Part shown: positions 1-64,000 of the stretch, piece after piece
Numbering within the stretch: position 1 is the first letter of the stretch
Layout of the letters: the number at the start of each line of letters is the position of its first letter
Source: Capsaspora owczarzaki ATCC 30864
Taxonomy: Eukaryota > Opisthokonta > Filasterea
Assembly (NCBI RefSeq): GCF_000151315.2
Contig: NW_011887302.1
Coordinates: 1 to 64,000 of the forward strand
DNA: 64,000 nt
Direction of reading: 5' to 3'
Notes under the pieces: model-generated
The model's database searches: none
Seen by the model: the letters and a program-made list of their open reading frames with translations, nothing else
What the model was told of the DNA's origin: nothing
Position numbers and translations under genes: made by a program

Positions 1-2
1 AG

Positions 3-2579
3 TCCATCCGGTTGTCGAAAGATCATGCCCCCCTGGCCTGGGACATTTTCAAATCCAGAGTTGTCCGCTACGCGTCGTCCCTTGGCGCCTACGTGGCCAA
101 ATGCAACCGCATTGACGAGGAAGCTTGTCATCATCTCATCACCCACGTCGAATGCCTGATGCAGGATCCCCTGCTTACGGCAGACCAGCTCAAACGACTC
201 CAGGACGCTCGCTCTGGCGCTGTAGCCGAGCTCCAAGAAATCGCTCGTACCAAGGCTGAAGGGGCTAGGTTGAGGTCGCACCACCTCTCGTGTGCCCTCA
301 CCGAACGCTGTACCAAGGTGTTCTTTAGCCTTGAGCGTGAGTGCATCAAAGCCCAAACCATTGCCAAACTCACGGTGAACGGCGAGGACTTTACTACTCC
401 GAACGACATAGCATCCGTGCTGCACGACTTTTACTCCAAACTCTACGACTCTGAACCAATCGACGAGGCTGCCCTGAGCGAGGTCCTTGCGCAAGCAAAT
501 CCGGCGCGAAAGCTGTCCCGAGCAGAACAGAAGTCACTGGGCGCGGATCTCAACCCGTACGAGATTGCTGTCGCTATCGAGAACACTGCGCCTGACAAGA
601 GCCCCGGTCCTGACGGCCTGACAGGCGCCTTCTATCGCACATTCCAGGCACGCCTCTGCTATGCATTGTCCTACGTAGCCAACGCGGCGTACCGGAACAA
701 ACGCCTCCCTGACTCCATGCTTGAAGGGTACCTGAAGGTCATGTACAAGAAAGGCGCCCGCTCAGACCCGGGCAACTACCGACCAATCACCTGTCTCAAC
801 GTGGACTCGAAGATTATTTCCAGAGCCCTGATGGCGCGCTTTGCCCTGATTGCCCCTGAGATTGTCAACCTCAACCAGAACGGATTTGTTCCTGGTCGTA
901 CCATCGATGCCAACATCCATCTCATGCGCGACTTGCTCGATTTGTGCCGCGTGTGCAACATTCCGGGTGTTGCTGTCCTGCTGGACTCTGAGAAGGCATT
1001 CGACAGAGTCGATCACCAATTCTTATTCCAAGCACTCCGCAAGTACGGCGTCGGTGAGAGTTTCATCAGTTGGATGGAACTGCTCTACACTGGCTGCCAA
1101 TCCCGCGTTGTGTACAACTGCACCATCTCGCTTCCATTCCCGATCAAACGATCTGTGCGTCAAGGGAGCGTCGAAGCGCCGTTCTTGTATGCCATCTACG
1201 CCGGCGTCATCTCCGACTATGTCATCCACAAACTGCGCGACAAGATGCTCTCTCTGGCCCTGAGGTCTGGTCCCCAAATCGTGGAACCCAGCTTGTTTGC
1301 TGACGACACTTCGATCTTCCTGTCGGATCCCAACCACATCCATGCCCTGTTTGAAGTCTACGCAACAGTTGGCAGGGCTACCAACCTCAAGATCAACGAG
1401 GCCAAAACCTCCGTCCTGCGTCTCGGCCCCCTTCGGGATGCCGATCGGCCGGACGGCTTGGCTCATCTCCAATGGGTGCCTCCTGACGGCACCACTCGAG
1501 TCCTTGGCGTGCAACTCGGCTACGGCGATCTTGCCAAAGCCAACTTCGAGCCCCTGCAAGCCAAGGTCGCGCGTGCGCTGGGTCGCTGGTCGCGCCACAG
1601 TCTCTCGATCGCTGGCAGGGTCCTGATTGCCAACGCGATCGGACTCTCCCGCGTCTGGTATCACTGTCGCTTCATCCACATGCCCAACAAGTACTCCAAG
1701 ACACTGTCCGACACTGTCAACAATTATCTCTGGAAAGGCCGATTCTCCCCGGTCGCCAGGGAGGTTGTGACCGCTCCTCCCAAAACGATCATGTTTGGGC
1801 TTGGACTCATCGATCTCCCCACCAACATTGCAGCGACGGCTGCCCAAGCGCTAATCAACTTCCTGTCGCCTGTTCCCAGCTTCTGGAAGTTGGTTGTCAA
1901 CCACCTCGCCGAAGTGGCTGACAGACCAGCTCGGCTCTCCGACTATCCTGTCGCCGAGTACACGGCCATGCAGCGGCTAGTCGCCAAATTCCCGTTCAGA
2001 CTTTCGCTCTCGGTGTTCTGGCACCATGCCTTCAGGGCGTGGCGCAGGCTGCTCCCTTTCTCTGAGCCTCCTCGCTCGAAGAACGAACTCCTCGCCACTC
2101 CCCTCTGGCGCAACCCCATGCTTGACAAGATCGACTTCAGGATGCTTCGGAAACACGGCATCTCGTACCTCCATCATCTCCACTCTGGCAAGAAATGGCA
2201 GTCGGCCCGCGATCTCCGCGAGTTCTGCGACTCCCGTCTGCCACAGGTCGAAGCCAGACTCCAAGTGATCCGCTCTAAAGTCTCGCACATCGACCCGTCC
2301 AAACTGCGGATCGCCCCTGTGCGCTTCCGCGAGAACGATTGGGTTGTTGACTCGTGGGGCTTCCTCCGCAGAATCTTGGAAACTCCGGCCGCCGACGCCT
2401 TGTCTGTGCGCGTGAAGCCCTACGTGTTCCGCCTCCACGGTCAGGTTGTGGTGCCTAAGCACATCCTCTCAGCCAGGCTCCCGCTTGCTGAACTCACACC
2501 CAGCAGTGGTATCGGATTGGACCTCTCCGTCTGCCAAGTCCCACACCAAGCCAAGCGACCTGCTGATGCAGCTCGCTGA
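3..2579 (+). CDS. LINE reverse transcriptase, partial at the 5' end
   Basis: This is the reverse transcriptase of the LINE, which copies the element RNA at a nicked chromosomal site. The frame is open to base 3, so the true start lies outside the window. Motifs appear in the expected order: KSPGPDGLTGAFY, NYRPI, NQNGFVPGR, LLDSEKAFDRVDH (motif A, catalytic Asp), RQGSVEAPF (motif B) and LFADDTSIFL (motif C, the FADD catalytic pair), then a thumb-like region. All three catalytic Asp residues are present. The frame stops at 2579, while coding similarity appears to continue in the next frame (2446-3690), so this copy probably carries one frame change. No APE endonuclease is visible here; in this family it would sit upstream. 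Confidence 0.88.
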   Translation, partial: SIRLSKDHAPLAWDIFKSRVVRYASSLGAYVAKCNRIDEEACHHLITHVECLMQDPLLTADQLKRLQDARSGAVAELQEIARTKAEGARLRSHHLSCALTERCTKVFFSLERECIKAQTIAKLTVNGEDFTTPNDIASVLHDFYSKLYDSEPIDEAALSEVLAQANPARKLSRAEQKSLGADLNPYEIAVAIENTAPDKSPGPDGLTGAFYRTFQARLCYALSYVANAAYRNKRLPDSMLEGYLKVMYKKGARSDPGNYRPITCLNVDSKIISRALMARFALIAPEIVNLNQNGFVPGRTIDANIHLMRDLLDLCRVCNIPGVAVLLDSEKAFDRVDHQFLFQALRKYGVGESFISWMELLYTGCQSRVVYNCTISLPFPIKRSVRQGSVEAPFLYAIYAGVISDYVIHKLRDKMLSLALRSGPQIVEPSLFADDTSIFLSDPNHIHALFEVYATVGRATNLKINEAKTSVLRLGPLRDADRPDGLAHLQWVPPDGTTRVLGVQLGYGDLAKANFEPLQAKVARALGRWSRHSLSIAGRVLIANAIGLSRVWYHCRFIHMPNKYSKTLSDTVNNYLWKGRFSPVAREVVTAPPKTIMFGLGLIDLPTNIAATAAQALINFLSPVPSFWKLVVNHLAEVADRPARLSDYPVAEYTAMQRLVAKFPFRLSLSVFWHHAFRAWRRLLPFSEPPRSKNELLATPLWRNPMLDKIDFRMLRKHGISYLHHLHSGKKWQSARDLREFCDSRLPQVEARLQVIRSKVSHIDPSKLRIAPVRFRENDWVVDSWGFLRRILETPAADALSVRVKPYVFRLHGQVVVPKHILSARLPLAELTPSSGIGLDLSVCQVPHQAKRPADAAR

Positions 2580-3690
2580 AGCCTATCCTCCACCAAAACG
2601 CCCTGAGGTCGAAGGATTCTTCTTTGGCTCTCTGATGCGTCTCGACGTTGACCCAACCCGGCTGCAGCTGCGTGGCAAACCCGACAACATGTATCGCTCG
2701 CTCTGCATCGACAAAGACCTAGACGACCTTCGCCGCACCGCAAATCGCTCCAGGAGGACGATGCTCGAAAGCCGCCATCCCTCTGAAATTGAGAATGCCC
2801 GCTACTGGCTGGCACTCTACCCCAAACACATCGAGGAGTGCAAAAAGCGCGCGCACATTGTGCGATGCACCTCATCTGACGCATCGCTGTGCAATCTTCG
2901 CCACATGCTCACGCCCGCCCCGGTCAAACCAACTGCCCTGGTCGAGTGGGAGCAAATCCTAGGACCCGTGCACTGGTCCAAACTGCGCCGCAACATGATG
3001 ACCAATCTTGTCCCGCGCAACCGTGCCGGCCTCATCTGGCGCATCGCTCACAACACCGAGTACCTGGGTGAGATTCGCCTGCTGTCTCGCCGCGACAAGC
3101 TCACCAACGAACAACTCCGCGAGGAGTCACACAGTGGCGCGTTCGCCTGCGTCCACTGCTTCCGACTTCAAGGCACCCGTGCCCCTCTCGAAAACTGGCT
3201 GCACATGATTGTCCACTGCCCCCTGGCTGTGGCGGTCTGGCGCGAGGCCGAAACGCTGTTCAGCCACGCGCAAGGCCCCTGGTTCCCTAGACAGCGTTCG
3301 CAATGGCTCTTTGGCCCTATCAAGAACAAACGCTACCACGCCTTGATGAAAGACGAAGCACTCGCTTGCCTCACCATCGTCATGCACACTGCCCGTTGGA
3401 CTCTCTGGACGCTGCGCTGCACTGCCAAGTTCGACAACACAGTGTTCACCCCCGCCGACGCGGTCCTCCGCTTTCGGTACCTCATCACCCTGGCAGCGCG
3501 CCTCGAGCACTCTACCAAACCCCTCCCCAATCCCTGGAGGACTGACGACGACGGCGACGACTTTGGCGCCGCCCCTCTCCATACTGATGAGCAAGAGCAT
3601 CCCCCCTTCGAAAGCAGGTGGGGAAAGGCTTTTGAAATCCGGTACAATGAACGTCTTTCCACACAACTGTTTGCCCTCGCGTACACCTAG
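2446..3690 (+). CDS. LINE C-terminal region with Cys/His zinc-knuckle motif
   Basis: This overlapping frame continues the LINE protein after the reverse transcriptase. It contains the Cys/His motif usual after L1-type reverse transcriptases: CVHC, then a spacer, then HMIVHC followed by a Trp (C-x2-C, H-x4-C). Such regions are thought to help bind RNA or the target DNA. The stop at 3688-3690 has a counterpart at the same place in the truncated copy (13108-13111), so it is the real end of the protein. The shift between the two frames within 2446-2579 is a +1 change. It could be an inactivating mutation, a sequencing error, or less likely a natural frameshift; one copy cannot separate these. Confidence 0.72.
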   Translation: MWCLSTSSQPGSRLLNSHPAVVSDWTSPSAKSHTKPSDLLMQLAEAYPPPKRPEVEGFFFGSLMRLDVDPTRLQLRGKPDNMYRSLCIDKDLDDLRRTANRSRRTMLESRHPSEIENARYWLALYPKHIEECKKRAHIVRCTSSDASLCNLRHMLTPAPVKPTALVEWEQILGPVHWSKLRRNMMTNLVPRNRAGLIWRIAHNTEYLGEIRLLSRRDKLTNEQLREESHSGAFACVHCFRLQGTRAPLENWLHMIVHCPLAVAVWREAETLFSHAQGPWFPRQRSQWLFGPIKNKRYHALMKDEALACLTIVMHTARWTLWTLRCTAKFDNTVFTPADAVLRFRYLITLAARLEHSTKPLPNPWRTDDDGDDFGAAPLHTDEQEHPPFESRWGKAFEIRYNERLSTQLFALAYT

Positions 3691-4015
3691 TACCCGCAAA
3701 TTGTGTGTAAAGCGGTTGACCGTTTCTGAATTGTCGCTCCTTACGACAGTGTGCTGTCCCACCGCCTGCCAGCCGTCTACTTGTTTGTGAACCGTGTTGG
3801 CTAGCAACATGTCTTTCGTGGTGTATAGGTGGGGAATGCCTGATCCTTCCATTGTCAGCCCGGCTGATCATCTGTTCGAGTTCCTCTGTGAGCTCTTGAG
3901 CACTCCTAAGCATGCCTTTTTGGTGTGTTATTATGCGACATCCAACTGTCTCATATCCTACGTTCTTTTTTTTTTCTTTTTTTTTTTTATTATTCTCAAT
4001 AAAGCTTTAGACGGT

Positions 4016-4471
4016 AGAGAAGACCACCATTTCACTTGTCAACTTCAACTCTCGCTCTATCGACCGCTCGTACTACCTTGGTGGTGCCGGGATTGGCTGC
4101 AGTGACTTGCCAGAAAAGAGCAGCGAAAGGGCGCCTGCAACCCAGCCAACTGCCTGCTGCGGCTGCATTTTGTTTGTGCGCAAATTTGAAAAGAATTGGG
4201 AAAAACGAAAATCTAGAAGCGCAAAAATGGAAAAAAAAATGGATTTTTTAGTGCTTTGTTTTTGTCGAAATTAAGAATGGATATAAGCGATCGGTTTTGA
4301 CCGTGTACTGTAGAACGGTTAGGAGGAAGCCGTGGATGCTGCAGTGACGGGCGAAGAAGAACGAATGCACAAATTGGAAAAATTACGTTGAAGAAGCGAT
4401 TAGCTTTGGGTGGCCTCTCAGAAGCAACAGCTCCGGGCCATGCATGACCTGCAACGATTGCCTCAGTGGGT
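4016..4471. other. Spacer between LINE and the NTPase gene
   Basis: About 456 bases lie between the LINE 3' end and the 3' end of the minus-strand NTPase gene. I see no convincing exon, repeat or RNA gene. The region probably holds the 3' untranslated part of the NTPase gene. Confidence 0.5.
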
Positions 4472-7316
4472 TTAGCGGTTCTCACTGTCGGTCGCGAAAG
4501 GCCAGCTGAGCACGCTGTTGTCAGGAATTGAATTGACCTTGTAGGCTCTAGCACGCCGTTCCAGGAATGAGCGTAGTTCGTGGATGGATTCGAAGCGCAC
4601 CCTAGACCGGGCGTTGATCACGGCGTTGGCCATCGCACGAGCCGCAACAGCGGTTGTGGAGCGAGAGGTGCAGAATTGTGTCGCAATACGCGCCTCGGTG
4701 CTCAAATTCGGGTTGTACGCCCAGCAGTCTGCAAAGGAGTACCACGATAGCTGCATGAGCACAAAATACCTGAAATCTTTGATGCTGGCCTCGACGTTGC
4801 TTACATTCTGCAATAGGCTTGAAACCGGCGACGAACTCTGCCAGACCAGACCGAGGAAGGATGCAGGCGTTAGACTGGACTTGGTTTTGCTGGAAGGACA
4901 CCATATGAGAAGTGGTCAGCAATGCGACGATGGTGGTCGCAGGGTTGGAAGTATTTTGTTTCGCAGCTGTAATGAACGCCCGCTGCTGGTCGAGGGAGTG
5001 GGCTGTTTCGACTTCAGGAAACTTGCATTGCAGCGCCAAAGTGACTGGCTTGAAGCGATTCTACCAAGGTCAATCAATTACCTCCGTAAGCGAACGGCGC
5101 AATGATCCTAGACAAAGCCAATCAATCCACTACCTGAGATTTTACGTAGACAGTACCCCAGGCGTCGATCGCAGTAGTACCAGCCACAGTCCGACAGATT
5201 TGACCATCCGGACAGAGCGCGGGTCGGGCTGGGTTGAGGGAAGGGTAGTTGCGCCATTTCTCGACGTTCACGAAAAGCACTGGTGTTTCCAAAGAGCTCA
5301 CTGTGCCAGGAAACAGCCTGTCCACGCGCGCGAACTTGGCCTGGGCATTTTCAGTCAAGGCTGAAGCAACTGCCAACAGAATTCTCAAGTTGGTCATGAT
5401 GACGCAAAACATTTCCCACGCTGCCCAAGGCTCAGTGTGTTGCTTCGCGAGGGAGTCATTGAGATCGCGGAACTTGGAGAGAGCAGTCACGATTGCTTTA
5501 AACACGAGTGCGCTCGTTGCAAGAGATGCAGCTGGGTCGGATGCTCGCTCAATTCGACAAACGTGAGGATGCACCAATGTCTCCTTTCCTCGAACAATCA
5601 GCAGGGCGCTCGTTTCGAGTTCATCGAGGAGAGTACTGTTCAAAGGCGATGAAGCAACACCCAGTCCCACAATCCGGAGAATAGTCGAATCGCTCAAAGT
5701 GGACAAGTGGCTCGTGTCACGGTAGAGATCTGGCGCTGCAGCATGCAGAAGTGTTCGAGGTAGCCCAGCAGCTTCAGCGGCTTGGGCCAGAAGGCACACG
5801 TTCGCGCTCCATGATACCCGTTCCGTGTTCGGCTCTTTCGACTCGTGAATGTGTTTCAACAACATTGAGACAAACTTGGGTTCAAGAGGAGAAAGGGGAA
5901 TCTTCAAGACGAACGTTTTTGAGCCAGAGCCCGAGACGGTGGAAATCGCATCATTCAAGGCATGCGACATTGTGCCGGCAACAAGCATCCACGTTGGGGT
6001 CTTGAGAGCGTGGCATGCTGCTTGCAGATGGAACATTGCTTGTTTCCAGAACCGAGCATCCGATGACTTTCCGGTTTGGGCAAACTTGGGTGCAACAACT
6101 CCATCCAGAAGACGAGTTGCCTCGTCCATCGCAATGAAAATGTACAATGATGCAGGAGCAATGCCACGATTTTCAGCCTCTGTGTGACGAATCAAGTCCA
6201 GGGCGGCTTGCACTGAGATATCAGTTTGAGGGAGCGTAAGGAAGAGTCCGAAATAACTGAGAAGCAAACGCTTCGCGATGGCGTGCTCCGGATGATGGAG
6301 GCATTCATCCATATCCCATTTGGTTTCGCGGTCGGAATTGAAGGTTAGGAAGAGGGACAAGTGCTGGACGCTGCGCTTTCCTTGACAGACATCAGGCACA
6401 ATGTCGTGCAGTGTTTCCAGGCACATGCGGGTCTTCCCGCAGCCTGGAAGGGCACTCATGAGAGCGATCGGAAAGTCTGATCGTTCCGTAGATCCGCTTT
6501 GGATGCTGTCGATGAACTTCTCCAGAGCACGTCGAATGGTCACATCCGTTTCCTCCCGGCCGGTCAAGGGAGCTGTATGGGACGCACGTGACGCGTCCTG
6601 TCAACAAAGAGCAAAGATCAGCACAATTGGCACAAAGGGCAAAAAGGCACCAAAGCTCGAAATTTCTGGCACCATACAAGAAAAGCTTTCGCGCTCGGCT
6701 GGAGTGTGTTGCAAATCTCGAGAGCTCGACTGAGGTTCTCTCTCGTGTCGATAAATTCTACGAAGCAGAACTAGTGAGCACTACAACCAAAACACACACA
6801 CACACACTCACACTCACACACACACACACACACACACGTCAGCTCTTACCTTGCTCTTTGAGCCACTTCTGAATCCATCCGATCATGGACCTGGCCATCT
6901 CGCGCGCCAGAACATTCTTCTCGTAATCGTTTGGGATATCAACGAGACGATCTTCGCATCGTGACTCGATCTCGTCCTGAACGACATCCTTGAAAATGCT
7001 CAGCTCGCATTCCATAGCCGTGAGTTTGTCGTTGGTGAAATCTTTGAACCCAGACAGTTTCTTGAGGAGATAATGGCAAAGGGCGGGAACCTCCCAGGTA
7101 AACTCTGTTGTCACGCCGGTTCAAAGTCAGTCGGCGATACAACTCTACACTCCAAAGCAGTGGACGGATCGTACCGAAAGGCTCGCGGAGACGCTTGGGT
7201 AGCTTCTCGATCATCTCAGCCTCCTGTCGTTCGAGCAGAAAAGCAACAATCAGTTCCGATCCGATCGTTCATTTAGAAACCCAGCATGTGGATACTGACA
7301 GAAATGGGTGCTGCCT

Positions 7317-7348
<32 letters not shown>

Positions 7349-7990
7349 GCACGCTGTTCGAGCAGAACTTGTGAGTTTTCAAAAAATACCGAATCGAAAC
7401 TGCTCTTTTTTTTGTTTTCACTCACATTGCCACCATCGGTGTCCATTGGCACATTTCTGCCGCTGCTGTTGCGGTTGCTGCTGTTCGCTTGACGAGCACT
7501 CTGTTTGAGCATCACGAGTCAGTTTCCACGCACCAAACAAAACTTGCCAATTGCCTTTCACTCACAGAGATGGCTTGGGTGGACGCGGCCTTTTGTAAGA
7601 CAGCAGTTGATTTGGCCTTCGCTTGCTTAGAAGTTGGCACTCGAGCAAGCTGCTGGAAAGCGGCAGGGGATGCGTTGTCAATGGAGACATCCTGTCAAAG
7701 TAGTTCAAGGTTAGAACTCAAAACTGAACAATGCCTCCTGTCATCGTCCGCGGTCAAAGCATGGCACTGCAGTGGTGAAAATTTCAAGTGCATGCACAAA
7801 AAACCAAAAAAATCAAATGGCGCGCAACTGCCGAGACACCATTGAGAGCAAAGTTTGCTCCTCGCCACTCTCGCCACCACTCCCTGGCACCACAGAACCA
7901 GTTCTTTCAAAGGAGCTTGTGTAGAAAGACGAGAGGGAACACCGGGGAGGCCAGGACGACGACTCAAGAGCCACATCTGAAGCAACAAAA

Positions 7991-8025
<35 letters not shown>

Positions 8026-8393
8026 CACGCTTGTTGCACAATGCTGCTGCCCACGCTCATGGCCGAGTCGACAGGGCGGCGGCTCGGTTGCGTGACGCGA
8101 AGAGAGTGGTGAGAGTGTTCAAGAAGAGCGACGCCGAGGCAGTTGGGAGGAAGACACGCGACAAAAAGCCAGGGGGAAGGAAGAGCAAAAAAAAAAAAAA
8201 AAAAAATTCAAACCCAATGACAGACAATGACAGAAAATGACAGGCAATGACAGGCAGGTCTCGGTCCACTTACGGTTCTGGCACGCTTGGATTGACCTTC
8301 GGAAGGGTCCTCTGCTTGACGCTTTGAAGGAGTCACGGAAGGAGCCACGGGAAGAGGCGCAGGGGGCACCAAGGCGCGTCTGTTCTTCCCCAT
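4472..8393 (-). CDS. Unassigned P-loop NTPase, nine exons, about 876 aa
   Basis: I do not recognise the family. Nine exons join with consistent phases: 8393-8274, 7691-7566, 7500-7426, 7353-7300, 7223-7175, 7104-6850, 6572-5134, 5060-4805 and 4728-4472. The N-terminal 125 residues are low complexity, with a KR-rich patch (SKRQ..SKRART) that could be a nuclear signal, and a poly-Ser run encoded by CTG repeats. An alpha-helical segment follows. Exon 7 then holds an NTPase core with Walker A ALPGCGKTR and a Walker B-like strand LYIFIAMDEATRLL (Asp-Glu pair). The layout of a short header, NTPase and extra C-terminal part recalls Crinkler/RHS-type proteins and STAND-like ATPases, but I see no clear nuclease motif in the last 170 residues. 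The start is the first in-frame ATG. Two internal donors use weak signals (GTCAGT at 7299, GTACGA at 7174). The gene sits tail-to-tail with the LINE. Confidence 0.68.
6790..6838. repeat. CA microsatellite in intron 6 of the NTPase gene
   Basis: An imperfect run of CA dinucleotides lies just inside the intron next to the donor of exon 6. Confidence 0.9.
7994..8024. repeat. 31-base poly(A) tract
   Basis: An uninterrupted A run lies in intron 1 of the minus-strand NTPase gene (a T run in the transcript). Its length may be unreliable in the assembly. Confidence 0.9.
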
Positions 8394-9676
8394 TGAAAAA
8401 AAAACAACAAAAGACTGATTCAACCTGTCAAAGTGATTTTTTTTTCATTTTCGACATCGCGTCGTTTATGGTGAGTTTGGTTCTTTTATGAAGCTTCATC
8501 ATGGCAAACGACGCTGTGTTGAGATGACAACTTGCTGATGGCTTCGCTTTTCTTTTGTTTTTCTTTTGGTTGTTTTTCGTTGTGATTTTGGTTTTGGCTT
8601 CAAATGCAAGCTAAAATCGAGCTCCAGGCTGCGCTTTGTGCTCTCCTACTTTCTCGATAAATCACGCAATGACCTCGCATCAATAACCATGGTGGTATTG
8701 GTGGGTAGGGGGTGAAAGGGCGCCCAGTGCTGAACGGTGCCAGAACAATCCGCCTAAATCACTACGGGTTCCAGTTTTTTTTTTTTTTTTTTGTCTTTTT
8801 TTTTGCGTTACTGTGCTGTTTATGGTCATGCTTTTTACAAGAAGGAAAATAAAAAAAATCAATCGAGAAAAAGAAACCCATTCAACCCACCAAGAAAAAA
8901 AAAAGAAAGAAGAAAAAAGCAACAGAAGAAACGCGGTGTCACAGCAACACAAGACGACTCACTCTCCGCTCCCTCCCCCTTCAATACGCATGGCAAATGG
9001 ATGAAGCGCATTGCACCACACGCAAAACGCAAACGCCGACGCCAGAATACGACGATCAGGCGGCGATATTGGAGTTGAAAAAAAAAAACAAAAAAAAAAA
9101 AACCTTAAAAGACCGCCGCCAAAGCAATCAAGAGAGCGAGCGAGCGAGATGGTTACGAGAGCGAGCGAGAGCGAGAGACGGATGGGAATGCGTTCGATGA
9201 GATGAGAAAGAGAGAAAGAGAGAGGGAGAGAGAGAGAAAGAGTGAGAGAGAAAGAGAGAGCAAGACAGAGAGAGGCTCCGCGTGCGATCTTACAGCGGGT
9301 AGCGAACAGAGAGAGAGAGAGAGAGAGTGAGCATAAATAGAGCACAAATCATAATAAGAGGGGGAGAAAAATGCCGACCGCGTGATTGTCCCGTCAACGG
9401 GCTGACTTACCTCCATTCATTCATTCTGTCGGCTGATAAGTTTGACATTGCGTGGGTTGAGGGGACGCACTACCCCGAACTGGTTTGGGGGTTTGTTGTT
9501 CGTCCACCGCGTCGCGCATGGATGTCCTTGTCCTCTTGGTGTTGCTCTGTAGCATGGGGCGGCAACCGAGATCGGCAGCAACCGAGATCGGCAGCAACCA
9601 TGACCAAGTGGCGTCTTATTGTGAGGACGATCCTCATAAGTCGCACCCATCCACAGTGCGATCGCACCATGCACTC
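8394..9676. other. Low-complexity region upstream of the NTPase gene
   Basis: This stretch has several A/T homopolymers (8776-8804, 9078-9102) and a long GA-rich tract at about 9118-9330. I see no supported exon. It should contain the promoter of the minus-strand NTPase gene, but I cannot point to an element. Confidence 0.5.
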
Positions 9677-10125
9677 TCAAACACGCATACACGTACGCAC
9701 ACGACGATCGTGTGTGCTGGTCTGCTGCTTGGGGCTGAGCGACGGCGGCGTCGTTTGAAGCGGCTTTGTCATTTCATCTTGATTTTTATTTTATTATTTT
9801 GACAGCTCCTCCATTTGAGCACTCTGTTGAGGAGGGCGGCATGAAATTCCGTCAAAAACCGCTCCTGTAGCACCGATTGGACCTTGCTGTGCCCATCAAA
9901 TCGATGACGATGAACGTTGGTGCTGAGGAGGGATATCGATCAAATGCATCCAATCCAGCCATTCGTCCGCCAAAAGACACTCACCTTTGCCCTCGAGCTC
10001 CACGATGCCACGTCGTCAGAGTCGTGCACAAGGGCCTGATTCAACAACAAGAGCACTGCTTTGAAGTGTGCAAGCAAGGACTCTTTCCACTTGTCTCCCC
10101 TTGTGTGGGTGCAACTGCTGAGCAT
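9677..10125 (-). CDS. Possible gene fragment, unknown
   Basis: Two minus-strand segments look exon-like. The first, about 10125-9986, encodes an amphipathic stretch including KWKESLLAHFKAVLLLLNQ and ends at a clean GTGAGT donor. The second, from an acceptor near 9868, reads ERFLTEFHAALLNRVLKW and ends at a stop at 9677. They join in phase 0. There is no start codon and no recognised domain, so this may be the 3' end of a gene whose first exons I cannot find, a remnant, or a chance match. Confidence 0.28.
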
Positions 10126-10246
10126 TGTTGAAATCCTTCAAGTCTGCTCTTTTGCTCTTTGATTGATGGTTTTGCAGTTGTTCTTCATTCCTTCGATTTA
10201 GATCTACTCTTCATTTTTCTTTTCTTTTATTCTCTTCATTCCTCGC

Positions 10247-11272
10247 AATGGCACTGCAGCAGTCGCAGCACTGCTTGCATTGAGCATTGCCGTCCTCAGC
10301 GCTCACGGTGCGTTTTGTTGTGGCTCACTTCAGCTCCTCCTCCTCCTCGTCCTTCTCCTTCTTCTTTATTCTGCTTCTTTCTGTCTTTCTCTTGCTTTGA
10401 TCGATGCGCGTCATGTGCTCTTGGAGTGGCAGCCAGAAGACCGAGCTCTCATCGTCTCTCCTTCCTCTCTCTCTCTCTCTCTCACTCTCACTCTCTCTCG
10501 CTGCTTGCTACACGTCGCATGTTTTCACTCCCCACACCACGAACGCGCGTCATCGCTGTGTGTGCCTCCTGAGCCTGAGCCTCACTCATGATACCTGCCA
10601 ATGGAGACCGACTGTGATCCTCTCTCCCATCAGCTTTACCCCAATGTCACGTCACTCACTTGACTTGCTCTCGATCATAGTGTCGCTCTGATTCACAGTT
10701 TGACCAGTCGCACACAGCGGCTCAGGTGTTTGCCACATCAAGTCGGAAGTGGCTGCTGGCTGGTTTCGCATTGCCGCTGTCGACCTCGCGTCGCACTCGC
10801 TCGTGCCTGCAGACCGGAACAGCCTCGACCGACGTGCTGTCGAGTTTGACTTTGCTTCCAATGCATTCATCTCGGTTATCTTTGCCATCAAGCAGCGCAA
10901 CACGGACGCACTCGCCTCCACGCTCAAGGCGCCCGCCAGCGAGGACTATGGCACAGTACCGTCCACCATGCGCATTCTAGACCGCAGGCATGGTCAAACC
11001 TGATCGTTTGTTCGTTGAGGACTTGCCAAGTTTGTCGACGGCGAGCCAGATGCTGTCAACAACGTTGTCACCTCGCTCATCCTCCGAAACGTCGCCTACC
11101 GCATGCCGGCTGCCAACGACTATGTCATTGTGGACAAGATGCCTCTCGCAGTCGCATCAGAGCTCTTCATGTGCAATGTAAGGTCGGACGAGGCTCTCTC
11201 TCTCTCTCGCCAAGCACTTTGCTGAGTGCCTTCTTGCAGCTTTCTGACTCGACAATTCCTTGAGCCGAAACC
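10247..11272 (+). pseudogene. Sedolisin (TPP1-like, peptidase S53) prodomain remnant
   Basis: The stretch 10702-10990 encodes a sequence close to the activation domain of S53 peptidases such as tripeptidyl-peptidase 1; the key match is ISVIFAIKQRNTDALASTL followed by SEDYG. A second segment, about 11033-11169, continues with prodomain-like residues (NDYVIVDKMPLAVASELF) and ends at a GTAAGG donor. A hydrophobic Ala/Leu stretch at 10247-10312 before a GTGCG donor resembles a signal peptide. The pieces are in different frames, the hydrophobic piece has no ATG in frame, and the Ser-Glu-Asp catalytic domain is missing. A Tc1 element begins at 11275. Most likely this is a decayed or truncated host gene; an intact gene with introns I misplace is less likely. 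Confidence 0.42.
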
Positions 11273-11274
11273 TA

Positions 11275-11389
11275 CTATTCCGATCATTAAATTTCGACCC
11301 CCCCTCTTTTTTTCACTTTTTCGCCCTCCCTGGGACCTGTGTTGCTTTCCGTCTCGCCCGCGGAATGTTCATTCATGGTACGGTGTACC
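11275..11389 (+). repeat. Left terminal inverted repeat of the Tc1 element
   Basis: These 115 bases match the reverse complement of 12812-12926 with one difference. The outer edge abuts the TA target site. Confidence 0.95.
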
Positions 11390-11526
11390 GAACGTCTGAT
11401 GAACACCGGGAGCGGGGGTTGTGAGTCATATCAGAGCAGCAGCGAGCAAAATAAAAAATATAAGGAAACTCAAAAAATTCACTTTTCCCGCCCAAATTTT
11501 GGTTTGGGTTCAGTCTTTTTGTGCGC

Positions 11527-12648
11527 ATGACTCGCACACGCAGTCAGTCCACGTCCCGCGTGGCTCCCAGACAGCCCCCGGTATGGCTGCGTCCAACTTC
11601 ACCAAAAAGACCGCTGCCCGTGCTGGACAAGATGCCCAGGGAGGTCGTCCGCGGTCAAGTGCTCGCGTTGCGAAATGCTGGCCTCTCCTACAACAAGATC
11701 GCCACCCAGCTTCACCTCCCACGTTCTACAGTGATCAGCATCACCCAACGTTTCTCGGGAAGGGCGACGACGAGCGACAGCCCCCGCCCCGGTCGCCCCA
11801 GCAAGCTCAAGTCATTTCACCGCAACAACATTGTAGCACAGATCCTCCTCGATGAGTCCGACACCGCACCCGAAGTGGCCGCCACTATGCGCACATTGTC
11901 CAAAGTTCGTGTCTCTCCATGCACGATAAGAAGGGTGCTGCATGGTGCAGGACTTGTCAACGGAGCGAAGGTCAAAAAAGCCCTCTTGAAAGAGACACAC
12001 AAAGAGCGACGCTTGGCCTTTGCACTCGCTCATCAGCATTGGACCGTCGATGACTGGCTGAGGGTCGTCTTCTCCGACGAGACTGCTCTCTATCTCTACA
12101 GGAACAACAACGGTGGTCGTGTATGGCGTCTGGTTGGCGAAACGTTGACCGATCGATGCGTGCAGGGCACGGTCAAGTTCGGCGGTGGCCATATCAATGT
12201 TTGGGGCGCCATCTCTCGTTTCGGAATTTCGCTTTTCTGCGAGGTCGGCGACGTCATGAACGGCGACACCTACCTCTCAGTTTTGGAGAGCGAGTTGCTA
12301 GCAAGCATTCGCGTGTGGAACAACAAAAACGAGATGATTTTCATGCACGACAATGCCCCTTGTCACAAAAGAAAAGATGTGGCGAAGTGGTTCGAAACCA
12401 ATCAGATCACCGTCCTGGACTGGCCTGCGAACTCTCCCGACCTCAACCCCATCGAAAATGCGTGGAACATGGTCAAGAACAAGATCTACCAGGAGAGGGA
12501 GATCAAGAGCAAGGCCGCGTTGTGGGAACGCTTCCAAGCGGTCTACGAAGAAGTGCTCACGCCAGAGGTCTGCCGCGATCTCATTTCATCGATGCCGCGC
12601 CGCATTCAAGCTGTGATAGATGCCAATGGTGGTTATACCAAGTACTGA
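11527..12648 (+). CDS. Tc1-type transposase (DD34E), 373 aa
   Basis: The protein cuts and joins transposon ends at TA sites. The N-terminal third is a paired-like helix-turn-helix region (AGLSYNKIATQLHLPRSTV) followed by a GRPSK motif, which binds the inverted repeats. The catalytic triad is complete: Asp in FSDETALY, Asp in MHDNAPCH, and Glu in DLNPIENAW, with 34 residues between the second and third, the Tc1-type DD34E spacing. The length is slightly above the usual 340-350 residues because of a basic N-terminal extension (TRTRSQSTSR). I chose the ATG at 11527; an in-frame GTG lies six bases upstream. No stop interrupts the frame. Confidence 0.93.
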   Translation: MTRTRSQSTSRVAPRQPPVWLRPTSPKRPLPVLDKMPREVVRGQVLALRNAGLSYNKIATQLHLPRSTVISITQRFSGRATTSDSPRPGRPSKLKSFHRNNIVAQILLDESDTAPEVAATMRTLSKVRVSPCTIRRVLHGAGLVNGAKVKKALLKETHKERRLAFALAHQHWTVDDWLRVVFSDETALYLYRNNNGGRVWRLVGETLTDRCVQGTVKFGGGHINVWGAISRFGISLFCEVGDVMNGDTYLSVLESELLASIRVWNNKNEMIFMHDNAPCHKRKDVAKWFETNQITVLDWPANSPDLNPIENAWNMVKNKIYQEREIKSKAALWERFQAVYEEVLTPEVCRDLISSMPRRIQAVIDANGGYTKY

Positions 12649-12811
12649 AGTGGAGCGAAGGCGCTGCGACACGTTGTTTGTGTGCCATGTAATGCTTTGT
12701 GAAAATTGGGCAAAAAATCCGCTCTTTTTCTGTTTTTTTGAGTTTCATTTTTGTCTGTTCTCGCTTCGAATCTTAACTCCCAGCCCGCTGCTTCACTTCT
12801 AAAATGTGTCT

Positions 12812-12926
12812 GGTACACCGTACCATGAATGAACATTCCGCGGGCGAGACGGAAAGCAACACAGGTCCCAGGGAGGGCGAAAAAGTGAAAAAAAGAGGGG
12901 GGGTCGAAATTTAATGATCGGGATAG
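12812..12926 (-). repeat. Right terminal inverted repeat of the Tc1 element
   Basis: Partner of the left repeat; it ends directly at the TA duplication at 12927-12928. Confidence 0.95.
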
Positions 12927-13000
12927 TACAGAGGCTGGGAATTATCCATTCGTGGTCTGTCGCAGTCATTCGAATTGAGTCGAAACAGCTCGCAACCTCC

Positions 13001-13423
13001 CTCCATACTGATGAGCAAGAGCAACCCTCCTACGAAAGCAGGTGGGGAAAGGTTTGAAATCCGGTACAATGAACGTCTTTCCACACAACTGTTTGCCCTC
13101 GCGTACACCTAGTACCCGCAAATTGTGTAAAGCGGTCGACCGTTTCTGAATTGCCGCTCCTTACGACAGTGTGCTGTCCCACCGCCTGCCAGCCGTCTAC
13201 TTGTTAGTGAACCGTGTTGGCTAGCAACATGTCTTTCGTGGTGTATAGGTGGGGAATGCCTGATCCTTCCATTGTCAGCTAGGCTGAGCATCTGTTCGAG
13301 TTCCTCCGTGAGCTCTTGAGCACTCTCCCCGCATGCCTTCACTGGTGTGCGTTATGACGACATTCAACTGTCTCATATCCTCCGTTCTTTTTTCTTTGTT
13401 ATTCTTCATATGCTTTAGACGGT
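13001..13423 (+). mobile_element. 5'-truncated second copy of the LINE
   Basis: This segment aligns along its whole length with 3577-4015 of the LINE, covering the last codons, the stop, the 3' untranslated part and the same 3' terminal string GCTTTAGACGGT. Only small substitutions and short indels separate the copies. The upstream boundary is abrupt at CTCCATACTG, as expected for a copy whose reverse transcription stopped early. It cannot encode a working protein. Confidence 0.9.
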
Positions 13424-14866
13424 GAAACAAACCAAAACACAAAATAAACAGTGGCGAAATTCGAGCTGTTTTGGCACAGAACTCTCGCGTTCAACCAAAC
13501 GTCAATGCAAAGTCAAAATTTCAGAGGAGCTCGACTACCTCTTCTCCATTAAAAATCTGTTGAACAACAATTCGAAGAGATCTACTGACAAGATGGTCTC
13601 GATCTCTTGCTGCAAAGGGTTTTGTGGTTTTTTTTTTTTTTTTTTGTTTTTTTCGGATTGGAGGCATTCGAACAGGCCGAGCTCAACTGCGATTCATTGC
13701 ATATTGCATTGAACCGTGCGAGAATGGACTGTTTTATGTTTCGCTTTGTGATTTGCAGTTGACTTGTGTCGCATTCATTGGTCGTTGGCTGGCAGTCTTC
13801 TTTTGTTGGTTGAAAAATTGCATTGCAATTTGGGACGACTCCTGGTAATACCTTCCAGCCCTCTTCACCAACATTTCTCCCCCCCCCCTCCTCTCCGCGT
13901 CATTTCGATGACGAGTCATTTGCTGTTGTCTGTTACAGCTTGGTTCATGCTGCGCGTCCCACAAGCACCTTCTGGACACGCAGTTGCGTTTGTCCGCTTC
14001 ATGGAACCCTCGCGAATCACTGGAACCGCAACTCGAATTGACTTTCGGACGAAGCCTTAAGCTTCACACTGATCACCTCCCCGCCGCGACACACTCGCTA
14101 TGTCATGTTGTTGGTTTGGCTATTTCAGGTTGCTAGTTGCGACCCACAGGCATTTCTAGACGCGCCTCGGCGCGTCAGCCGTTCGCGGAACCAACTTTGA
14201 AACCGCTGGAGAACCGAACTAACCACAAACCGACATCGTCGCTTCCCTGTCTCCTCCCGCCCTTCTCCAATGGATATAAATTTCCCAAGGCCTGTAGTGC
14301 ACGAGCATACAGGCTCGCTAATGCTATGTCATATGACCAGACATGGCTCTCTGCCAATTTTGTGTCTCCAAGCTCCTTACACCCATGTCCATGCTCCCGC
14401 TCCTTTCTCCGTGGTTTTTGAGCATTTTGATGCTTTTCCACTCTCTCCTCCCAATAAACTTAATACAAAAAAAAAAAAGTTGGCTGGCGGCTCGCACAAG
14501 CGGTCATCATTATCCTGTTTGGGTTCGCCATTCGGCAGGCGTCAGACGATGGTTTGTTCTTTGCTTTTGGACCCATGCCTTCAACGACTTTACCAACAGA
14601 CTTTGACGACGGGAGCCTAGCGCAGTCGCATGGTGTCACTGACGTAATATCAATCGTCATGATTCATCGCTCTCCAGCGTTCTTTTCGTTTTTGGATTTG
14701 CTGAGCTTTTCAAATGCATCCCCACATCAGCTCTTCGTTCCGAATCTTCTAGAATGGCTAAGATGATGTCACTCTGGCCAATGCATTCGCCTTTTAAGCC
14801 GATTCGCTCATCGCTCGCAACGCTCAGCTCACTCTTGAAATTTGTAGCGTCTTTTTTTTTGTTTCG

Positions 14867-14937
<71 letters not shown>

Positions 14938-15225
14938 GCTCTCTAACTCTCTCCCCTCTAACTCTCCCCCTCCCTACTGCTGATATCCGCTCGTTCCTGT
15001 CGTTTCCCCCTCATCTCTGCTTCGGCCAACCAGTCCCACTCGCCCGTTCGCTTTGCAGATTACGAAACGATTTTATTTACTTGGAAATCCGGCAGAGCGC
15101 TTTCGTCATCGTTCCGATTCATTTCACAACAAACACTCACTCGTCCGCTTGACTCTCTTCAAGCCACGCCATCAAGCAAGCAACCACTCAGTTGACCAGC
15201 ACTCCGACACAAAAAAACAAACACA
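13424..15225. other. Region between the LINE fragment and the RBR gene
   Basis: I find no gene here with good support. An exon-like stretch follows a TTACAG acceptor near 13939 and reads a short basic frame to a TAA at about 14060. An AATAAA followed by a 12-base A run at about 14453-14479 looks like a transcript 3' end or a reinserted poly(A) end. A CT microsatellite of about 70 bp (14871-14943) and CT-rich DNA lead up to the start of the RBR gene and probably form its promoter. Confidence 0.45.
14871..14943. repeat. CT microsatellite
   Basis: A nearly pure run of CT dinucleotides broken by one A, about 280 bases upstream of the RBR gene start. Confidence 0.92.
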
Positions 15226-16552
15226 ATGGCGACCGCTATCGTCAACTTTGAAACCATGGCTGCTGCGAACGTGAACGTCACCGCTGTCGATACCGATCCC
15301 GCTATCGCTCCCGCTGCTGTCGACGCTACTCCTACTCCTGCTACTCCTACCGTTCCTGCCGAGCCTGCCGCACCCGAGGAACCAACCATGACCTGCCAGA
15401 TTTGCTACTCTGACCACCCGGCTCCAAACTTTCGGCTCCAAACTTTCTCGCGTGCTGCAACTCGGTCTGCTCTGACCCAGCTCAAGTCTGAGTGGGGTCT
15501 CGTTGCACTCGCAACCGACTGCCCATGTGAGTCAAAGTTGTCGCCGTCTGCGTTCATGTTGTTTGCTGTTGGTTGCTGTTGCCCTTGGCGGTTTTCAACG
15601 TTGTCACTCACCCACTCACTCTTCTCTCCGCCAATGTTTGACAAGCACAGGGTGCGGATGCGAAAACTCGATCGACTTTATCACTTCGCGCCTGGAGGGT
15701 GAGGACATGGCAATGTTCCTGCGTGCTGCCGTGCGCCACCACCGGTTCCTGATCCGCGGAGTGCCGCAGGACCACCCAAAGGCCGCCCTCCCGCAGTGGA
15801 TGCGACAGCTCCTGGACAAGCACGCAGAGCTCGAGTACATTACCGAGGAGCCGATCGAGTACATGCAGTGCGCTCACTGCCGCGAGGATTTCGCCATCGT
15901 CGAGGACGAGGTCGAGATGGACCAGCTCGAGGACAAGCTCGACCTCCACCGTGTCATGTGGATCAACCGTCGACAGCAGCGCGACCCGTGCGCGACCTGC
16001 CCTCACTGCTACCTCGACACGTGCCGCGACTGTGGCATGCGCTATGACAACCACCGTGGCCGATCCTGCCAGGACTACCTCAAGTGGGCCATCGAGATTG
16101 GAGGTGACTGGGATACGTTTGGCGCAAAGAACGTCGAGTTTTACCTCACCCCTGAGCAGCTTGCTCCCCAGGTGCAGCATGCCCCTCCTCACCCCGCTGG
16201 TCCCGAGGTGGAGGCGGCCGAGGTGGTGGCGTCCATCGCTCTGCCGCGCGATCTGCACGACGAGGTGCTCTCTCTCGCGCGCGATCGCCTGGCCAACATG
16301 GAGCTGATTGCCCAGGAGGCGCGTCCATGCCCGTTCTGCGGCCAGCACATTTTCAAGAACGAGGGCTGCAACCACATGACCTGCAAGTGGTGCAAGTGCC
16401 AGTTCTGCTGGATTTGTGACTGGGAGGGCTTTGCGGGCGCTGTGGACGATGATGGCGAGGTCATTCCGGAGAAGCGTGTCGTGACCTTTATCGACGGCGA
16501 TTGCTGCGAGCGACACGGCGTGACCCGCACGCTCCCAGTGCTCATGGCGTGA
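15226..16552 (+). CDS. RBR (RING-between-RING) E3 ubiquitin ligase, about 400 aa
   Basis: RBR ligases take ubiquitin from an E2 onto their own RING2 cysteine and pass it to a substrate. Two exons (15226-15526 and 15651-16552) join in phase to a Trp codon between Cys residues. The N-terminus is Ala/Pro/Thr-rich. RING1 begins CQICYSDHP, an IBR zinc site is clear (CATCPHCYLDTCRDCG, later H and C), and RING2 reads CPFCGQHIFKNEGCNHMTC then CKWCKCQFCWICDW. By the family pattern the catalytic Cys is the one in NEGCNHM. RING1 is poorly formed: after the first CxxC pair the expected cluster is missing in this frame, and a 14-bp direct duplication lies exactly there. Ariadne- or parkin-specific extra domains are not seen, so I give no subfamily. 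Confidence 0.85.
15420..15447 (+). repeat. 14-bp tandem duplication inside RING1 of the RBR gene
   Basis: The unit GGCTCCAAACTTTC is present twice in direct succession. As 14 is not a multiple of three, it shifts the frame relative to a single-copy allele. Confidence 0.9.
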
Positions 16553-17938
<1,386 letters not shown>

Positions 17939-18038
17939 NNNNNNNNNNNNNNNNNNNNNNNNNNNNNNNNNNNNNNNNNNNNNNNNNNNNNNNNNNNNNN
18001 NNNNNNNNNNNNNNNNNNNNNNNNNNNNNNNNNNNNNN
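17939..18038. other. Assembly gap of exactly 100 N
   Basis: The run of 100 N is a standard placeholder of unknown true size. The string CACGCACACGCACACAGT occurs just before it (about 17702-17719) and again just after it (about 18040-18057), so the two contig ends may overlap. Confidence 0.98.
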
Positions 18039-18056
18039 TCACGCACACGCACACAG

Positions 18057-19038
18057 TCCATCCTCGCATACAACGGCGCCTCCATCATCGCCATGAAGGG
18101 CAAGGGCTGCGTCGCCATTGCCGCCGATCGCCGCTTTGGCATCCAAGCCCAGACCGTCTCCACCGACTTTCAAAAAACCTTCAAGATGGGCGATCGCCTG
18201 TTCATCGGTCTGGCCGGTCTTGCTACTGACGTGCAGACAGTGTAAGTTGTTTTTTTGGCATGTCACCCAAAGCGGGTCGCTTTCTGGCTCACTCCTGTTG
18301 TTTGTGTCGCTCGTGTGCTGTCTGCGGCAGGGCAAGCAAGCTCCAGTTCCGGGTCAACATGTATCACCTCCGGGAAGAGCGTTCCGTCGCGCCTGAAACG
18401 TTCATGAACATTGTCGCGAACGTGCTCTACGAAAAGCGGTAGGTGATTTGTGTCAACTCCCCCCCCCTACGCAGCACAACTCAACTCGAGCACTCACCCC
18501 GGCGCACTGTCGATTGTCACAACCAGATTTGGCCCGTTCTTCATTGAACCCGTTATTGCCGGCCTTGATCCCGTCTCTGGCGAGCCCTTCGTTGCCGCAA
18601 CAGACCTGATTGGCTGCCCCGATGTTGCAGACGACTTTGCCGTTGTTGGCACTGCTAGTGAGCAACTTTACGGCATGTGCGAGTCCATGTATGAGCCAAA
18701 TCTCGTAAGTTTCGAGCTCGAGGTTTCTGTTCGTTCGTTCAGCATTGTGTTTTGTTGAAAACTGTGAACTGACCTGCAACATTGGACCAAAACTCTGCAG
18801 GAGCCGGAGGATTTGTTTGAGGTTGTGTCTCAATGTCTCATGAATGGCTGCGATCGTGATGCCATCAGTGGTTGGGGCGCAGTCGTGCACATCATGTGAG
18901 TGGCTGTCAACAGCTGTCTATTGTCTCTTGTTGAATCGCGAATCTAAGTCTAACCTTTGGTGTTGTTGCTGCCCTGCCCTCTCCAACAGTGAAAAGGACA
19001 AAGTAACAACTCGGACACTGAAAGCTCGAATGGATTAA
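18057..19038 (+). CDS. PSMB3: 20S proteasome subunit beta type 3
   Basis: This is a structural, non-catalytic beta subunit of the 20S proteasome core. Five visible exons (18057-18241, 18331-18438, 18527-18704, 18801-18895, 18990-19038) join with exact phases to 204 residues. Diagnostic stretches are [58 protein letters not shown] and the C-terminus [10 protein letters not shown], all close to animal PSMB3. The initiator ATG is missing: the first exon starts at Ser right after a CACACAG acceptor, so the ATG must be in a tiny upstream exon within or beyond the gap. With that Met the protein is 205 residues, the length of human PSMB3. There is no catalytic N-terminal Thr, as expected for beta-3. 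Confidence 0.95.
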
Positions 19039-19292
19039 CCAAAAAAAAAAAAAAAACCAAACACTTCGTGTCGTAGTTTTGCTCGTGTTATCACCACTGG
19101 TTTGTGGATGTGCCTGTTGCTCTGTATAATTTCAAAATGTCATTCCTCGTCCTTGCTTGTTGATCCATTCACCCCCCCCCTCCCCAATTGCGGTCGAATC
19201 AATGGATGCAAAGTGCAAGGGCACAAAAAAAAAAAAAAAATGAAAAAAAAATGAAAAAACCAACTGACTATTCTCGCCAAGCACATTTGCCC

Positions 19293-21046
19293 TCAAGATT
19301 TAACAAAGCGAATATAACCAAGAATCAGAGTAAGCGCAGAAACAATGATACCCGCAATGTACTTGATGATATCCAGCTTCATGGACTCCATCAGCGTTCG
19401 TAGTCCAGCAATCTGCCCACCACCCGATTCAATTGGAAAAGGCGCATGCCTCGTGAGCTCAAGACACATCAACCACTGAGTCTCACTCGACGCGCGCTGT
19501 CGCGTTTCACCATCAAGCAGCATAACATACCTCAGTGTCCAAGCGATTGTTTGTGTCCTTGATTTTGTGCTCCTGCGCCGTGGTATCCTCACGAATGCGC
19601 GACTTTTCCAAGCTAAAGTCGAGTCGCACGCCTGCCTTGAGCTTGGCGATTTCCTCTTTGAGCTGCTCGGTAATTTTGTCCATGTTTGCCTGACCATGAC
19701 AGAATGAAAAAGAAAGAAAGAAAAAAAAAAAAAAGAGCCCCACATCCATTGGTTAGTACCAAAGTTGGCCTTTCAAACACACCCCCCCCCAATCACATCA
19801 CACCGCCGTTGTATTGCAAAACTATTCAAACTGTTCGCACCTTTTGTTTGTCTGCTTCATTGCGCAGGATGGCAAACTCGCTCTTTTCGAGAATTTGCAT
19901 TTCTTTGCGCAGAGTAGCAAGATCGCCCTGGTAGCGAACAAGGAATTGGTCTTGCTCGCTCTTGAGCATGGCATTTCGCAGAATATAGTTGACCGAGCTT
20001 GCCGAAATATCAGAGAGTGCCACCATGACGGCTTCGGCTTGTTGCTCGGTGAAGCCCTGTCGTCGCAGGCTCTGGACCAATCGATGCGTGTCAAAGTGGA
20101 ACATGAACGCGTCGTTTGGCAAGTGGTTTCGGCTGAGGAGAATCTCGCTTCGTGGCACTGCGAACGACAAGTAGTTGTGCATTTGGGGAATGCCCGAAGA
20201 CGACGACGACGACGACAACGACGAGGACGAAGAGGAGGTACCGGGCATTAGAGTGTTTGCAGCTGCAGCGTGGCCTACGCTTGAATTTGCATGAGCAGGT
20301 GCTCCTCCTACTGAAGCCACAGAGCCAATGGACGCGCCTGAGGATGCTAGTCCGGCAGTAGCTGCGGCGATGGATGGTAGCGGTGCTCCAGAGGTGCCAG
20401 CGGTGCCGATCGCGGCGTCCACCAGCTGGCTCGGTTGTGCGGACGCACTTCCCATCGCAGAATTGGCTGCCCGCGGTCTGAGCAGCGTCGGGTCGGACGA
20501 CGGCGGGGTTGCTGTGCCGGGCAGGTTGGCGACAACGCTCTTGGCAGCAGCGGCAGCAGCGGCGGCGAGTGCTGCGGCAGGCGTTGCCAGCACCGTGGCC
20601 GAGACTGTTGGCGGCGGTGGGAGCGGTCCTGCAGCGACGGAAGCTGGCGATGTGGACGGCGATGAGGGCGAAGAGGCGGACGGCGAGGAGGAGGACGGCG
20701 ACGCGCCAGGAGTGGACGCCAATGACGACGCTGGTTGTGTTGGTTGCTGCGTTGACGGCGGCAGTGGTGGTGATGTCGTCGGTGAGGCAGACGACGCGGA
20801 CGAAGCGAGTGTGCGCAGCAGCAGCAGTGCATTGCCGCCAAGACCGCTCGAGAGCGAACCGAACGCCCGCGGTGCTCTCACAGCAACAGCAGCATTAGGA
20901 GTCGTCGCAGCAGCAGTACTGGTCGCAGTGATGGCCGCTTGTGCGCTGTGGGTGCGGTGGATTGGCCGCGGCTGCAACAGCGACAGCAACAGCGACAGCG
21001 ACGACGACGAAAGCCCGCCAAATCTGAGACGCTGCTGAACGAGCAT
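19293..21046 (-). CDS. MCUR1/CCDC90-family mitochondrial inner-membrane protein, 494 aa
   Basis: The CCDC90 family (animal MCUR1 and CCDC90B, yeast Fmp32) are mitochondrial inner-membrane coiled-coil proteins linked to calcium uniporter or respiratory-complex assembly. Three exons (21046-19841, 19689-19531, 19412-19293) join in phase 0. The first 40 residues are Arg/Ser/Leu-rich without acids, a likely mitochondrial presequence. About 260 residues of Ala/Ser/Pro/Thr low complexity follow. The conserved part starts with FHFDTHRLVQSLRRQGFTEQ, then AEAVMVALSDI, the coiled coil MQILEKSEFAILRNE and LDFSLEKSRIRED, and ends with GLRTLMESMKLDIIKYIAG plus a single membrane segment and a short basic tail. 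The start is the first ATG in frame. The family call is strong; choosing between MCUR1 and CCDC90B is not possible. The gene is divergent from the EF-hand gene. Confidence 0.9.
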
Positions 21047-21379
21047 CAGAATCAGAGGAGAGTGGGCTTCAGTGCTTGCTTTGAACAAAATGAAATGACT
21101 GAGCGAGCGAGCGACCGAGTCTGAGATGTGTGGAAATTCAAGGTGAATCACATCACTCAGCCAGAAGCAATGGGAGAATGGAAGACGAACAAGCTTGTCG
21201 TACAGTACAGGAATCGACAAGGATCAACGAACGGGGGGACGGGGGAGGGGGGGGGGGAATGCAATTCTCAAGAAGCCAGTTTATATACTTGTAGTTGGCT
21301 TCACTTTCCAGTCCAAACAAAGTCTGAAAAAGCGAGACGGAACGAAACTTTGCTGAGCGTTGCGAGACGACTGAACAAA
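21047..21379. promoter_or_regulatory. Shared intergenic promoter region of a divergent pair
   Basis: Only 333 bases separate the start codons of the MCUR1-family gene (minus) and the EF-hand gene (plus), so both promoters must lie here or overlap. I see no TATA box I would trust. Confidence 0.5.
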
Positions 21380-24168
21380 ATGCCGAGCACTCTGCCAGCA
21401 AGCAACGACCACGACCACGACCACGACCACGACGACGGCAACGGCAATGGCAATGGCAATGGCAACGGCAACGGCAACGACAGCGACATCCACAGAAGAA
21501 GAGCAGACGCAGACAACCTGATGATGATGAGTGCCAGTGCAAGTGCCAGTGCTACAGACGCGGCCGATGAGCACCCGCTGATCCGGCTGCTGACGGGCGC
21601 ACTCGCGAGCACCACCGCTTCAACCACGGCAGCATCAAGCGAGAAGAATGACGACGACGACGACGACGACGACGCTGGGCAGGAGCGGCAGATGAGCGCA
21701 CAGTCACTCACGCTGGACGACCTGCGCGCTGTGCTGCTGCGACTGAACGACGCATCCACAAGCAGCACAAGCACAAGCACAAGCACAAGCACAGAGACGG
21801 ACAGAGACACGAGCCTACTCGACGACCTGATGCTGCTCCTGCCTGCAAACGCACAGCAGGACGGCGGCGGCGGCGGCAGTGGCTCCCTCGCTCACGAGAA
21901 TGAAGACAAAGAGCACGGCGACGCCAGTGACAACGCGGCCAGTCCCAAGGGCAATGGCCATGACAATGCCAACACTATTACAACTAGCAGCAATAGCAGC
22001 AGTAGTGGCAGTCGTCGTAGTCGGAGCAATCGCAGTACTACTGCTCGTGCTGATGCTCACTCAGACTTCAATCATCCGAACATTGATCGCGTCGCCGCAA
22101 TGCTGCACGCCGCTCTCGACATTGACCAGGATGGCATTGTCACTCGACAAGACCTGATGGACGCACTCGCTGCGTTCCGTTTGTCGTCGTCGTCGCTGTC
22201 GTACGTCGACAGAAAACGATCCGCTTCCCAAGTCTCGTCGCATAGCCAAAGCCAAAGCCAAAGCCAGGCAGGCGCTCCTCCTCAGCACCCAAGCATTGAC
22301 TACTTTGAAGTCCTCGGATCGACAGCACACGCAGATCTCAACAACCACTCCATCATCACCGACGATGGCTCTGTGGAATTTACACCCAATCAGTCCATGA
22401 ACGGCCTGCACGACGGCGCCAATTCCGATGACAATGGTGATGATGATGATGATGGTGATGGTAATGATGATGCGACCGTCACTCGCACTCTGGGGCGTCG
22501 TTGGCCATCCGCGCCTCCGGCTCATTTTGCCAGTGCCACATTGTCCGCCACACCCCGACAAAGATCGCGTCAGCTGGTCGGCAACACGGATATTCACGAG
22601 ACAATCCTGCAGTTTGACCCAACGCCACCAAGCGCATCGGCCTCGTTTCATCCGAACGCCTCCCATCTGTTCCACTCTGCCAATACGTCCTTCTCTGGCG
22701 AAGACTCGAGCTTTATTGCGGACGAGCGCGTGGCCTCGCTTCGCTCACAACACCAGCTCGAGGCCCACTTGGCATCGCTGGAGAGCGACTACGACCGCGT
22801 CGCAAAGACAAACGAAGAACTCGCGGAGAAACTGCGCGAAGGCGAGGCCAAGATTGCGGCACTCACGCGTGAAGTCGCAGCGCTGGATGTGTTGCGCACA
22901 GACCACTCGCAGTCACAGTCCGAGCTGGCCGATCTCCGCGAGACGATGGAACAGCTCGAGTTGGGACAACAGCGACGCCGCACTGACGACCACTCGGGCT
23001 CTCGCCCCGTGTTCTCCTCGGGTACCGAATCCGCAGGAATGCGCCCAACTAGCGGAGCACGGACACCGGACGACCGACCAAGCGGGCAAGCGGACGGTAA
23101 CCAGACTGCGGCGGTCGGGCAACTCGGACGGCAAGCCAGCTCTCAGTCTGACATTGCCGCCGCCAGCATGGCAGCATCTGCGGACCTTGTTTCGCGGCTG
23201 ATGGAAGAGCGGGAGGCCTTGTTCGAGGCCGAGCGCACATCGGCCGCTGCTGCCATTGAACAGCTCACAGCGGAGCGCGCGCAGCAAGCACAAGCCTCGC
23301 AGCATTTGGCTGCGCTTGTCACGGAGATGGAGGCAACAATCAAGCAGTCCCAGACTGCTTCCTCGGCGATTGTCACGGAAAACGAAGATTTGAAAAGCAT
23401 GTACCAGTCTGTCGCCCAGTCTCTCGCCATCGAGCGCGAGCGCAACCGGAGTTTGCAAATGGCCATTGACGATCACATTGCTATTGCAGAAGGTCTGCAT
23501 GCACGGAGAAAGGTATGCGGATGCGGGATGATTGTTTGTTTTTGGTTTTGGGTTTGGGTTTGGTTTTGGTTTTTTTTTTCTTGTTTTGCTTTGTTTTCAC
23601 TTTTTGTTTTCGCTCGCTCACTCCCCCTTGCTTCGCTCTGGACTTTCTTGTTCACCCTCCCAAGGACTCGTCATCCGCAAACTCTGCACCAGCTGGCTCG
23701 CTCTCCAATGAACTTGCACCGTTCCTATCACCTCGCGCCGTACAGCGCTCGTCTCAACGACTGCAGACGTCCGCTTCCGCGAGCAGTCCCAGCGGCTCTC
23801 TGTCCCCCGAGAGCAGACTCTTGGAATTGATGCATCGGTGTCTCCAGACGATGGTGCTGCCGTCCATGCGCAACATTTCTCTGTCGCAGCCGCTCCCTTT
23901 GCCGTCAACTCCAAACCTGGATCAGGCAACGCTCGAGAATCTGAGCATCCCTGCGCTAGAGCAACTGTCATCCGTCATGAAGACAATGCTCGAAGTACGG
24001 TCCATGCAGCTGATTGAAAAGTATGATCAACGCGTCGTGCTGCAAGACGAAAAGGACTCAAAGCGGCGAATGTTGGATGCCCTGGCGCCAGTCGTCGCGG
24101 CCAATCCCGTTGCAAAGGGTCGGCAACGCTCCACCTCAAAAAACAAGCGCGATGCACCAAAAAGTTGA
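21380..24168 (+). CDS. EF-hand coiled-coil protein, unknown role, 878 aa
   Basis: Two exons (21380-23512 and 23665-24168) join in phase 0. The N-terminal half is built from simple codon repeats: His/Asp and Gly/Asn runs, poly-Asp, Ser/Thr runs and Ser/Gln repeats. In its middle is one EF-hand-like calcium loop (DIDQDGIVTRQDL, around residue 247) with a flanking helix on each side; a partner hand is not obvious. The second half is heptad-rich and likely coiled coil, from about residue 450 (VASLRSQHQLEAHLASLESD) to residue 710, and a final helical segment is rich in Leu and Glu. No membrane segment or catalytic motif is present. An adaptor or scaffold role with one calcium-sensing site is an inference. 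I chose the first ATG in the frame after the divergent promoter. Confidence 0.75.
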
Positions 24169-24292
24169 TTGTCGCGGGTTTGGTCACATTTGTCGAATTT
24201 CGTTTTATTACACACATGCACACAAAACAATTGGTTTGATGACCCCTGCGTTTCGTTGTGTTTTGTTTTCCTCACTTGGAACTAGGACAGAA

Positions 24293-26930
24293 TTACACGC
24301 CAGTGCTGGTCGTGATGGGGAAGCGCAAAGTTCGGCGAGCCTTGACTGCGTTGTCGTTGGTGCAGCATGTGTTGGCGCTGCAATCATCCACACCATCAGC
24401 AGCACTGCAGTCGAGCAAGCATGCCTTTTCGTCATCCACCGCGTACTGGAATGCAAAAGAGCAAATGCAAACGCAAAAAGCAAAAAGAAAAAAAATTAGC
24501 AACAATCGTTTTTAGACCAGCAGCACACCACAGCAACAACAGCCTCAGACGATTACTGACAGAATTTTGAACATGCTCGAGTTGAACGGTGGTAGAATGG
24601 ATACCAAAGCGGTGGAAGAAGCCTTTGATTTGCGAAACAATGGCCAAACTGTCCTCCGCGTCCGAAGTGATGTGGACGGTGGCAATCAGATTGCCTTCGG
24701 AAAGCTCCCAAACGTGAAGCTCGTGAACGTCCACAACACCGGCCAGCTGCACAAGGCTGCTCTTGATGGTTTCGACGTTGACAGTGCTCGGGACGCTCTG
24801 GAGCAGAATCATGGACGATTGCTTGACGAGAGGAATCGAGTGGCTGAGCAGCAAGCAGGCAATGAACAAACTAAAGGCGAGACACCAAAGTGGCAGAGCA
24901 AAAATCAATGAACGTCAGCATCCATATGAAGGAGAAAGCAATGGAAAACTCGTCGTTCGTTCTTTTTTTTTGTTTGGTTTTGTTTTTTCTAAACGCAGAA
25001 CTGCCAACACTCACCTGAGGGCGGGGTCAATATAAACCTTGCCGTCAAAGTCCGCAAACTCGAAAACGAGGGCACTGATGACGACGGCGACGGAACCGAG
25101 AGCGTCTGCCGCAATATGAAGGAAAACGCCGCGCATGTTGAGCGAGCCTCCGTGGCTGTGGCCATGTCCGCCTGAGGGTGCGGATGCGGCAGCGGCGTGG
25201 CCGTGGCCATGACCGTGAGCGTGACCGTGTCCATCGTCTACACACAACAGAGTGTTGCATGTGAGCTCAAACAGCGCCCCAAACGACAAAAAAAGCGCAA
25301 AACAAAACAAAAGCGCATACCAGCAACGACGGGCACCTCGGTGACTTGTCGAGAGTTGAAAATGCCCGCTTGAAGCTCGGTGGAAGAGGTCGTTTCGGTT
25401 GGGGGTGCAACCTCGCTGCCGCCGCCGTGGGAGTGGCCGTGGCCAGCGTGATCTGAAGGGGGGGGGGCGTTAGAGACCACATTTGTACGGCAAGCCGCTA
25501 TCATTGTGGCAATGCAACAGCAAGCGGGGTGTTGTGGCACTTACTGTGGAAGAGCATCATGCCAATGAGGTTGATGAACAGACCAGCCGAACCAACGTAC
25601 AGCACCAACCTCGGGTCTTCAATTTCTGTGGACAGAAACGTGTGTGAGCTTTGGATGCAACAACAGCAGTGATGGCATTTCTTCAACCCCGCTTTCTCGC
25701 TTTATCGTGCAGTGGTGATTGTAATTTGTTGGTTTTTTTACCTTCAGGCGAAAAGAAGCGAGTAATCGAATCGACAAAGATGGAGAAGCACAGGGCAATC
25801 AAAAAGACGCCGTTGATGAGTGCGCCCAGGACTTCTGCGCGGACCCAGCCGAAGGTGTTCTTGGACGAGAGCGTGTGCTTGGCAATCTGAGGAGATGAGC
25901 ATCGACACAAAACGGTTTTGGATTTTGGGTTTGGGTTTGGGGGGTGAGTGTGTCATAGAACCAGAACAGCTCGGAAGCAGGAGGAGTGCTATTTCTCTCT
26001 TGCATGGCATGATCAAAATGCCATCAGGCGCTCAGACGAGATCAGATCGGAATGGAGACCTTTTTAATGACTCGGAGTGGTGCAACCACAACCACACCTC
26101 CGACGCTGAGCATGGGCAGGCAGGCACCCGACGTTCGCACACCGCTGCACCCCAGCTGCACCCCCGCCTCGTTTCATCACCTGCACAAAACCCAACAGCA
26201 CTGAAAGCGAGTTGCTGCTTTTGTTGATTCTTGTTCATCCCGACGAGGATCCTTTCAAGTGGGTCTCCGAAACCACTCCGAGTGAATGAAGCTGGGGCAC
26301 ACCCCACAGCGTTGGCACCCCACATTGCCCCCTTCCGACTCGACAACTTGGTCGCAAAACACAGCCAGAAGAGCCCCACCCAGCCACATTGCCAAGCTGA
26401 GGCACTCGAAGTGGTTGAGTGGCAGAGAGGAGAGCAGGAGCGCTTGGCGTGGGGCTGTCGGAGTTCGGTCGCATTGGAGGTTTCGTCCGCAGCCAGCTCG
26501 CCCCGCGCCCTTGGAGCGGCCGCCTGCCGATGCATTGGTTGTGCCATCCATGCATCTGTTTGCTTTCAACCAAGCCAGCAAGCGAGCAGAGTGCAAACTG
26601 CTCAAAGCGCGCGCCTTCTTGGCTGCTTTCGCCTTCGCTCTCTCCGTCATGCATTTCCACTCAACCCGAGCACCAACCCAACCCAAACCCCCAGCCTGGT
26701 CGAGTAGAATCACCCATCAACTGTGGCTTTTTTCACATTGCCACAAACCACGGCCTTACGCGGATGGCAAAGAGGCCGACGAGCAGCGAGAGGACGTCCG
26801 AGAGCATGTGGAACGAGTCGGCAATCAGCGCCACAGAGTTGGTCATGTTGCCCACAACGAGCTCCACGACAAAGAACGACAGTGTCAGCGACAGCGTAAT
26901 CGACAGTCGCACAGTCCGATTGCTCGACAT
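24293..26930 (-). CDS. CDF/SLC30-type zinc transporter, 404 aa
   Basis: CDF proteins move zinc out of the cytosol by proton exchange. Seven exons (26930-26760, 25886-25742, 25625-25545, 25452-25321, 25237-25015, 24870-24561, 24445-24293) join with exact phases. Both metal-site signatures are present: ADSFHMLSD in helix 2 and HIAADALGS in helix 5 (HxxxD each). Between helices 4 and 5 lies a His-rich loop (HAGHGHSHGGG, then GHGHAHGHGHGH), as in ZnT1 and fungal Zrc1/Cot1. The cytoplasmic domain has the usual LVDVHELHVWEL-type core (here AGVVDVHELHVWEL) and ends with a short Cys-rich tail. The length and single long His loop fit the ZnT1/ZRC1 group. Intron 1 is unusually long (873 bp). The gene is convergent with the EF-hand gene, 124 bp away, and follows a His/Glu-rich membrane protein on the same strand. 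Confidence 0.93.
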
Positions 26931-27341
26931 GGTAAAACAAAAAACAAAAAAATAGAGTGAAAATTGGCTGAATGTGAGAAAGACAGCTGAAAAAAAAAAG
27001 GTAGACTGAGAGTGCCAAGCGGCTCAGAAAAACAAAAACTAATCCCGAGTGTACTGTAATAGACAGTATAAAATAGATGAAGGATGCACACGCTTCGTGC
27101 CCAGATTGAGAAATGCTCTCTCCGCAGTTCTGCATCCATTTCTGTACAGTATCCCTCACAAGTTGCCCGGATTGCATCGCTCCTTCCGTAAAACGGTACA
27201 TCAGCGGTTCCAAATAAACCCAAACAATATTATTAACAACGACACAATCTAAGTCACACAGATCGTTGGAACAAAACTGCTACACGAAACCGAATGCACA
27301 CAGCCCCAAAACATGTTAACGGACGGCGGAAGCCAAGCGAT
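26931..27341. other. Spacer upstream of the zinc transporter
   Basis: About 410 bases between the His/Glu-rich gene and the zinc transporter on the same strand. It must hold the transporter promoter. I see no exon and no metal-response core (TGCRCNC) that I would report. Confidence 0.4.
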
Positions 27342-28121
27342 TCACGGTGAAACTCCCGATCCGTTTAAAAGTGCTCTGCTACTCAGAGACATCCCTGGGA
27401 TGGACGATCGCATCCACGGAATGACCTCGCGAGACATGGCCGTGCAAAAGTACCCTCCGGTAAAGAGCTCGAAATGGAACAGGACGATGACCGCCGTTGT
27501 GATGACTGCGAGGATCCGATAGAGCACGGTCTGCTTGAACAACCTCCAGCACAGCACGGTGCGTTTCTGCACAACAAGGACCAATTCCGCAGAAAGTCAG
27601 ACAACAGGGTTGTAGAATTGAGCTCTTGTCCATCCGCCGCCTTATTTTTTTTTTTCCTTCTTTTGCTTCCAAACATCAGACAAGCCTCAAAAGTTTCGTC
27701 GCTGAGCTTCTATTTCGCATTGCTGACCGAGTTGGGGACTTATTGAACGGTTGCGTGTCGAGGGCGGCGAAATAGTTTGAATAGTCCGGATTGGACAAAC
27801 CTCGAGTTGCAGTGCGAGATCCGCTCTCCCATGCTCTCATTCTCTCTCATTCTCACCCCGCATTCGCCGTGCATCTCAATTTGCAATGAAGGCAGCAACT
27901 ACGGTGGGAGGACGCGTTGGCCTTACAAGGATGAGCTCAATACGCGACTGCGGCTGCTGCTGCTGCTGCGCCGAGAGCAGCTCGCCTTCACCGGCCAGTC
28001 GGAGCAGTCTCCGCCGCCGCCGCACACTTCGCGAGGTGCCTGTGGTCTGTGCATGATGCGGCATGGCTGGGCTGGCAGCGTTGGCGCCGTCCTCCTTTGT
28101 GCTGTCGCTCGCGTCGTCGGC

Positions 28122-28153
<32 letters not shown>

Positions 28154-28250
28154 TGTGCTCGTGCTCCCACCACGGGCGCATATGAAAGTAGCCAATGCCA
28201 ATCGCAAGCAGCGCCAGGAGCAGCAGGTACAAGACCCGCATCGGACACAT
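27342..28250 (-). CDS. His/Glu-rich small membrane protein, unknown, 182 aa
   Basis: I do not recognise this protein. Two exons (28250-27927 and 27566-27342) join in phase 0. A hydrophobic N-terminus (VLYLLLLALLAIGIGYF) could be a signal peptide or anchor. Right after it come two Trp and an alternating Glu-His run (EHEHKHEHEHEHEHG), a likely metal-binding stretch. An Arg-rich and Gln-rich segment follows, then a second hydrophobic span in exon 2 (VLYRILAVITTAVIVLFHF). It lies 411 bp upstream of the zinc transporter on the same strand, so a link to zinc handling is a reasonable guess. The start is an ATG four codons before the hydrophobic stretch; a second ATG three codons later is possible. 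Confidence 0.6.
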
Positions 28251-28635
28251 GGCTACGGCTGGGTGAGATTTCGGTCTGTTGGTCTTCACTGCTTCCGAAC
28301 GAACCCTCAAGCGGGAATAAGGACGAGTGAGTGGGCCTGCCCTGAATTACTTATTTCGAATCAACGACACAACGCAACACAGATCCAAATGCAAGACTCT
28401 TGCCGGTGAAATCTATCGATCGATGGACGGTGGGGAGCTCAGGTTTGCTTGAAGCGCCATCCATCGTTGGCCGTATCGTTCGTTTCCAAAAATCACCACT
28501 CTCACATACGAGGGCCCACCTCCCCGAAAAGCAGACAACAGGAGAGGGGGATGCGTGTTATTCAACCTTTGCTTTATCGGAGGCAGTCTTCCTTCTCAAC
28601 AGTGAGCGCTTGCTTTGCGGCTCAGTTTTGTTGCC
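28251..28635. promoter_or_regulatory. Intergenic region of a divergent pair
   Basis: These 385 bases separate the start of the His/Glu-rich gene (minus) from the start of the SH2-kinase gene (plus) and must carry both promoters. No specific element recognised. Confidence 0.4.
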
Positions 28636-31275
28636 ATGTCCGACATTCCCGGCTTTGTGACGACAGACCGCGATCAGGTGAGTGTGTGTCTGACTGTTGT
28701 TGTTGCGTGTCTATTTGTATGAGAGTGAGTGTGTGAGTGAGTGTGTGAGTGAGTGTGTGAGTGAGTGTGTGAGTGAGTGTGTGAGTCGATGTGTGTGGGC
28801 ATCTCTCTCCCAAAACACAAGCTTCATGCGAACGAGAGTTGCTGTCCCTCTGCTGGGGCTGCTGCTGCTGCTGATGATGATGATGATGTGCCACTGCAAT
28901 GCATCAACACATGGATTGGCACGTACAAGAGTGAGTGAGTGAGAGAGAGAGAGAGAGAGAGACAGAGACAGAGAGAGACAGAGAGAGAGAGAGAGAGACA
29001 ACCAAGACCGAGACAACCAAACAATAACAAGGTTTAGCCTGTGAGCATCCCACTCTCAGTCAATCCTCTTCACTCCAGCCACTCACAATCCGCACTCAGT
29101 GGGATGATGCATGGATGATTGAATGCAACGTGAATTCACCGCCCAGTCACCTTCACCTTCAGCACTTTGCAAAGAAAAAAATACGCCCTGTTCTCAGCCT
29201 TTCTCAGCCTTTCTCAGCCTGTTCTCAGCCTTTCTCAGTCTTTCTCAGCCTTTTGCTTGAATGCCTGCTGACTGATTGTTTTTTGGTTGTTTGTTGTTGC
29301 TGAATGTGCTCAGGCCTTGCAGCTATTGAGAGCATACATCCAGTATGACGGCGCCTTCCTTGTTCGACTCAGCGAGAGCGCTGCCGGATTCTACTCGATC
29401 GGTGTCACGTAAGCCCTTTGTTGCTCAGAATTGTTTCTCATCTTGGCTCGAAACGTCCCTCCTTCACTCAGTGTTGCTCATTGTTTTTTGCTCGTGCTTT
29501 GCCGGGTTCTGGGTGCCTCCTTCAGCTCAAAGGGCGCAATCAAGCACTTTAAGGTTCAGCTTGACGAACAGCGGCAAGTGTACATTGCCAAGAAAAAGTT
29601 TGCGTCCGTGCGCGAGCTTGTGCTCCACTACATGCAGAGTCCGATTCGCTCAAACCAGTTCGACGACCCCATCATGCTGAAAATCCCAATATTCAATCCG
29701 GACGTGTCCGTCCAGCCTCACTTGGCCTTCCCGGAGCCCGTTCCGTCGGCGGTTCCACATCATCGCAGCAGCCCATATCCGCTGCCAGAGGTGCCACCCC
29801 CAGTTCCCAGCAGAAACGTGCGAGGATCAGTGATCGCCGAGAGACCAGCCATGGCCCCCGAGCGACATTTCGTGGCCGAACGACCAGAGCCTATTCCAAG
29901 ACCGGTTGTTTCCGACCGACCAGAGCCAATTCAAAGACCGGTTGTTGCCGAACGACGTGAACCGGTTCAAAGACCCGGGGTTGTTGCCGAACGACCACCA
30001 GAGCCAGTCCAACGACCAGTTGTTGTCGAGCAGCCAGTTGCAGCACCGCGGCCTGCGGTGGCACCACGACCTGCGGCATCGCGGCGACCAATAGTGGCAG
30101 AGCAGCAGCCGAGGCAGCAATCTCCATTGTTAGCAGTCCCCGAACGACCCGCGCCAACGTCCGGCTCCAGGAGTCCCCTTCCAAACATTCCTCGAGTCAG
30201 CATGCAAGTCCTGGCCCAGGTAACGAGCAATTTTGCAGACACCAAGAAAATCGGGGGAGGCGGCTTTGGCAGCGTCTACTCTGGTGTCTGGTGTGGTCAA
30301 CACGTTGCCGTCAAACGGTTGGCTGCAGAATCGGCGCAGGGCGTCGCTCAGTTCGAGGCCGAGCTCGAGGCTCTATCTCGCTTCCGTCACCCAAATATCG
30401 TCACCGTCATGTGCTACACAGTGGAAGGCAACGAGCGCTGCCTGGGCCTCGAGCTCATGGTCAATGGCTCGGTTCGCGACCGCCTCGACCGCAAAAACAA
30501 CAGCCCCCCGCTGAGTTGGCGCCATCGGCAAAAGATTGCAACGGAAACTGCGAGCGCGATGCACTTTGTCCAGACTGCGGTTGAGGGTCAGCCTCTTTTC
30601 CACCTGGACCTCAAAACGGCCAACATTCTGCTGGACGAAAACTTTAAAGCCAAGGTCGCTGACTTTGGCCTGACGCGCCAGGCACCGACTCCGATCGATG
30701 CGCATAGCTACATCCGCGCAGACTCTGTTCAAGGAACCCTCCAGTACATTTGCCCCCAGTATCGCGACGAAGGCAAGGTGTCCATCAAGACGGACGTGTA
30801 CTCTTTCGGAATGATTCTGCTTGAGCTGCTGACTGCGGCAAAACCCTGTCTCGACCTGATTGGCTCGTTCAATCGGGAGCTTCGCAAAAAGCACAAACCC
30901 GACGCGTTGCTTGATACCGCGATTGATTGGAGTGTTGCGGACAAGCAAGCGGCGCTTGTCGTGGCCGAGCTGGCGGCGGATTGTCTCGAACTGGCTCGCG
31001 TAGATCGGCCCACGTTTTTGGAAGCCGTGCAGCGATTGTGTGGCGAGCAGGTTGCTCAAGACGCGCACGGCGACAATCATGCTCCCGAACGGGATCGCGA
31101 GTGCTTGATTTGTGCGGATGCTCCCACCACGGCCAAGCTCCTCCCATGCCGGCACGCTTGCGTCTGTGTAGAGTGTGCGCAGATGCTCTTATCGAACGGG
31201 CCCGTCTGTCCCGTTTGCCGGGGCGCGATTGCAAGCTTTGATCAAGGTGAATTTGATCAAACTTTTGTCCGGTGA
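28636..31275 (+). CDS. SH2 - Pro-rich repeat - TKL-like kinase - RING protein, 628 aa
   Basis: Three exons (28636-28677, 29314-29408, 29526-31275) join with exact phases. Residues about 10-100 form an SH2 domain, with the phosphotyrosine-binding FLVR motif in GAFLVRLSES, then GAIKHFKV and SVRELVLHY. Residues about 120-265 are Pro/Arg/Val-rich, with a tandem RPEPIxRPVV-type repeat and possible SH3 ligands (VPPPVPSR). Residues about 280-545 are a kinase: Gly loop GGGGFGSVYSG, Lys309 in VAVKRL, catalytic segment HLDLKTANILL (Asp407), DFG at 425. The catalytic loop lacks the usual Arg (HLD instead of HRD) and the APE motif is replaced (YICPQY). Overall similarity is to TKL/IRAK-type kinases, so Ser/Thr specificity is likely. 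A C3HC4 RING of the IAP/MAPL type ends the protein (CLICADAPTTAKLLPCRHAC then CPVCRG). The architecture suggests a kinase that binds phosphotyrosine and ubiquitinates its targets or itself. Confidence 0.9.
28721..28786. repeat. 12-bp tandem repeat in intron 1 of the SH2-kinase gene
   Basis: About five copies of the unit GTGTGAGTGAGT. Each unit resembles a GTGAGT splice donor and the array begins about 45 bp after the true donor of exon 1. Confidence 0.88.
29190..29252. repeat. TTCTCAGCCT-type tandem repeat in intron 1
   Basis: Six imperfect copies of a 10-11 bp unit CTTTCTCAGC. Each contains a pyrimidine tract followed by CAG, so each resembles an acceptor, about 60 bp before the real acceptor of exon 2. 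Confidence 0.85.
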
Positions 31276-31378
31276 AACAAACGACTTGCGTGAGATTGTC
31301 GCGTTGCTCTTTTTTTTTCCTTTTGCTTGCCAGTGTTTAGTTTGTCGTTCGCTGTTGTGGACCAACAAGCGAGTGCTC

Positions 31379-31411
<33 letters not shown>

Positions 31412-31563
31412 TTGGATTGGTTTTTGTATGGCAATGGCTACTTCTCTTTTCCTTCCTTTTCAACCACGGCGTTTCCACCCAGCGACTCGTCTTCTTTGTC
31501 TTTTTCTGCTGCCGCCGCTGCCAGTAACGCAGCATCGGGCCTTCTTGCATCGTACGGAGCCAG

Positions 31564-31611
<48 letters not shown>

Positions 31612-31765
31612 CTTTGAGTCGCGGTTTTCGTCGAGGGGCAGCAGTTACACCAACCTGCCGCTCCTCGCCGCCTCGTCATTATCGGCATCATCATCATCAT
31701 CATCGCCCACTCCAGGACCCCAGCAGTATCAGCAACAGCATCAACAGAGCGGCGGCAGTGGCGGA
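31276..31765. other. Region between the SH2-kinase and CERT genes
   Basis: The frame of CERT stays open upstream through all of this stretch, encoding poly-Asp (from GAT repeats at 31380-31409) and a Gly-Ala repeat (31562-31611, unit GGAGCA), but has no ATG. It may contain the 5' untranslated region, or part of a longer CERT N-terminus reached from an upstream exon after the CCAG acceptor near 31334. Confidence 0.4.
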
Positions 31766-33196
31766 ATGTCGGCGTCTCCAACCGCGTCAATGTACTCGCT
31801 CTCGGCGTCGACCAGCACGACGACCGCCACCACGACGCTGCATCCAAACAACCACCTCACTCTGGGCGACGGCAGCAGCAGCAGCAGCATCAGCAGCAGC
31901 GGCGGTGGTGGTGGTGGTGTCGGTGCGCGGCACTCTGGCTCCTACTACACTGCGACCTCGTCACCGTCGCAGCACCCTCAGAACGCCCTCCTCCACCCCT
32001 CAGGCTCGGGCTCAGGCTCGGTCTCAGGCTCAAGTGCAGCGATGCAAGGGCTTAACGCAGGCTCTGGCGTGGCTCACCAACAGCATCAGCAGCAGCAGCA
32101 GCAGCAGCAGCAGGTCAATACTGCCTCGTCACCAGCGTTCGGATTCACGCTCAACGCAAGCAACAGCCATCATCACCACACGACAAGCGCGACAAGCATG
32201 ACAAGCATGATGAGCTCGGGCAGTACACACAGCAGTAGCGGCGCCGTCAATGGCAATACAACCAGCACTGCTGCGACTGCGACTGCGACTGCGAGCGAGG
32301 CCGTCGCTGCCACTGCGGCACTCGCGTCGACCGCGGGCCTGCCTGCGCTCGAAGGGCGGATGCACAAGTGGACCAACTACCTGCATGGCTGGCAGGAACG
32401 CTACGTGCAGCTGTCGGGCGGCGTCCTGTCCTACTTCAAGTCGCAGGCGGACGTTGCGTACGGCTGCCGTGGCTCGATGAACCTGCGCGAGGCCGTCGTC
32501 CTCGTCCACCCGTACGACGAGCTCAGGTTTGACGTGGCCCTGCAGGACTCGGTCTACTACCTGCGCACACAGTCCAACGACGACCGCGAGCGCTGGGTTG
32601 AAGCCATCGAAACGTCCAAGACCACGCTCATCGAAACAATGTCCATCAGCTCGGCAGGGAGCGTCCGCAAGAAGCAGTCGGCCAAGTCGCTCGCGTTTGC
32701 AGCGTCGCTCAAGGCCAAGACGCTCAAGGAACGGCTGTCAGAGATGGAGAGCTACCGCGACATTCTCGGCAAGCAGTCCGACCAGCTGCTCTTGTACTAT
32801 GAGCAACTCCTAGCCTACCACCAGCAGCTCGCCATGGCCAGCGTCTCCAATGTTGCCCAGCTGAGCGAAGGCGACGGCCCGCTGCCCCCGCCCCCGCCAC
32901 CCCCGATCGACGAGAACGAGCTCCGCGAGGAAGTCATCACCTACAAGGCCACCTCCTCGGGCATGGTCACCGCGCTCGATGAAGTCATCCAAGAGGTCAC
33001 GAAGAAGGACGAGGAGTTTGCAAAGCGGTACGAGCACGAAGTGGAGCGACGGCGCCAAGTGGAAGTCGAGCTGGCCAATCTGCGCTCGACCAAGCGGCCC
33101 ATGCCTGCGATTCAAAACAAGCTTCCTGGGCCTGATATGGAGGAAGGTCCCCATTCGTCCCTGAAGGTAAAGCCCGAGAACGAGAGGTTTTGCGTG

Positions 33197-33229
<33 letters not shown>

Positions 33230-34490
33230 CCTTTTGGTCGGGGTTTTGTGCGCGCTGCTGAAGACTGTTGGTTGGTCCAACGGTACACTCAACGTTGATT
33301 GGCCTCCGTCTTCAGGATGACGAGTTCTTTGACGCAGTGGAGGCTTCCTTGGACAAGAACGACGCATTCCAAATGGAAGATCAGACTGCACGCCAGCTGG
33401 CAGCTGGAGCACATCTCGCTCCGCTCGGCAAGCACCGATTTGCGGACGTGGTCACCAAAGGTCTTGCGGAAGCAAAGCAGTTTGAATCGGAAGACGTGGA
33501 GCACGACAAGCTTTGGTCTGTGGTGCTGGAAGAAAACACGACAAAGGTAAGGGCGACTTTTTTTTCCCGTTGTTCAATCGCTTTTCGCTTGGAGCTGTTG
33601 CCTTGGTGAATGGCGTCTCACGATTCACAATCACGCCCTTGTATACGTGTTAGGTTTGGCGTCGCGAAATTGAAGACGCCAATGGCGCGCTCTTGTTCGA
33701 TCGACTTCGGGCGCATTGCGATATTCCCGGTGTTTCCGGGCGCGAGGTGGCAGATGTATTTTACGATGAGGAGAAGCGACACAAACTGGAAGATGGTATG
33801 TGTTTGGATTGGAATGGGGTGTCGATGTGTGGTGGATTTTTTTTGTTTCGAATTTGCTGGGTGCTGACTTGATGTTGCTCGACTGAATTGTTTCCTTTTG
33901 AAATCCGGTAGCCATTTCGGAACACCAGCGCACCCTCGAGCTGCTCGATACCAATACGTACATTCAACAGGTCTTGTACAAGAAGGTCTGGCCTGCAGCG
34001 CAACGCGAAGCCGTGTGTATCGTTCATCTTGAGCAACTAGGCCGATTTGACTGGGCTGCATGCTGTTGGTCTGTCGATCACAAAGACGCCCCGGTAAGAG
34101 AATTTTGGAGGCGATTTTGTTTTGTGATTGCAAATGCTAACAACGTCTATTCATTGCTGAAACGAACTGTGCTTTTTTTTTTCTATTTGTTTTCCTAAAA
34201 TTGAACTCGTGCAGGCCGACAAATACTGTCGTGTTACCACAAGTGCCTCGCTGATCTGCCGAACGCGCTTCCATCCAAGTGTCGACGTGAGCAAAATCAC
34301 TGACCTGTCTGCAGTTCCCCGTGACAAGATTTCCGCGCACGTCATGTATACGGCCTGCGTCAATCCCGGTGGCTGGGCGCCCATCACTGTCGTGCGTGCT
34401 GTTGCCAAGCGTGAATATCCAAAGTTCCTCCGTCGCATCGAGCAGATTGCCCTCAGCTACGTCAAGCCCGGCTCTCCTCTCGTTCACTAG
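31766..34490 (+). CDS. CERT1: Ceramide transfer protein (CERT-type: PH - coiled coil - FFAT - START), about 743 aa
   Basis: CERT carries ceramide from the ER to the Golgi. Five exons (31766-33166, 33316-33546, 33654-33795, 33912-34093, 34215-34490) join with exact phases. The first 195 residues are Ser/Gly/Gln/His low complexity. The PH domain (about 196-290) has KWTNYLHGWQERYVQL and YGCRGSMNL, very close to animal CERT, and would bind Golgi PI4P. A Ser-rich stretch and the conserved helix LKERLSEMESYRDILGKQSD follow. The FFAT motif EFFDAVE (about 470-476) should bind VAP proteins in the ER. Residues about 545-743 are the START domain, which holds the lipid (VLYKKVWPAAQREAVCIVHL, KITDLSAVPRDKISAHVMY). 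The start is uncertain: 31766 is the first ATG in a frame that is open much further upstream. Confidence 0.9.
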
Positions 34491-34788
34491 TAGTACTAGC
34501 GTAGTGTAGTGTGGAGAGGAGTTGGATTTTGTGTTGCTCATTGCAATTGCGCAGTCACCCCTTTTGTTGGTTTCCGCTTGCATCCGATTGTGACTGTGTT
34601 GTCTTCCCTCTTCCTTTTCTTTCTTGTATTTCCGAAATTACCAAAGTCGTTCTTGTTGTTGTTGTTGAATCTGTGCAAATCTCCGTTGCTGAGCGCGGTT
34701 GATACTTGTTCATGTTTTGCATGTTTGGTGACTCTCCGGTTCGCTTCTTACCTCGTCACATCTCTTTATATTCGGATCACTCTTGTTG
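34491..34788. other. Spacer after CERT
   Basis: About 300 bases with no exon seen; it should contain the CERT 3' end and the promoter of the next gene. Confidence 0.4.
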
Positions 34789-35608
34789 ATGGCCTTGCAC
34801 GATCAGCAGTCGCCGTTGTCGTTGTCGTTGTCGTTGTCGCTCAGTCACTCGACATTGCCAAATCGCCGCTCCTCGCTTCCCTCTGCCTCAGCCTCTGCCT
34901 CTGCCGCGGTGGCTCTCGCTGCTCCCACCACCTTAGGACCATCTGTTCCGCCATCGTTGCATCCACCTGCCCCTCACGCTGCTGCCTCAGTCACTCCAGC
35001 AGCGACAGCAACCACCTCCGCACCGACCTCCGCACCACTCGCCTCCGCGTCCCTTCCCCTAAACCTTCCCCTTCCTCCGCCGACCCAGCCACTCGCTCCG
35101 TCCGCCACTCCGCGGGTCCTCAGTCGCATCCTGCGCTCGTTGTCCATGTCAGTCGCTTCAACCGTTGAGTTGAGCGTTTCGTTGTTGTCGTTTGTCAGAC
35201 ACGATTTTCCGTCATCAAATCACATTACCAAAAAAAAAAAACCATCAAAAAGTCTGAGCTTCTTGCGATTTGTTCTTCAAAACAAACAAACAAACAAACA
35301 AACAAACAAACAAAAGCACACGCTTTATGCTTTCATTCGGACTTGCTCACCTTTTGGTCTGCTGCTTGTGTTACAGAGACAGCGAACCGACCAATTCAAA
35401 CAAGAACGCTCCTCTGCCAATCTCAAACAACGAGACTGCCATTCCCGAGCAAGACGAGGTACCAGCAAACATCACGAAAGACACCGCGCCGCGAGCTGGC
35501 TCGCCTCTAACTCCGGACGATCTCCTTTTGGATTGCATCGAGCCATCGTTCGACTACTCAACATCGTCGACGTGGTGCGGGCTGGATTCCGACTCGGATC
35601 ACTCTTGA
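34789..35608 (+). CDS. Possible small gene, Ser/Ala/Pro-rich, about 196 aa
   Basis: No family recognised. Exon 1 (34789-35147) starts at an ATG and encodes a Leu/Ser repeat and then a long Ala/Pro/Ser/Thr-rich stretch ending RVLSRILRSLS. It ends at a GTCAGT donor. Exon 2 (35377-35608), after a TTACAG acceptor, is acidic (PLTPDDLLLDCIEPSFDY, then DSDSDHS). The phases fit exactly. The stop is only 55 bases before the ATG of DCAF11, so it could instead be an upstream exon set or upstream reading frame of DCAF11. No membrane segment or catalytic motif. Confidence 0.42.
35281..35314. repeat. CAAA tetranucleotide repeat
   Basis: About eight copies of AAAC in the intron of the small upstream gene. 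Confidence 0.9.
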
Positions 35609-35663
35609 ACGACTGCACTCGCATTGTGTGCAAGTCCTGTTCCTGCTTTTACTGTGAACACAA

Positions 35664-38233
35664 ATGGAACGGCGCGTCACCCGCTCCCAAACCCGGCAGG
35701 CAGCCGAGGAAGAAGAAACTCAGCCGGAAGGCGACAACTCGGACCAATATGAGGCCGGATTCCATACCGACGATGGCGATGATGAATACGAAGATGTCGA
35801 AGATGAGCACGACGACGATGAACACGCTGACGATGACGACGACGACGACGACGCCGCCGACGACGACCAAGACGAAGACGACTACTACGTGGACGAAGAA
35901 GAAGAAGATCCCGCACATTCCCTATTTACCGGTCAGCAAGCACTGATTGCGCAGATTCTTGGAATCTTTCCTCGCGCATCACCTCCGGAGGAGCCCCCTG
36001 TTGCCCTTGATCCCGCGCTTCAAGCTGAGCTTGCAACGTTACGGGACGAGTTCCGTCAGCTCCTGTCTGCTCAAGTGGCGGCCTCACCACACGGCGTGGA
36101 AGCGCTGTTGCATCGCAAGCCCTGCTCGTGGCAAGCGCCCATGTCGGCCGAGTCACTCATCACTCCTCCCGACGCTTGCACCGGAGCAAGCGACGACTTG
36201 TCGGACTCCGTCCCCGTCGTCCCGCGTTCGCCGCCACCTACCCTGCCCAACAACATTGCGCTCCGGTTGAGCCAGCGAGAAACAATGACCGCGCTTGGTT
36301 TGCGAATGAGCGGTGCTGCGCGGGTCGACTTGGCTTCTCGGTACTGGCTCATCCCGTTTTGTTTTTTTGTTTCGTTTGTTGCGAAATTGTGCTGCTCACT
36401 CCTCTTTGCGTGTTTGTCTTTGTGTCCGGTTTTATTTTCTTGCTTCTTTGGCTCTCGTCACGTAGGTTCCTTCCCAATAAGCGCGTTCGAAATGTGGACG
36501 AGTATATGAGCAAAGTCTTCTGCGGCCAATATTCCGATGATGGCACTGTTTTGGTCACCGCGGCCCAGGTACGCGACCTCTGATTTGAGTAGTCGGTGTC
36601 AATCATCAGTACCCGCGTATATTGCAATGAGGAGCTGAACTCTATTTTGCTTGTCTTTCGTTTTGCTGGCGACAGGACTCGCGCATTCGAATGTACGACA
36701 CCAATTCCTACACGGTGTACCGAGAAATCTCCGCGCGCGACATGGGTTGGTCGATCATTGACGTTGCCTTCAGCCCCGATCAAAAGTTTGTCATTTACTC
36801 CACCTGGTCGTCGAGCATCAATCTCGTAAGATGACTGTTGATATTATTTTTTTTTCTTTCCTCGTGGTGCTGAAACCCGCATTCTCAACGCTTGATCGTT
36901 TGTTGGTTGACATTCTTTTAGGTCAACGTCACGGGACACTCGCTGTTGCACCAATCTCTTGATCTTCAACCGAGCGGCTCCTCGCACTTTTGCCCCTTTT
37001 CCATCAGCTTCTCGCGAGACTGTCGCGAAATTTTGGCTGGCTGCAGTGACAGCGACGTTTACATTTACGATATCGAAGCGCAGCAGCGCACTCTTCGAGC
37101 CGTAGGCCACACGAATGACGTGAACGCCGCCGCCTTTGCTGACGAGTCTTCGAACGTGATCTTTTCTGGCAGTGACGACGGCACCGTCAAGGTTGGGCTT
37201 CGTTTAGTCTTGTTCTGTTTGATCGGTGTGTTTTGTCTGCTTCTGCTACTCGACTGGTTTCCTAACTCTGTGGTCTGCGGAGGGCAGGTTTGGGATCGTC
37301 GAGAACTCGGACGCGCCCGTCGAGCCAAGCCTGTGGGCCAGTTTATCGGACACAACAGTGGTATTACATTCCTCGATGCAAAGGTAACGCGTTTGTCAAA
37401 AGCACAGGTTGTAGCGCCGAGGCAGAGCTTCATGCCGCTGACGGCTGCGGTTTGTGTGACAGGGTGATGGCAGGTACGTCATTTCCAACGGCAAAGACGA
37501 GTGCATCAAGCTCTGGGATATTCGATGCATGGCGCCAGCAGGTGCACGTCCACCGCATGCAAACCACCACGACTATCGCTTTGACGCTCGCCGTGCAGGT
37601 GAGGGCTTGCTCGAACAACTGGAGCATTGTATTTGTTAGTAGGATTTTCCCGGCTCACCGGGTTTTTTTTTTCTTTCTGTATGTGTGTGACAGTTCGCCG
37701 AGTCATCCCATCCGACACGTCCATCATGACGTACACGGGCCATCGAGTCGCCTACACCCTAATTCGAGCGTGCTTTTCTCCTGCATTCTCCACTGGGCAA
37801 AAGTACATTGTTGCGGGCTCTGCGAACGGCACGCCAATGAGTAAGCACTTTCGCGACATGGTTGATGTTGTTCTCCATTCGTTCTAGTGCTCAACGTGCT
37901 CGTTGGTTGTTGCGCTCTCGTGTTTTATGCATTTTTGCGGTTTTTTTTTCTTTTTTGTTTCTTTTGTTTCGGTACAGTTTATGATGTTCTGACTGGCGAG
38001 TGTGTACAACGCCTCGTTGGCCATCGTCAGCCTGTTCGCGACGTGTCTTGGCATCCGTTCGAGCCAGTCATTGCCACGGCTTCTGTGAGCACAACACCTT
38101 GGCTGCTTTTTGTGATTATGGCGAGGTGGTTTTCACTCAATGTGTTTCTGCTCGATGCGCCCTTTTGGTCTTGTAGTGGGACGGCACGGTCGGCCTCTGG
38201 GAACACGAGCGCCAAGGTGCAATGGAGCACTAA
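35664..38233 (+). CDS. DCAF11: DCAF11 (WDR23), CUL4-DDB1 substrate receptor, 580 aa
   Basis: DCAF11 is a WD40 substrate receptor of CUL4-DDB1 ubiquitin ligases; in animals it restrains NRF2-type stress factors. Nine exons (35664-36340, 36466-36568, 36676-36825, 36922-37191, 37288-37383, 37463-37598, 37694-37840, 37978-38084, 38177-38233) join with exact phases. After a very acidic N-terminal region (long Asp/Glu run) come WD repeats that track animal WDR23: RFLPNKRVRNVDEYMSKVFC, ARDMGWSIIDVAFSPD, DVNAAAFADESSNVIFSG, VWDRRELGR, YVISNGKDECIKLWDIRC, SIMTYTGHRV and VRDVSWHPFEPVIATAS. The C-terminus ends soon after the last WD motif (WDGTVGLWEHERQ), shorter than in vertebrates. The gene is convergent with the DDX21-like gene, 237 bp apart. 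Confidence 0.94.
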
Positions 38234-38470
38234 AATGCTTTGATTCAATTGGGATTGCAATCAGCGTCTTTGGACTTTGCAACGGTTTGCGGTTGCTTCT
38301 TCCATTCGACAAAATGCCTTCCCCCCCCCCCTACATTGTACATTTTGAACAGAACGAATACCATTGAATTCCTTGTATTGGTACTTTTTAAGATCAAGAT
38401 GAAGAGAAAACAAAGAGATGAAGAAAGGGATCATAACACAACACCAACCAAACAACGTTACAACCAGATC

Positions 38471-40795
38471 TTAACGACGTTGGAAACCGCGGTTGAAGCC
38501 GCCTCCGTTACCGCCTCCGTTACCGCCGCCACCGCGCGAATATCCACCGCGGCCGCCAGAGCCACCGCGGCCACCAGAGCCACCGCCGCCGCCGCCACGG
38601 CCCCAGCCGCTGCCTTGGCTGAAGCGTGCAGCAGCGCCAGCGTTGCCACGACCCGCAAAGCTGCTCGCGTTACCGCCGCCGTCCGTCTCGACGAGATCGG
38701 GCAGCGTGGTTGCAACGTAGATCTTGGTGGTGGGCTGGTCAACCCAGTGCTCCTTGATGGTGTCGACAACATCGCTGGGGCAGTCAAAGGCCGCGCCAGT
38801 GTGGTCCTTGAACAGACGCATGCCGCGGAGGGCAGGGCGCACGTTCGGGGGCAGGTGCCGGTCGATAATGGACCAGAAGAAGGACGGTCCGCGAACATCG
38901 TATGTCAGCTGGATGCAGAAGGTAACATAGCCCTCCATCGAAGACAGGAGCGAGCGCGTCTTGATTTCAAAGACGCCGGAAATGACGGCAAGGGCGGCCG
39001 AGAGCGCATCGACGGCGCCGGCGCGTGCAATAACTTCCTCAGCAGCCTGGTGGAAGAGAGGGTAGACGGCCGGAGACACCTTGGCCAGCGAGCGTGCAGC
39101 GTCGTTGGCACTGGCGCTGACAATGTCTTGCGGCTGAGGAGGACCGATGCGCTTGAAGGCCATCCGGGCCTTGCCCTCGATTCGTCGCACAAGGCTCTCT
39201 TGCTGTGGCTTGTAGAACAAGATGCAGGTGCCGCTCTTGCCAGCGCGACCGGTGCGGCCAGCGCGGTGAATGTACGTCTCCACGTCGATCGGGGGCTCGG
39301 TTTGGATGACCAGCTCAACCTCGGGAATGTCAAGACCACGGGCAGCCACGTCTGTTGCGACGAGGCAGCGGAACTTGCCAGAGCGGAAGCCAGCCAGAGT
39401 GATTTCACGCTGCTTTTGGGCAATATCGCCGTGAAGAACATGGGTCTCGCCGGCAATGCGGCCGTTCAGTGCAAGATCGTTGGCCTCCTCCTTGGTTGAG
39501 GCAAACACCATGCATCGGCCATGGGAGCCACTGTAGACGCGAACAACGTCGCCGATCGCGTTGGCGCGCTCTTGCCATGGGCAGCGAATGGCCAAGTGCT
39601 GGATGGTCGTGGATGTCTGCTGATCGGTGCCGCTCACGAGATCGACCATGACCTTGTCCTCGCGTTGGTACTTTTTGGTGAGCGCCTTGACCCAGGTGGG
39701 CATGGTGGCCGAGAAGAGCAGGATGCGAGGCTTGGCGTCGCCGATGGGCAATCCAGCCATAATCTCGTCAACGTTTTCCTGGAAGCCGACCTCGAGCATG
39801 CGGTCTGCCTCGTCGAGAATCATGACATCGATGCTTCGGAGGGACAGGTTTCCGCGGTTGTAGTGGTCAATCAAGCGACCAGGGGTGCCGACGACGACGT
39901 CCAGTCCCTTGCGCATGGCGAGTTCTAATCATGAGGGGGAGCGGGTAGGGGGGGGAGAGAGAGAGCCAAAGAAAATAAGGTTGTTTCAGTGTGAGCAATC
40001 AATGGGAGACAGACACAACAACATACAACACAACAAAAAAACCCAAAAAAGCCCAAAAACAAAAAGTTCGCCATTTACCTTGAGGTCCGTACTCGACACC
40101 ACCGTAGACACAGATGGATGCAAGCTGCGGGGCAACCGACTCAAAGACGCGGTGGACTTGGCTGGCCAGCTCGCGGGTGGGTGCCATGACGAGAACGGCG
40201 GGAGCGCGACCCTTTTCCGAGCGCGGGTTTTTCAGGAGGCGCTCAATGACGGGCAGGGCGAATGAGAGCGTCTTGCCGGAGCCGGTGCGAGCCTGGGCAA
40301 CAATGTCCTTGCCCTCGAAAATGGGGTGGTAGGTCTGCGCCTGGATGGGGAAGAGCGTGCGGATGCCCTGGGCGTGCAGGTTGGCAATCGAAGTCGCCGA
40401 CACGCCAAAGTTCTTGAGGGCAAACTCCGAGTTGTCTGCCTCCTCGTCGGTGGGCGACGCAGCACGCGACAGATCGCGCGACGGGGTGCCAGACATGAGA
40501 CCGCCGGACGCGAGGCCCGCGAGGCCCTGGACCTGCTTGTTGACGGCCTTCTTCTTGGACGAAGCGGCAGCGTCGCCGTCAATGCTGTCGTTGTCATCGT
40601 TGTCATCGTTGTTGTCGTCCTTCTTCTTGGATGACTTTTCCTTCTTCTTGTCCTTGTCCTTGCTCGACGACTTGCTGTCCTTGTCCTTGCTCGACGACGA
40701 CTTTTTCTTCTTCTTGCTGCTGTCGTCGGCGGAGGTGTCCATGTCCTCGACGCCGTTTCCATTGCCATGATCATCGTGATCGTTGTCATCATCAT

Positions 40796-40827
<32 letters not shown>

Positions 40828-41006
40828 GCAGAGGCGGCCGACTTGCTCTTGGACTTGCTCTCGGCCTTGGTGTCCCGCGTGGTGACATTGAGCTCAATCT
40901 CGCTGCTCGTGCTCGACTTGCGCGTCCGCTTGGCCGGCACGTCCGCCTGCTCCGTCTGCGCGCGCAGTGTCTCGCTCGACTCTTCAGACCGTCGCTTGCT
41001 GCTCAT
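38471..41006 (-). CDS. DDX21: DDX21/DDX50-type nucleolar DEAD-box RNA helicase with GUCT domain, 793 aa
   Basis: DDX21/Gu helicases act in rRNA processing and transcription in the nucleolus. Two exons (41006-40079, 39924-38471) join in phase. The first 170 residues are charged and repetitive (Lys/Ser/Asp, Ala run). Then come the helicase motifs: FPIQAQTY (Q motif), ARTGSGKT (motif I), PTRELA, GTPGR, DEAD, SAT, ARGLDIPEV and HRAGRTGRAG. A GUCT domain follows (around TRSLLSSMEGYVTFCIQLTY and RGMRLFKD), which separates this subfamily from other DEAD-box proteins. The C-terminus is a Gly/Arg-rich RGG tail ending FNRGFQRR. One ortholog for the animal DDX21/DDX50 pair is the likely state, so the symbol is a group label. 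Confidence 0.94.
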
Positions 41007-41434
41007 TTTGTAATGATCAATGTGTTCCTTTGCCCTTTTTGCTTTGTTGTGCTTCTGAAATGAAGAACGGAAGGACAAGCCAAAAACTGTGGAAAAACAG
41101 ACTGAGACGGACGAATCCACGTGGAAATGCTACAGCAGTACAGTACAAACTGACAGGAAACAGAGTGAACGTCGAACAGAGACAGTGGTGACAGTTTGGA
41201 GAGTTGAATCAAAAAAAGCAAACCAAACGAGAGAAAGCAAACCAAACGAGAGAAAGCGAGAGAGAGAAGTGACCTGCAATAGAAGGCGCCGTTGCTGGCT
41301 GCACCTTCCTTCCTTTCACGTTGCTACGTTGTTGCACAATCGTTCTTGTTTGTTTCCATCAACCAAAAAAAAGCATTCGATCACCAACAACACAAAAGCT
41401 CACTCTCTGATTTTTCACAATCTGCTTCACAATC
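41007..41434. promoter_or_regulatory. Shared intergenic region of DDX21 and LDH
   Basis: These 428 bases lie between the divergent start codons of the helicase and the dehydrogenase. No specific element recognised. Confidence 0.45.
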
Positions 41435-43345
41435 ATGTCCACTGTAAGAAGAAAAGATCGAGTCAAAGGATTAAAATTTGAACGAATTGTCACCTCATTC
41501 AACGACTCCATCTCTCACTCTCTCTCTCTCTCACTCTCTCTCGCTCTCTCGCTCTCCCTCTTATGTGTGCTCTACTGGTGTTGCATCTCAGTCCCCAACT
41601 CCCCCGCAACTCCTCTCCTTCCTCGGTGCTCACACAAAACGCAAGTCAAGTTGCGGGACGTTAAACTCGCACTCGTCTTCTCTCTCTTTTTTTTCATTCT
41701 GACGCACTCAATCGCTTCTCCACTTCCACTTCCACTTCCACTACTACTACAACTACTTGCTTCCCACTGCTACTGCGTTAACACCACTGACAGACCAGCT
41801 GCTGTCGTGTCATCACTGCCAGCGGTCGTTTTATTCAAACATCAAAAAATCCCAACGTTCCAATCACCCGCTTCCAATCCCCCCACACCCCACACATACA
41901 TACACACACATACACTTCACACTCCTCAAACACCTCACTCGACTCCATCAACTCAATCAATCTCACAAATCATGTGCTTTGGTCGTCTGGAAAATGATCA
42001 TCAACCAAAAACAAACAGCTCGCTGAGAAACTGTTCGGCTCCACCCAGTCCGCCGAGTCCGCCGCTGCCCACGCCAAGGCCATCCCCAGCCGCAAGGTCA
42101 CCGTCGTCGGCGTCGGCCAGGTCGGCATTGCCTGCGCGTATGCCATCCTCCTCCAGGTACAGTACATCTCGAAAATGTTGTTGAAATTGAAAAAACGTTG
42201 CTCAGCCGCTCTGATCTGAACGAGTGCAGAACATTGCGTCTGAGATTGCGCTCGTCGACGTTGTCGCGGACAAGCTCAAGGGCGAAATGATGGATCTCCA
42301 GCACGGTCTCGCCTTGATGAAGAACGTCAAGATCAGGTAAATTCACAATAACAGATTTTGGTTCTCAACATTTTTGTTTTTTTGTTTTCGCCTCTACCAC
42401 AACACTCACTCACTCAGCAACAACGACTACAATCCGATTTTGTAGCGCAAGCACCGACTACGCAGTCACCGCCAACTCGGATCTGTGCATCATCACCGCT
42501 GGCGCTCGTCAGCGTGAGGGAGAGTCGCGCCTGGATCTCTGCGGTCGCAACGTTGCCATCTTTAAGAGTAAGAGCCAGGAAACCAAAGGAGATACTCGCT
42601 CTCAGCTGAGCTCATTGTGTGTTTTTTTTAAAACCTGCTCGATCTCTCCTCGAAACCTTCCCATTTTTTTTTCTGGTTTTTTTTTTTTTTTTGGCGTTCT
42701 GCAGACATCATCCCCAACTTGGTCAAGAACAGCCCCAACACCATTCTGCTGGTCGTCTCCAACCCCGTGGACATTCTGACCTGGGTCACCTGGAAGCTCT
42801 CCGGCCTCCCTTCGTCGCGCGTGATTGGCTCTGGCACCACGCTCGACTCGTCGCGCTTCCGCGTTCTCCTGGCCGAGAAGCTCGGCATTGCGCCCCGCAG
42901 CGTCCATGCCAACATTATTGGCGAGCACGGCGACAGCAGCGTCCCCGTCTGGTCTGGCGTCCACGTTGCTGGTGTGCCGCTCCGCTCGGTCGTGCCAAAC
43001 CTTGGCAACGGCGACGCCGAGCACTTTGACGAGGTCGCCAAGGCCGTCACCAACTCGGCCTACGAAGTCATCAAGCTCAAGGGCTACACGTCCTCCGCCA
43101 TTGGCGCCGCCGTCGCTCAACTCGCCGACTCCATCCTCTCGGACTCGCACAACGTCACCCCCGTCACGACCCCCGTCAAGGGCCACCACGGCATTGAGCA
43201 AGACGTCTTCCTCTCGCTCCCCGCCGTCCTCACCCGCGCTGGTGTCAGCCGCGTTGTCATCCAGCCGCTTGACGCCCAGGAGACTGAGCGCCTGCATACC
43301 TCTGCCGCCGCCCTCCACGCAGTCCAGAAGGATCTTAACGTCTAA
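41435..43345 (+). CDS. LDH: L-lactate dehydrogenase, 338 aa
   Basis: The enzyme interconverts pyruvate and lactate with NADH in the cytosol. Five exons (41435-41443, 42019-42156, 42230-42336, 42446-42567, 42705-43345) join with exact phases. Exon 1 codes only Met-Ser-Thr before a GTAAGA donor; the joined N-terminus MSTLAEKLFG resembles animal LDH. Motifs: [18 protein letters not shown] (NAD-binding Gly loop), [15 protein letters not shown] (Gln where malate dehydrogenase has Arg, so lactate specificity), [29 protein letters not shown], and IIGEHGDSS with the catalytic His. The length fits the family (about 332). The 575-bp first intron contains CT-rich DNA that extends the upstream region. 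Confidence 0.95.
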
Positions 43346-43471
43346 GCTAGAGAGCACGAGTGGTTGTACGGCGCGTGTGTGCGTTTGAACACAAAAACAA
43401 AGCCCAATACCTATTCAAAAATAGTCATTGTGCTTGAAACATGCTGCTTTCTGCCATTGCACCAAACAACT

Positions 43472-45456
43472 TCATGGCTCAACAATGTTGTGCGCGCGAG
43501 CAATGGGTATGACCGCCTCAATGTACTCGCGTGGTAGATAGGCATGGGATAGCGTTTCTATTGTTTGGGCAGGTTGAATTTGTTTTTGCCTGCAAAACAG
43601 CGAGCGCAGAGAAGGGTCAGAAATCAATCTCGCGTCACAACAGACAACACACACACACACACACACGACCCGGTACGCACCTTCGCATCAAGAATACTAC
43701 GTCCTCTGCATCGATGGTCTTGCGCTTTGCGTGTTGAGCGAATGCGACGAGATCATCGGCGGCTTGGTTTAAAAATTCATCCACCCTAAAACCAGAAATC
43801 CAAATCATTGAAAAACGCGACAGCTCCCCATCCCCCTTCCTGAAAAAATCCAACAACAAGATCATCATCAACATACCCGCGCTGGACGACTTCCATGGTT
43901 GCAGCTGGCACACTCGCCTTGCAAAACGAGAGAAAAAGCGCGCGCGTTGCTGCTGCAGAAATGACTGGCAACTCGTCCTCCTTTGACCGTTTTGAATGTG
44001 GTAATGATGCTGAGCTTGCTGCACCTTTGGGCGCTTTCGTGACTGGATATGGTGCTCGGAATACCCTATTCCAAACAAACAAACAAAAAAAAGGCCGAAG
44101 ATAGAAAGTTGGTTGAGCGCAGGGGAAACCCCAGTCCTTCGCTTTCAAAAGCAGACTCACGATTTCTGAGACGCTAGATCCGCTGCATCGTCGTTGTCGA
44201 CAATTTCATCCACTCGCGCCCGCTCAGCCGCAGTCAGGCTGGACTCCTCCGACGACTCTCGGTTGTCGTCAACCTCGTCAGCATAGTCGTCATCTCCCCA
44301 ATCGATGGCATATCCATTAGAAGCGCGAATAGGTCGACTTGGTAGTGCAGACAAGTCGAGGCTAGCGAAGGAGAGAGAGGAGGGAGAGAGAAGGTGTGAG
44401 CGCGATCGAAATGAAAGGAAAAATCGCACAAAGAATGAACACATGCAACATGTTCACTCACCTGGAAACAGACGAGGGTGTTGACGCCACAGAGCGCCGA
44501 GGTGAAATCACTGGCGTACGTTGGACGCTCGAGGGTGCAGCTAGAGCGTTCCTGGCGCTGCTTGGCAGAATGGATGCGTCCAGCGGAGTGTCCACTGCAA
44601 GAACGTCAACGGAATCGAAACGCAATGGTGAGATTGCATGATTCTACGCCTGTCAACGCACCACGACGTTCGATGAACACTGTACTGGATGCGAGGGCGC
44701 CTCGGAACATGGTGCGGGGAGTCGCGGCAACATCCGATCCAGCCGCCATCGCCGCCGCTTTTGCCGACCGCGCAGACATCGGAGCTGCAGCACTCGCCGT
44801 TGCTGTCGCGCGTGCCTTGGTGGCAGACGCCAGAATGGCCGTGTTTGCGGCGGATGGACCGAATGAATGTCGGTTTCGGTTGATGGTTGTGGAAGGCGGC
44901 GCGAGGTCTTCTGAGACGGCTCGAATCTGCCAAAACACACACACACAATATTGCAAATAGAATTAGTGGTTTGCTTTCTCAGACAGCAAACGAACGCTCA
45001 TCATTCATATCCATATGAGGCAAAATGCCAAAAGTTTGGATTTTGGAGCGAATTTTGATTTTCCCGCCAAAAAAACCGCTCCAAACTCAACGCTTTTCTT
45101 TGGTTGGACGCTCGGCTGCCTGACTGTTGCCATCGCTATCAGCATGCCAGTCGACAAACACAGCAGCAACAACAGCGACTGACCAGGCCACGCGGCGAGT
45201 CGGCGGCGATGCGACGGGACCGCTTGCTGGCGCTCTCTGGACCGAGCGAAGTGCTCGCTTGGGACGCCGTCCGCCGGCGCGCTGTGGAGGCCGGTGTGGC
45301 TGCTGGGCGTGCAGACGACGACGGTGCTGCCGAGGACGAGGTTGCGGGCTGCTGCGGTGTGCGGGAGGACGACGACGACGACGACGACGAGGCTGGAGCG
45401 GGCGTTTGCGCTTCGAGCAGGATGCGGCGCATGAGTCTGCGCGGTGTCTCGGCCAT
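43472..45456 (-). CDS. CENPT: CENP-T kinetochore protein, about 427 aa
   Basis: CENP-T links centromeric DNA to the NDC80 complex. Seven exons (45456-45184, 44926-44662, 44594-44462, 44361-44161, 44065-43877, 43785-43681, 43589-43472) join with consistent phases; the end of exon 2 is the least certain junction. The N-terminus MAETPRRLMRRILLEAQ matches the short NDC80-binding type motif of animal CENP-T (TPRTLLRRVL in human), and a second similar motif, TPRTMFRGAL, occurs in exon 2. A long Ser/Ala-rich disordered region and an acidic stretch follow. The C-terminus is a histone fold with the CENP-T extension: ATRALFLSFCKASVP, FLNQAADDLVAFAQHAKRKT, IDAEDVVFLMRR, then LPREYIEAVIPIA. The protein is shorter than human CENP-T (561). 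The gene is convergent with LDH, 126 bp apart. Confidence 0.9.
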
Positions 45457-45684
45457 GACTATGGTGGTGAAGAAGAATGAAATGTGGACTGACAAGGATA
45501 GAACAGAAAACGCATCGAAGAAGCGGAATGCCTCAAACATGGCTTGTATTGCGATAGGGACATTGATTGAAACACACGGATTGACCACACGATACGCAAA
45601 ACAAGACAAGAAGGGGAGAGAGAGAGAGAGAGGCACAGAGGAGGAGGAAGGCTGAAATAGATTAGCGGAACAAGGCTTTTGGCT

Positions 45685-46410
45685 TTACTCGGAGAGAACG
45701 CCGCAGTCAGCAATGACAACAGCCTTGACGGGCTTGTCGCGACCGTCGGTCTGGGAGCCCTCGATGCGGGAGACGACATCCATGCCCTCGATGACCTTGC
45801 CAAAGACGACGTGGCGACCATCGAGCCAAGAAGTCTGCACGAGCGAGGAGCAAAAAACGAATGCCAACCAAAAAAAAAAAACGGTGAGAAAACGCGACAA
45901 CAACAACAACCACCTCAATGCTATAAGCAGCTCAACAACGCCAACAAGAAAGGGGGAACTTACAACAACGGTGGTGATGAAGAACTGGGAGCCGTTGGTG
46001 TCGGGGCCAGCGTTGGCCATGGAGAGGAGACCGGGGGTGGTGTGCTTGAGCTGGAAGTTCTCGTCCTCAAAGCGATCGCCATAGATGGACTTGCCGCCAG
46101 TGCCGTCGCCGCGGGTGAAATCGCCACCCTGGATCATGAACTGCTTGATGACGCGGTGGAAGCCAGAGCCCTTGTAGCCAAAGCCCTTCTCGCCGGTGGC
46201 GAGCTCGACAAAGTTGCGGACAGTCTTAGGGACGACGCCGCCAAACATGCCAAAGACGACACGGCCTGCCTTCTGGCCGCCAATCTCAATGTCAAAGTAG
46301 ACCTTCTGGGTGATCTTGGGCTCTGCAGCGCTGTCGCTGGGCGAAGCCATGCTGAACAGGACGATGACGGCGACGAGTGCCGATGCGCACAACAACAGCT
46401 TCTTGGCCAT
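45685..46410 (-). CDS. PPIB: Secretory-pathway cyclophilin (PPIB-like peptidyl-prolyl isomerase), 198 aa
   Basis: Cyclophilins catalyse proline cis-trans isomerisation during folding. Two exons (46410-45964, 45834-45685) join in phase 0. An N-terminal signal peptide ([20 protein letters not shown]) directs it to the ER. The catalytic core is complete: [41 protein letters not shown] and [12 protein letters not shown], which includes the Trp needed for cyclosporin binding. The C-terminus GVLSE is not a KDEL-type signal; animal cyclophilin B also lacks one. An open frame continues upstream of the chosen ATG without another Met. Confidence 0.95.
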
Positions 46411-46619
46411 ACTTGTTTGATACCACTGTGCAGGAACCAAGTGTTGAGGAGCAGACGGGAGGGGAGTTGAAGGCAAAAGTCAGTCAGAGTGAGGAAAGTC
46501 AAAAGTGATGGGGATTGAACGAGAGTTTATCATTGGACTGCGTTCGCGGTATGCATTGGTGTAGTGTTGCAAATGGCAAATGTCGCTGGGCTGTTCATAA
46601 GGTGGGGGAGGGGGGGGGG

Positions 46620-46951
46620 TTAGGGAATAGAGGAGAGAGAGAGAACGAGAAAGAGAGAGAGGGAAACAGAGCAGGGGGCGAACAAGGCGACAATGAATGA
46701 ACGAGAATGACAGAACGCAGGGAATGGAGATCGACGACACGTGCAGATGGAACGAAAGACGGAGAGAAGGAGAAGGAGAAGGAGAAGGGGGGAAGAAACG
46801 AAAAGAAAAAAAAAAAAAAAAAAAAAGCAGAGATCGACGGGTTTGCTTCTTTGTTTGCCACGTCAATCGCACACATCGCACAGAGGGGGGGAAGAGGGTT
46901 TTGGGGGGGGGGGCAAAAGGAGAAGCACTCGAGTCATACGAGAGAGAGAGC

Positions 46952-46982
<31 letters not shown>

Positions 46983-46990
46983 TGAGAGAC
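46620..46990. repeat. GA-rich low-complexity tract
   Basis: Purine-rich DNA dominated by GAGA and AAG units with a 21-base A run near 46806 and G runs near 46886 and 46906. Confidence 0.85.
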
Positions 46991-47436
46991 AAGGACAAGG
47001 CGAGAGGAGCGAATGGTAAACAACAACCTTCTGCATTAAGAGTGCGCTGCATCAACATGGCAATGGAAATGGAAATGGAAATGGACAACCAACAAAAGAT
47101 CCAACGATTGTGTAGATCTGTCCATGGAAAGGACGCGGAAACAGGAAAAAACATTAAAGTCAAGAATTGGACGCAGTGTGTTGATGAGGATGCTCATAGA
47201 AAATGCATTTAGTTACAAAATAGAGAGGGTGACACAGTCAAGTGCACGGTTTAGAAGGGAGGAAACGACGAAAAAAAAATAGTTAAATTCCTGGATAAAT
47301 GTCGAATTTGAGATTCGGCGCGACGACGCAGCGTAAATGACGGCAAAACTGTTGACGAAGTCCATTAACTCGAGTGGCCTTGTTTCGCAAAGTCCGTGTG
47401 AATGCCGCAATGCCAGTTGGTCCACATTTTGTTGAG

Positions 47437-47718
47437 TGGCACAACGCGAAACAGAGAAGGGAACCAGTTGTTCGAGGCAGCAGGAAAGTCCTTGGTTCGC
47501 ATGCCAGCTTCTGTACGTTCGTTCGTTGAACGGCACAACGCGAAACAGAGAAGGGAACCAGTTGTTCGAGGCAGCAGGAAAGTCCTTGGTTCGCATGCCA
47601 GCTTCTGTACGTTCGTTCGTTGAGCGGCACAACGCGAAACAGAGAAGGGAACCAGTTGTTCGAGGCAGCAGGAAAGTCCTTGGTTCGCATGCCAACTCCT
47701 TGATGTTCGTGGCATAAC
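47437..47718. repeat. Tandem repeat, 94-bp unit, three copies
   Basis: Units start near 47437, 47531 and 47625 and read GGCACAACGCGAAACAGAGA onward. The first two copies differ at only a few positions, and the third diverges in its last 20 bases. A degenerate start of a fourth copy (GGCATAACGCGAAATGGGAA) follows at about 47711. Confidence 0.92.
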
Positions 47719-49772
47719 GCGAAATGGGAACGGAACAAGTACAATTACTCGTGAAAGTTGTCGCCTTTGAGTCTTTTAGGTCAATAAAGCACATCAAAGG
47801 CCGCAATCGTAGTACTCGACAAGACCAGGTGGCGCAGGATCCGCGCGAAGAATCCAGGCGCCGGAACGCAGAAGGGAAGTCCAGCCAACTCTGAAACCAA
47901 AGCATATCTAGCATATCTATCGAGCCAACAGAGGGAGCAACGAATGAGCAACAAAAAGACACAATTGAGAGGCAATGAAGAATGGTGTCTGAGTGAAAGA
48001 TGAAGAAAAGAAATTGGGTGGGATCAACAAGAAAAGTTGACAATCACGCCGAGCTGCGGGCACTGTAGAAAAGAGGCGAATCTCGTCTGGGCTCCGTTCG
48101 CTCGTCAGTCGCAAATTACCATAGTAGAGAACTATCACTTCCCAAAGGGAGGAGGAGAGAGAAGAAAAGAGCTTCAAAAGGAAGGAACAAAGGAAGTGTT
48201 GGTGAATGATTCAAAACTTACGTTGTGATGGCGGATGTGACATCGCTTTCACTCCCTAAGAAACCAGAAGAAAGCAAAGAATAATTGTAGTCAGTACACA
48301 TGGATGAGAGCAACAGTAAGAAGAAGCGCAAACGTGAAAAGGACAAAGTTGAGTGTGAATGAGACTCAGGGTTATTTTGGTAAGTGAAACAACGGTTCTC
48401 GTCAATGAATTAATTCAGAAGCAGAGCTGATAAGTTAGAGTTGTTCCTCATCGCCGCACGCACACACAGAAGGGAGGGGAGAAGGAATGGAAAAAGGGAA
48501 AACGTGAATGAATGCAAAGATCTTACAAGAGAGGCCACTTGGAAAGCGTGCAATTCCGCGATGTTAGTCCTAGAACGAGGCAAGCAACAGAGTGTCAATA
48601 AACGGTGAGTCAAATGGAAGAGTTGGCAGCGCAGAAGTGGGAAAGAGTCAACTGGAAACTGGAAATAAAACAAAGAGATCGCACAAAAATAAAAAATAAA
48701 AACCGCGTGGACGACCACGTTGTTTTCAACAAAAAAAAAAAAAAAAACAGAGACAGAAACAGAGCGAGAGGGAGAGACAGAGACAGAGAGTGCCATCATG
48801 ACTTCTTAGAGGTTATATGGTTGTCGATGTGCATCATCGCCGTTGAGGCGGCTAAGTGTGGTGCACGACAGAGTTTTCTAATCCTTTGGCGAATTTTAGA
48901 AAAAAAAAATAGAAAAAAAAAAACATGCGCTTCAATGGATCAGAGCGAGCAGAGTGCAGCAGCGAGAACGTACCGGCAGTCACAGCACAGTCGACTTTGA
49001 AGGTCAGGTCCCAAACACTTGCGGCAACCAGGTTAGGCCCTTCCCTGGTTGCCGACTCGGGGGACGGCGGTCCCAGGAATTGACCCTCTTGCACTTGACA
49101 AAAGAAACCGGACTGACCTCCGTTCCATTTTGGGAATGGACATCAACAATGAAATCACAACAAGTCGGACGAGGAAAGGTGATCTTGGATTACATTACGA
49201 ATGGAGCGACGCGGATCAGACCCACCAGATTGAGGAAAGCGTGGCAAATCCGACCTTCTCGGCAGATTGAGCATTGGAAACCAAAACAAGCTTGGCTCTC
49301 AACACCCTCCACGCGGTCGGACAAGGTCGCTACAAGACGCCATGTGCGTTGCTCTGGTTCGCTACAATATCGAAAAGCCAAAGCACGCTGATCGCCACCC
49401 CATGCATCACCGCGATCTAGCAGAAACCAAAATCGTTTTTTTTTTAATCGTACTCATAAAAACATCCATGCAACAACTCGAGACAAATAAACGCATCAAC
49501 AACAAATAAAAGCAGACAGGAAGCAGCTTTTCAAAGACAGGGCGCAATTTCTTTTGTCCAGAGTCCGACGCCTGCGCCGAACGCGTGCGAGAACACAGGT
49601 CACGGCCAAAAAAGAAAGCACCCCAGTCCACAGAATCGATCGACAACAAAAACGAAAGAGAGAATGTAATCACAAAGGCAAGTTGGCAAAATCGTCCCAG
49701 CCCGAAAGTAGAAGGAGAAAAAAAAACCTCCTCGACAATCAGTGGTAGTAGAAGAGAGCCAGCGCTCTGCTC

Positions 49773-49989
49773 TCACCACACGAAAGCGGAGGGGTATGCC
49801 GAGTGTGTGCCGGCCGTTGGGAAGACCACAGCTTCCGCAAAACCGTCGACAAACATGGCGTCGGACACGGACGAGCCAGCAGAAGCTGGAGGGGACAAAT
49901 GGGACGCTGGTGCGTGCTGCCATTGGAGCTTGCCCTGAAGTTGATGATGATGTTGTTGATGATGTTGCTGATGCTGTTGCTGATGCTGT

Positions 49990-50021
<32 letters not shown>

Positions 50022-50182
50022 CACCTGGTTGAGGAGACGGGCAGTCAGCTCGGAGGTGTTGGTGGGAGAGTACTGGGAGCGGGGAGTTGCCAATCCGAGA
50101 GACGAAGAGACAGACGAGACGGGCGAAATGTTGCCCTGCATGTGTTGGAGAGACAAGAAGGATGGGTTGCTTTGGGAAGCGA

Positions 50183-50227
<45 letters not shown>

Positions 50228-51967
50228 GCATTGCCTGCAACGAGTCGTGTTGCAAGTCTTGCGCCTGCTGCTGTTGGTGCAGCTGAGAAGAAGAGAAGGC
50301 AGAAAGGAGCGCTTGCTGCACGGAGGCCATGGTGTTCGTACCAGGGACTGGAGTAAAGGCAGACGGATCGAGAAGGCGGCGACGGAGAGCAAGAAGCCCA
50401 GCGTCGTCGCGGTCGTGTTGTTGCTCACTGCGAGGCGAGCGATCGTGGTGCAATTGTTGAGATGGAGGGCGCCGGCTGAGGGCGCTGGCATTTGGTCCAA
50501 GACGTCAAAGAGGAAATCGATAGAGTCGAGCGAGCCGCTAGCGGGCTGCGGTTGCTTCTGCGACAAAGCATCGAGCGCGTTGGAGGGCTTGGTGTTTTGC
50601 TCGTGGCCATACTTGACAACGGCGGCTGCGGCGGCTGCGGCGGCTGCGGCGGCTGCAGTAGCGGGAGCAGCAGCTTTGGCGGTAGGTTTGGCGGTGGCGG
50701 TGGTCGCGGTGGTCGCGGCGGTCGCGGTTGCAGACTTGGTCACACGACGTGCTGCGCCAGAAGGGTTGCGCGAGCGCTTGCGAGGGGCACGAGGCTGTGT
50801 GGGCACGGCGTCGAGAGGGCCAATGCACTTGAAGCGCCCAAGCGGCCCCGGATTCCAGTTTGGATGCTTGATCTTGGTGTGTTGGTGCAACGAGCCCTCG
50901 GAAGCATACAGGCGACCACAATCGACAAACAGACACATAAACTTGCGGTCGAGCTGAGCAAAGTTGCGGCGAACCCGCTTGGGCTTGAGCGTGCCGTCGC
51001 TGTTGAGCTTGTCGGAACCCGAGCTGTCGTCGGAATCGCTGTCAAAGGAAGAGCTGGGGCTGCTGGATGTGCCCGCATCTTTCGCTGCGGCGGTAGCTTT
51101 GCGCGGTTCATCGCGGTTGTCGGGCTTGGGAGCGGCTGTCCGAGCTTGCTTTGCGGGAGGCGCAGTGGCAGGCTTGGCATCCTCAGGCTGACTTGTGCTT
51201 GCGCTCGTGGTAGTACTGGTAGTTGTAGTAGTAGTTGTAGTAGTAGTACTAGGAGTAGAAGTCGGAGGAGAAATAGCAGGAGTAGTCGCCGGAAGCTTCT
51301 TGCGTCGCATCCCCAACGACATGCCAGGAGCGGACTTGGCGTCCAAACTGCTGCGCTGCAGCCGACGCGACAAGGTCGTCGACGACAAGACAGGTCCATT
51401 GAATGGCACCGTTGGAGCCGGGTTGGACTGTGCGGAGGCGCCAAAAAGATCTAGCTCAGCTGCAGCAGACCAGCTAATGGAGCCGGAAGTGGTCTGCTTG
51501 GGCAGGACGTCGTTCTTGACAGAAGAGGCAGCAACCTGGGGCAGAGGATTGGCGGCGGCGGGAAGAGACAGCTCGGCCTCCGACGAGGTGCGCTTGACCG
51601 AGATGCGCACCGAGGGCGACAAGACGGCTGAGGACGGCAGCGTCGAGGGGATGGTGGCAGTGGTCGTCGCGGTGGCATTGGCAGCAGCGGCGGCAGCGGA
51701 GGCAGCGGAGGCAATGGCGGCCATCTGGGCAACGTCGGCCTGCGCTTGGAGGAGACGCTCGGCAAGCGACGCGGATTGGCTCAGCGAGGTCTGCAGGCGC
51801 TCCCAGAGCTGGCGGCATTCGCCAAAGTAGTCGACCTCCATGCCAGCAGGGTGGTCGAAGGGCGGCGGGAAGGGGTGCGCAGCAGCAGACGCGGCAAAGG
51901 GGTCGTCCAATGCGACGAATGCTGGCATGACGACGCTTGCCGTGTCCAAGTTGGTGACCGCGGCCAT
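49773..51967 (-). CDS. C2H2 zinc-finger protein with Gln-rich C-terminus, 693 aa
   Basis: Likely a nuclear regulator; the family is not identified. Exon 1 (51967-50429) and exon 2 (50315-49773) join in phase 0, the donor being a clear GTGAGC. The N-terminal part has an acidic/hydrophobic start, a helix with WERLQTSLSQSASLAERLL, and long Ala, Thr and Ser runs. A basic stretch (KPKRVRRNFAQLDRK) precedes a single C2H2 finger, CLFVDCGRLYASEGSLHQHT followed by KIKH (C-x4-C, H-x4-H). Poly-Ala and a Leu/Asp-rich helix (LDSIDFLFDVLDQM) that could be an activation motif follow. Exon 2 is Gln/His-rich with several poly-Gln runs. The acceptor choice at 50316 is the weakest point; an alternative acceptor at 50350 changes the frame. 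Confidence 0.7.
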
Positions 51968-53634
51968 TTGTTTCGAAGGCAAGAGAGGCAAGATGGGAGG
52001 GAGGGGGTGGGTGTTTTTCTTTTGTTCTTGAAGCAAAGCGACGCGAGTGTTGTGGTGCGGTTCGGTGCGCTTGTGGTGCGGTTGTGGTGAAGTGGTGAAG
52101 TGGGCGACGATGAGCAATCCCACAACAAAACAACAAAACAACAACAAAAATCGAAAAAAGTCGAAAAGAAAAAACCTGAATCACAAACAAATCAACAAAC
52201 AACAAACAAACAATTGCAACGTGAGTGAATTAAATATTGCGCAAACAACAAAATGAGGGGGGAAAAAGAGACGTGTGATGACAGGAGAATGATGGGGACA
52301 CGCGGTGGCGAATGACAAACAAGTAGAAAAAAGCAGGCCGAAAAAAAAAAAAAAAAAAAAAAAGGCATCAATGCGTGAGGAGAAAAAAAAAAAGCGAGAA
52401 GCGGGGAAAAAAAAAAAGAAAAGAAAAAAAGGCGCGCCTTGAGACGTTGCTGCATGGGCGCGGGTGATCTGTTTGCTGGTATCGAGGAGAGGGGAAGAGA
52501 AACGCGCACCCGCCCGAAAGACACACACACATCGAACGAGCGAAGGAGAGCATCAAAACAGCGCTGCATGGCAACAAACAGCCTGCTGCTGGCTTTTGAT
52601 CATCTTTTTTTCTTTTTTATTTTCTTTTTTTTTGTGTGTTCTCGGCTTGCTTCGGCTTCTGTCGCTTCGAGTCTCCTGCACCGCTCGCGGCCCCCGCTGG
52701 CTGCCACTGCAACGCCACAGCACGCTGCCTTCCGTCTCTGCGAGGAGGATGTGGACAGGCTGCTGCAGAGGCGCACACAACGAAAAGACAAGCAGCCGTA
52801 ACGTGTCATCGGGTTTTGCCTTTTGGCTTGCAGACTTTTTTTCGATTTTTTTTTTTCGAGTTTGTATGGATCTGCATTGCGCTTTTTTTTTTTTTTTTTT
52901 TTTTTGGTTCCGAGCTCCTCGCCTCTCTGCTCCTCGGATTCTCGCTCGCTTCACTCTTCACTCACATCTCTCTCACATAGTTGCACTCCTCACTTGTTCC
53001 ATCACACGCAGTGTCGCACTGGCTCCCGGCCCCTTCCTCTCTCTGCTCTCTCGTTCGCTTTTTGCTTCCGTGTGGCACCCCACAGCCAGAAAAACCAGTT
53101 TATGATTTTTTTTTTTTTTGCGGCTTTTTTTTTCCTCATGTTCGCGTTACTTACGCTACGAAATGACTGAATATGAAACCCCCCGAATCCATAAATCTCC
53201 CCAATTGGCCACCAGGGTGAAATCGAAATCAGACAATGAAGGAGCAAAGTTCAACAAGGAGGACTGAGAATTTTCAACACGCTGGCGCCTGCTTTTGCGC
53301 TGAACGCAGCGCAACTCACCGCACTACAGTAAAATTTCAAACGCAGCGCAACTCACCGCACTACAGAAAAATTTCAAAGGTAGAGAAGGTATCAACAAAG
53401 TAAATTAAACGACTGTTGCAGGGAAGTGTGACGGGGCTTATCAGCACACTGCACACAACACAAAGCGCTGCGCACAAACTCAACCTAAACCTGAACGAAA
53501 CAAACAACTGGTGCATGTATTGTTGCGAACAAAACAAAACTCAGCTTTCACTCAATAGCTTGATCAGCAAGAACGTGTGAATCGAGGACCAACACAGCAC
53601 AGACGCATGGAGCACCAGACCGGAAACTCGTGCT
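51968..53634. other. Intergenic, homopolymer-rich
   Basis: The stretch holds A runs at 52340-52363 and T runs at 52884-52905 and 53108-53120, and a 37-bp tandem duplication near 53304-53378. I see no supported exon. It should contain the promoter of the C2H2 gene and the 3' end of the LRR receptor. Confidence 0.45.
53304..53378. repeat. 37-bp tandem duplication
   Basis: The unit beginning ACGCAGCGCAACTCACCGCA is present twice in succession with one difference (CAGTAAAA versus CAGAAAAA). Confidence 0.88.
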
Positions 53635-56540
53635 TCACTCCGAAGGCGCTACGGCAATGGTGGCGTAAGCCGTCGGAGACCGGGCAGGCGCGGTGGAAGA
53701 CGACGCTGCGGTGGATGCTTCGGCATAAACGACGTCGTTCGCGGGCGCAACATCACTGTAAATGCGTGCTTGAGGTGTCACATCGTCGTACGTCGGATTG
53801 ACGACAGATGCAATGCTCTCGTAGGTGGCAGTCGTACCCGTCGCAGTCGAATGCTTGGGTTGCTGGTGCTTGGCTGAGACCACGCTACTCTGGTCGCTCG
53901 AGCGTCTGGAGCGACGACGCAAAACGATGATTGCAATCAGAAGCGCAACAAGGAACGCCGCTCCAACCGCGACACCGACTGCAATGCCGAGAGTACTGTC
54001 GGATGAGCTGGAGGAGCCAGGATTGGCGCTGGCGGCCGATGCAGCCGAAGCAGAAGCAGTTGATGCGGCGGATGCGACCGATGCTGAACTGGCAGCAGCC
54101 ACGGAGGCAGCCGATGTAGCAGACGCAAACCTGGCGACAGACATGGACGCTGCCGAGGTCACGCTCGCTGCAGATGCTTCACTGGCTGATTCAACAGACA
54201 TGAGACTCTCAACGGACACGGACGCCGCCGAGGTCACGCTCGCGACAGATGCTTCGCTGGCTGAGGCAACAGACACAGTACTAGCAGCGAACTCGGATGC
54301 TGCTGAGGTCACGCTCGCGGCAGACACGGCATCAGCCGAGGCTGCAGACACGGACGCTGCCGAGGTAACGCTTGCCGCAGATTGGGAGGCTGCAGAAAAC
54401 ACCGAGAGCACGCTGACAGAAGCAGATGTTGCGGATGCAGCCGAGGCAGCGGAAGCAACGGTTGCATTTGTCGGTCCGCTTCCAACGCAAATGCTTCCTG
54501 ACGCCACATAGCCATCATAACAAGTCAAGCAACGGTCGGCACTGCTGCAGCTCAAGCAATTCTGGTTGCAGCAACTCGAAGGTCCGGCATTGAAGCAGGT
54601 GGCACAAGCAGTATGGCATTCTGGGAATATACATGTCGATTAGCAAAGCAGCAACAAAAACAATGTCATAAAACCGGAACACATTACACCTACGCATGAT
54701 CGTTCCTACAAAGTTATAGGTACTTGGAGGGGTGCCCGACCAAGGATTCCCAGTCAGAGCAGCTGAGAAAATGCCTGTCCCTTTAAATAGGCCAGGGGGA
54801 AGCGTGGTCAATTGGTTGTACTTGAGGTCTCTGAGAGCGAACATCACAGCCCGACATGAGAGGATGGGACTGAGTGCTTGCTTGCTAACAGCTTCAAGGA
54901 CTCTGCTCCCTCCGACTTACAGCAATGTAAGGGTAGTAAGACCTTGAAATGCATTCGCAGGAATGGAAGACAGTTGGTTGGTTTGCAAGTCTCTGTTTCG
55001 CGCGAAAATTAATGTGATTCGTAAGCGTTGAGGACACATGTGTCCTTTTAGAGGTTGAATCGGGCTCGAGCTACATACATGTTGGAGATCATCGGCAGCC
55101 CGACAAACAGACTCTGCGGAAAGGTTGTTATCGACGTTCGGAAGTTGCTGTCAACAACGCGAGATCAAAATTTAATGGTGTGAGTTGCAAAAGCCGCGGG
55201 AACGGGTCGCAGCCTCTCCCTGCCGACAAACCGTACACGAGTGAAAGCTTGCTCAAGCCTTGGAACAAATCGCCTGGAACAGCCACCACATCTGAACTAG
55301 CGAGGGAACTGTCGGGGCCAAAAACGAACAAAAGAAAACCAACAAAAAAAAATCAACAATAAACCAGACTTGACCAACCACATCGCGTCCGAACATTGTA
55401 AAAATACGTACAATGACTGAAGCGTCGGTAGATCTTGAAGCAGATTCGAAGGAACTGTGGTGGGGAGGGCATTGACCAACCTGATCCACAAAGCGGTCAG
55501 CGAATGCTTTGCGTGATATGGTAAGTGGTAGAGCGTACTTTGTATGTTGTCTTACAAGGAGGTCAGCGACGTAAGGCCGGAAAAGAATGGTGTGGAAAAC
55601 GGACTCAGGCTGGAAAAACCAAGCTGCCTGGAGCATGCCCAAAAAAAAAAACCAAACACCCGTGAAAATGAGCATACTACCAACGCTGGCGTGATCCGAA
55701 CATCTCGGTGAACATTTACAAGGACGTGAGCTGTGCCACAGGAGTGAATGTCCCAACGGGAATCGTGCTTAGGGCATCGAGAACTCTGCAAAAATTGTCT
55801 CCAGTGAGCAAAAAACAAAAAACAAAAAAAAAAATACCACTTGCAGAATACAGGGTCAAGGACAGTCTGGAACGCTCGATCACACTCACAGCATCTTTAG
55901 GCTTCCCAAACCGGCAAACGAGTTGACATCCAACGCCGTCACAGGGTTGCTGTACAAATTGCTGCGAACGAGTGAAGTTGCACGGTGAACGCGAATGTGT
56001 TCTACATGCATTTCATGGCTGCTCTCCGCTTACAGACTTGTCAGGGCAGTTAGCGAGCTAAACACTCCAGCTTGCAGTCGTGTCAGATCGTTTCCAAGGA
56101 GCGTCCTGTGTGTGTGAAGCAGGGTGAGTGTTGTTGCTGGAGACTTTTTTTTTTTTTGGTTCTGTTTTTGCGTTTCCGTACATTGTCTTGAGAGCAGGAA
56201 GACTGGGGAAATCGCCAGGATTAATGTCAGCAATGTCATTTGACGAGAGATCGCTGCCAGGACCAACACAAGAAGAAGGGTGTGGAGGAGAGTTGAGTGT
56301 TGGTTGTTATTGTTTGAAGTTTGTTTCCAAATTGTTCGCCCTTCCTTACATGGCGACCGCGTTGGTCGGGATGCCCGTCGGGATGCTCGTCAGACCACGA
56401 GACTTGCAGTCAATGCTTGTGGTTGTGCAGTTGCACACAGAACAAGCGTCAATGGCGACGGCGCTTTTTGGCGACAGCAAACCCACGAGAACGAGCAGTG
56501 GCAGGACGATGACGGCTGTGTCTCTTCCAGAGCGCCCCAT
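53635..56540 (-). CDS. LRR receptor with tyrosine-rich cytoplasmic tail, 649 aa
   Basis: Single-pass membrane receptor, ligand unknown. Twelve exons (56540-56350, 56253-56182, 56105-56034, 55961-55890, 55785-55720, 55627-55556, 55480-55412, 55308-55237, 55147-55079, 54992-54921, 54830-54694, 54620-53635) sum to exactly 650 codons. Exon 1 has a signal peptide and a Cys-rich LRR cap (CSVCNCTTTSIDC, then LTSIPTGIPTN). Exons 2-10 are 66-72 bp, each one LRR (for example NDLTRLQAGVFSSLTALTSL), all in phase 2. Exon 11 is a last LRR plus cap (GNPWSGTPPSTY). A Cys-rich module (CHTACATCFNAGPSSCCNQN, CLSCSSADRCLTC) and a Ser/Ala/Val repeat region of about 170 residues follow. The membrane helix (GIAVGVAVGAAFLVALLIAI, about 532-555) and RRRSRR stop-transfer lead to a 94-residue tail with VNPTYDDV (NPxY), RIYSDV, VVYAEA and TAYATI. 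It has no kinase domain. Confidence 0.93.
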
Positions 56541-57291
56541 TCCTGATGCGACCTGTTTGTGTTGAGTGTTGTGTTTGTTCCACAGAGTGTGAGTGAATGT
56601 GGTGTGTGTCGCGTACAAGCAGCAGCGTGAGTGACACGACTTTATTGACCCGCACACATGTGGCGCAACAAGATCCTGTTTTTGTTTTTTTTGTTTTTTT
56701 TGTTTTTTGTTTTTTGTTTTTTGACCGTTTCGCTGGCTCACTCGCGCCTTCCCTCCACCCCCGCAGCAGCCACCCATCCACGAGCTGCCAGCACTGAGGA
56801 TGCGCATGGCGTTGTCGCTTTGTGGGGATGCAGAGTGGGGCGTGGCTGTGGCAGAGTGGCGCGATGGGGCGGGGGAATCTGTTCCGCCGGCTGAAACTGG
56901 TCGCTACTGGCTTCCGGGACAACGCCCCCTTCTTCTCCCCTTCGCCCTTGTCCTCCCCGCATTGCCCAAATCGCCCACCCCGGCCGCCTTGAGCTCGTTC
57001 TGCAACAACCCGTCTGCACTCTGCTGGCGTCAACCATGTCGACCTTGGGACTGAAAGTCACGCGAACGAGGCGCTCGATGGGAAAATGACCAAAACGAAA
57101 AAAAAGAAAACCACAAAAAAAAAAAAAAAAAAACTTGGCAACAAAATCGACCAAAACAAACATCAAGCAAAACGCACAAGAAACGAACAAAAAAAAAAAA
57201 AAAAAAGACTGTCGCGAAGGTAAGGACGAGAAAGGCAAGCAAGACTGACGTGAGAAACTGGAGGCAGAAACGCCACAAGCTGAAAGGCAAG
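56541..57291. promoter_or_regulatory. Upstream region of the LRR receptor
   Basis: About 750 bases upstream of the receptor start, with T and A homopolymers at 56685-56720, 57111-57133 and 57188-57206. It should hold the receptor promoter and perhaps that of the weak plus-strand candidate at 57292. No element recognised. Confidence 0.4.
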
Positions 57292-58053
57292 ATGAAGAGA
57301 CGGACAAACACCATGGAAGTGGAGTGTGCGCAGAGGGGGGACAAGCTGTTGGTTTCGCTGCTGGTGCTCGAGAGGCCAGATTGGACAGAGATACGACGCT
57401 TGTGAGCTATGGACAATGTCGAGTAGTCTTGTTGTCGTTCAATCGTCGTTTCATCCGGTTGCCGGACTCATTCTGGCGGGGGCAGAAGGGCGAAAGTGAA
57501 ACTAACGTTGGAATTGGCGCTGAGCACTTTTCGAGCACCTCGTGCAACGTAAATCACGGACTTTCAGCTGTCCAGAGCATATATTATTATTGTAAATATC
57601 ATTGCCATCGATATTGAAAGTAGTGGCGGTGTCGGAAGTGGAACAAACTCTGTCAAAGGTGTTGACAAGCGAATGCAAGCGGCAAGAAGCATCGTCAAAT
57701 CCACTTCCAGACACCGCATCACGTTCTTGCATTCTTGACAAAGTCTCAAATGTCTTTATTTGATGCATTGGTGGCTAGCTCGGACAACACGCAAAATTGA
57801 AGCTTGTGACGCTCTGCCAGGCAATGCCCAACTTGTCCGTGTCGTTCAAAATTTTGTAAACTTTTTCGCCCAAACTCTGACTTTGGTCAATTCCTCCAGT
57901 AAGATCGACTTGCCGGAGTGTGTATTCAATTGTATCCAAGCGGCAGCGGTAGCACGGTCAGAGGAAACGATCCGAGTGGATTTCGATGCCGGGATGGAGG
58001 ATTTTTGTTTTGAATCGACGTTCTTACCGGTTTACAGCTCTAGCTCAAGTAGA
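57292..58053 (+). CDS. Possible plus-strand gene, unresolved exons
   Basis: Exon-like signals on the plus strand are an ATG at 57292 (a second in-frame ATG at 57313, MEVECAQRGDKLLVSLLVLE) ending at a GTGAGC donor near 57401, a stretch before a GTAAAT donor near 57550 (KLTLELALSTFRAPRAT), and about 57803-58053, which reads NAQLVRVVQNFVNFFAQTL and DFDAGMEDFCFEST before a strong GTGAGC donor. I could not join them in one frame, and no domain is recognised. If real, the gene would overlap the 3' end of the Maf-like gene in antisense. Confidence 0.32.
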
Positions 58054-58225
58054 TGTGAGCAGAAATCTTCCATTACTAGTAGTCGGATTGAGCGTAGTCA
58101 CTTCATTACACACATAGGTGGCGACGACATACAAAATACAAACAGCAACGCCGTCGAATCGACCATCGAATCCGCTTTCCCCCCTCCCTCTCGCCAACCT
58201 TGGCCACAGGCATCACCAACAAAAA

Positions 58226-59299
58226 TCACAAAGGCGGCGGCGCATTTGCAAGCAATTGAGGGGTCATTTGTCGGATGGTGTGACAAAACGAATGCAGCGG
58301 AAACCCGACAACATTGTAGTAGCAGCCGTCGATTCCCGCAATCAGAGATCCAGCCAATCCCTGGTAGCCATAGCCACCCGCTTTATCCATTGGCTCGCCA
58401 GTTTGTACGTAGGCACGAATGAGGTCGTCCGGGAGGTCGGCGAAGCGAACTATTGTTGTCTCGTGCAATTTCACAACACTTGGCGTGCAGTTGGTCGCTG
58501 TTGGGGGAATGATGACGACTCCTATGTATTGGAGAGCAAGTAAGGTGAGGGTGAACCGAGTCTGCATGGCACCAATTGGAGGCAGGGGGAGGCAGGGGGA
58601 GTGTGTGAACCGTGCCAAGTTTCGTTGTTGCCCTTACCGGTGTGGACTTGACTGGTCCTGCCACTGAGCTGCTTGATCATCTGAAACGCGGCCTCGGCAT
58701 GTGCTGGCTTTTCCATAATCAATCCATTGCTCTCCTGCATTGTTTTCAAAACCAAGCAAGTTCCAGTTTTGCAGGTTGAGTTTTGCAGTTGGAAACGATT
58801 GGACCTTTTCCACCCGTACTCTTTTTCTGAGACATTGCTGAGCATTATTGTTCCCCTTTCTTACCACAATCGTGTCTGCACTGACGATAATCTCGCTTTG
58901 CAGCCGGCTCGCCTTGTCACGATCGCCTTGTGCGCTGCGCTGTCGCTGGGCTTGGACGTCCAACGCCTTCTGCTCGGCCGTGTCCAGGGCGTAGCGCCAC
59001 AGCTCGCCTGCCGCATAGACGCTCTTGTCCAAGTTCTCTGCGAACGTTGACGGCGCGATCAGCACGCGAATGCCCTGCCCAAAGCGTCCGCAACGTACAA
59101 CGTGCACAACAAAGTCAAACAGTCGTCGATCAACGCTCACTCGAACAGCAACAGCAGTTGGCACATTTTCACTTCAATGCAGAATCAAGTCATCGGCAGG
59201 AGCGTTTACAATGGAGTTGAGAATGTCGCGTCGGCGTGGAGATGAGCTTGCCAGCACAAACTCAAATCGCTCGAGCTTTGTGAGCAGGTCCAGCAGCAT
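58226..59299 (-). CDS. Maf-like nucleotide pyrophosphatase, 230 aa
   Basis: Maf/YhdE proteins hydrolyse dTTP, UTP or modified nucleotides to the monophosphate; in animals the domain is the N-terminal half of ASMTL. Four exons (59299-59210, 59074-58865, 58734-58638, 58521-58226) join with exact phases. Signatures: FVLASSSPRRRDIL at the N-terminus, FAENLDK, AEQKALDV, EIIVSADTIV, IMEKPAHAEAAFQMIKQLSG, DLIRAYVQTGEPMDKAGGYG, and a final CYYNVVGFPLHSF. All the usual conserved residues (SxSPRR, ADT, GEP..KAG.YG) are present. There is no methyltransferase half, so the gene is a stand-alone Maf. The acceptor of exon 4 (ATACATAG) was chosen because it restores VVIIPPT in frame. Confidence 0.93.
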
Positions 59300-59637
59300 G
59301 GATTGATGGAGATACAAGAGTGAAAGCATGGCAGAGCCTGAAATTGGACATGTATTCTCGACAATCGCTTTTGACACAAAGCAGCAGAGTTTGTGAAACT
59401 CAAGCTCAACGACACCACCGAGTGAATGCAAGCGCTCTCCCTTCCAATCGTACAATCCCAATGAATGATGACATTCAAAACACAAACCAAGGAGATCGAA
59501 TCGAATGATTGAGAAAAGACAGAAGAGAAAGAGAGAGAAAGGAAAGAGAAAAGGTTTGGGTCGTTTCAATCAGAGAAAGGAGGGGGAAAAAGAAAGGGAC
59601 GGCGGCGCGAACGCACACCATCCCCATCTAACAGAAA
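59300..59637. other. Spacer upstream of the Maf gene
   Basis: About 340 bases with no exon seen, AG-rich near 59510-59610. Confidence 0.4.
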
Positions 59638-59995
59638 TTATACTGTCGAATCACCACTAAGGCAATTCGCCGATCGCCGCCTGTCCGCGCCGGTTGGTGC
59701 AATGGGCAGACAGTGGCTCTCGGGGAGGACCGCCCGCTTGACCACGGTGCCTCCCCAGTAAGGTAAGTATGCCGAGTATCTTGTAGGGCTTCGGGCACAG
59801 GCACACGCACATACACAATCCCACTCCATAGGCGGCGAGTTGGACTGGGTCGGGTTCACGAACGTTGGCTGTGCCATTCCTGAAAATGCGCACCCAGAAT
59901 TTTGGGTTGCGTTTTCGAGGGGCGATTTGGATTGTCCGAGCAAACGACGTCTTCCACGACTGCGATCCATGCTCATCTTGAGCTACAGGTGACAT
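59638..59995 (-). CDS. Possible small gene, about 97 aa, unknown
   Basis: Exon 1 (59995-59815) starts at an ATG and encodes a basic segment (SFARTIQIAPRKRNPKFWVR) followed by IFRNGTANVREPDPVQLAAY, ending at a strong GTATGT donor. Exon 2 (59750-59638) after a GGGGAG acceptor reads VVKRAVLPESHCLPIAPTGA and stops at 59638. The phases fit, but the acceptor lacks a pyrimidine tract, so the junction is doubtful. The frame is open upstream of the ATG. No family recognised. Confidence 0.4.
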
Positions 59996-60920
59996 TACAC
60001 ACACACAGCTGGTATGGCAGTGATGCGAGTGTGTGATGCGGCGCAGGGGGGAAGAAGGCAATGCGATCACAACGTCGTTTTGTCTCTCCAAAGCGCTTCA
60101 ACGGTCTCTGATCTCTTCTTGGCCTTGTGTTTGCTCGTTTATTCATGATGTTGTCATTGTATCGCTGGTCATGTGGTTTTCGTAGCGATTGTCCACGTCA
60201 GTCTTAAAACCCGAGAGCAGTAGTAAAAGCAGCCATTTTTTTAACTGTTTTTTGTCCTCTTCTTCTTCTTCGTCTTCTATCACTCCTGTCACTCCTGCCA
60301 CTCCTGTCACTCGTCGTCTCCATCTTGCTTGCATGCCAAGCGCAGAGACAGCCGCAGAGACAGGCACTTCTTTCGCTTTCATCCGTTGATCCACTCGGAT
60401 TGGGAGTGATGACAGCGTTTCTGGAACTCGTTCTCGTTCACTGCGGCTCTGCTTGTCCATGGGTCTGTCGCACCCACACCCACACTCTACACATTTGTCA
60501 GACGCACACACGAACGCACACGCATCGCTCGCCACAGCGCGAGTCAGACGCAGCAGCACGGAGGCAGCACAGACGAACGAACGCTTTGACTGTGTTCCAA
60601 AGCTTGTCGTGCTATCATCCGCGTTCCTCCCCCATCGTCGTCGTCGCTGCTGCCTGCCTTCAACAAAGAACGACTCGAAAGCCAATCCTTATTGACAAAA
60701 CCCCCAAAACTGCAAATCGGTCGACCAACAGCGAAGTGCATTTTGTACAATCTTACTCTTTGTCGGCCTCCCTCTTCGCCTTTCCCTCCTTCCGTCGCTT
60801 GCTTGCTTCTTACTGTGCTCGTTGGTCATGCTTGTCCCTCACCTCGCCTTCGTTTGCTTTGATTGGTGGACGGCCTGGCCTGTCGCAGATTTACCGCGCA
60901 ATTCCTCTCGTCTCGTCTCG
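59996..60920. promoter_or_regulatory. Upstream region of DDI1
   Basis: About 925 bases between the small minus-strand gene and DDI1, with short CT- and CA-rich patches. No exon or specific element is supported. Confidence 0.4.
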
Positions 60921-62926
60921 ATGCTGAGAATCACAGTCACCACGGAATCGGAGCACACCTACTTTTTGGAGGTTGCAGACGACATGGAGGTTTGTCGTCA
61001 ACCATGTTGCGCCGTGTGATTGCTGACGATTGCCCCAGAACTCACTGCCATTTGACTGGGTTTGATCCAATCCAGTTGCAAGACTTTCAGGCGCTCGTCG
61101 AGGCTGAGAGTGGCGTTCCCATGGCTGAACAACGCTTGATTCACAACGGCAAGGCACTCGCAGGCGCAAACAAGGCCCTCGGTGCGCTTGGCGTTGGAGT
61201 GGACGACGTAATTCTCTTGGCTCGTCGGTAAAGTGTCTTCCCCTCGAATGATTCGCCGCGCGCCAACCCCATTCCCTGCTCACTCCCCCCTTTCGTGCAC
61301 CATTACAGAACTCAACAGAGTCAACAGCGAACCGCCGCAGCTCCCAGACAACAGACCCACGCTGCGTCGTCTGGCAACAGCAACGACCCCAACGATCCAA
61401 TGGTGCTGAGGCAGACCATCCAGAACGACCCAGCCTTGCTTGCGCGCATTCGACATGTGAGTTTGACTGCCGCTGCTCTCGTATGTTCAACCTTCACCGC
61501 TGACACGGTCGTGCGTCACTTGTGCGTCACTTTTTCTCAGAACGACCCCGAGCTTGCGGACGCGGCAATGGAGCTCAACCCCGCCAGATTCGTCGGGCTG
61601 ATTCGCACACGCCATGCCGAGCAGCGCGAGCGTCAGCGACAAGAAATGGCGCTGCTCACCTCCGACCCCTTTGACGTTGAGGCCCAGCGCAAGATCGAGG
61701 CTGCCATCGAGGCCCAGAACATTGCCGCCAACCTCGAGTCGGCCATGGAGTACAACCCGGAGGCCTTTGGCACCGTGGTCATGCTCTACGTCGATGTCTT
61801 TGTCAACAAGGTCCCCGTGAAGGCGTTTGTCGATTCTGGCGCTCAAATGACCATCATGAGCGACACTTGCGCCACGCGATGCGGCATCATGCGATTGGTC
61901 GACAAGCGCTTTGCTGGTATTGCCCGAGGTGTCGGCCATGCCAAAATTCACGGCCGTGTTCACTCGGCTGAGGTAAAGCTTCCATTTGGGGGACGTTGGA
62001 TTCGTTTTGAGATGTTTCATTCAGTCGTTGCTTTTGCTCACTTTTTTGCCTTGTTTTCTTTTCCCTTTTCTCCCGTCGGATGGCAGGTTCAAATCGGCAC
62101 CAACTTTCTGCCATGTTCCTTCTCCGTGATGGAAAACCAGCCAATGGACATGCTGATTGGCCTTGATTTTCTCAAACGGTTTCAGGTTGGGCTGGTCTTT
62201 GTGTGCGCGCGTGTGGTGCCGAGCATGAAAACCACTCACTCTCATCTCTGTTCTGTGATCTGGTTTGCAGTGTGTCATCGACCTTCGACGGAACGTTTTG
62301 GTGATTGGCACCACGGAATCCGAGACCCCGTTCTTGGCCGAGAAGGACCTGCCGCTTTCCGCCCGCCCCGGTGGCGGTGAACTAACAGAGGAAGAGCGTG
62401 CTTTGCTCAACAAACCGTCCGCCACCACCTCCTCGAGCTCAGGTGTGTTGTTATTTCCTGTTTTGTAGTGGTGGTCGACTGCAAAGAAATGCGTCATCTC
62501 GCAAGCTTCTAACATTGTCCTCGCTTGCTTTCTTGGACCTGCTTAGCAACCACGCCAGCCAGATCGACAACTTCCACGCCCGTGGAGGTCCCTCCGCCAG
62601 TCTCCACACCCAGCTCCACGCCAATCAGCCGCGAAGCGTCTCAAACTCGTGCGCCCCTGGCGTCCCAGCAACTCCCAAACTTTTCCAATTTCATGGGCCA
62701 ACCTGCAGCAACAGCTGGTTTCCCTCAACAGCAACAACAACAACAGCAACAACAACAACAACAGCAGCAGCAACAGCAGCCACCGCCGGTCCAACTCAGG
62801 CAATCTGATATTGATGCGCTTACTGGGCTGGGATTTTCGGCCGAACAAGCACGCACTGCTCTTCAGAATGCTGGAGGCAATGTTGACATAGCTGCCAGCT
62901 ATCTTTTCGCCATGACCGAGTATTGA
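60921..62926 (+). CDS. DDI1: DDI1-type ubiquitin shuttle with aspartyl protease domain, 483 aa
   Basis: DDI1/DDI2 proteins bind ubiquitinated substrates, cleave some of them, and deliver them to the proteasome. Seven exons (60921-60989, 61076-61227, 61309-61456, 61541-61972, 62087-62185, 62271-62442, 62547-62926) join with exact phases. Residues 1-75 are an atypical ubiquitin-like domain (MLRITVTTESEHTYFLEVAD, then AEQRLIHNGKALAGANKALG). The helical region follows (NDPELADAAMELNPARFVGL). The host retropepsin-like domain has VKAFVDSGAQMTIMSDTCA (Asp221) and MDMLIGLDFLKRF. A poly-Gln linker leads to a C-terminal UBA domain (DIDALTGLGFSAEQARTALQ), which is present in yeast Ddi1 but lost in human DDI1/2. 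It is a host gene, not a retroelement. Confidence 0.95.
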
Positions 62927-62994
62927 ACACTGTGTTCTTTTGTTATCGCGACCAAATACAACGATGGAAATCAATATGATTATACTACAAAAGG

Positions 62995-62996
<2 letters not shown>

Positions 62997-63057
<61 letters not shown>
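62997..63057. repeat. GT microsatellite between two convergent genes
   Basis: A nearly pure GT run of about 60 bp in the 184-bp spacer between DDI1 and the CHD1-like gene. Confidence 0.95.
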
Positions 63058-63058
<1 letters not shown>

Positions 63059-63110
63059 TTTGGTGGCACCAGAAAGCAAAAAAATAGAGCGAGAAACCTG
63101 GTCCTTGGCG

Positions 63111-64000
63111 TTATTCATCCATTCGAGGCTTCTTGCGCTGAGCATCGTCTGACTCTGCGGGGCGCTTCTCACTGGGGAGAGGAGTCGAGGAGGTCGATTG
63201 CGCGGGGGTCTGCAATATCGAGAAGAAGCATTGGTGAGTATGAAAGTGTCCAACACCGAACAAAACCAGAAACACCAGTCAAAGCTCCACAAAAAAAAAA
63301 AAAAAAAAAAATCAAAAAAAAAATCACATACCTTGTTTGCGAGTCGTTTATAGATCGCACTCACGTGATCGCCGTTCGCCGATGGGTGTTTTCGAGCAAC
63401 TTCATTCCATACACGACTGCATCAAATGATTTTTTTTCCGTCCAAAAGCAAAAAACAAAAAAAAAAAAAACAATAAAAAAGTGAGTTTGAGTTTTGCTGA
63501 CATTTGCACCGCCCTCCAACTCCTCCAGCAAACAGTTTGCACTCACCTTTGCATGTCTGCGGGGAGCGTGTCAACAAAGCGACCGACGCGAAGAAGGTGC
63601 TCCTTGGTCTCGAGGCTGACGCGCTCCTTGCTCCAATTTTCGTGCGCGGCCTTTTGTCGCAAGTCCAAAAAGTTGGCAACGTCGTGTTTGATGGGTACCA
63701 GCAGTTGCTGCGCTTCCGCATCACCACGCGAATGGTGGTGCTCATCGTGGTGGTGGTGGTGGTGATGGTGGTGGTGGTGGTGATCCGATTCCTTGTCCTT
63801 GTGCTTGTCGGGCGTGCGGTGGGACTTGCTCGAGTCGTCAGCGTCGTTTACCGCTGACGTGCTGGCAGCGTTAGAGGCAGCGAGTTTGCTAGCCTTGTCG
63901 TACATGCGGAAGATGGGACTGTCCTTCTTGTCCGAGCTCTTCCCCTCTGCCGACTTTTCGGTCTTGACGACGGACTTTGGCTTTTTCTCGGCTGCCTCGG
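63111..64000 (-). CDS. C-terminal part of a CHD1-like chromatin remodeller (CHCT domain), 5' part outside the window
   Basis: Only the 3' end is visible: 64000-63547, 63416-63332 and 63209-63111, joined with exact phases. The sequence is Lys/Ser/Glu-rich, then has a poly-His run and the segment QQLLVPIKHDVANFLDLRQK, TKEHLLRVGRFVDTL, VWNEVARKHPSANGDHVSAI and YKRLANK. This pattern matches the helical C-terminal domain of CHD1 (CHCT, formerly DUF4208), which binds nucleosomal DNA. It ends with a KR-rich, likely nuclear, tail (EKRPAESDDAQRKKPRMDE). The chromodomains and ATPase would lie beyond base 64000, so CHD1 is probable but not proven. Confidence 0.75.

Follow-up and report, generated by a model that had tools for sequence, protein, structure and literature searches.

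The window analysed here is a stretch of 64,000 nucleotides of Capsaspora owczarzaki (G000:C11:1-64000, in a searched genome of 27,456,641 bases and 29 contigs), and it carries on its plus strand a gene whose predicted product joins an SH2 domain, a protein kinase and a RING finger on one chain. Splicing in silico of exons 28636-28677, 29314-29408 and 29526-31275 gives a protein of 628 amino acids followed by a stop codon. The two introns (28678-29313, GTGAGT...CAG, 636 nt; 29409-29525, GTAAGC...CAG, 117 nt) are of the GT-AG class and fall in phases 0 and 2, and an in-frame TGA lies 33 nt upstream of the ATG. Exon 1 supplies the start codon and the N-terminal edge of the SH2 domain (MSDIPGFVTTDRDQ, which includes Arg12), exon 2 supplies the SH2 core with the FLVR motif and Arg32 (29365-29367), and exon 3 encodes the remainder of the SH2 domain, a linker, the kinase, the RING, a short tail and the TGA stop. 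An uninterrupted open frame at 29413-31275 (620 amino acids) holds the second half of the SH2 domain together with the kinase and the RING, and splicing therefore matters only to the first half of the SH2 domain. Of the 12 blocks of exon 3, nine have a third-position GC of 0.62-0.76, two linker blocks have 0.42 and the final block has 0.53; in both introns GC is 0.46-0.54 at all three positions. The neighbouring features include a PH-domain frame on the same strand (31442-33166, 50.6 bits) and, on the opposite strand, a cation-efflux match (26736-27023, 40.5 bits).

With the curated cut-offs of Pfam, the only domains in the spliced protein that exceed their thresholds are SH2 (residues 10-81, spread over the three exons at 28663-29631; 55.2 bits, cut-off 21), Pkinase (residues 284-548, 30238-31032; 132.4 bits, cut-off 31.7) and zf-C3HC4_3 (residues 569-616, 31093-31236; 48.1 bits, cut-off 27). 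Between the SH2 domain and the kinase lies a proline-rich linker (29692-30201) of 170 residues, 42 of them proline, whose translation contains imperfect repeats of the RPEPIxRPVV type. The best match of the SH2 domain in the PDB is PLC-gamma-1 (59.9 bits), and the predicted domain has Arg32, His53 and Arg12, which we take to be phosphotyrosine-binding residues.

The SH2 query identified two close copies elsewhere in the genome, at about 3.6758 Mb of C1 and about 0.982-0.983 Mb of C3, and the remaining SH2 matches in the genome are 27-37% identical. Both copies have a homologous exon 1 of 42 nt that starts with ATG and is directly followed by GT, a 95-nt exon 2 that is preceded by CAG and followed by GTAAGC, and an exon 3 that starts at the same place, with intron 2 at the same position. 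This repetition of the exon layout and of the donor and acceptor positions supports the splicing of the window gene. A chance join of neighbouring genes is ruled out by the single frame and the conserved exons, and the architecture is unlikely to be an artefact. The original prediction had placed SH2, a TKL-group kinase and a RING in one continuous protein, which the exon model and Pfam bear out: the exon boundaries that it proposed give GT-AG joins and 628 codons plus a stop, and the HMM search of the three-exon model that it had suggested as a check returns all three domains above their cut-offs. It knew of no other protein with this exact order, and a second such gene has now been found, as Pfam shows a kinase and a RING downstream of the SH2 domain in the C1 copy (L020; 560 amino acids when spliced). 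The C3 copy continues into a proline-rich protein without a kinase.

The kinase is most similar to plant receptor-like kinases and animal IRAKs. Among the best 60 of 2218 PDB matches to the single sequence, the highest were 2qkw (147.5 bits), BAK1 (144 bits), FERONIA (144 bits) and BRI1 (143 bits), which together with 3hgk span 142-148 bits, followed by SYMRK and IRAK1 (136 bits each) and IRAK4 (135 bits). Both 2qkw and 3hgk are titled Protein kinase and are presumably Pto; the grouping of the matches as RLK/IRAK was made by name and recall. The first match outside that group, again among the best 60 of 2218, was CTR1 (102.7 bits), which we take to be a Raf-like kinase. A profile built from 21 family members gave BRI1 194.7, SYMRK 188.9, FERONIA 187.8, IRAK4 186.9 and CTR1 123.6 bits among the best 60 rows, so that CTR1 trails by about 45 bits with the single sequence and by 71 bits with the profile. 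Because the top matches are RLK/IRAK proteins and CTR1 scores far lower, the kinase is of the RLK/Pelle type, and by match scores it is placed in the RLK/Pelle/IRAK branch as a whole.

Residues Lys309, Glu325, Asp407, Asn412 and Asp425 are all in place in the window kinase. HLD stands in place of the HRD motif, and this non-RD form is invariant in 30 of 30 aligned family members. Where APE is expected the window kinase has CPQ, with Gln for Glu. A Tyr gatekeeper is an IRAK trait, and the family shares it (27 of 30 rows, with Phe in two), unlike the window kinase, which has Leu354 at this place. The Leu gatekeeper, the Gln in place of the APE Glu and the HLD motif suggest that kinase activity may be weak or regulated in another way. 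While the kinase resembles IRAK4, IRAK1, BRI1, FERONIA, BAK1 and 2qkw at 135-147 bits, the protein as a whole differs from IRAK/Pelle proteins in having an SH2 domain in front and a RING behind, and in having no Death domain, which is the mark of animal IRAKs. Pfam finds no Death domain in the 628-residue protein, and the genome search gave no Death domain match at an E value of 0.1, a search by which domains split by introns could be missed. An AlphaFold model of the kinase and RING has a mean pLDDT of 57.9, with 15 of the first 28 ten-residue blocks below 50 and the RING blocks at 74-89; contacts between the domains cannot be read from so poor a model. When this model was used as a Foldseek query, all 50 rows among the matches listed were IRAK4, with TM scores of 0.36-0.37.

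The original prediction had likened the protein to the Shk kinases of Dictyostelium, in which the kinase precedes the SH2 domain. The PDB matches and the family profile place the kinase with RLK/Pelle/IRAK instead, and membership of the Shk group, known here by description, is rejected on kinase type and on domain order, the SH2 domain standing in front in the window protein. Shk1-5 do share the combination of SH2 with a TKL-group kinase (PMC1420674), and a RING goes unmentioned in the main text of that paper. The same paper, in the passages that treat these families, reports Shk1-5 and a Cbl orthologue in Dictyostelium and a lack of IRAK orthologues (PMC1420674).

The RING keeps eight of eight zinc ligands and the sequence CPVCR, and its best matches, all with modest scores, are BIRC2, MEX3C and CGRRF1 (32-33 bits) and MGRN1 (29 bits). 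It is followed by a C-terminal tail (FDQGEFDQTFVR, 31237-31272) that ends in TFVR 18 residues past the last zinc ligand, with Phe626 as the third residue from the end. The RING is thus of the IAP type, a C-terminal C3HC4_3 RING whose tail has an aromatic residue, as in cIAP, XIAP and BIRC7, where the aromatic residue of cIAP1 is Phe616, likewise the third residue from the end. It differs from these proteins in that Pfam finds no BIR domains in the window protein, and from cIAP1 in the length of the tail, which in cIAP1 has about five fewer residues past the last zinc ligand. In cIAP1, tail residue Phe616 reaches across from one subunit to pack against the donor ubiquitin that the other subunit binds (PMC6349121). 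The IAP-like tail together with this contact suggests that the window RING may act as a dimeric, IAP-like ligase, both the dimerisation and the ligase activity being predicted by analogy of sequence.

The tail motif is a family trait. Among the 21 kinase-RING rows that were aligned, TFVx is found in 19, TYVA in one and no motif in one. In a set of five kinase-RING loci that are more distant, L133 alone terminates in TFV; the motif (TFV or TF) stops a few residues short of the C terminus in L136 and L132 and is missing from L134 and L135. CPxC between the last zinc ligands is kept in the window protein and in L019, L022, L025 and L032; CMxC is found in 15 of the 21 rows and Lys occupies the position in one. 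As most relatives have CMxC, the window RING looks more canonical than theirs. The substitution of Met for Pro in CMxC may alter which E2 is chosen. In 19 of the 21 rows the RING begins 291-301 residues past the start of the kinase, and in L027 and L033 it begins at 382 and 381 residues, respectively; L030 has a second RING at 360 residues.

The window gene belongs to a large family within the genome. The window kinase used as a query gave at least 137 genome matches, from which 86 pieces were kept and merged into 81 kinase domains; the family counts are lower bounds, only the best candidates having been scored. A zf-C3HC4_3 RING lies no more than 315 nt behind the kinase on the same strand in 29 of the 81 domains (one of these matches, at C15:127849, is below the Pfam cut-off), one further kinase domain has such a match 4,179 nt away, and no zf-C3HC4_3 match was found within 5 kb behind the other 51. 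That the RING lies in the same open frame as the kinase was checked for 26 loci, namely the window gene, 20 of the 29 loci L010-L038 and the five distant loci L132-L136. The original prediction had called a RING after a kinase rare, which may hold in general but does not hold in this genome, where the arrangement is frequent.

The front ends of the family vary. COR-A lies within 4 kb in front of seven of the 81 kinase domains and an SH2 domain of the window type in front of two. An LRR pattern of the NLR type occurs on the sense strand within 1.5 kb upstream in 21 of the 29 loci L010-L038, compared with 0 of 33 stretches on the antisense strand. No LRR pattern was found upstream of the window gene or L020, and the whole 64-kb window has a single match to the pattern, in a low-complexity stretch. 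Each LRR match is cut short within a few residues by a stop or a change of frame. The matches recur every ~160 or 315 nt, and each repeat is apparently one predicted exon, a layout that would allow the number of repeats to change by recombination. Five single repeats scored 15.0-23.0 bits against LRR_6, under its cut-off of 23.4. LRR_6-like arrays upstream of kinase genes were noted in the flanks of L010-L038 and in L049-L051. Upstream of L027, a COR locus, lie LRR-like repeats and a Roc domain (75.4 bits), and at L134, a distant locus, Sel1 repeats (140 bits) precede the kinase. Against this background, the window gene is best read as a member of the kinase-RING group in which an SH2 domain has replaced the usual front end.

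The second SH2-kinase-RING gene bears on how the fusion arose. Behind its SH2 domain, L020 has 138 residues homologous to the kinase-less C3 gene, and its linker ends in the way seen in L014, L018 and other kinase-RING relatives (QQTTTAPPIIPRVS); by these homologies the switch from the C3-like stretch to the kinase-RING linker is a visible junction. A comparison of the window gene with L020 gave 0.30 synonymous differences per site for the SH2 domain, 0.56 for the kinase and 0.735 for the RING, with a bootstrap interval of 0.118-0.396 for the kinase-minus-SH2 difference. GC at third positions in the SH2 domain and kinase is 0.70 and 0.67 in the window gene and 0.69 and 0.61 in L020. With their lower synonymous divergence, the SH2 parts seem to have a more recent common ancestor than the kinase parts; separate capture or gene conversion could account for this. 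The dN/dS ratio is highest for the SH2 domain (0.59) and lower for the kinase (0.21) and the RING (0.17), the last resting on a dS of 2.9 that is near saturation. Tree building with 30 kinase domains grouped L020 with L021 (95/91) and put the window gene on a long branch. A clade of the window gene with L020 was nevertheless not rejected by an AU test (p 0.114), which leaves room for a single origin of the SH2-kinase fusion. When the five more distant kinase-RING loci were added, the tree was largely unresolved and gave long-branch warnings, with L020 and L021 paired at 88/92. In a collection of genome contigs, 436 of 532 pattern stretches encode a relative, and the best 80 of these are 28-34% identical; none of these 80 passes residue 305 of the 357-residue query, in which the first RING Cys is residue 301. 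Among viral contigs, none of 96 pattern stretches encodes a relative. With the best 80 relatives missing the RING and no relative in the viral contigs, the data do not support a bacterial or viral origin of the kinase-RING unit.

These features make it probable that the window gene encodes a phosphotyrosine-recruited, kinase-linked RING ligase which arose when an SH2 front end was put on a member of the kinase-RING family. The SH2 domain would dock the protein on a tyrosine-phosphorylated partner, and clustering would then lead the kinase to phosphorylate itself and its neighbors. The dimeric IAP-type RING with its C-terminal aromatic tail would engage E2~ubiquitin and ubiquitinate the docked partner or nearby proteins; the order of these steps is likewise presumed. 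Weighing against this reading are the Leu gatekeeper, HLD and CPQ of the kinase, the modest match scores of the RING, the dN/dS of the SH2 domain, which exceeds that of the kinase and the RING, and the tails of the five distant relatives, of which one ends in TFV. The suggestion in the original prediction that the protein reads phosphotyrosine and also ubiquitinates is plausible from the domain content. Cbl proteins are recruited through an SH2-type reader made of a four-helix bundle, an EF-hand and an SH2 domain, and lack a kinase. The window protein resembles them in having an SH2-type phosphotyrosine reader and a RING on one chain, but its reader is a plain SH2 domain (Pfam) and a kinase lies between reader and RING; since no domain other than SH2, kinase and RING passes a Pfam cut-off, it is not counted as a Cbl protein. 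In short, what the sequence most likely points to is Cbl-like recruitment combined with IRAK-plus-E3 chemistry in a single polypeptide.

Alternatively, the kinase could be the output and the RING mainly a self-limiting switch by which the activated protein ubiquitinates and removes itself, as has been proposed for plant KEG, whose RING stands in front. KEG also has a RING and a kinase on one polypeptide (PMC5385374), but it differs from the window protein in having ankyrin and HERC2-like repeats, as that paper describes, and no SH2 domain. The nearly fixed distance between kinase and RING in 19 of the 21 rows would suit a regulatory tail. This alternative is nevertheless rather doubtful, since the 51 family kinases without a RING within 5 kb indicate that the role of the kinase in the family does not need one, and the presence of an SH2 domain suggests a recruited partner. 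It is improbable that the RING only dimerises the protein and that the kinase is a pseudokinase or scaffold, with little catalysis of either kind, despite the HLD and CPQ motifs, the Leu gatekeeper, the prevalence of CMxC over CPxC among the family RINGs and the example of the distant relative L135, which resembles a pseudokinase with a RING (HLRLS, TNFGF). The window kinase has the residues for binding ATP and metal, its RING keeps CPVCR, and the low dN/dS ratios of both domains also count against this reading. That the SH2 domain belongs to another transcript and the kinase-RING gene begins inside exon 3 is scarcely credible: the exon joins are predicted and the C3 copy of the SH2 exons leads into a kinase-less protein, but in the window gene as well as in L020 half of the SH2 domain shares its frame with the kinase, and three loci have the same exon layout.

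If the window gene does encode a phosphotyrosine-recruited ligase, functions of phosphotyrosine and immune signalling that usually reside on separate proteins would be joined, as a phosphotyrosine reader, an immune-type kinase and a RING, on one chain in an apparent close relative of animals, which would offer a small, testable system for the wiring of tyrosine phosphorylation to ubiquitination. The value of the locus rests equally on this single SH2-kinase-RING gene and on the kinase-RING family, which shows extensive joining of IRAK-like kinases to RINGs in a genome that gave no Death domain match. The family may, more tentatively, be a combinatorial set of intracellular sensors outside animals and plants, with varied front ends on a core of IRAK-like kinase and IAP-type RING. 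The front ends in that case would be LRR arrays, a ROC-COR GTPase, Sel1 repeats, coiled coils and, in two kinase-RING genes, SH2, and the window gene would be a branch rewired to tyrosine-kinase signalling. Such a family would be a one-chain counterpart of the relay from receptor to IRAK to E3 in animal innate immunity. The counterpart would sit in a genome in which no Death domain was found and for which homologues of TLR and IKK, as well as of IL-1R and TNFR, are reported lacking in the section of PMC8677719 that treats them. The choanoflagellate Kinase TLRs and Kinase TIRs are comparable in that a kinase is paired directly with sensor domains outside animals (PMC6040629), but they are based on LRR and TIR, and no RING is named in the account of them given there. 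The same account finds kinases joined to LRR and/or TIR in choanoflagellates and no evidence of IRAK or MyD88 (PMC6040629). Text searches of the literature found neither an SH2-kinase-RING protein nor an IRAK-like kinase-RING family among the matches listed, and an earlier mention is possible.

Several other loci of the genome have unusual arrangements. COR-A precedes a family kinase at L026, L027, L030, L031, L033, G000:C5:115599 and C9:851303; five of these seven loci have a RING behind the kinase, and L030 has two RINGs in tandem. L029 (G000:C2:2630244-2633324, minus strand) has three tandem family kinase domains in one frame of 1,101 codons. The RING-bearing frame L135:140-1789 (minus strand) lacks the catalytic Asp and the DFG motif and is likely a pseudokinase-RING protein. 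L050:2-1942 (plus strand) is a frame of 646 codons with repeats rich in Ser, Ala and Val followed by a hydrophobic stretch and basic residues; it resembles a mucin-type membrane protein and lies a few kb before the kinase-RING gene L010. The C3 gene with the kinase-less SH2 copy (L041/L045, G000:C3 about 980,380-983,590, minus strand) has a WH2 motif at 23.1 bits, exactly the Pfam cut-off, and an acidic C terminus with DDDWD as its last residues. Its C-terminal part is presumably a VCA region, and from its predicted sequence the protein looks like an SH2-fused, WASP-like activator of Arp2/3.
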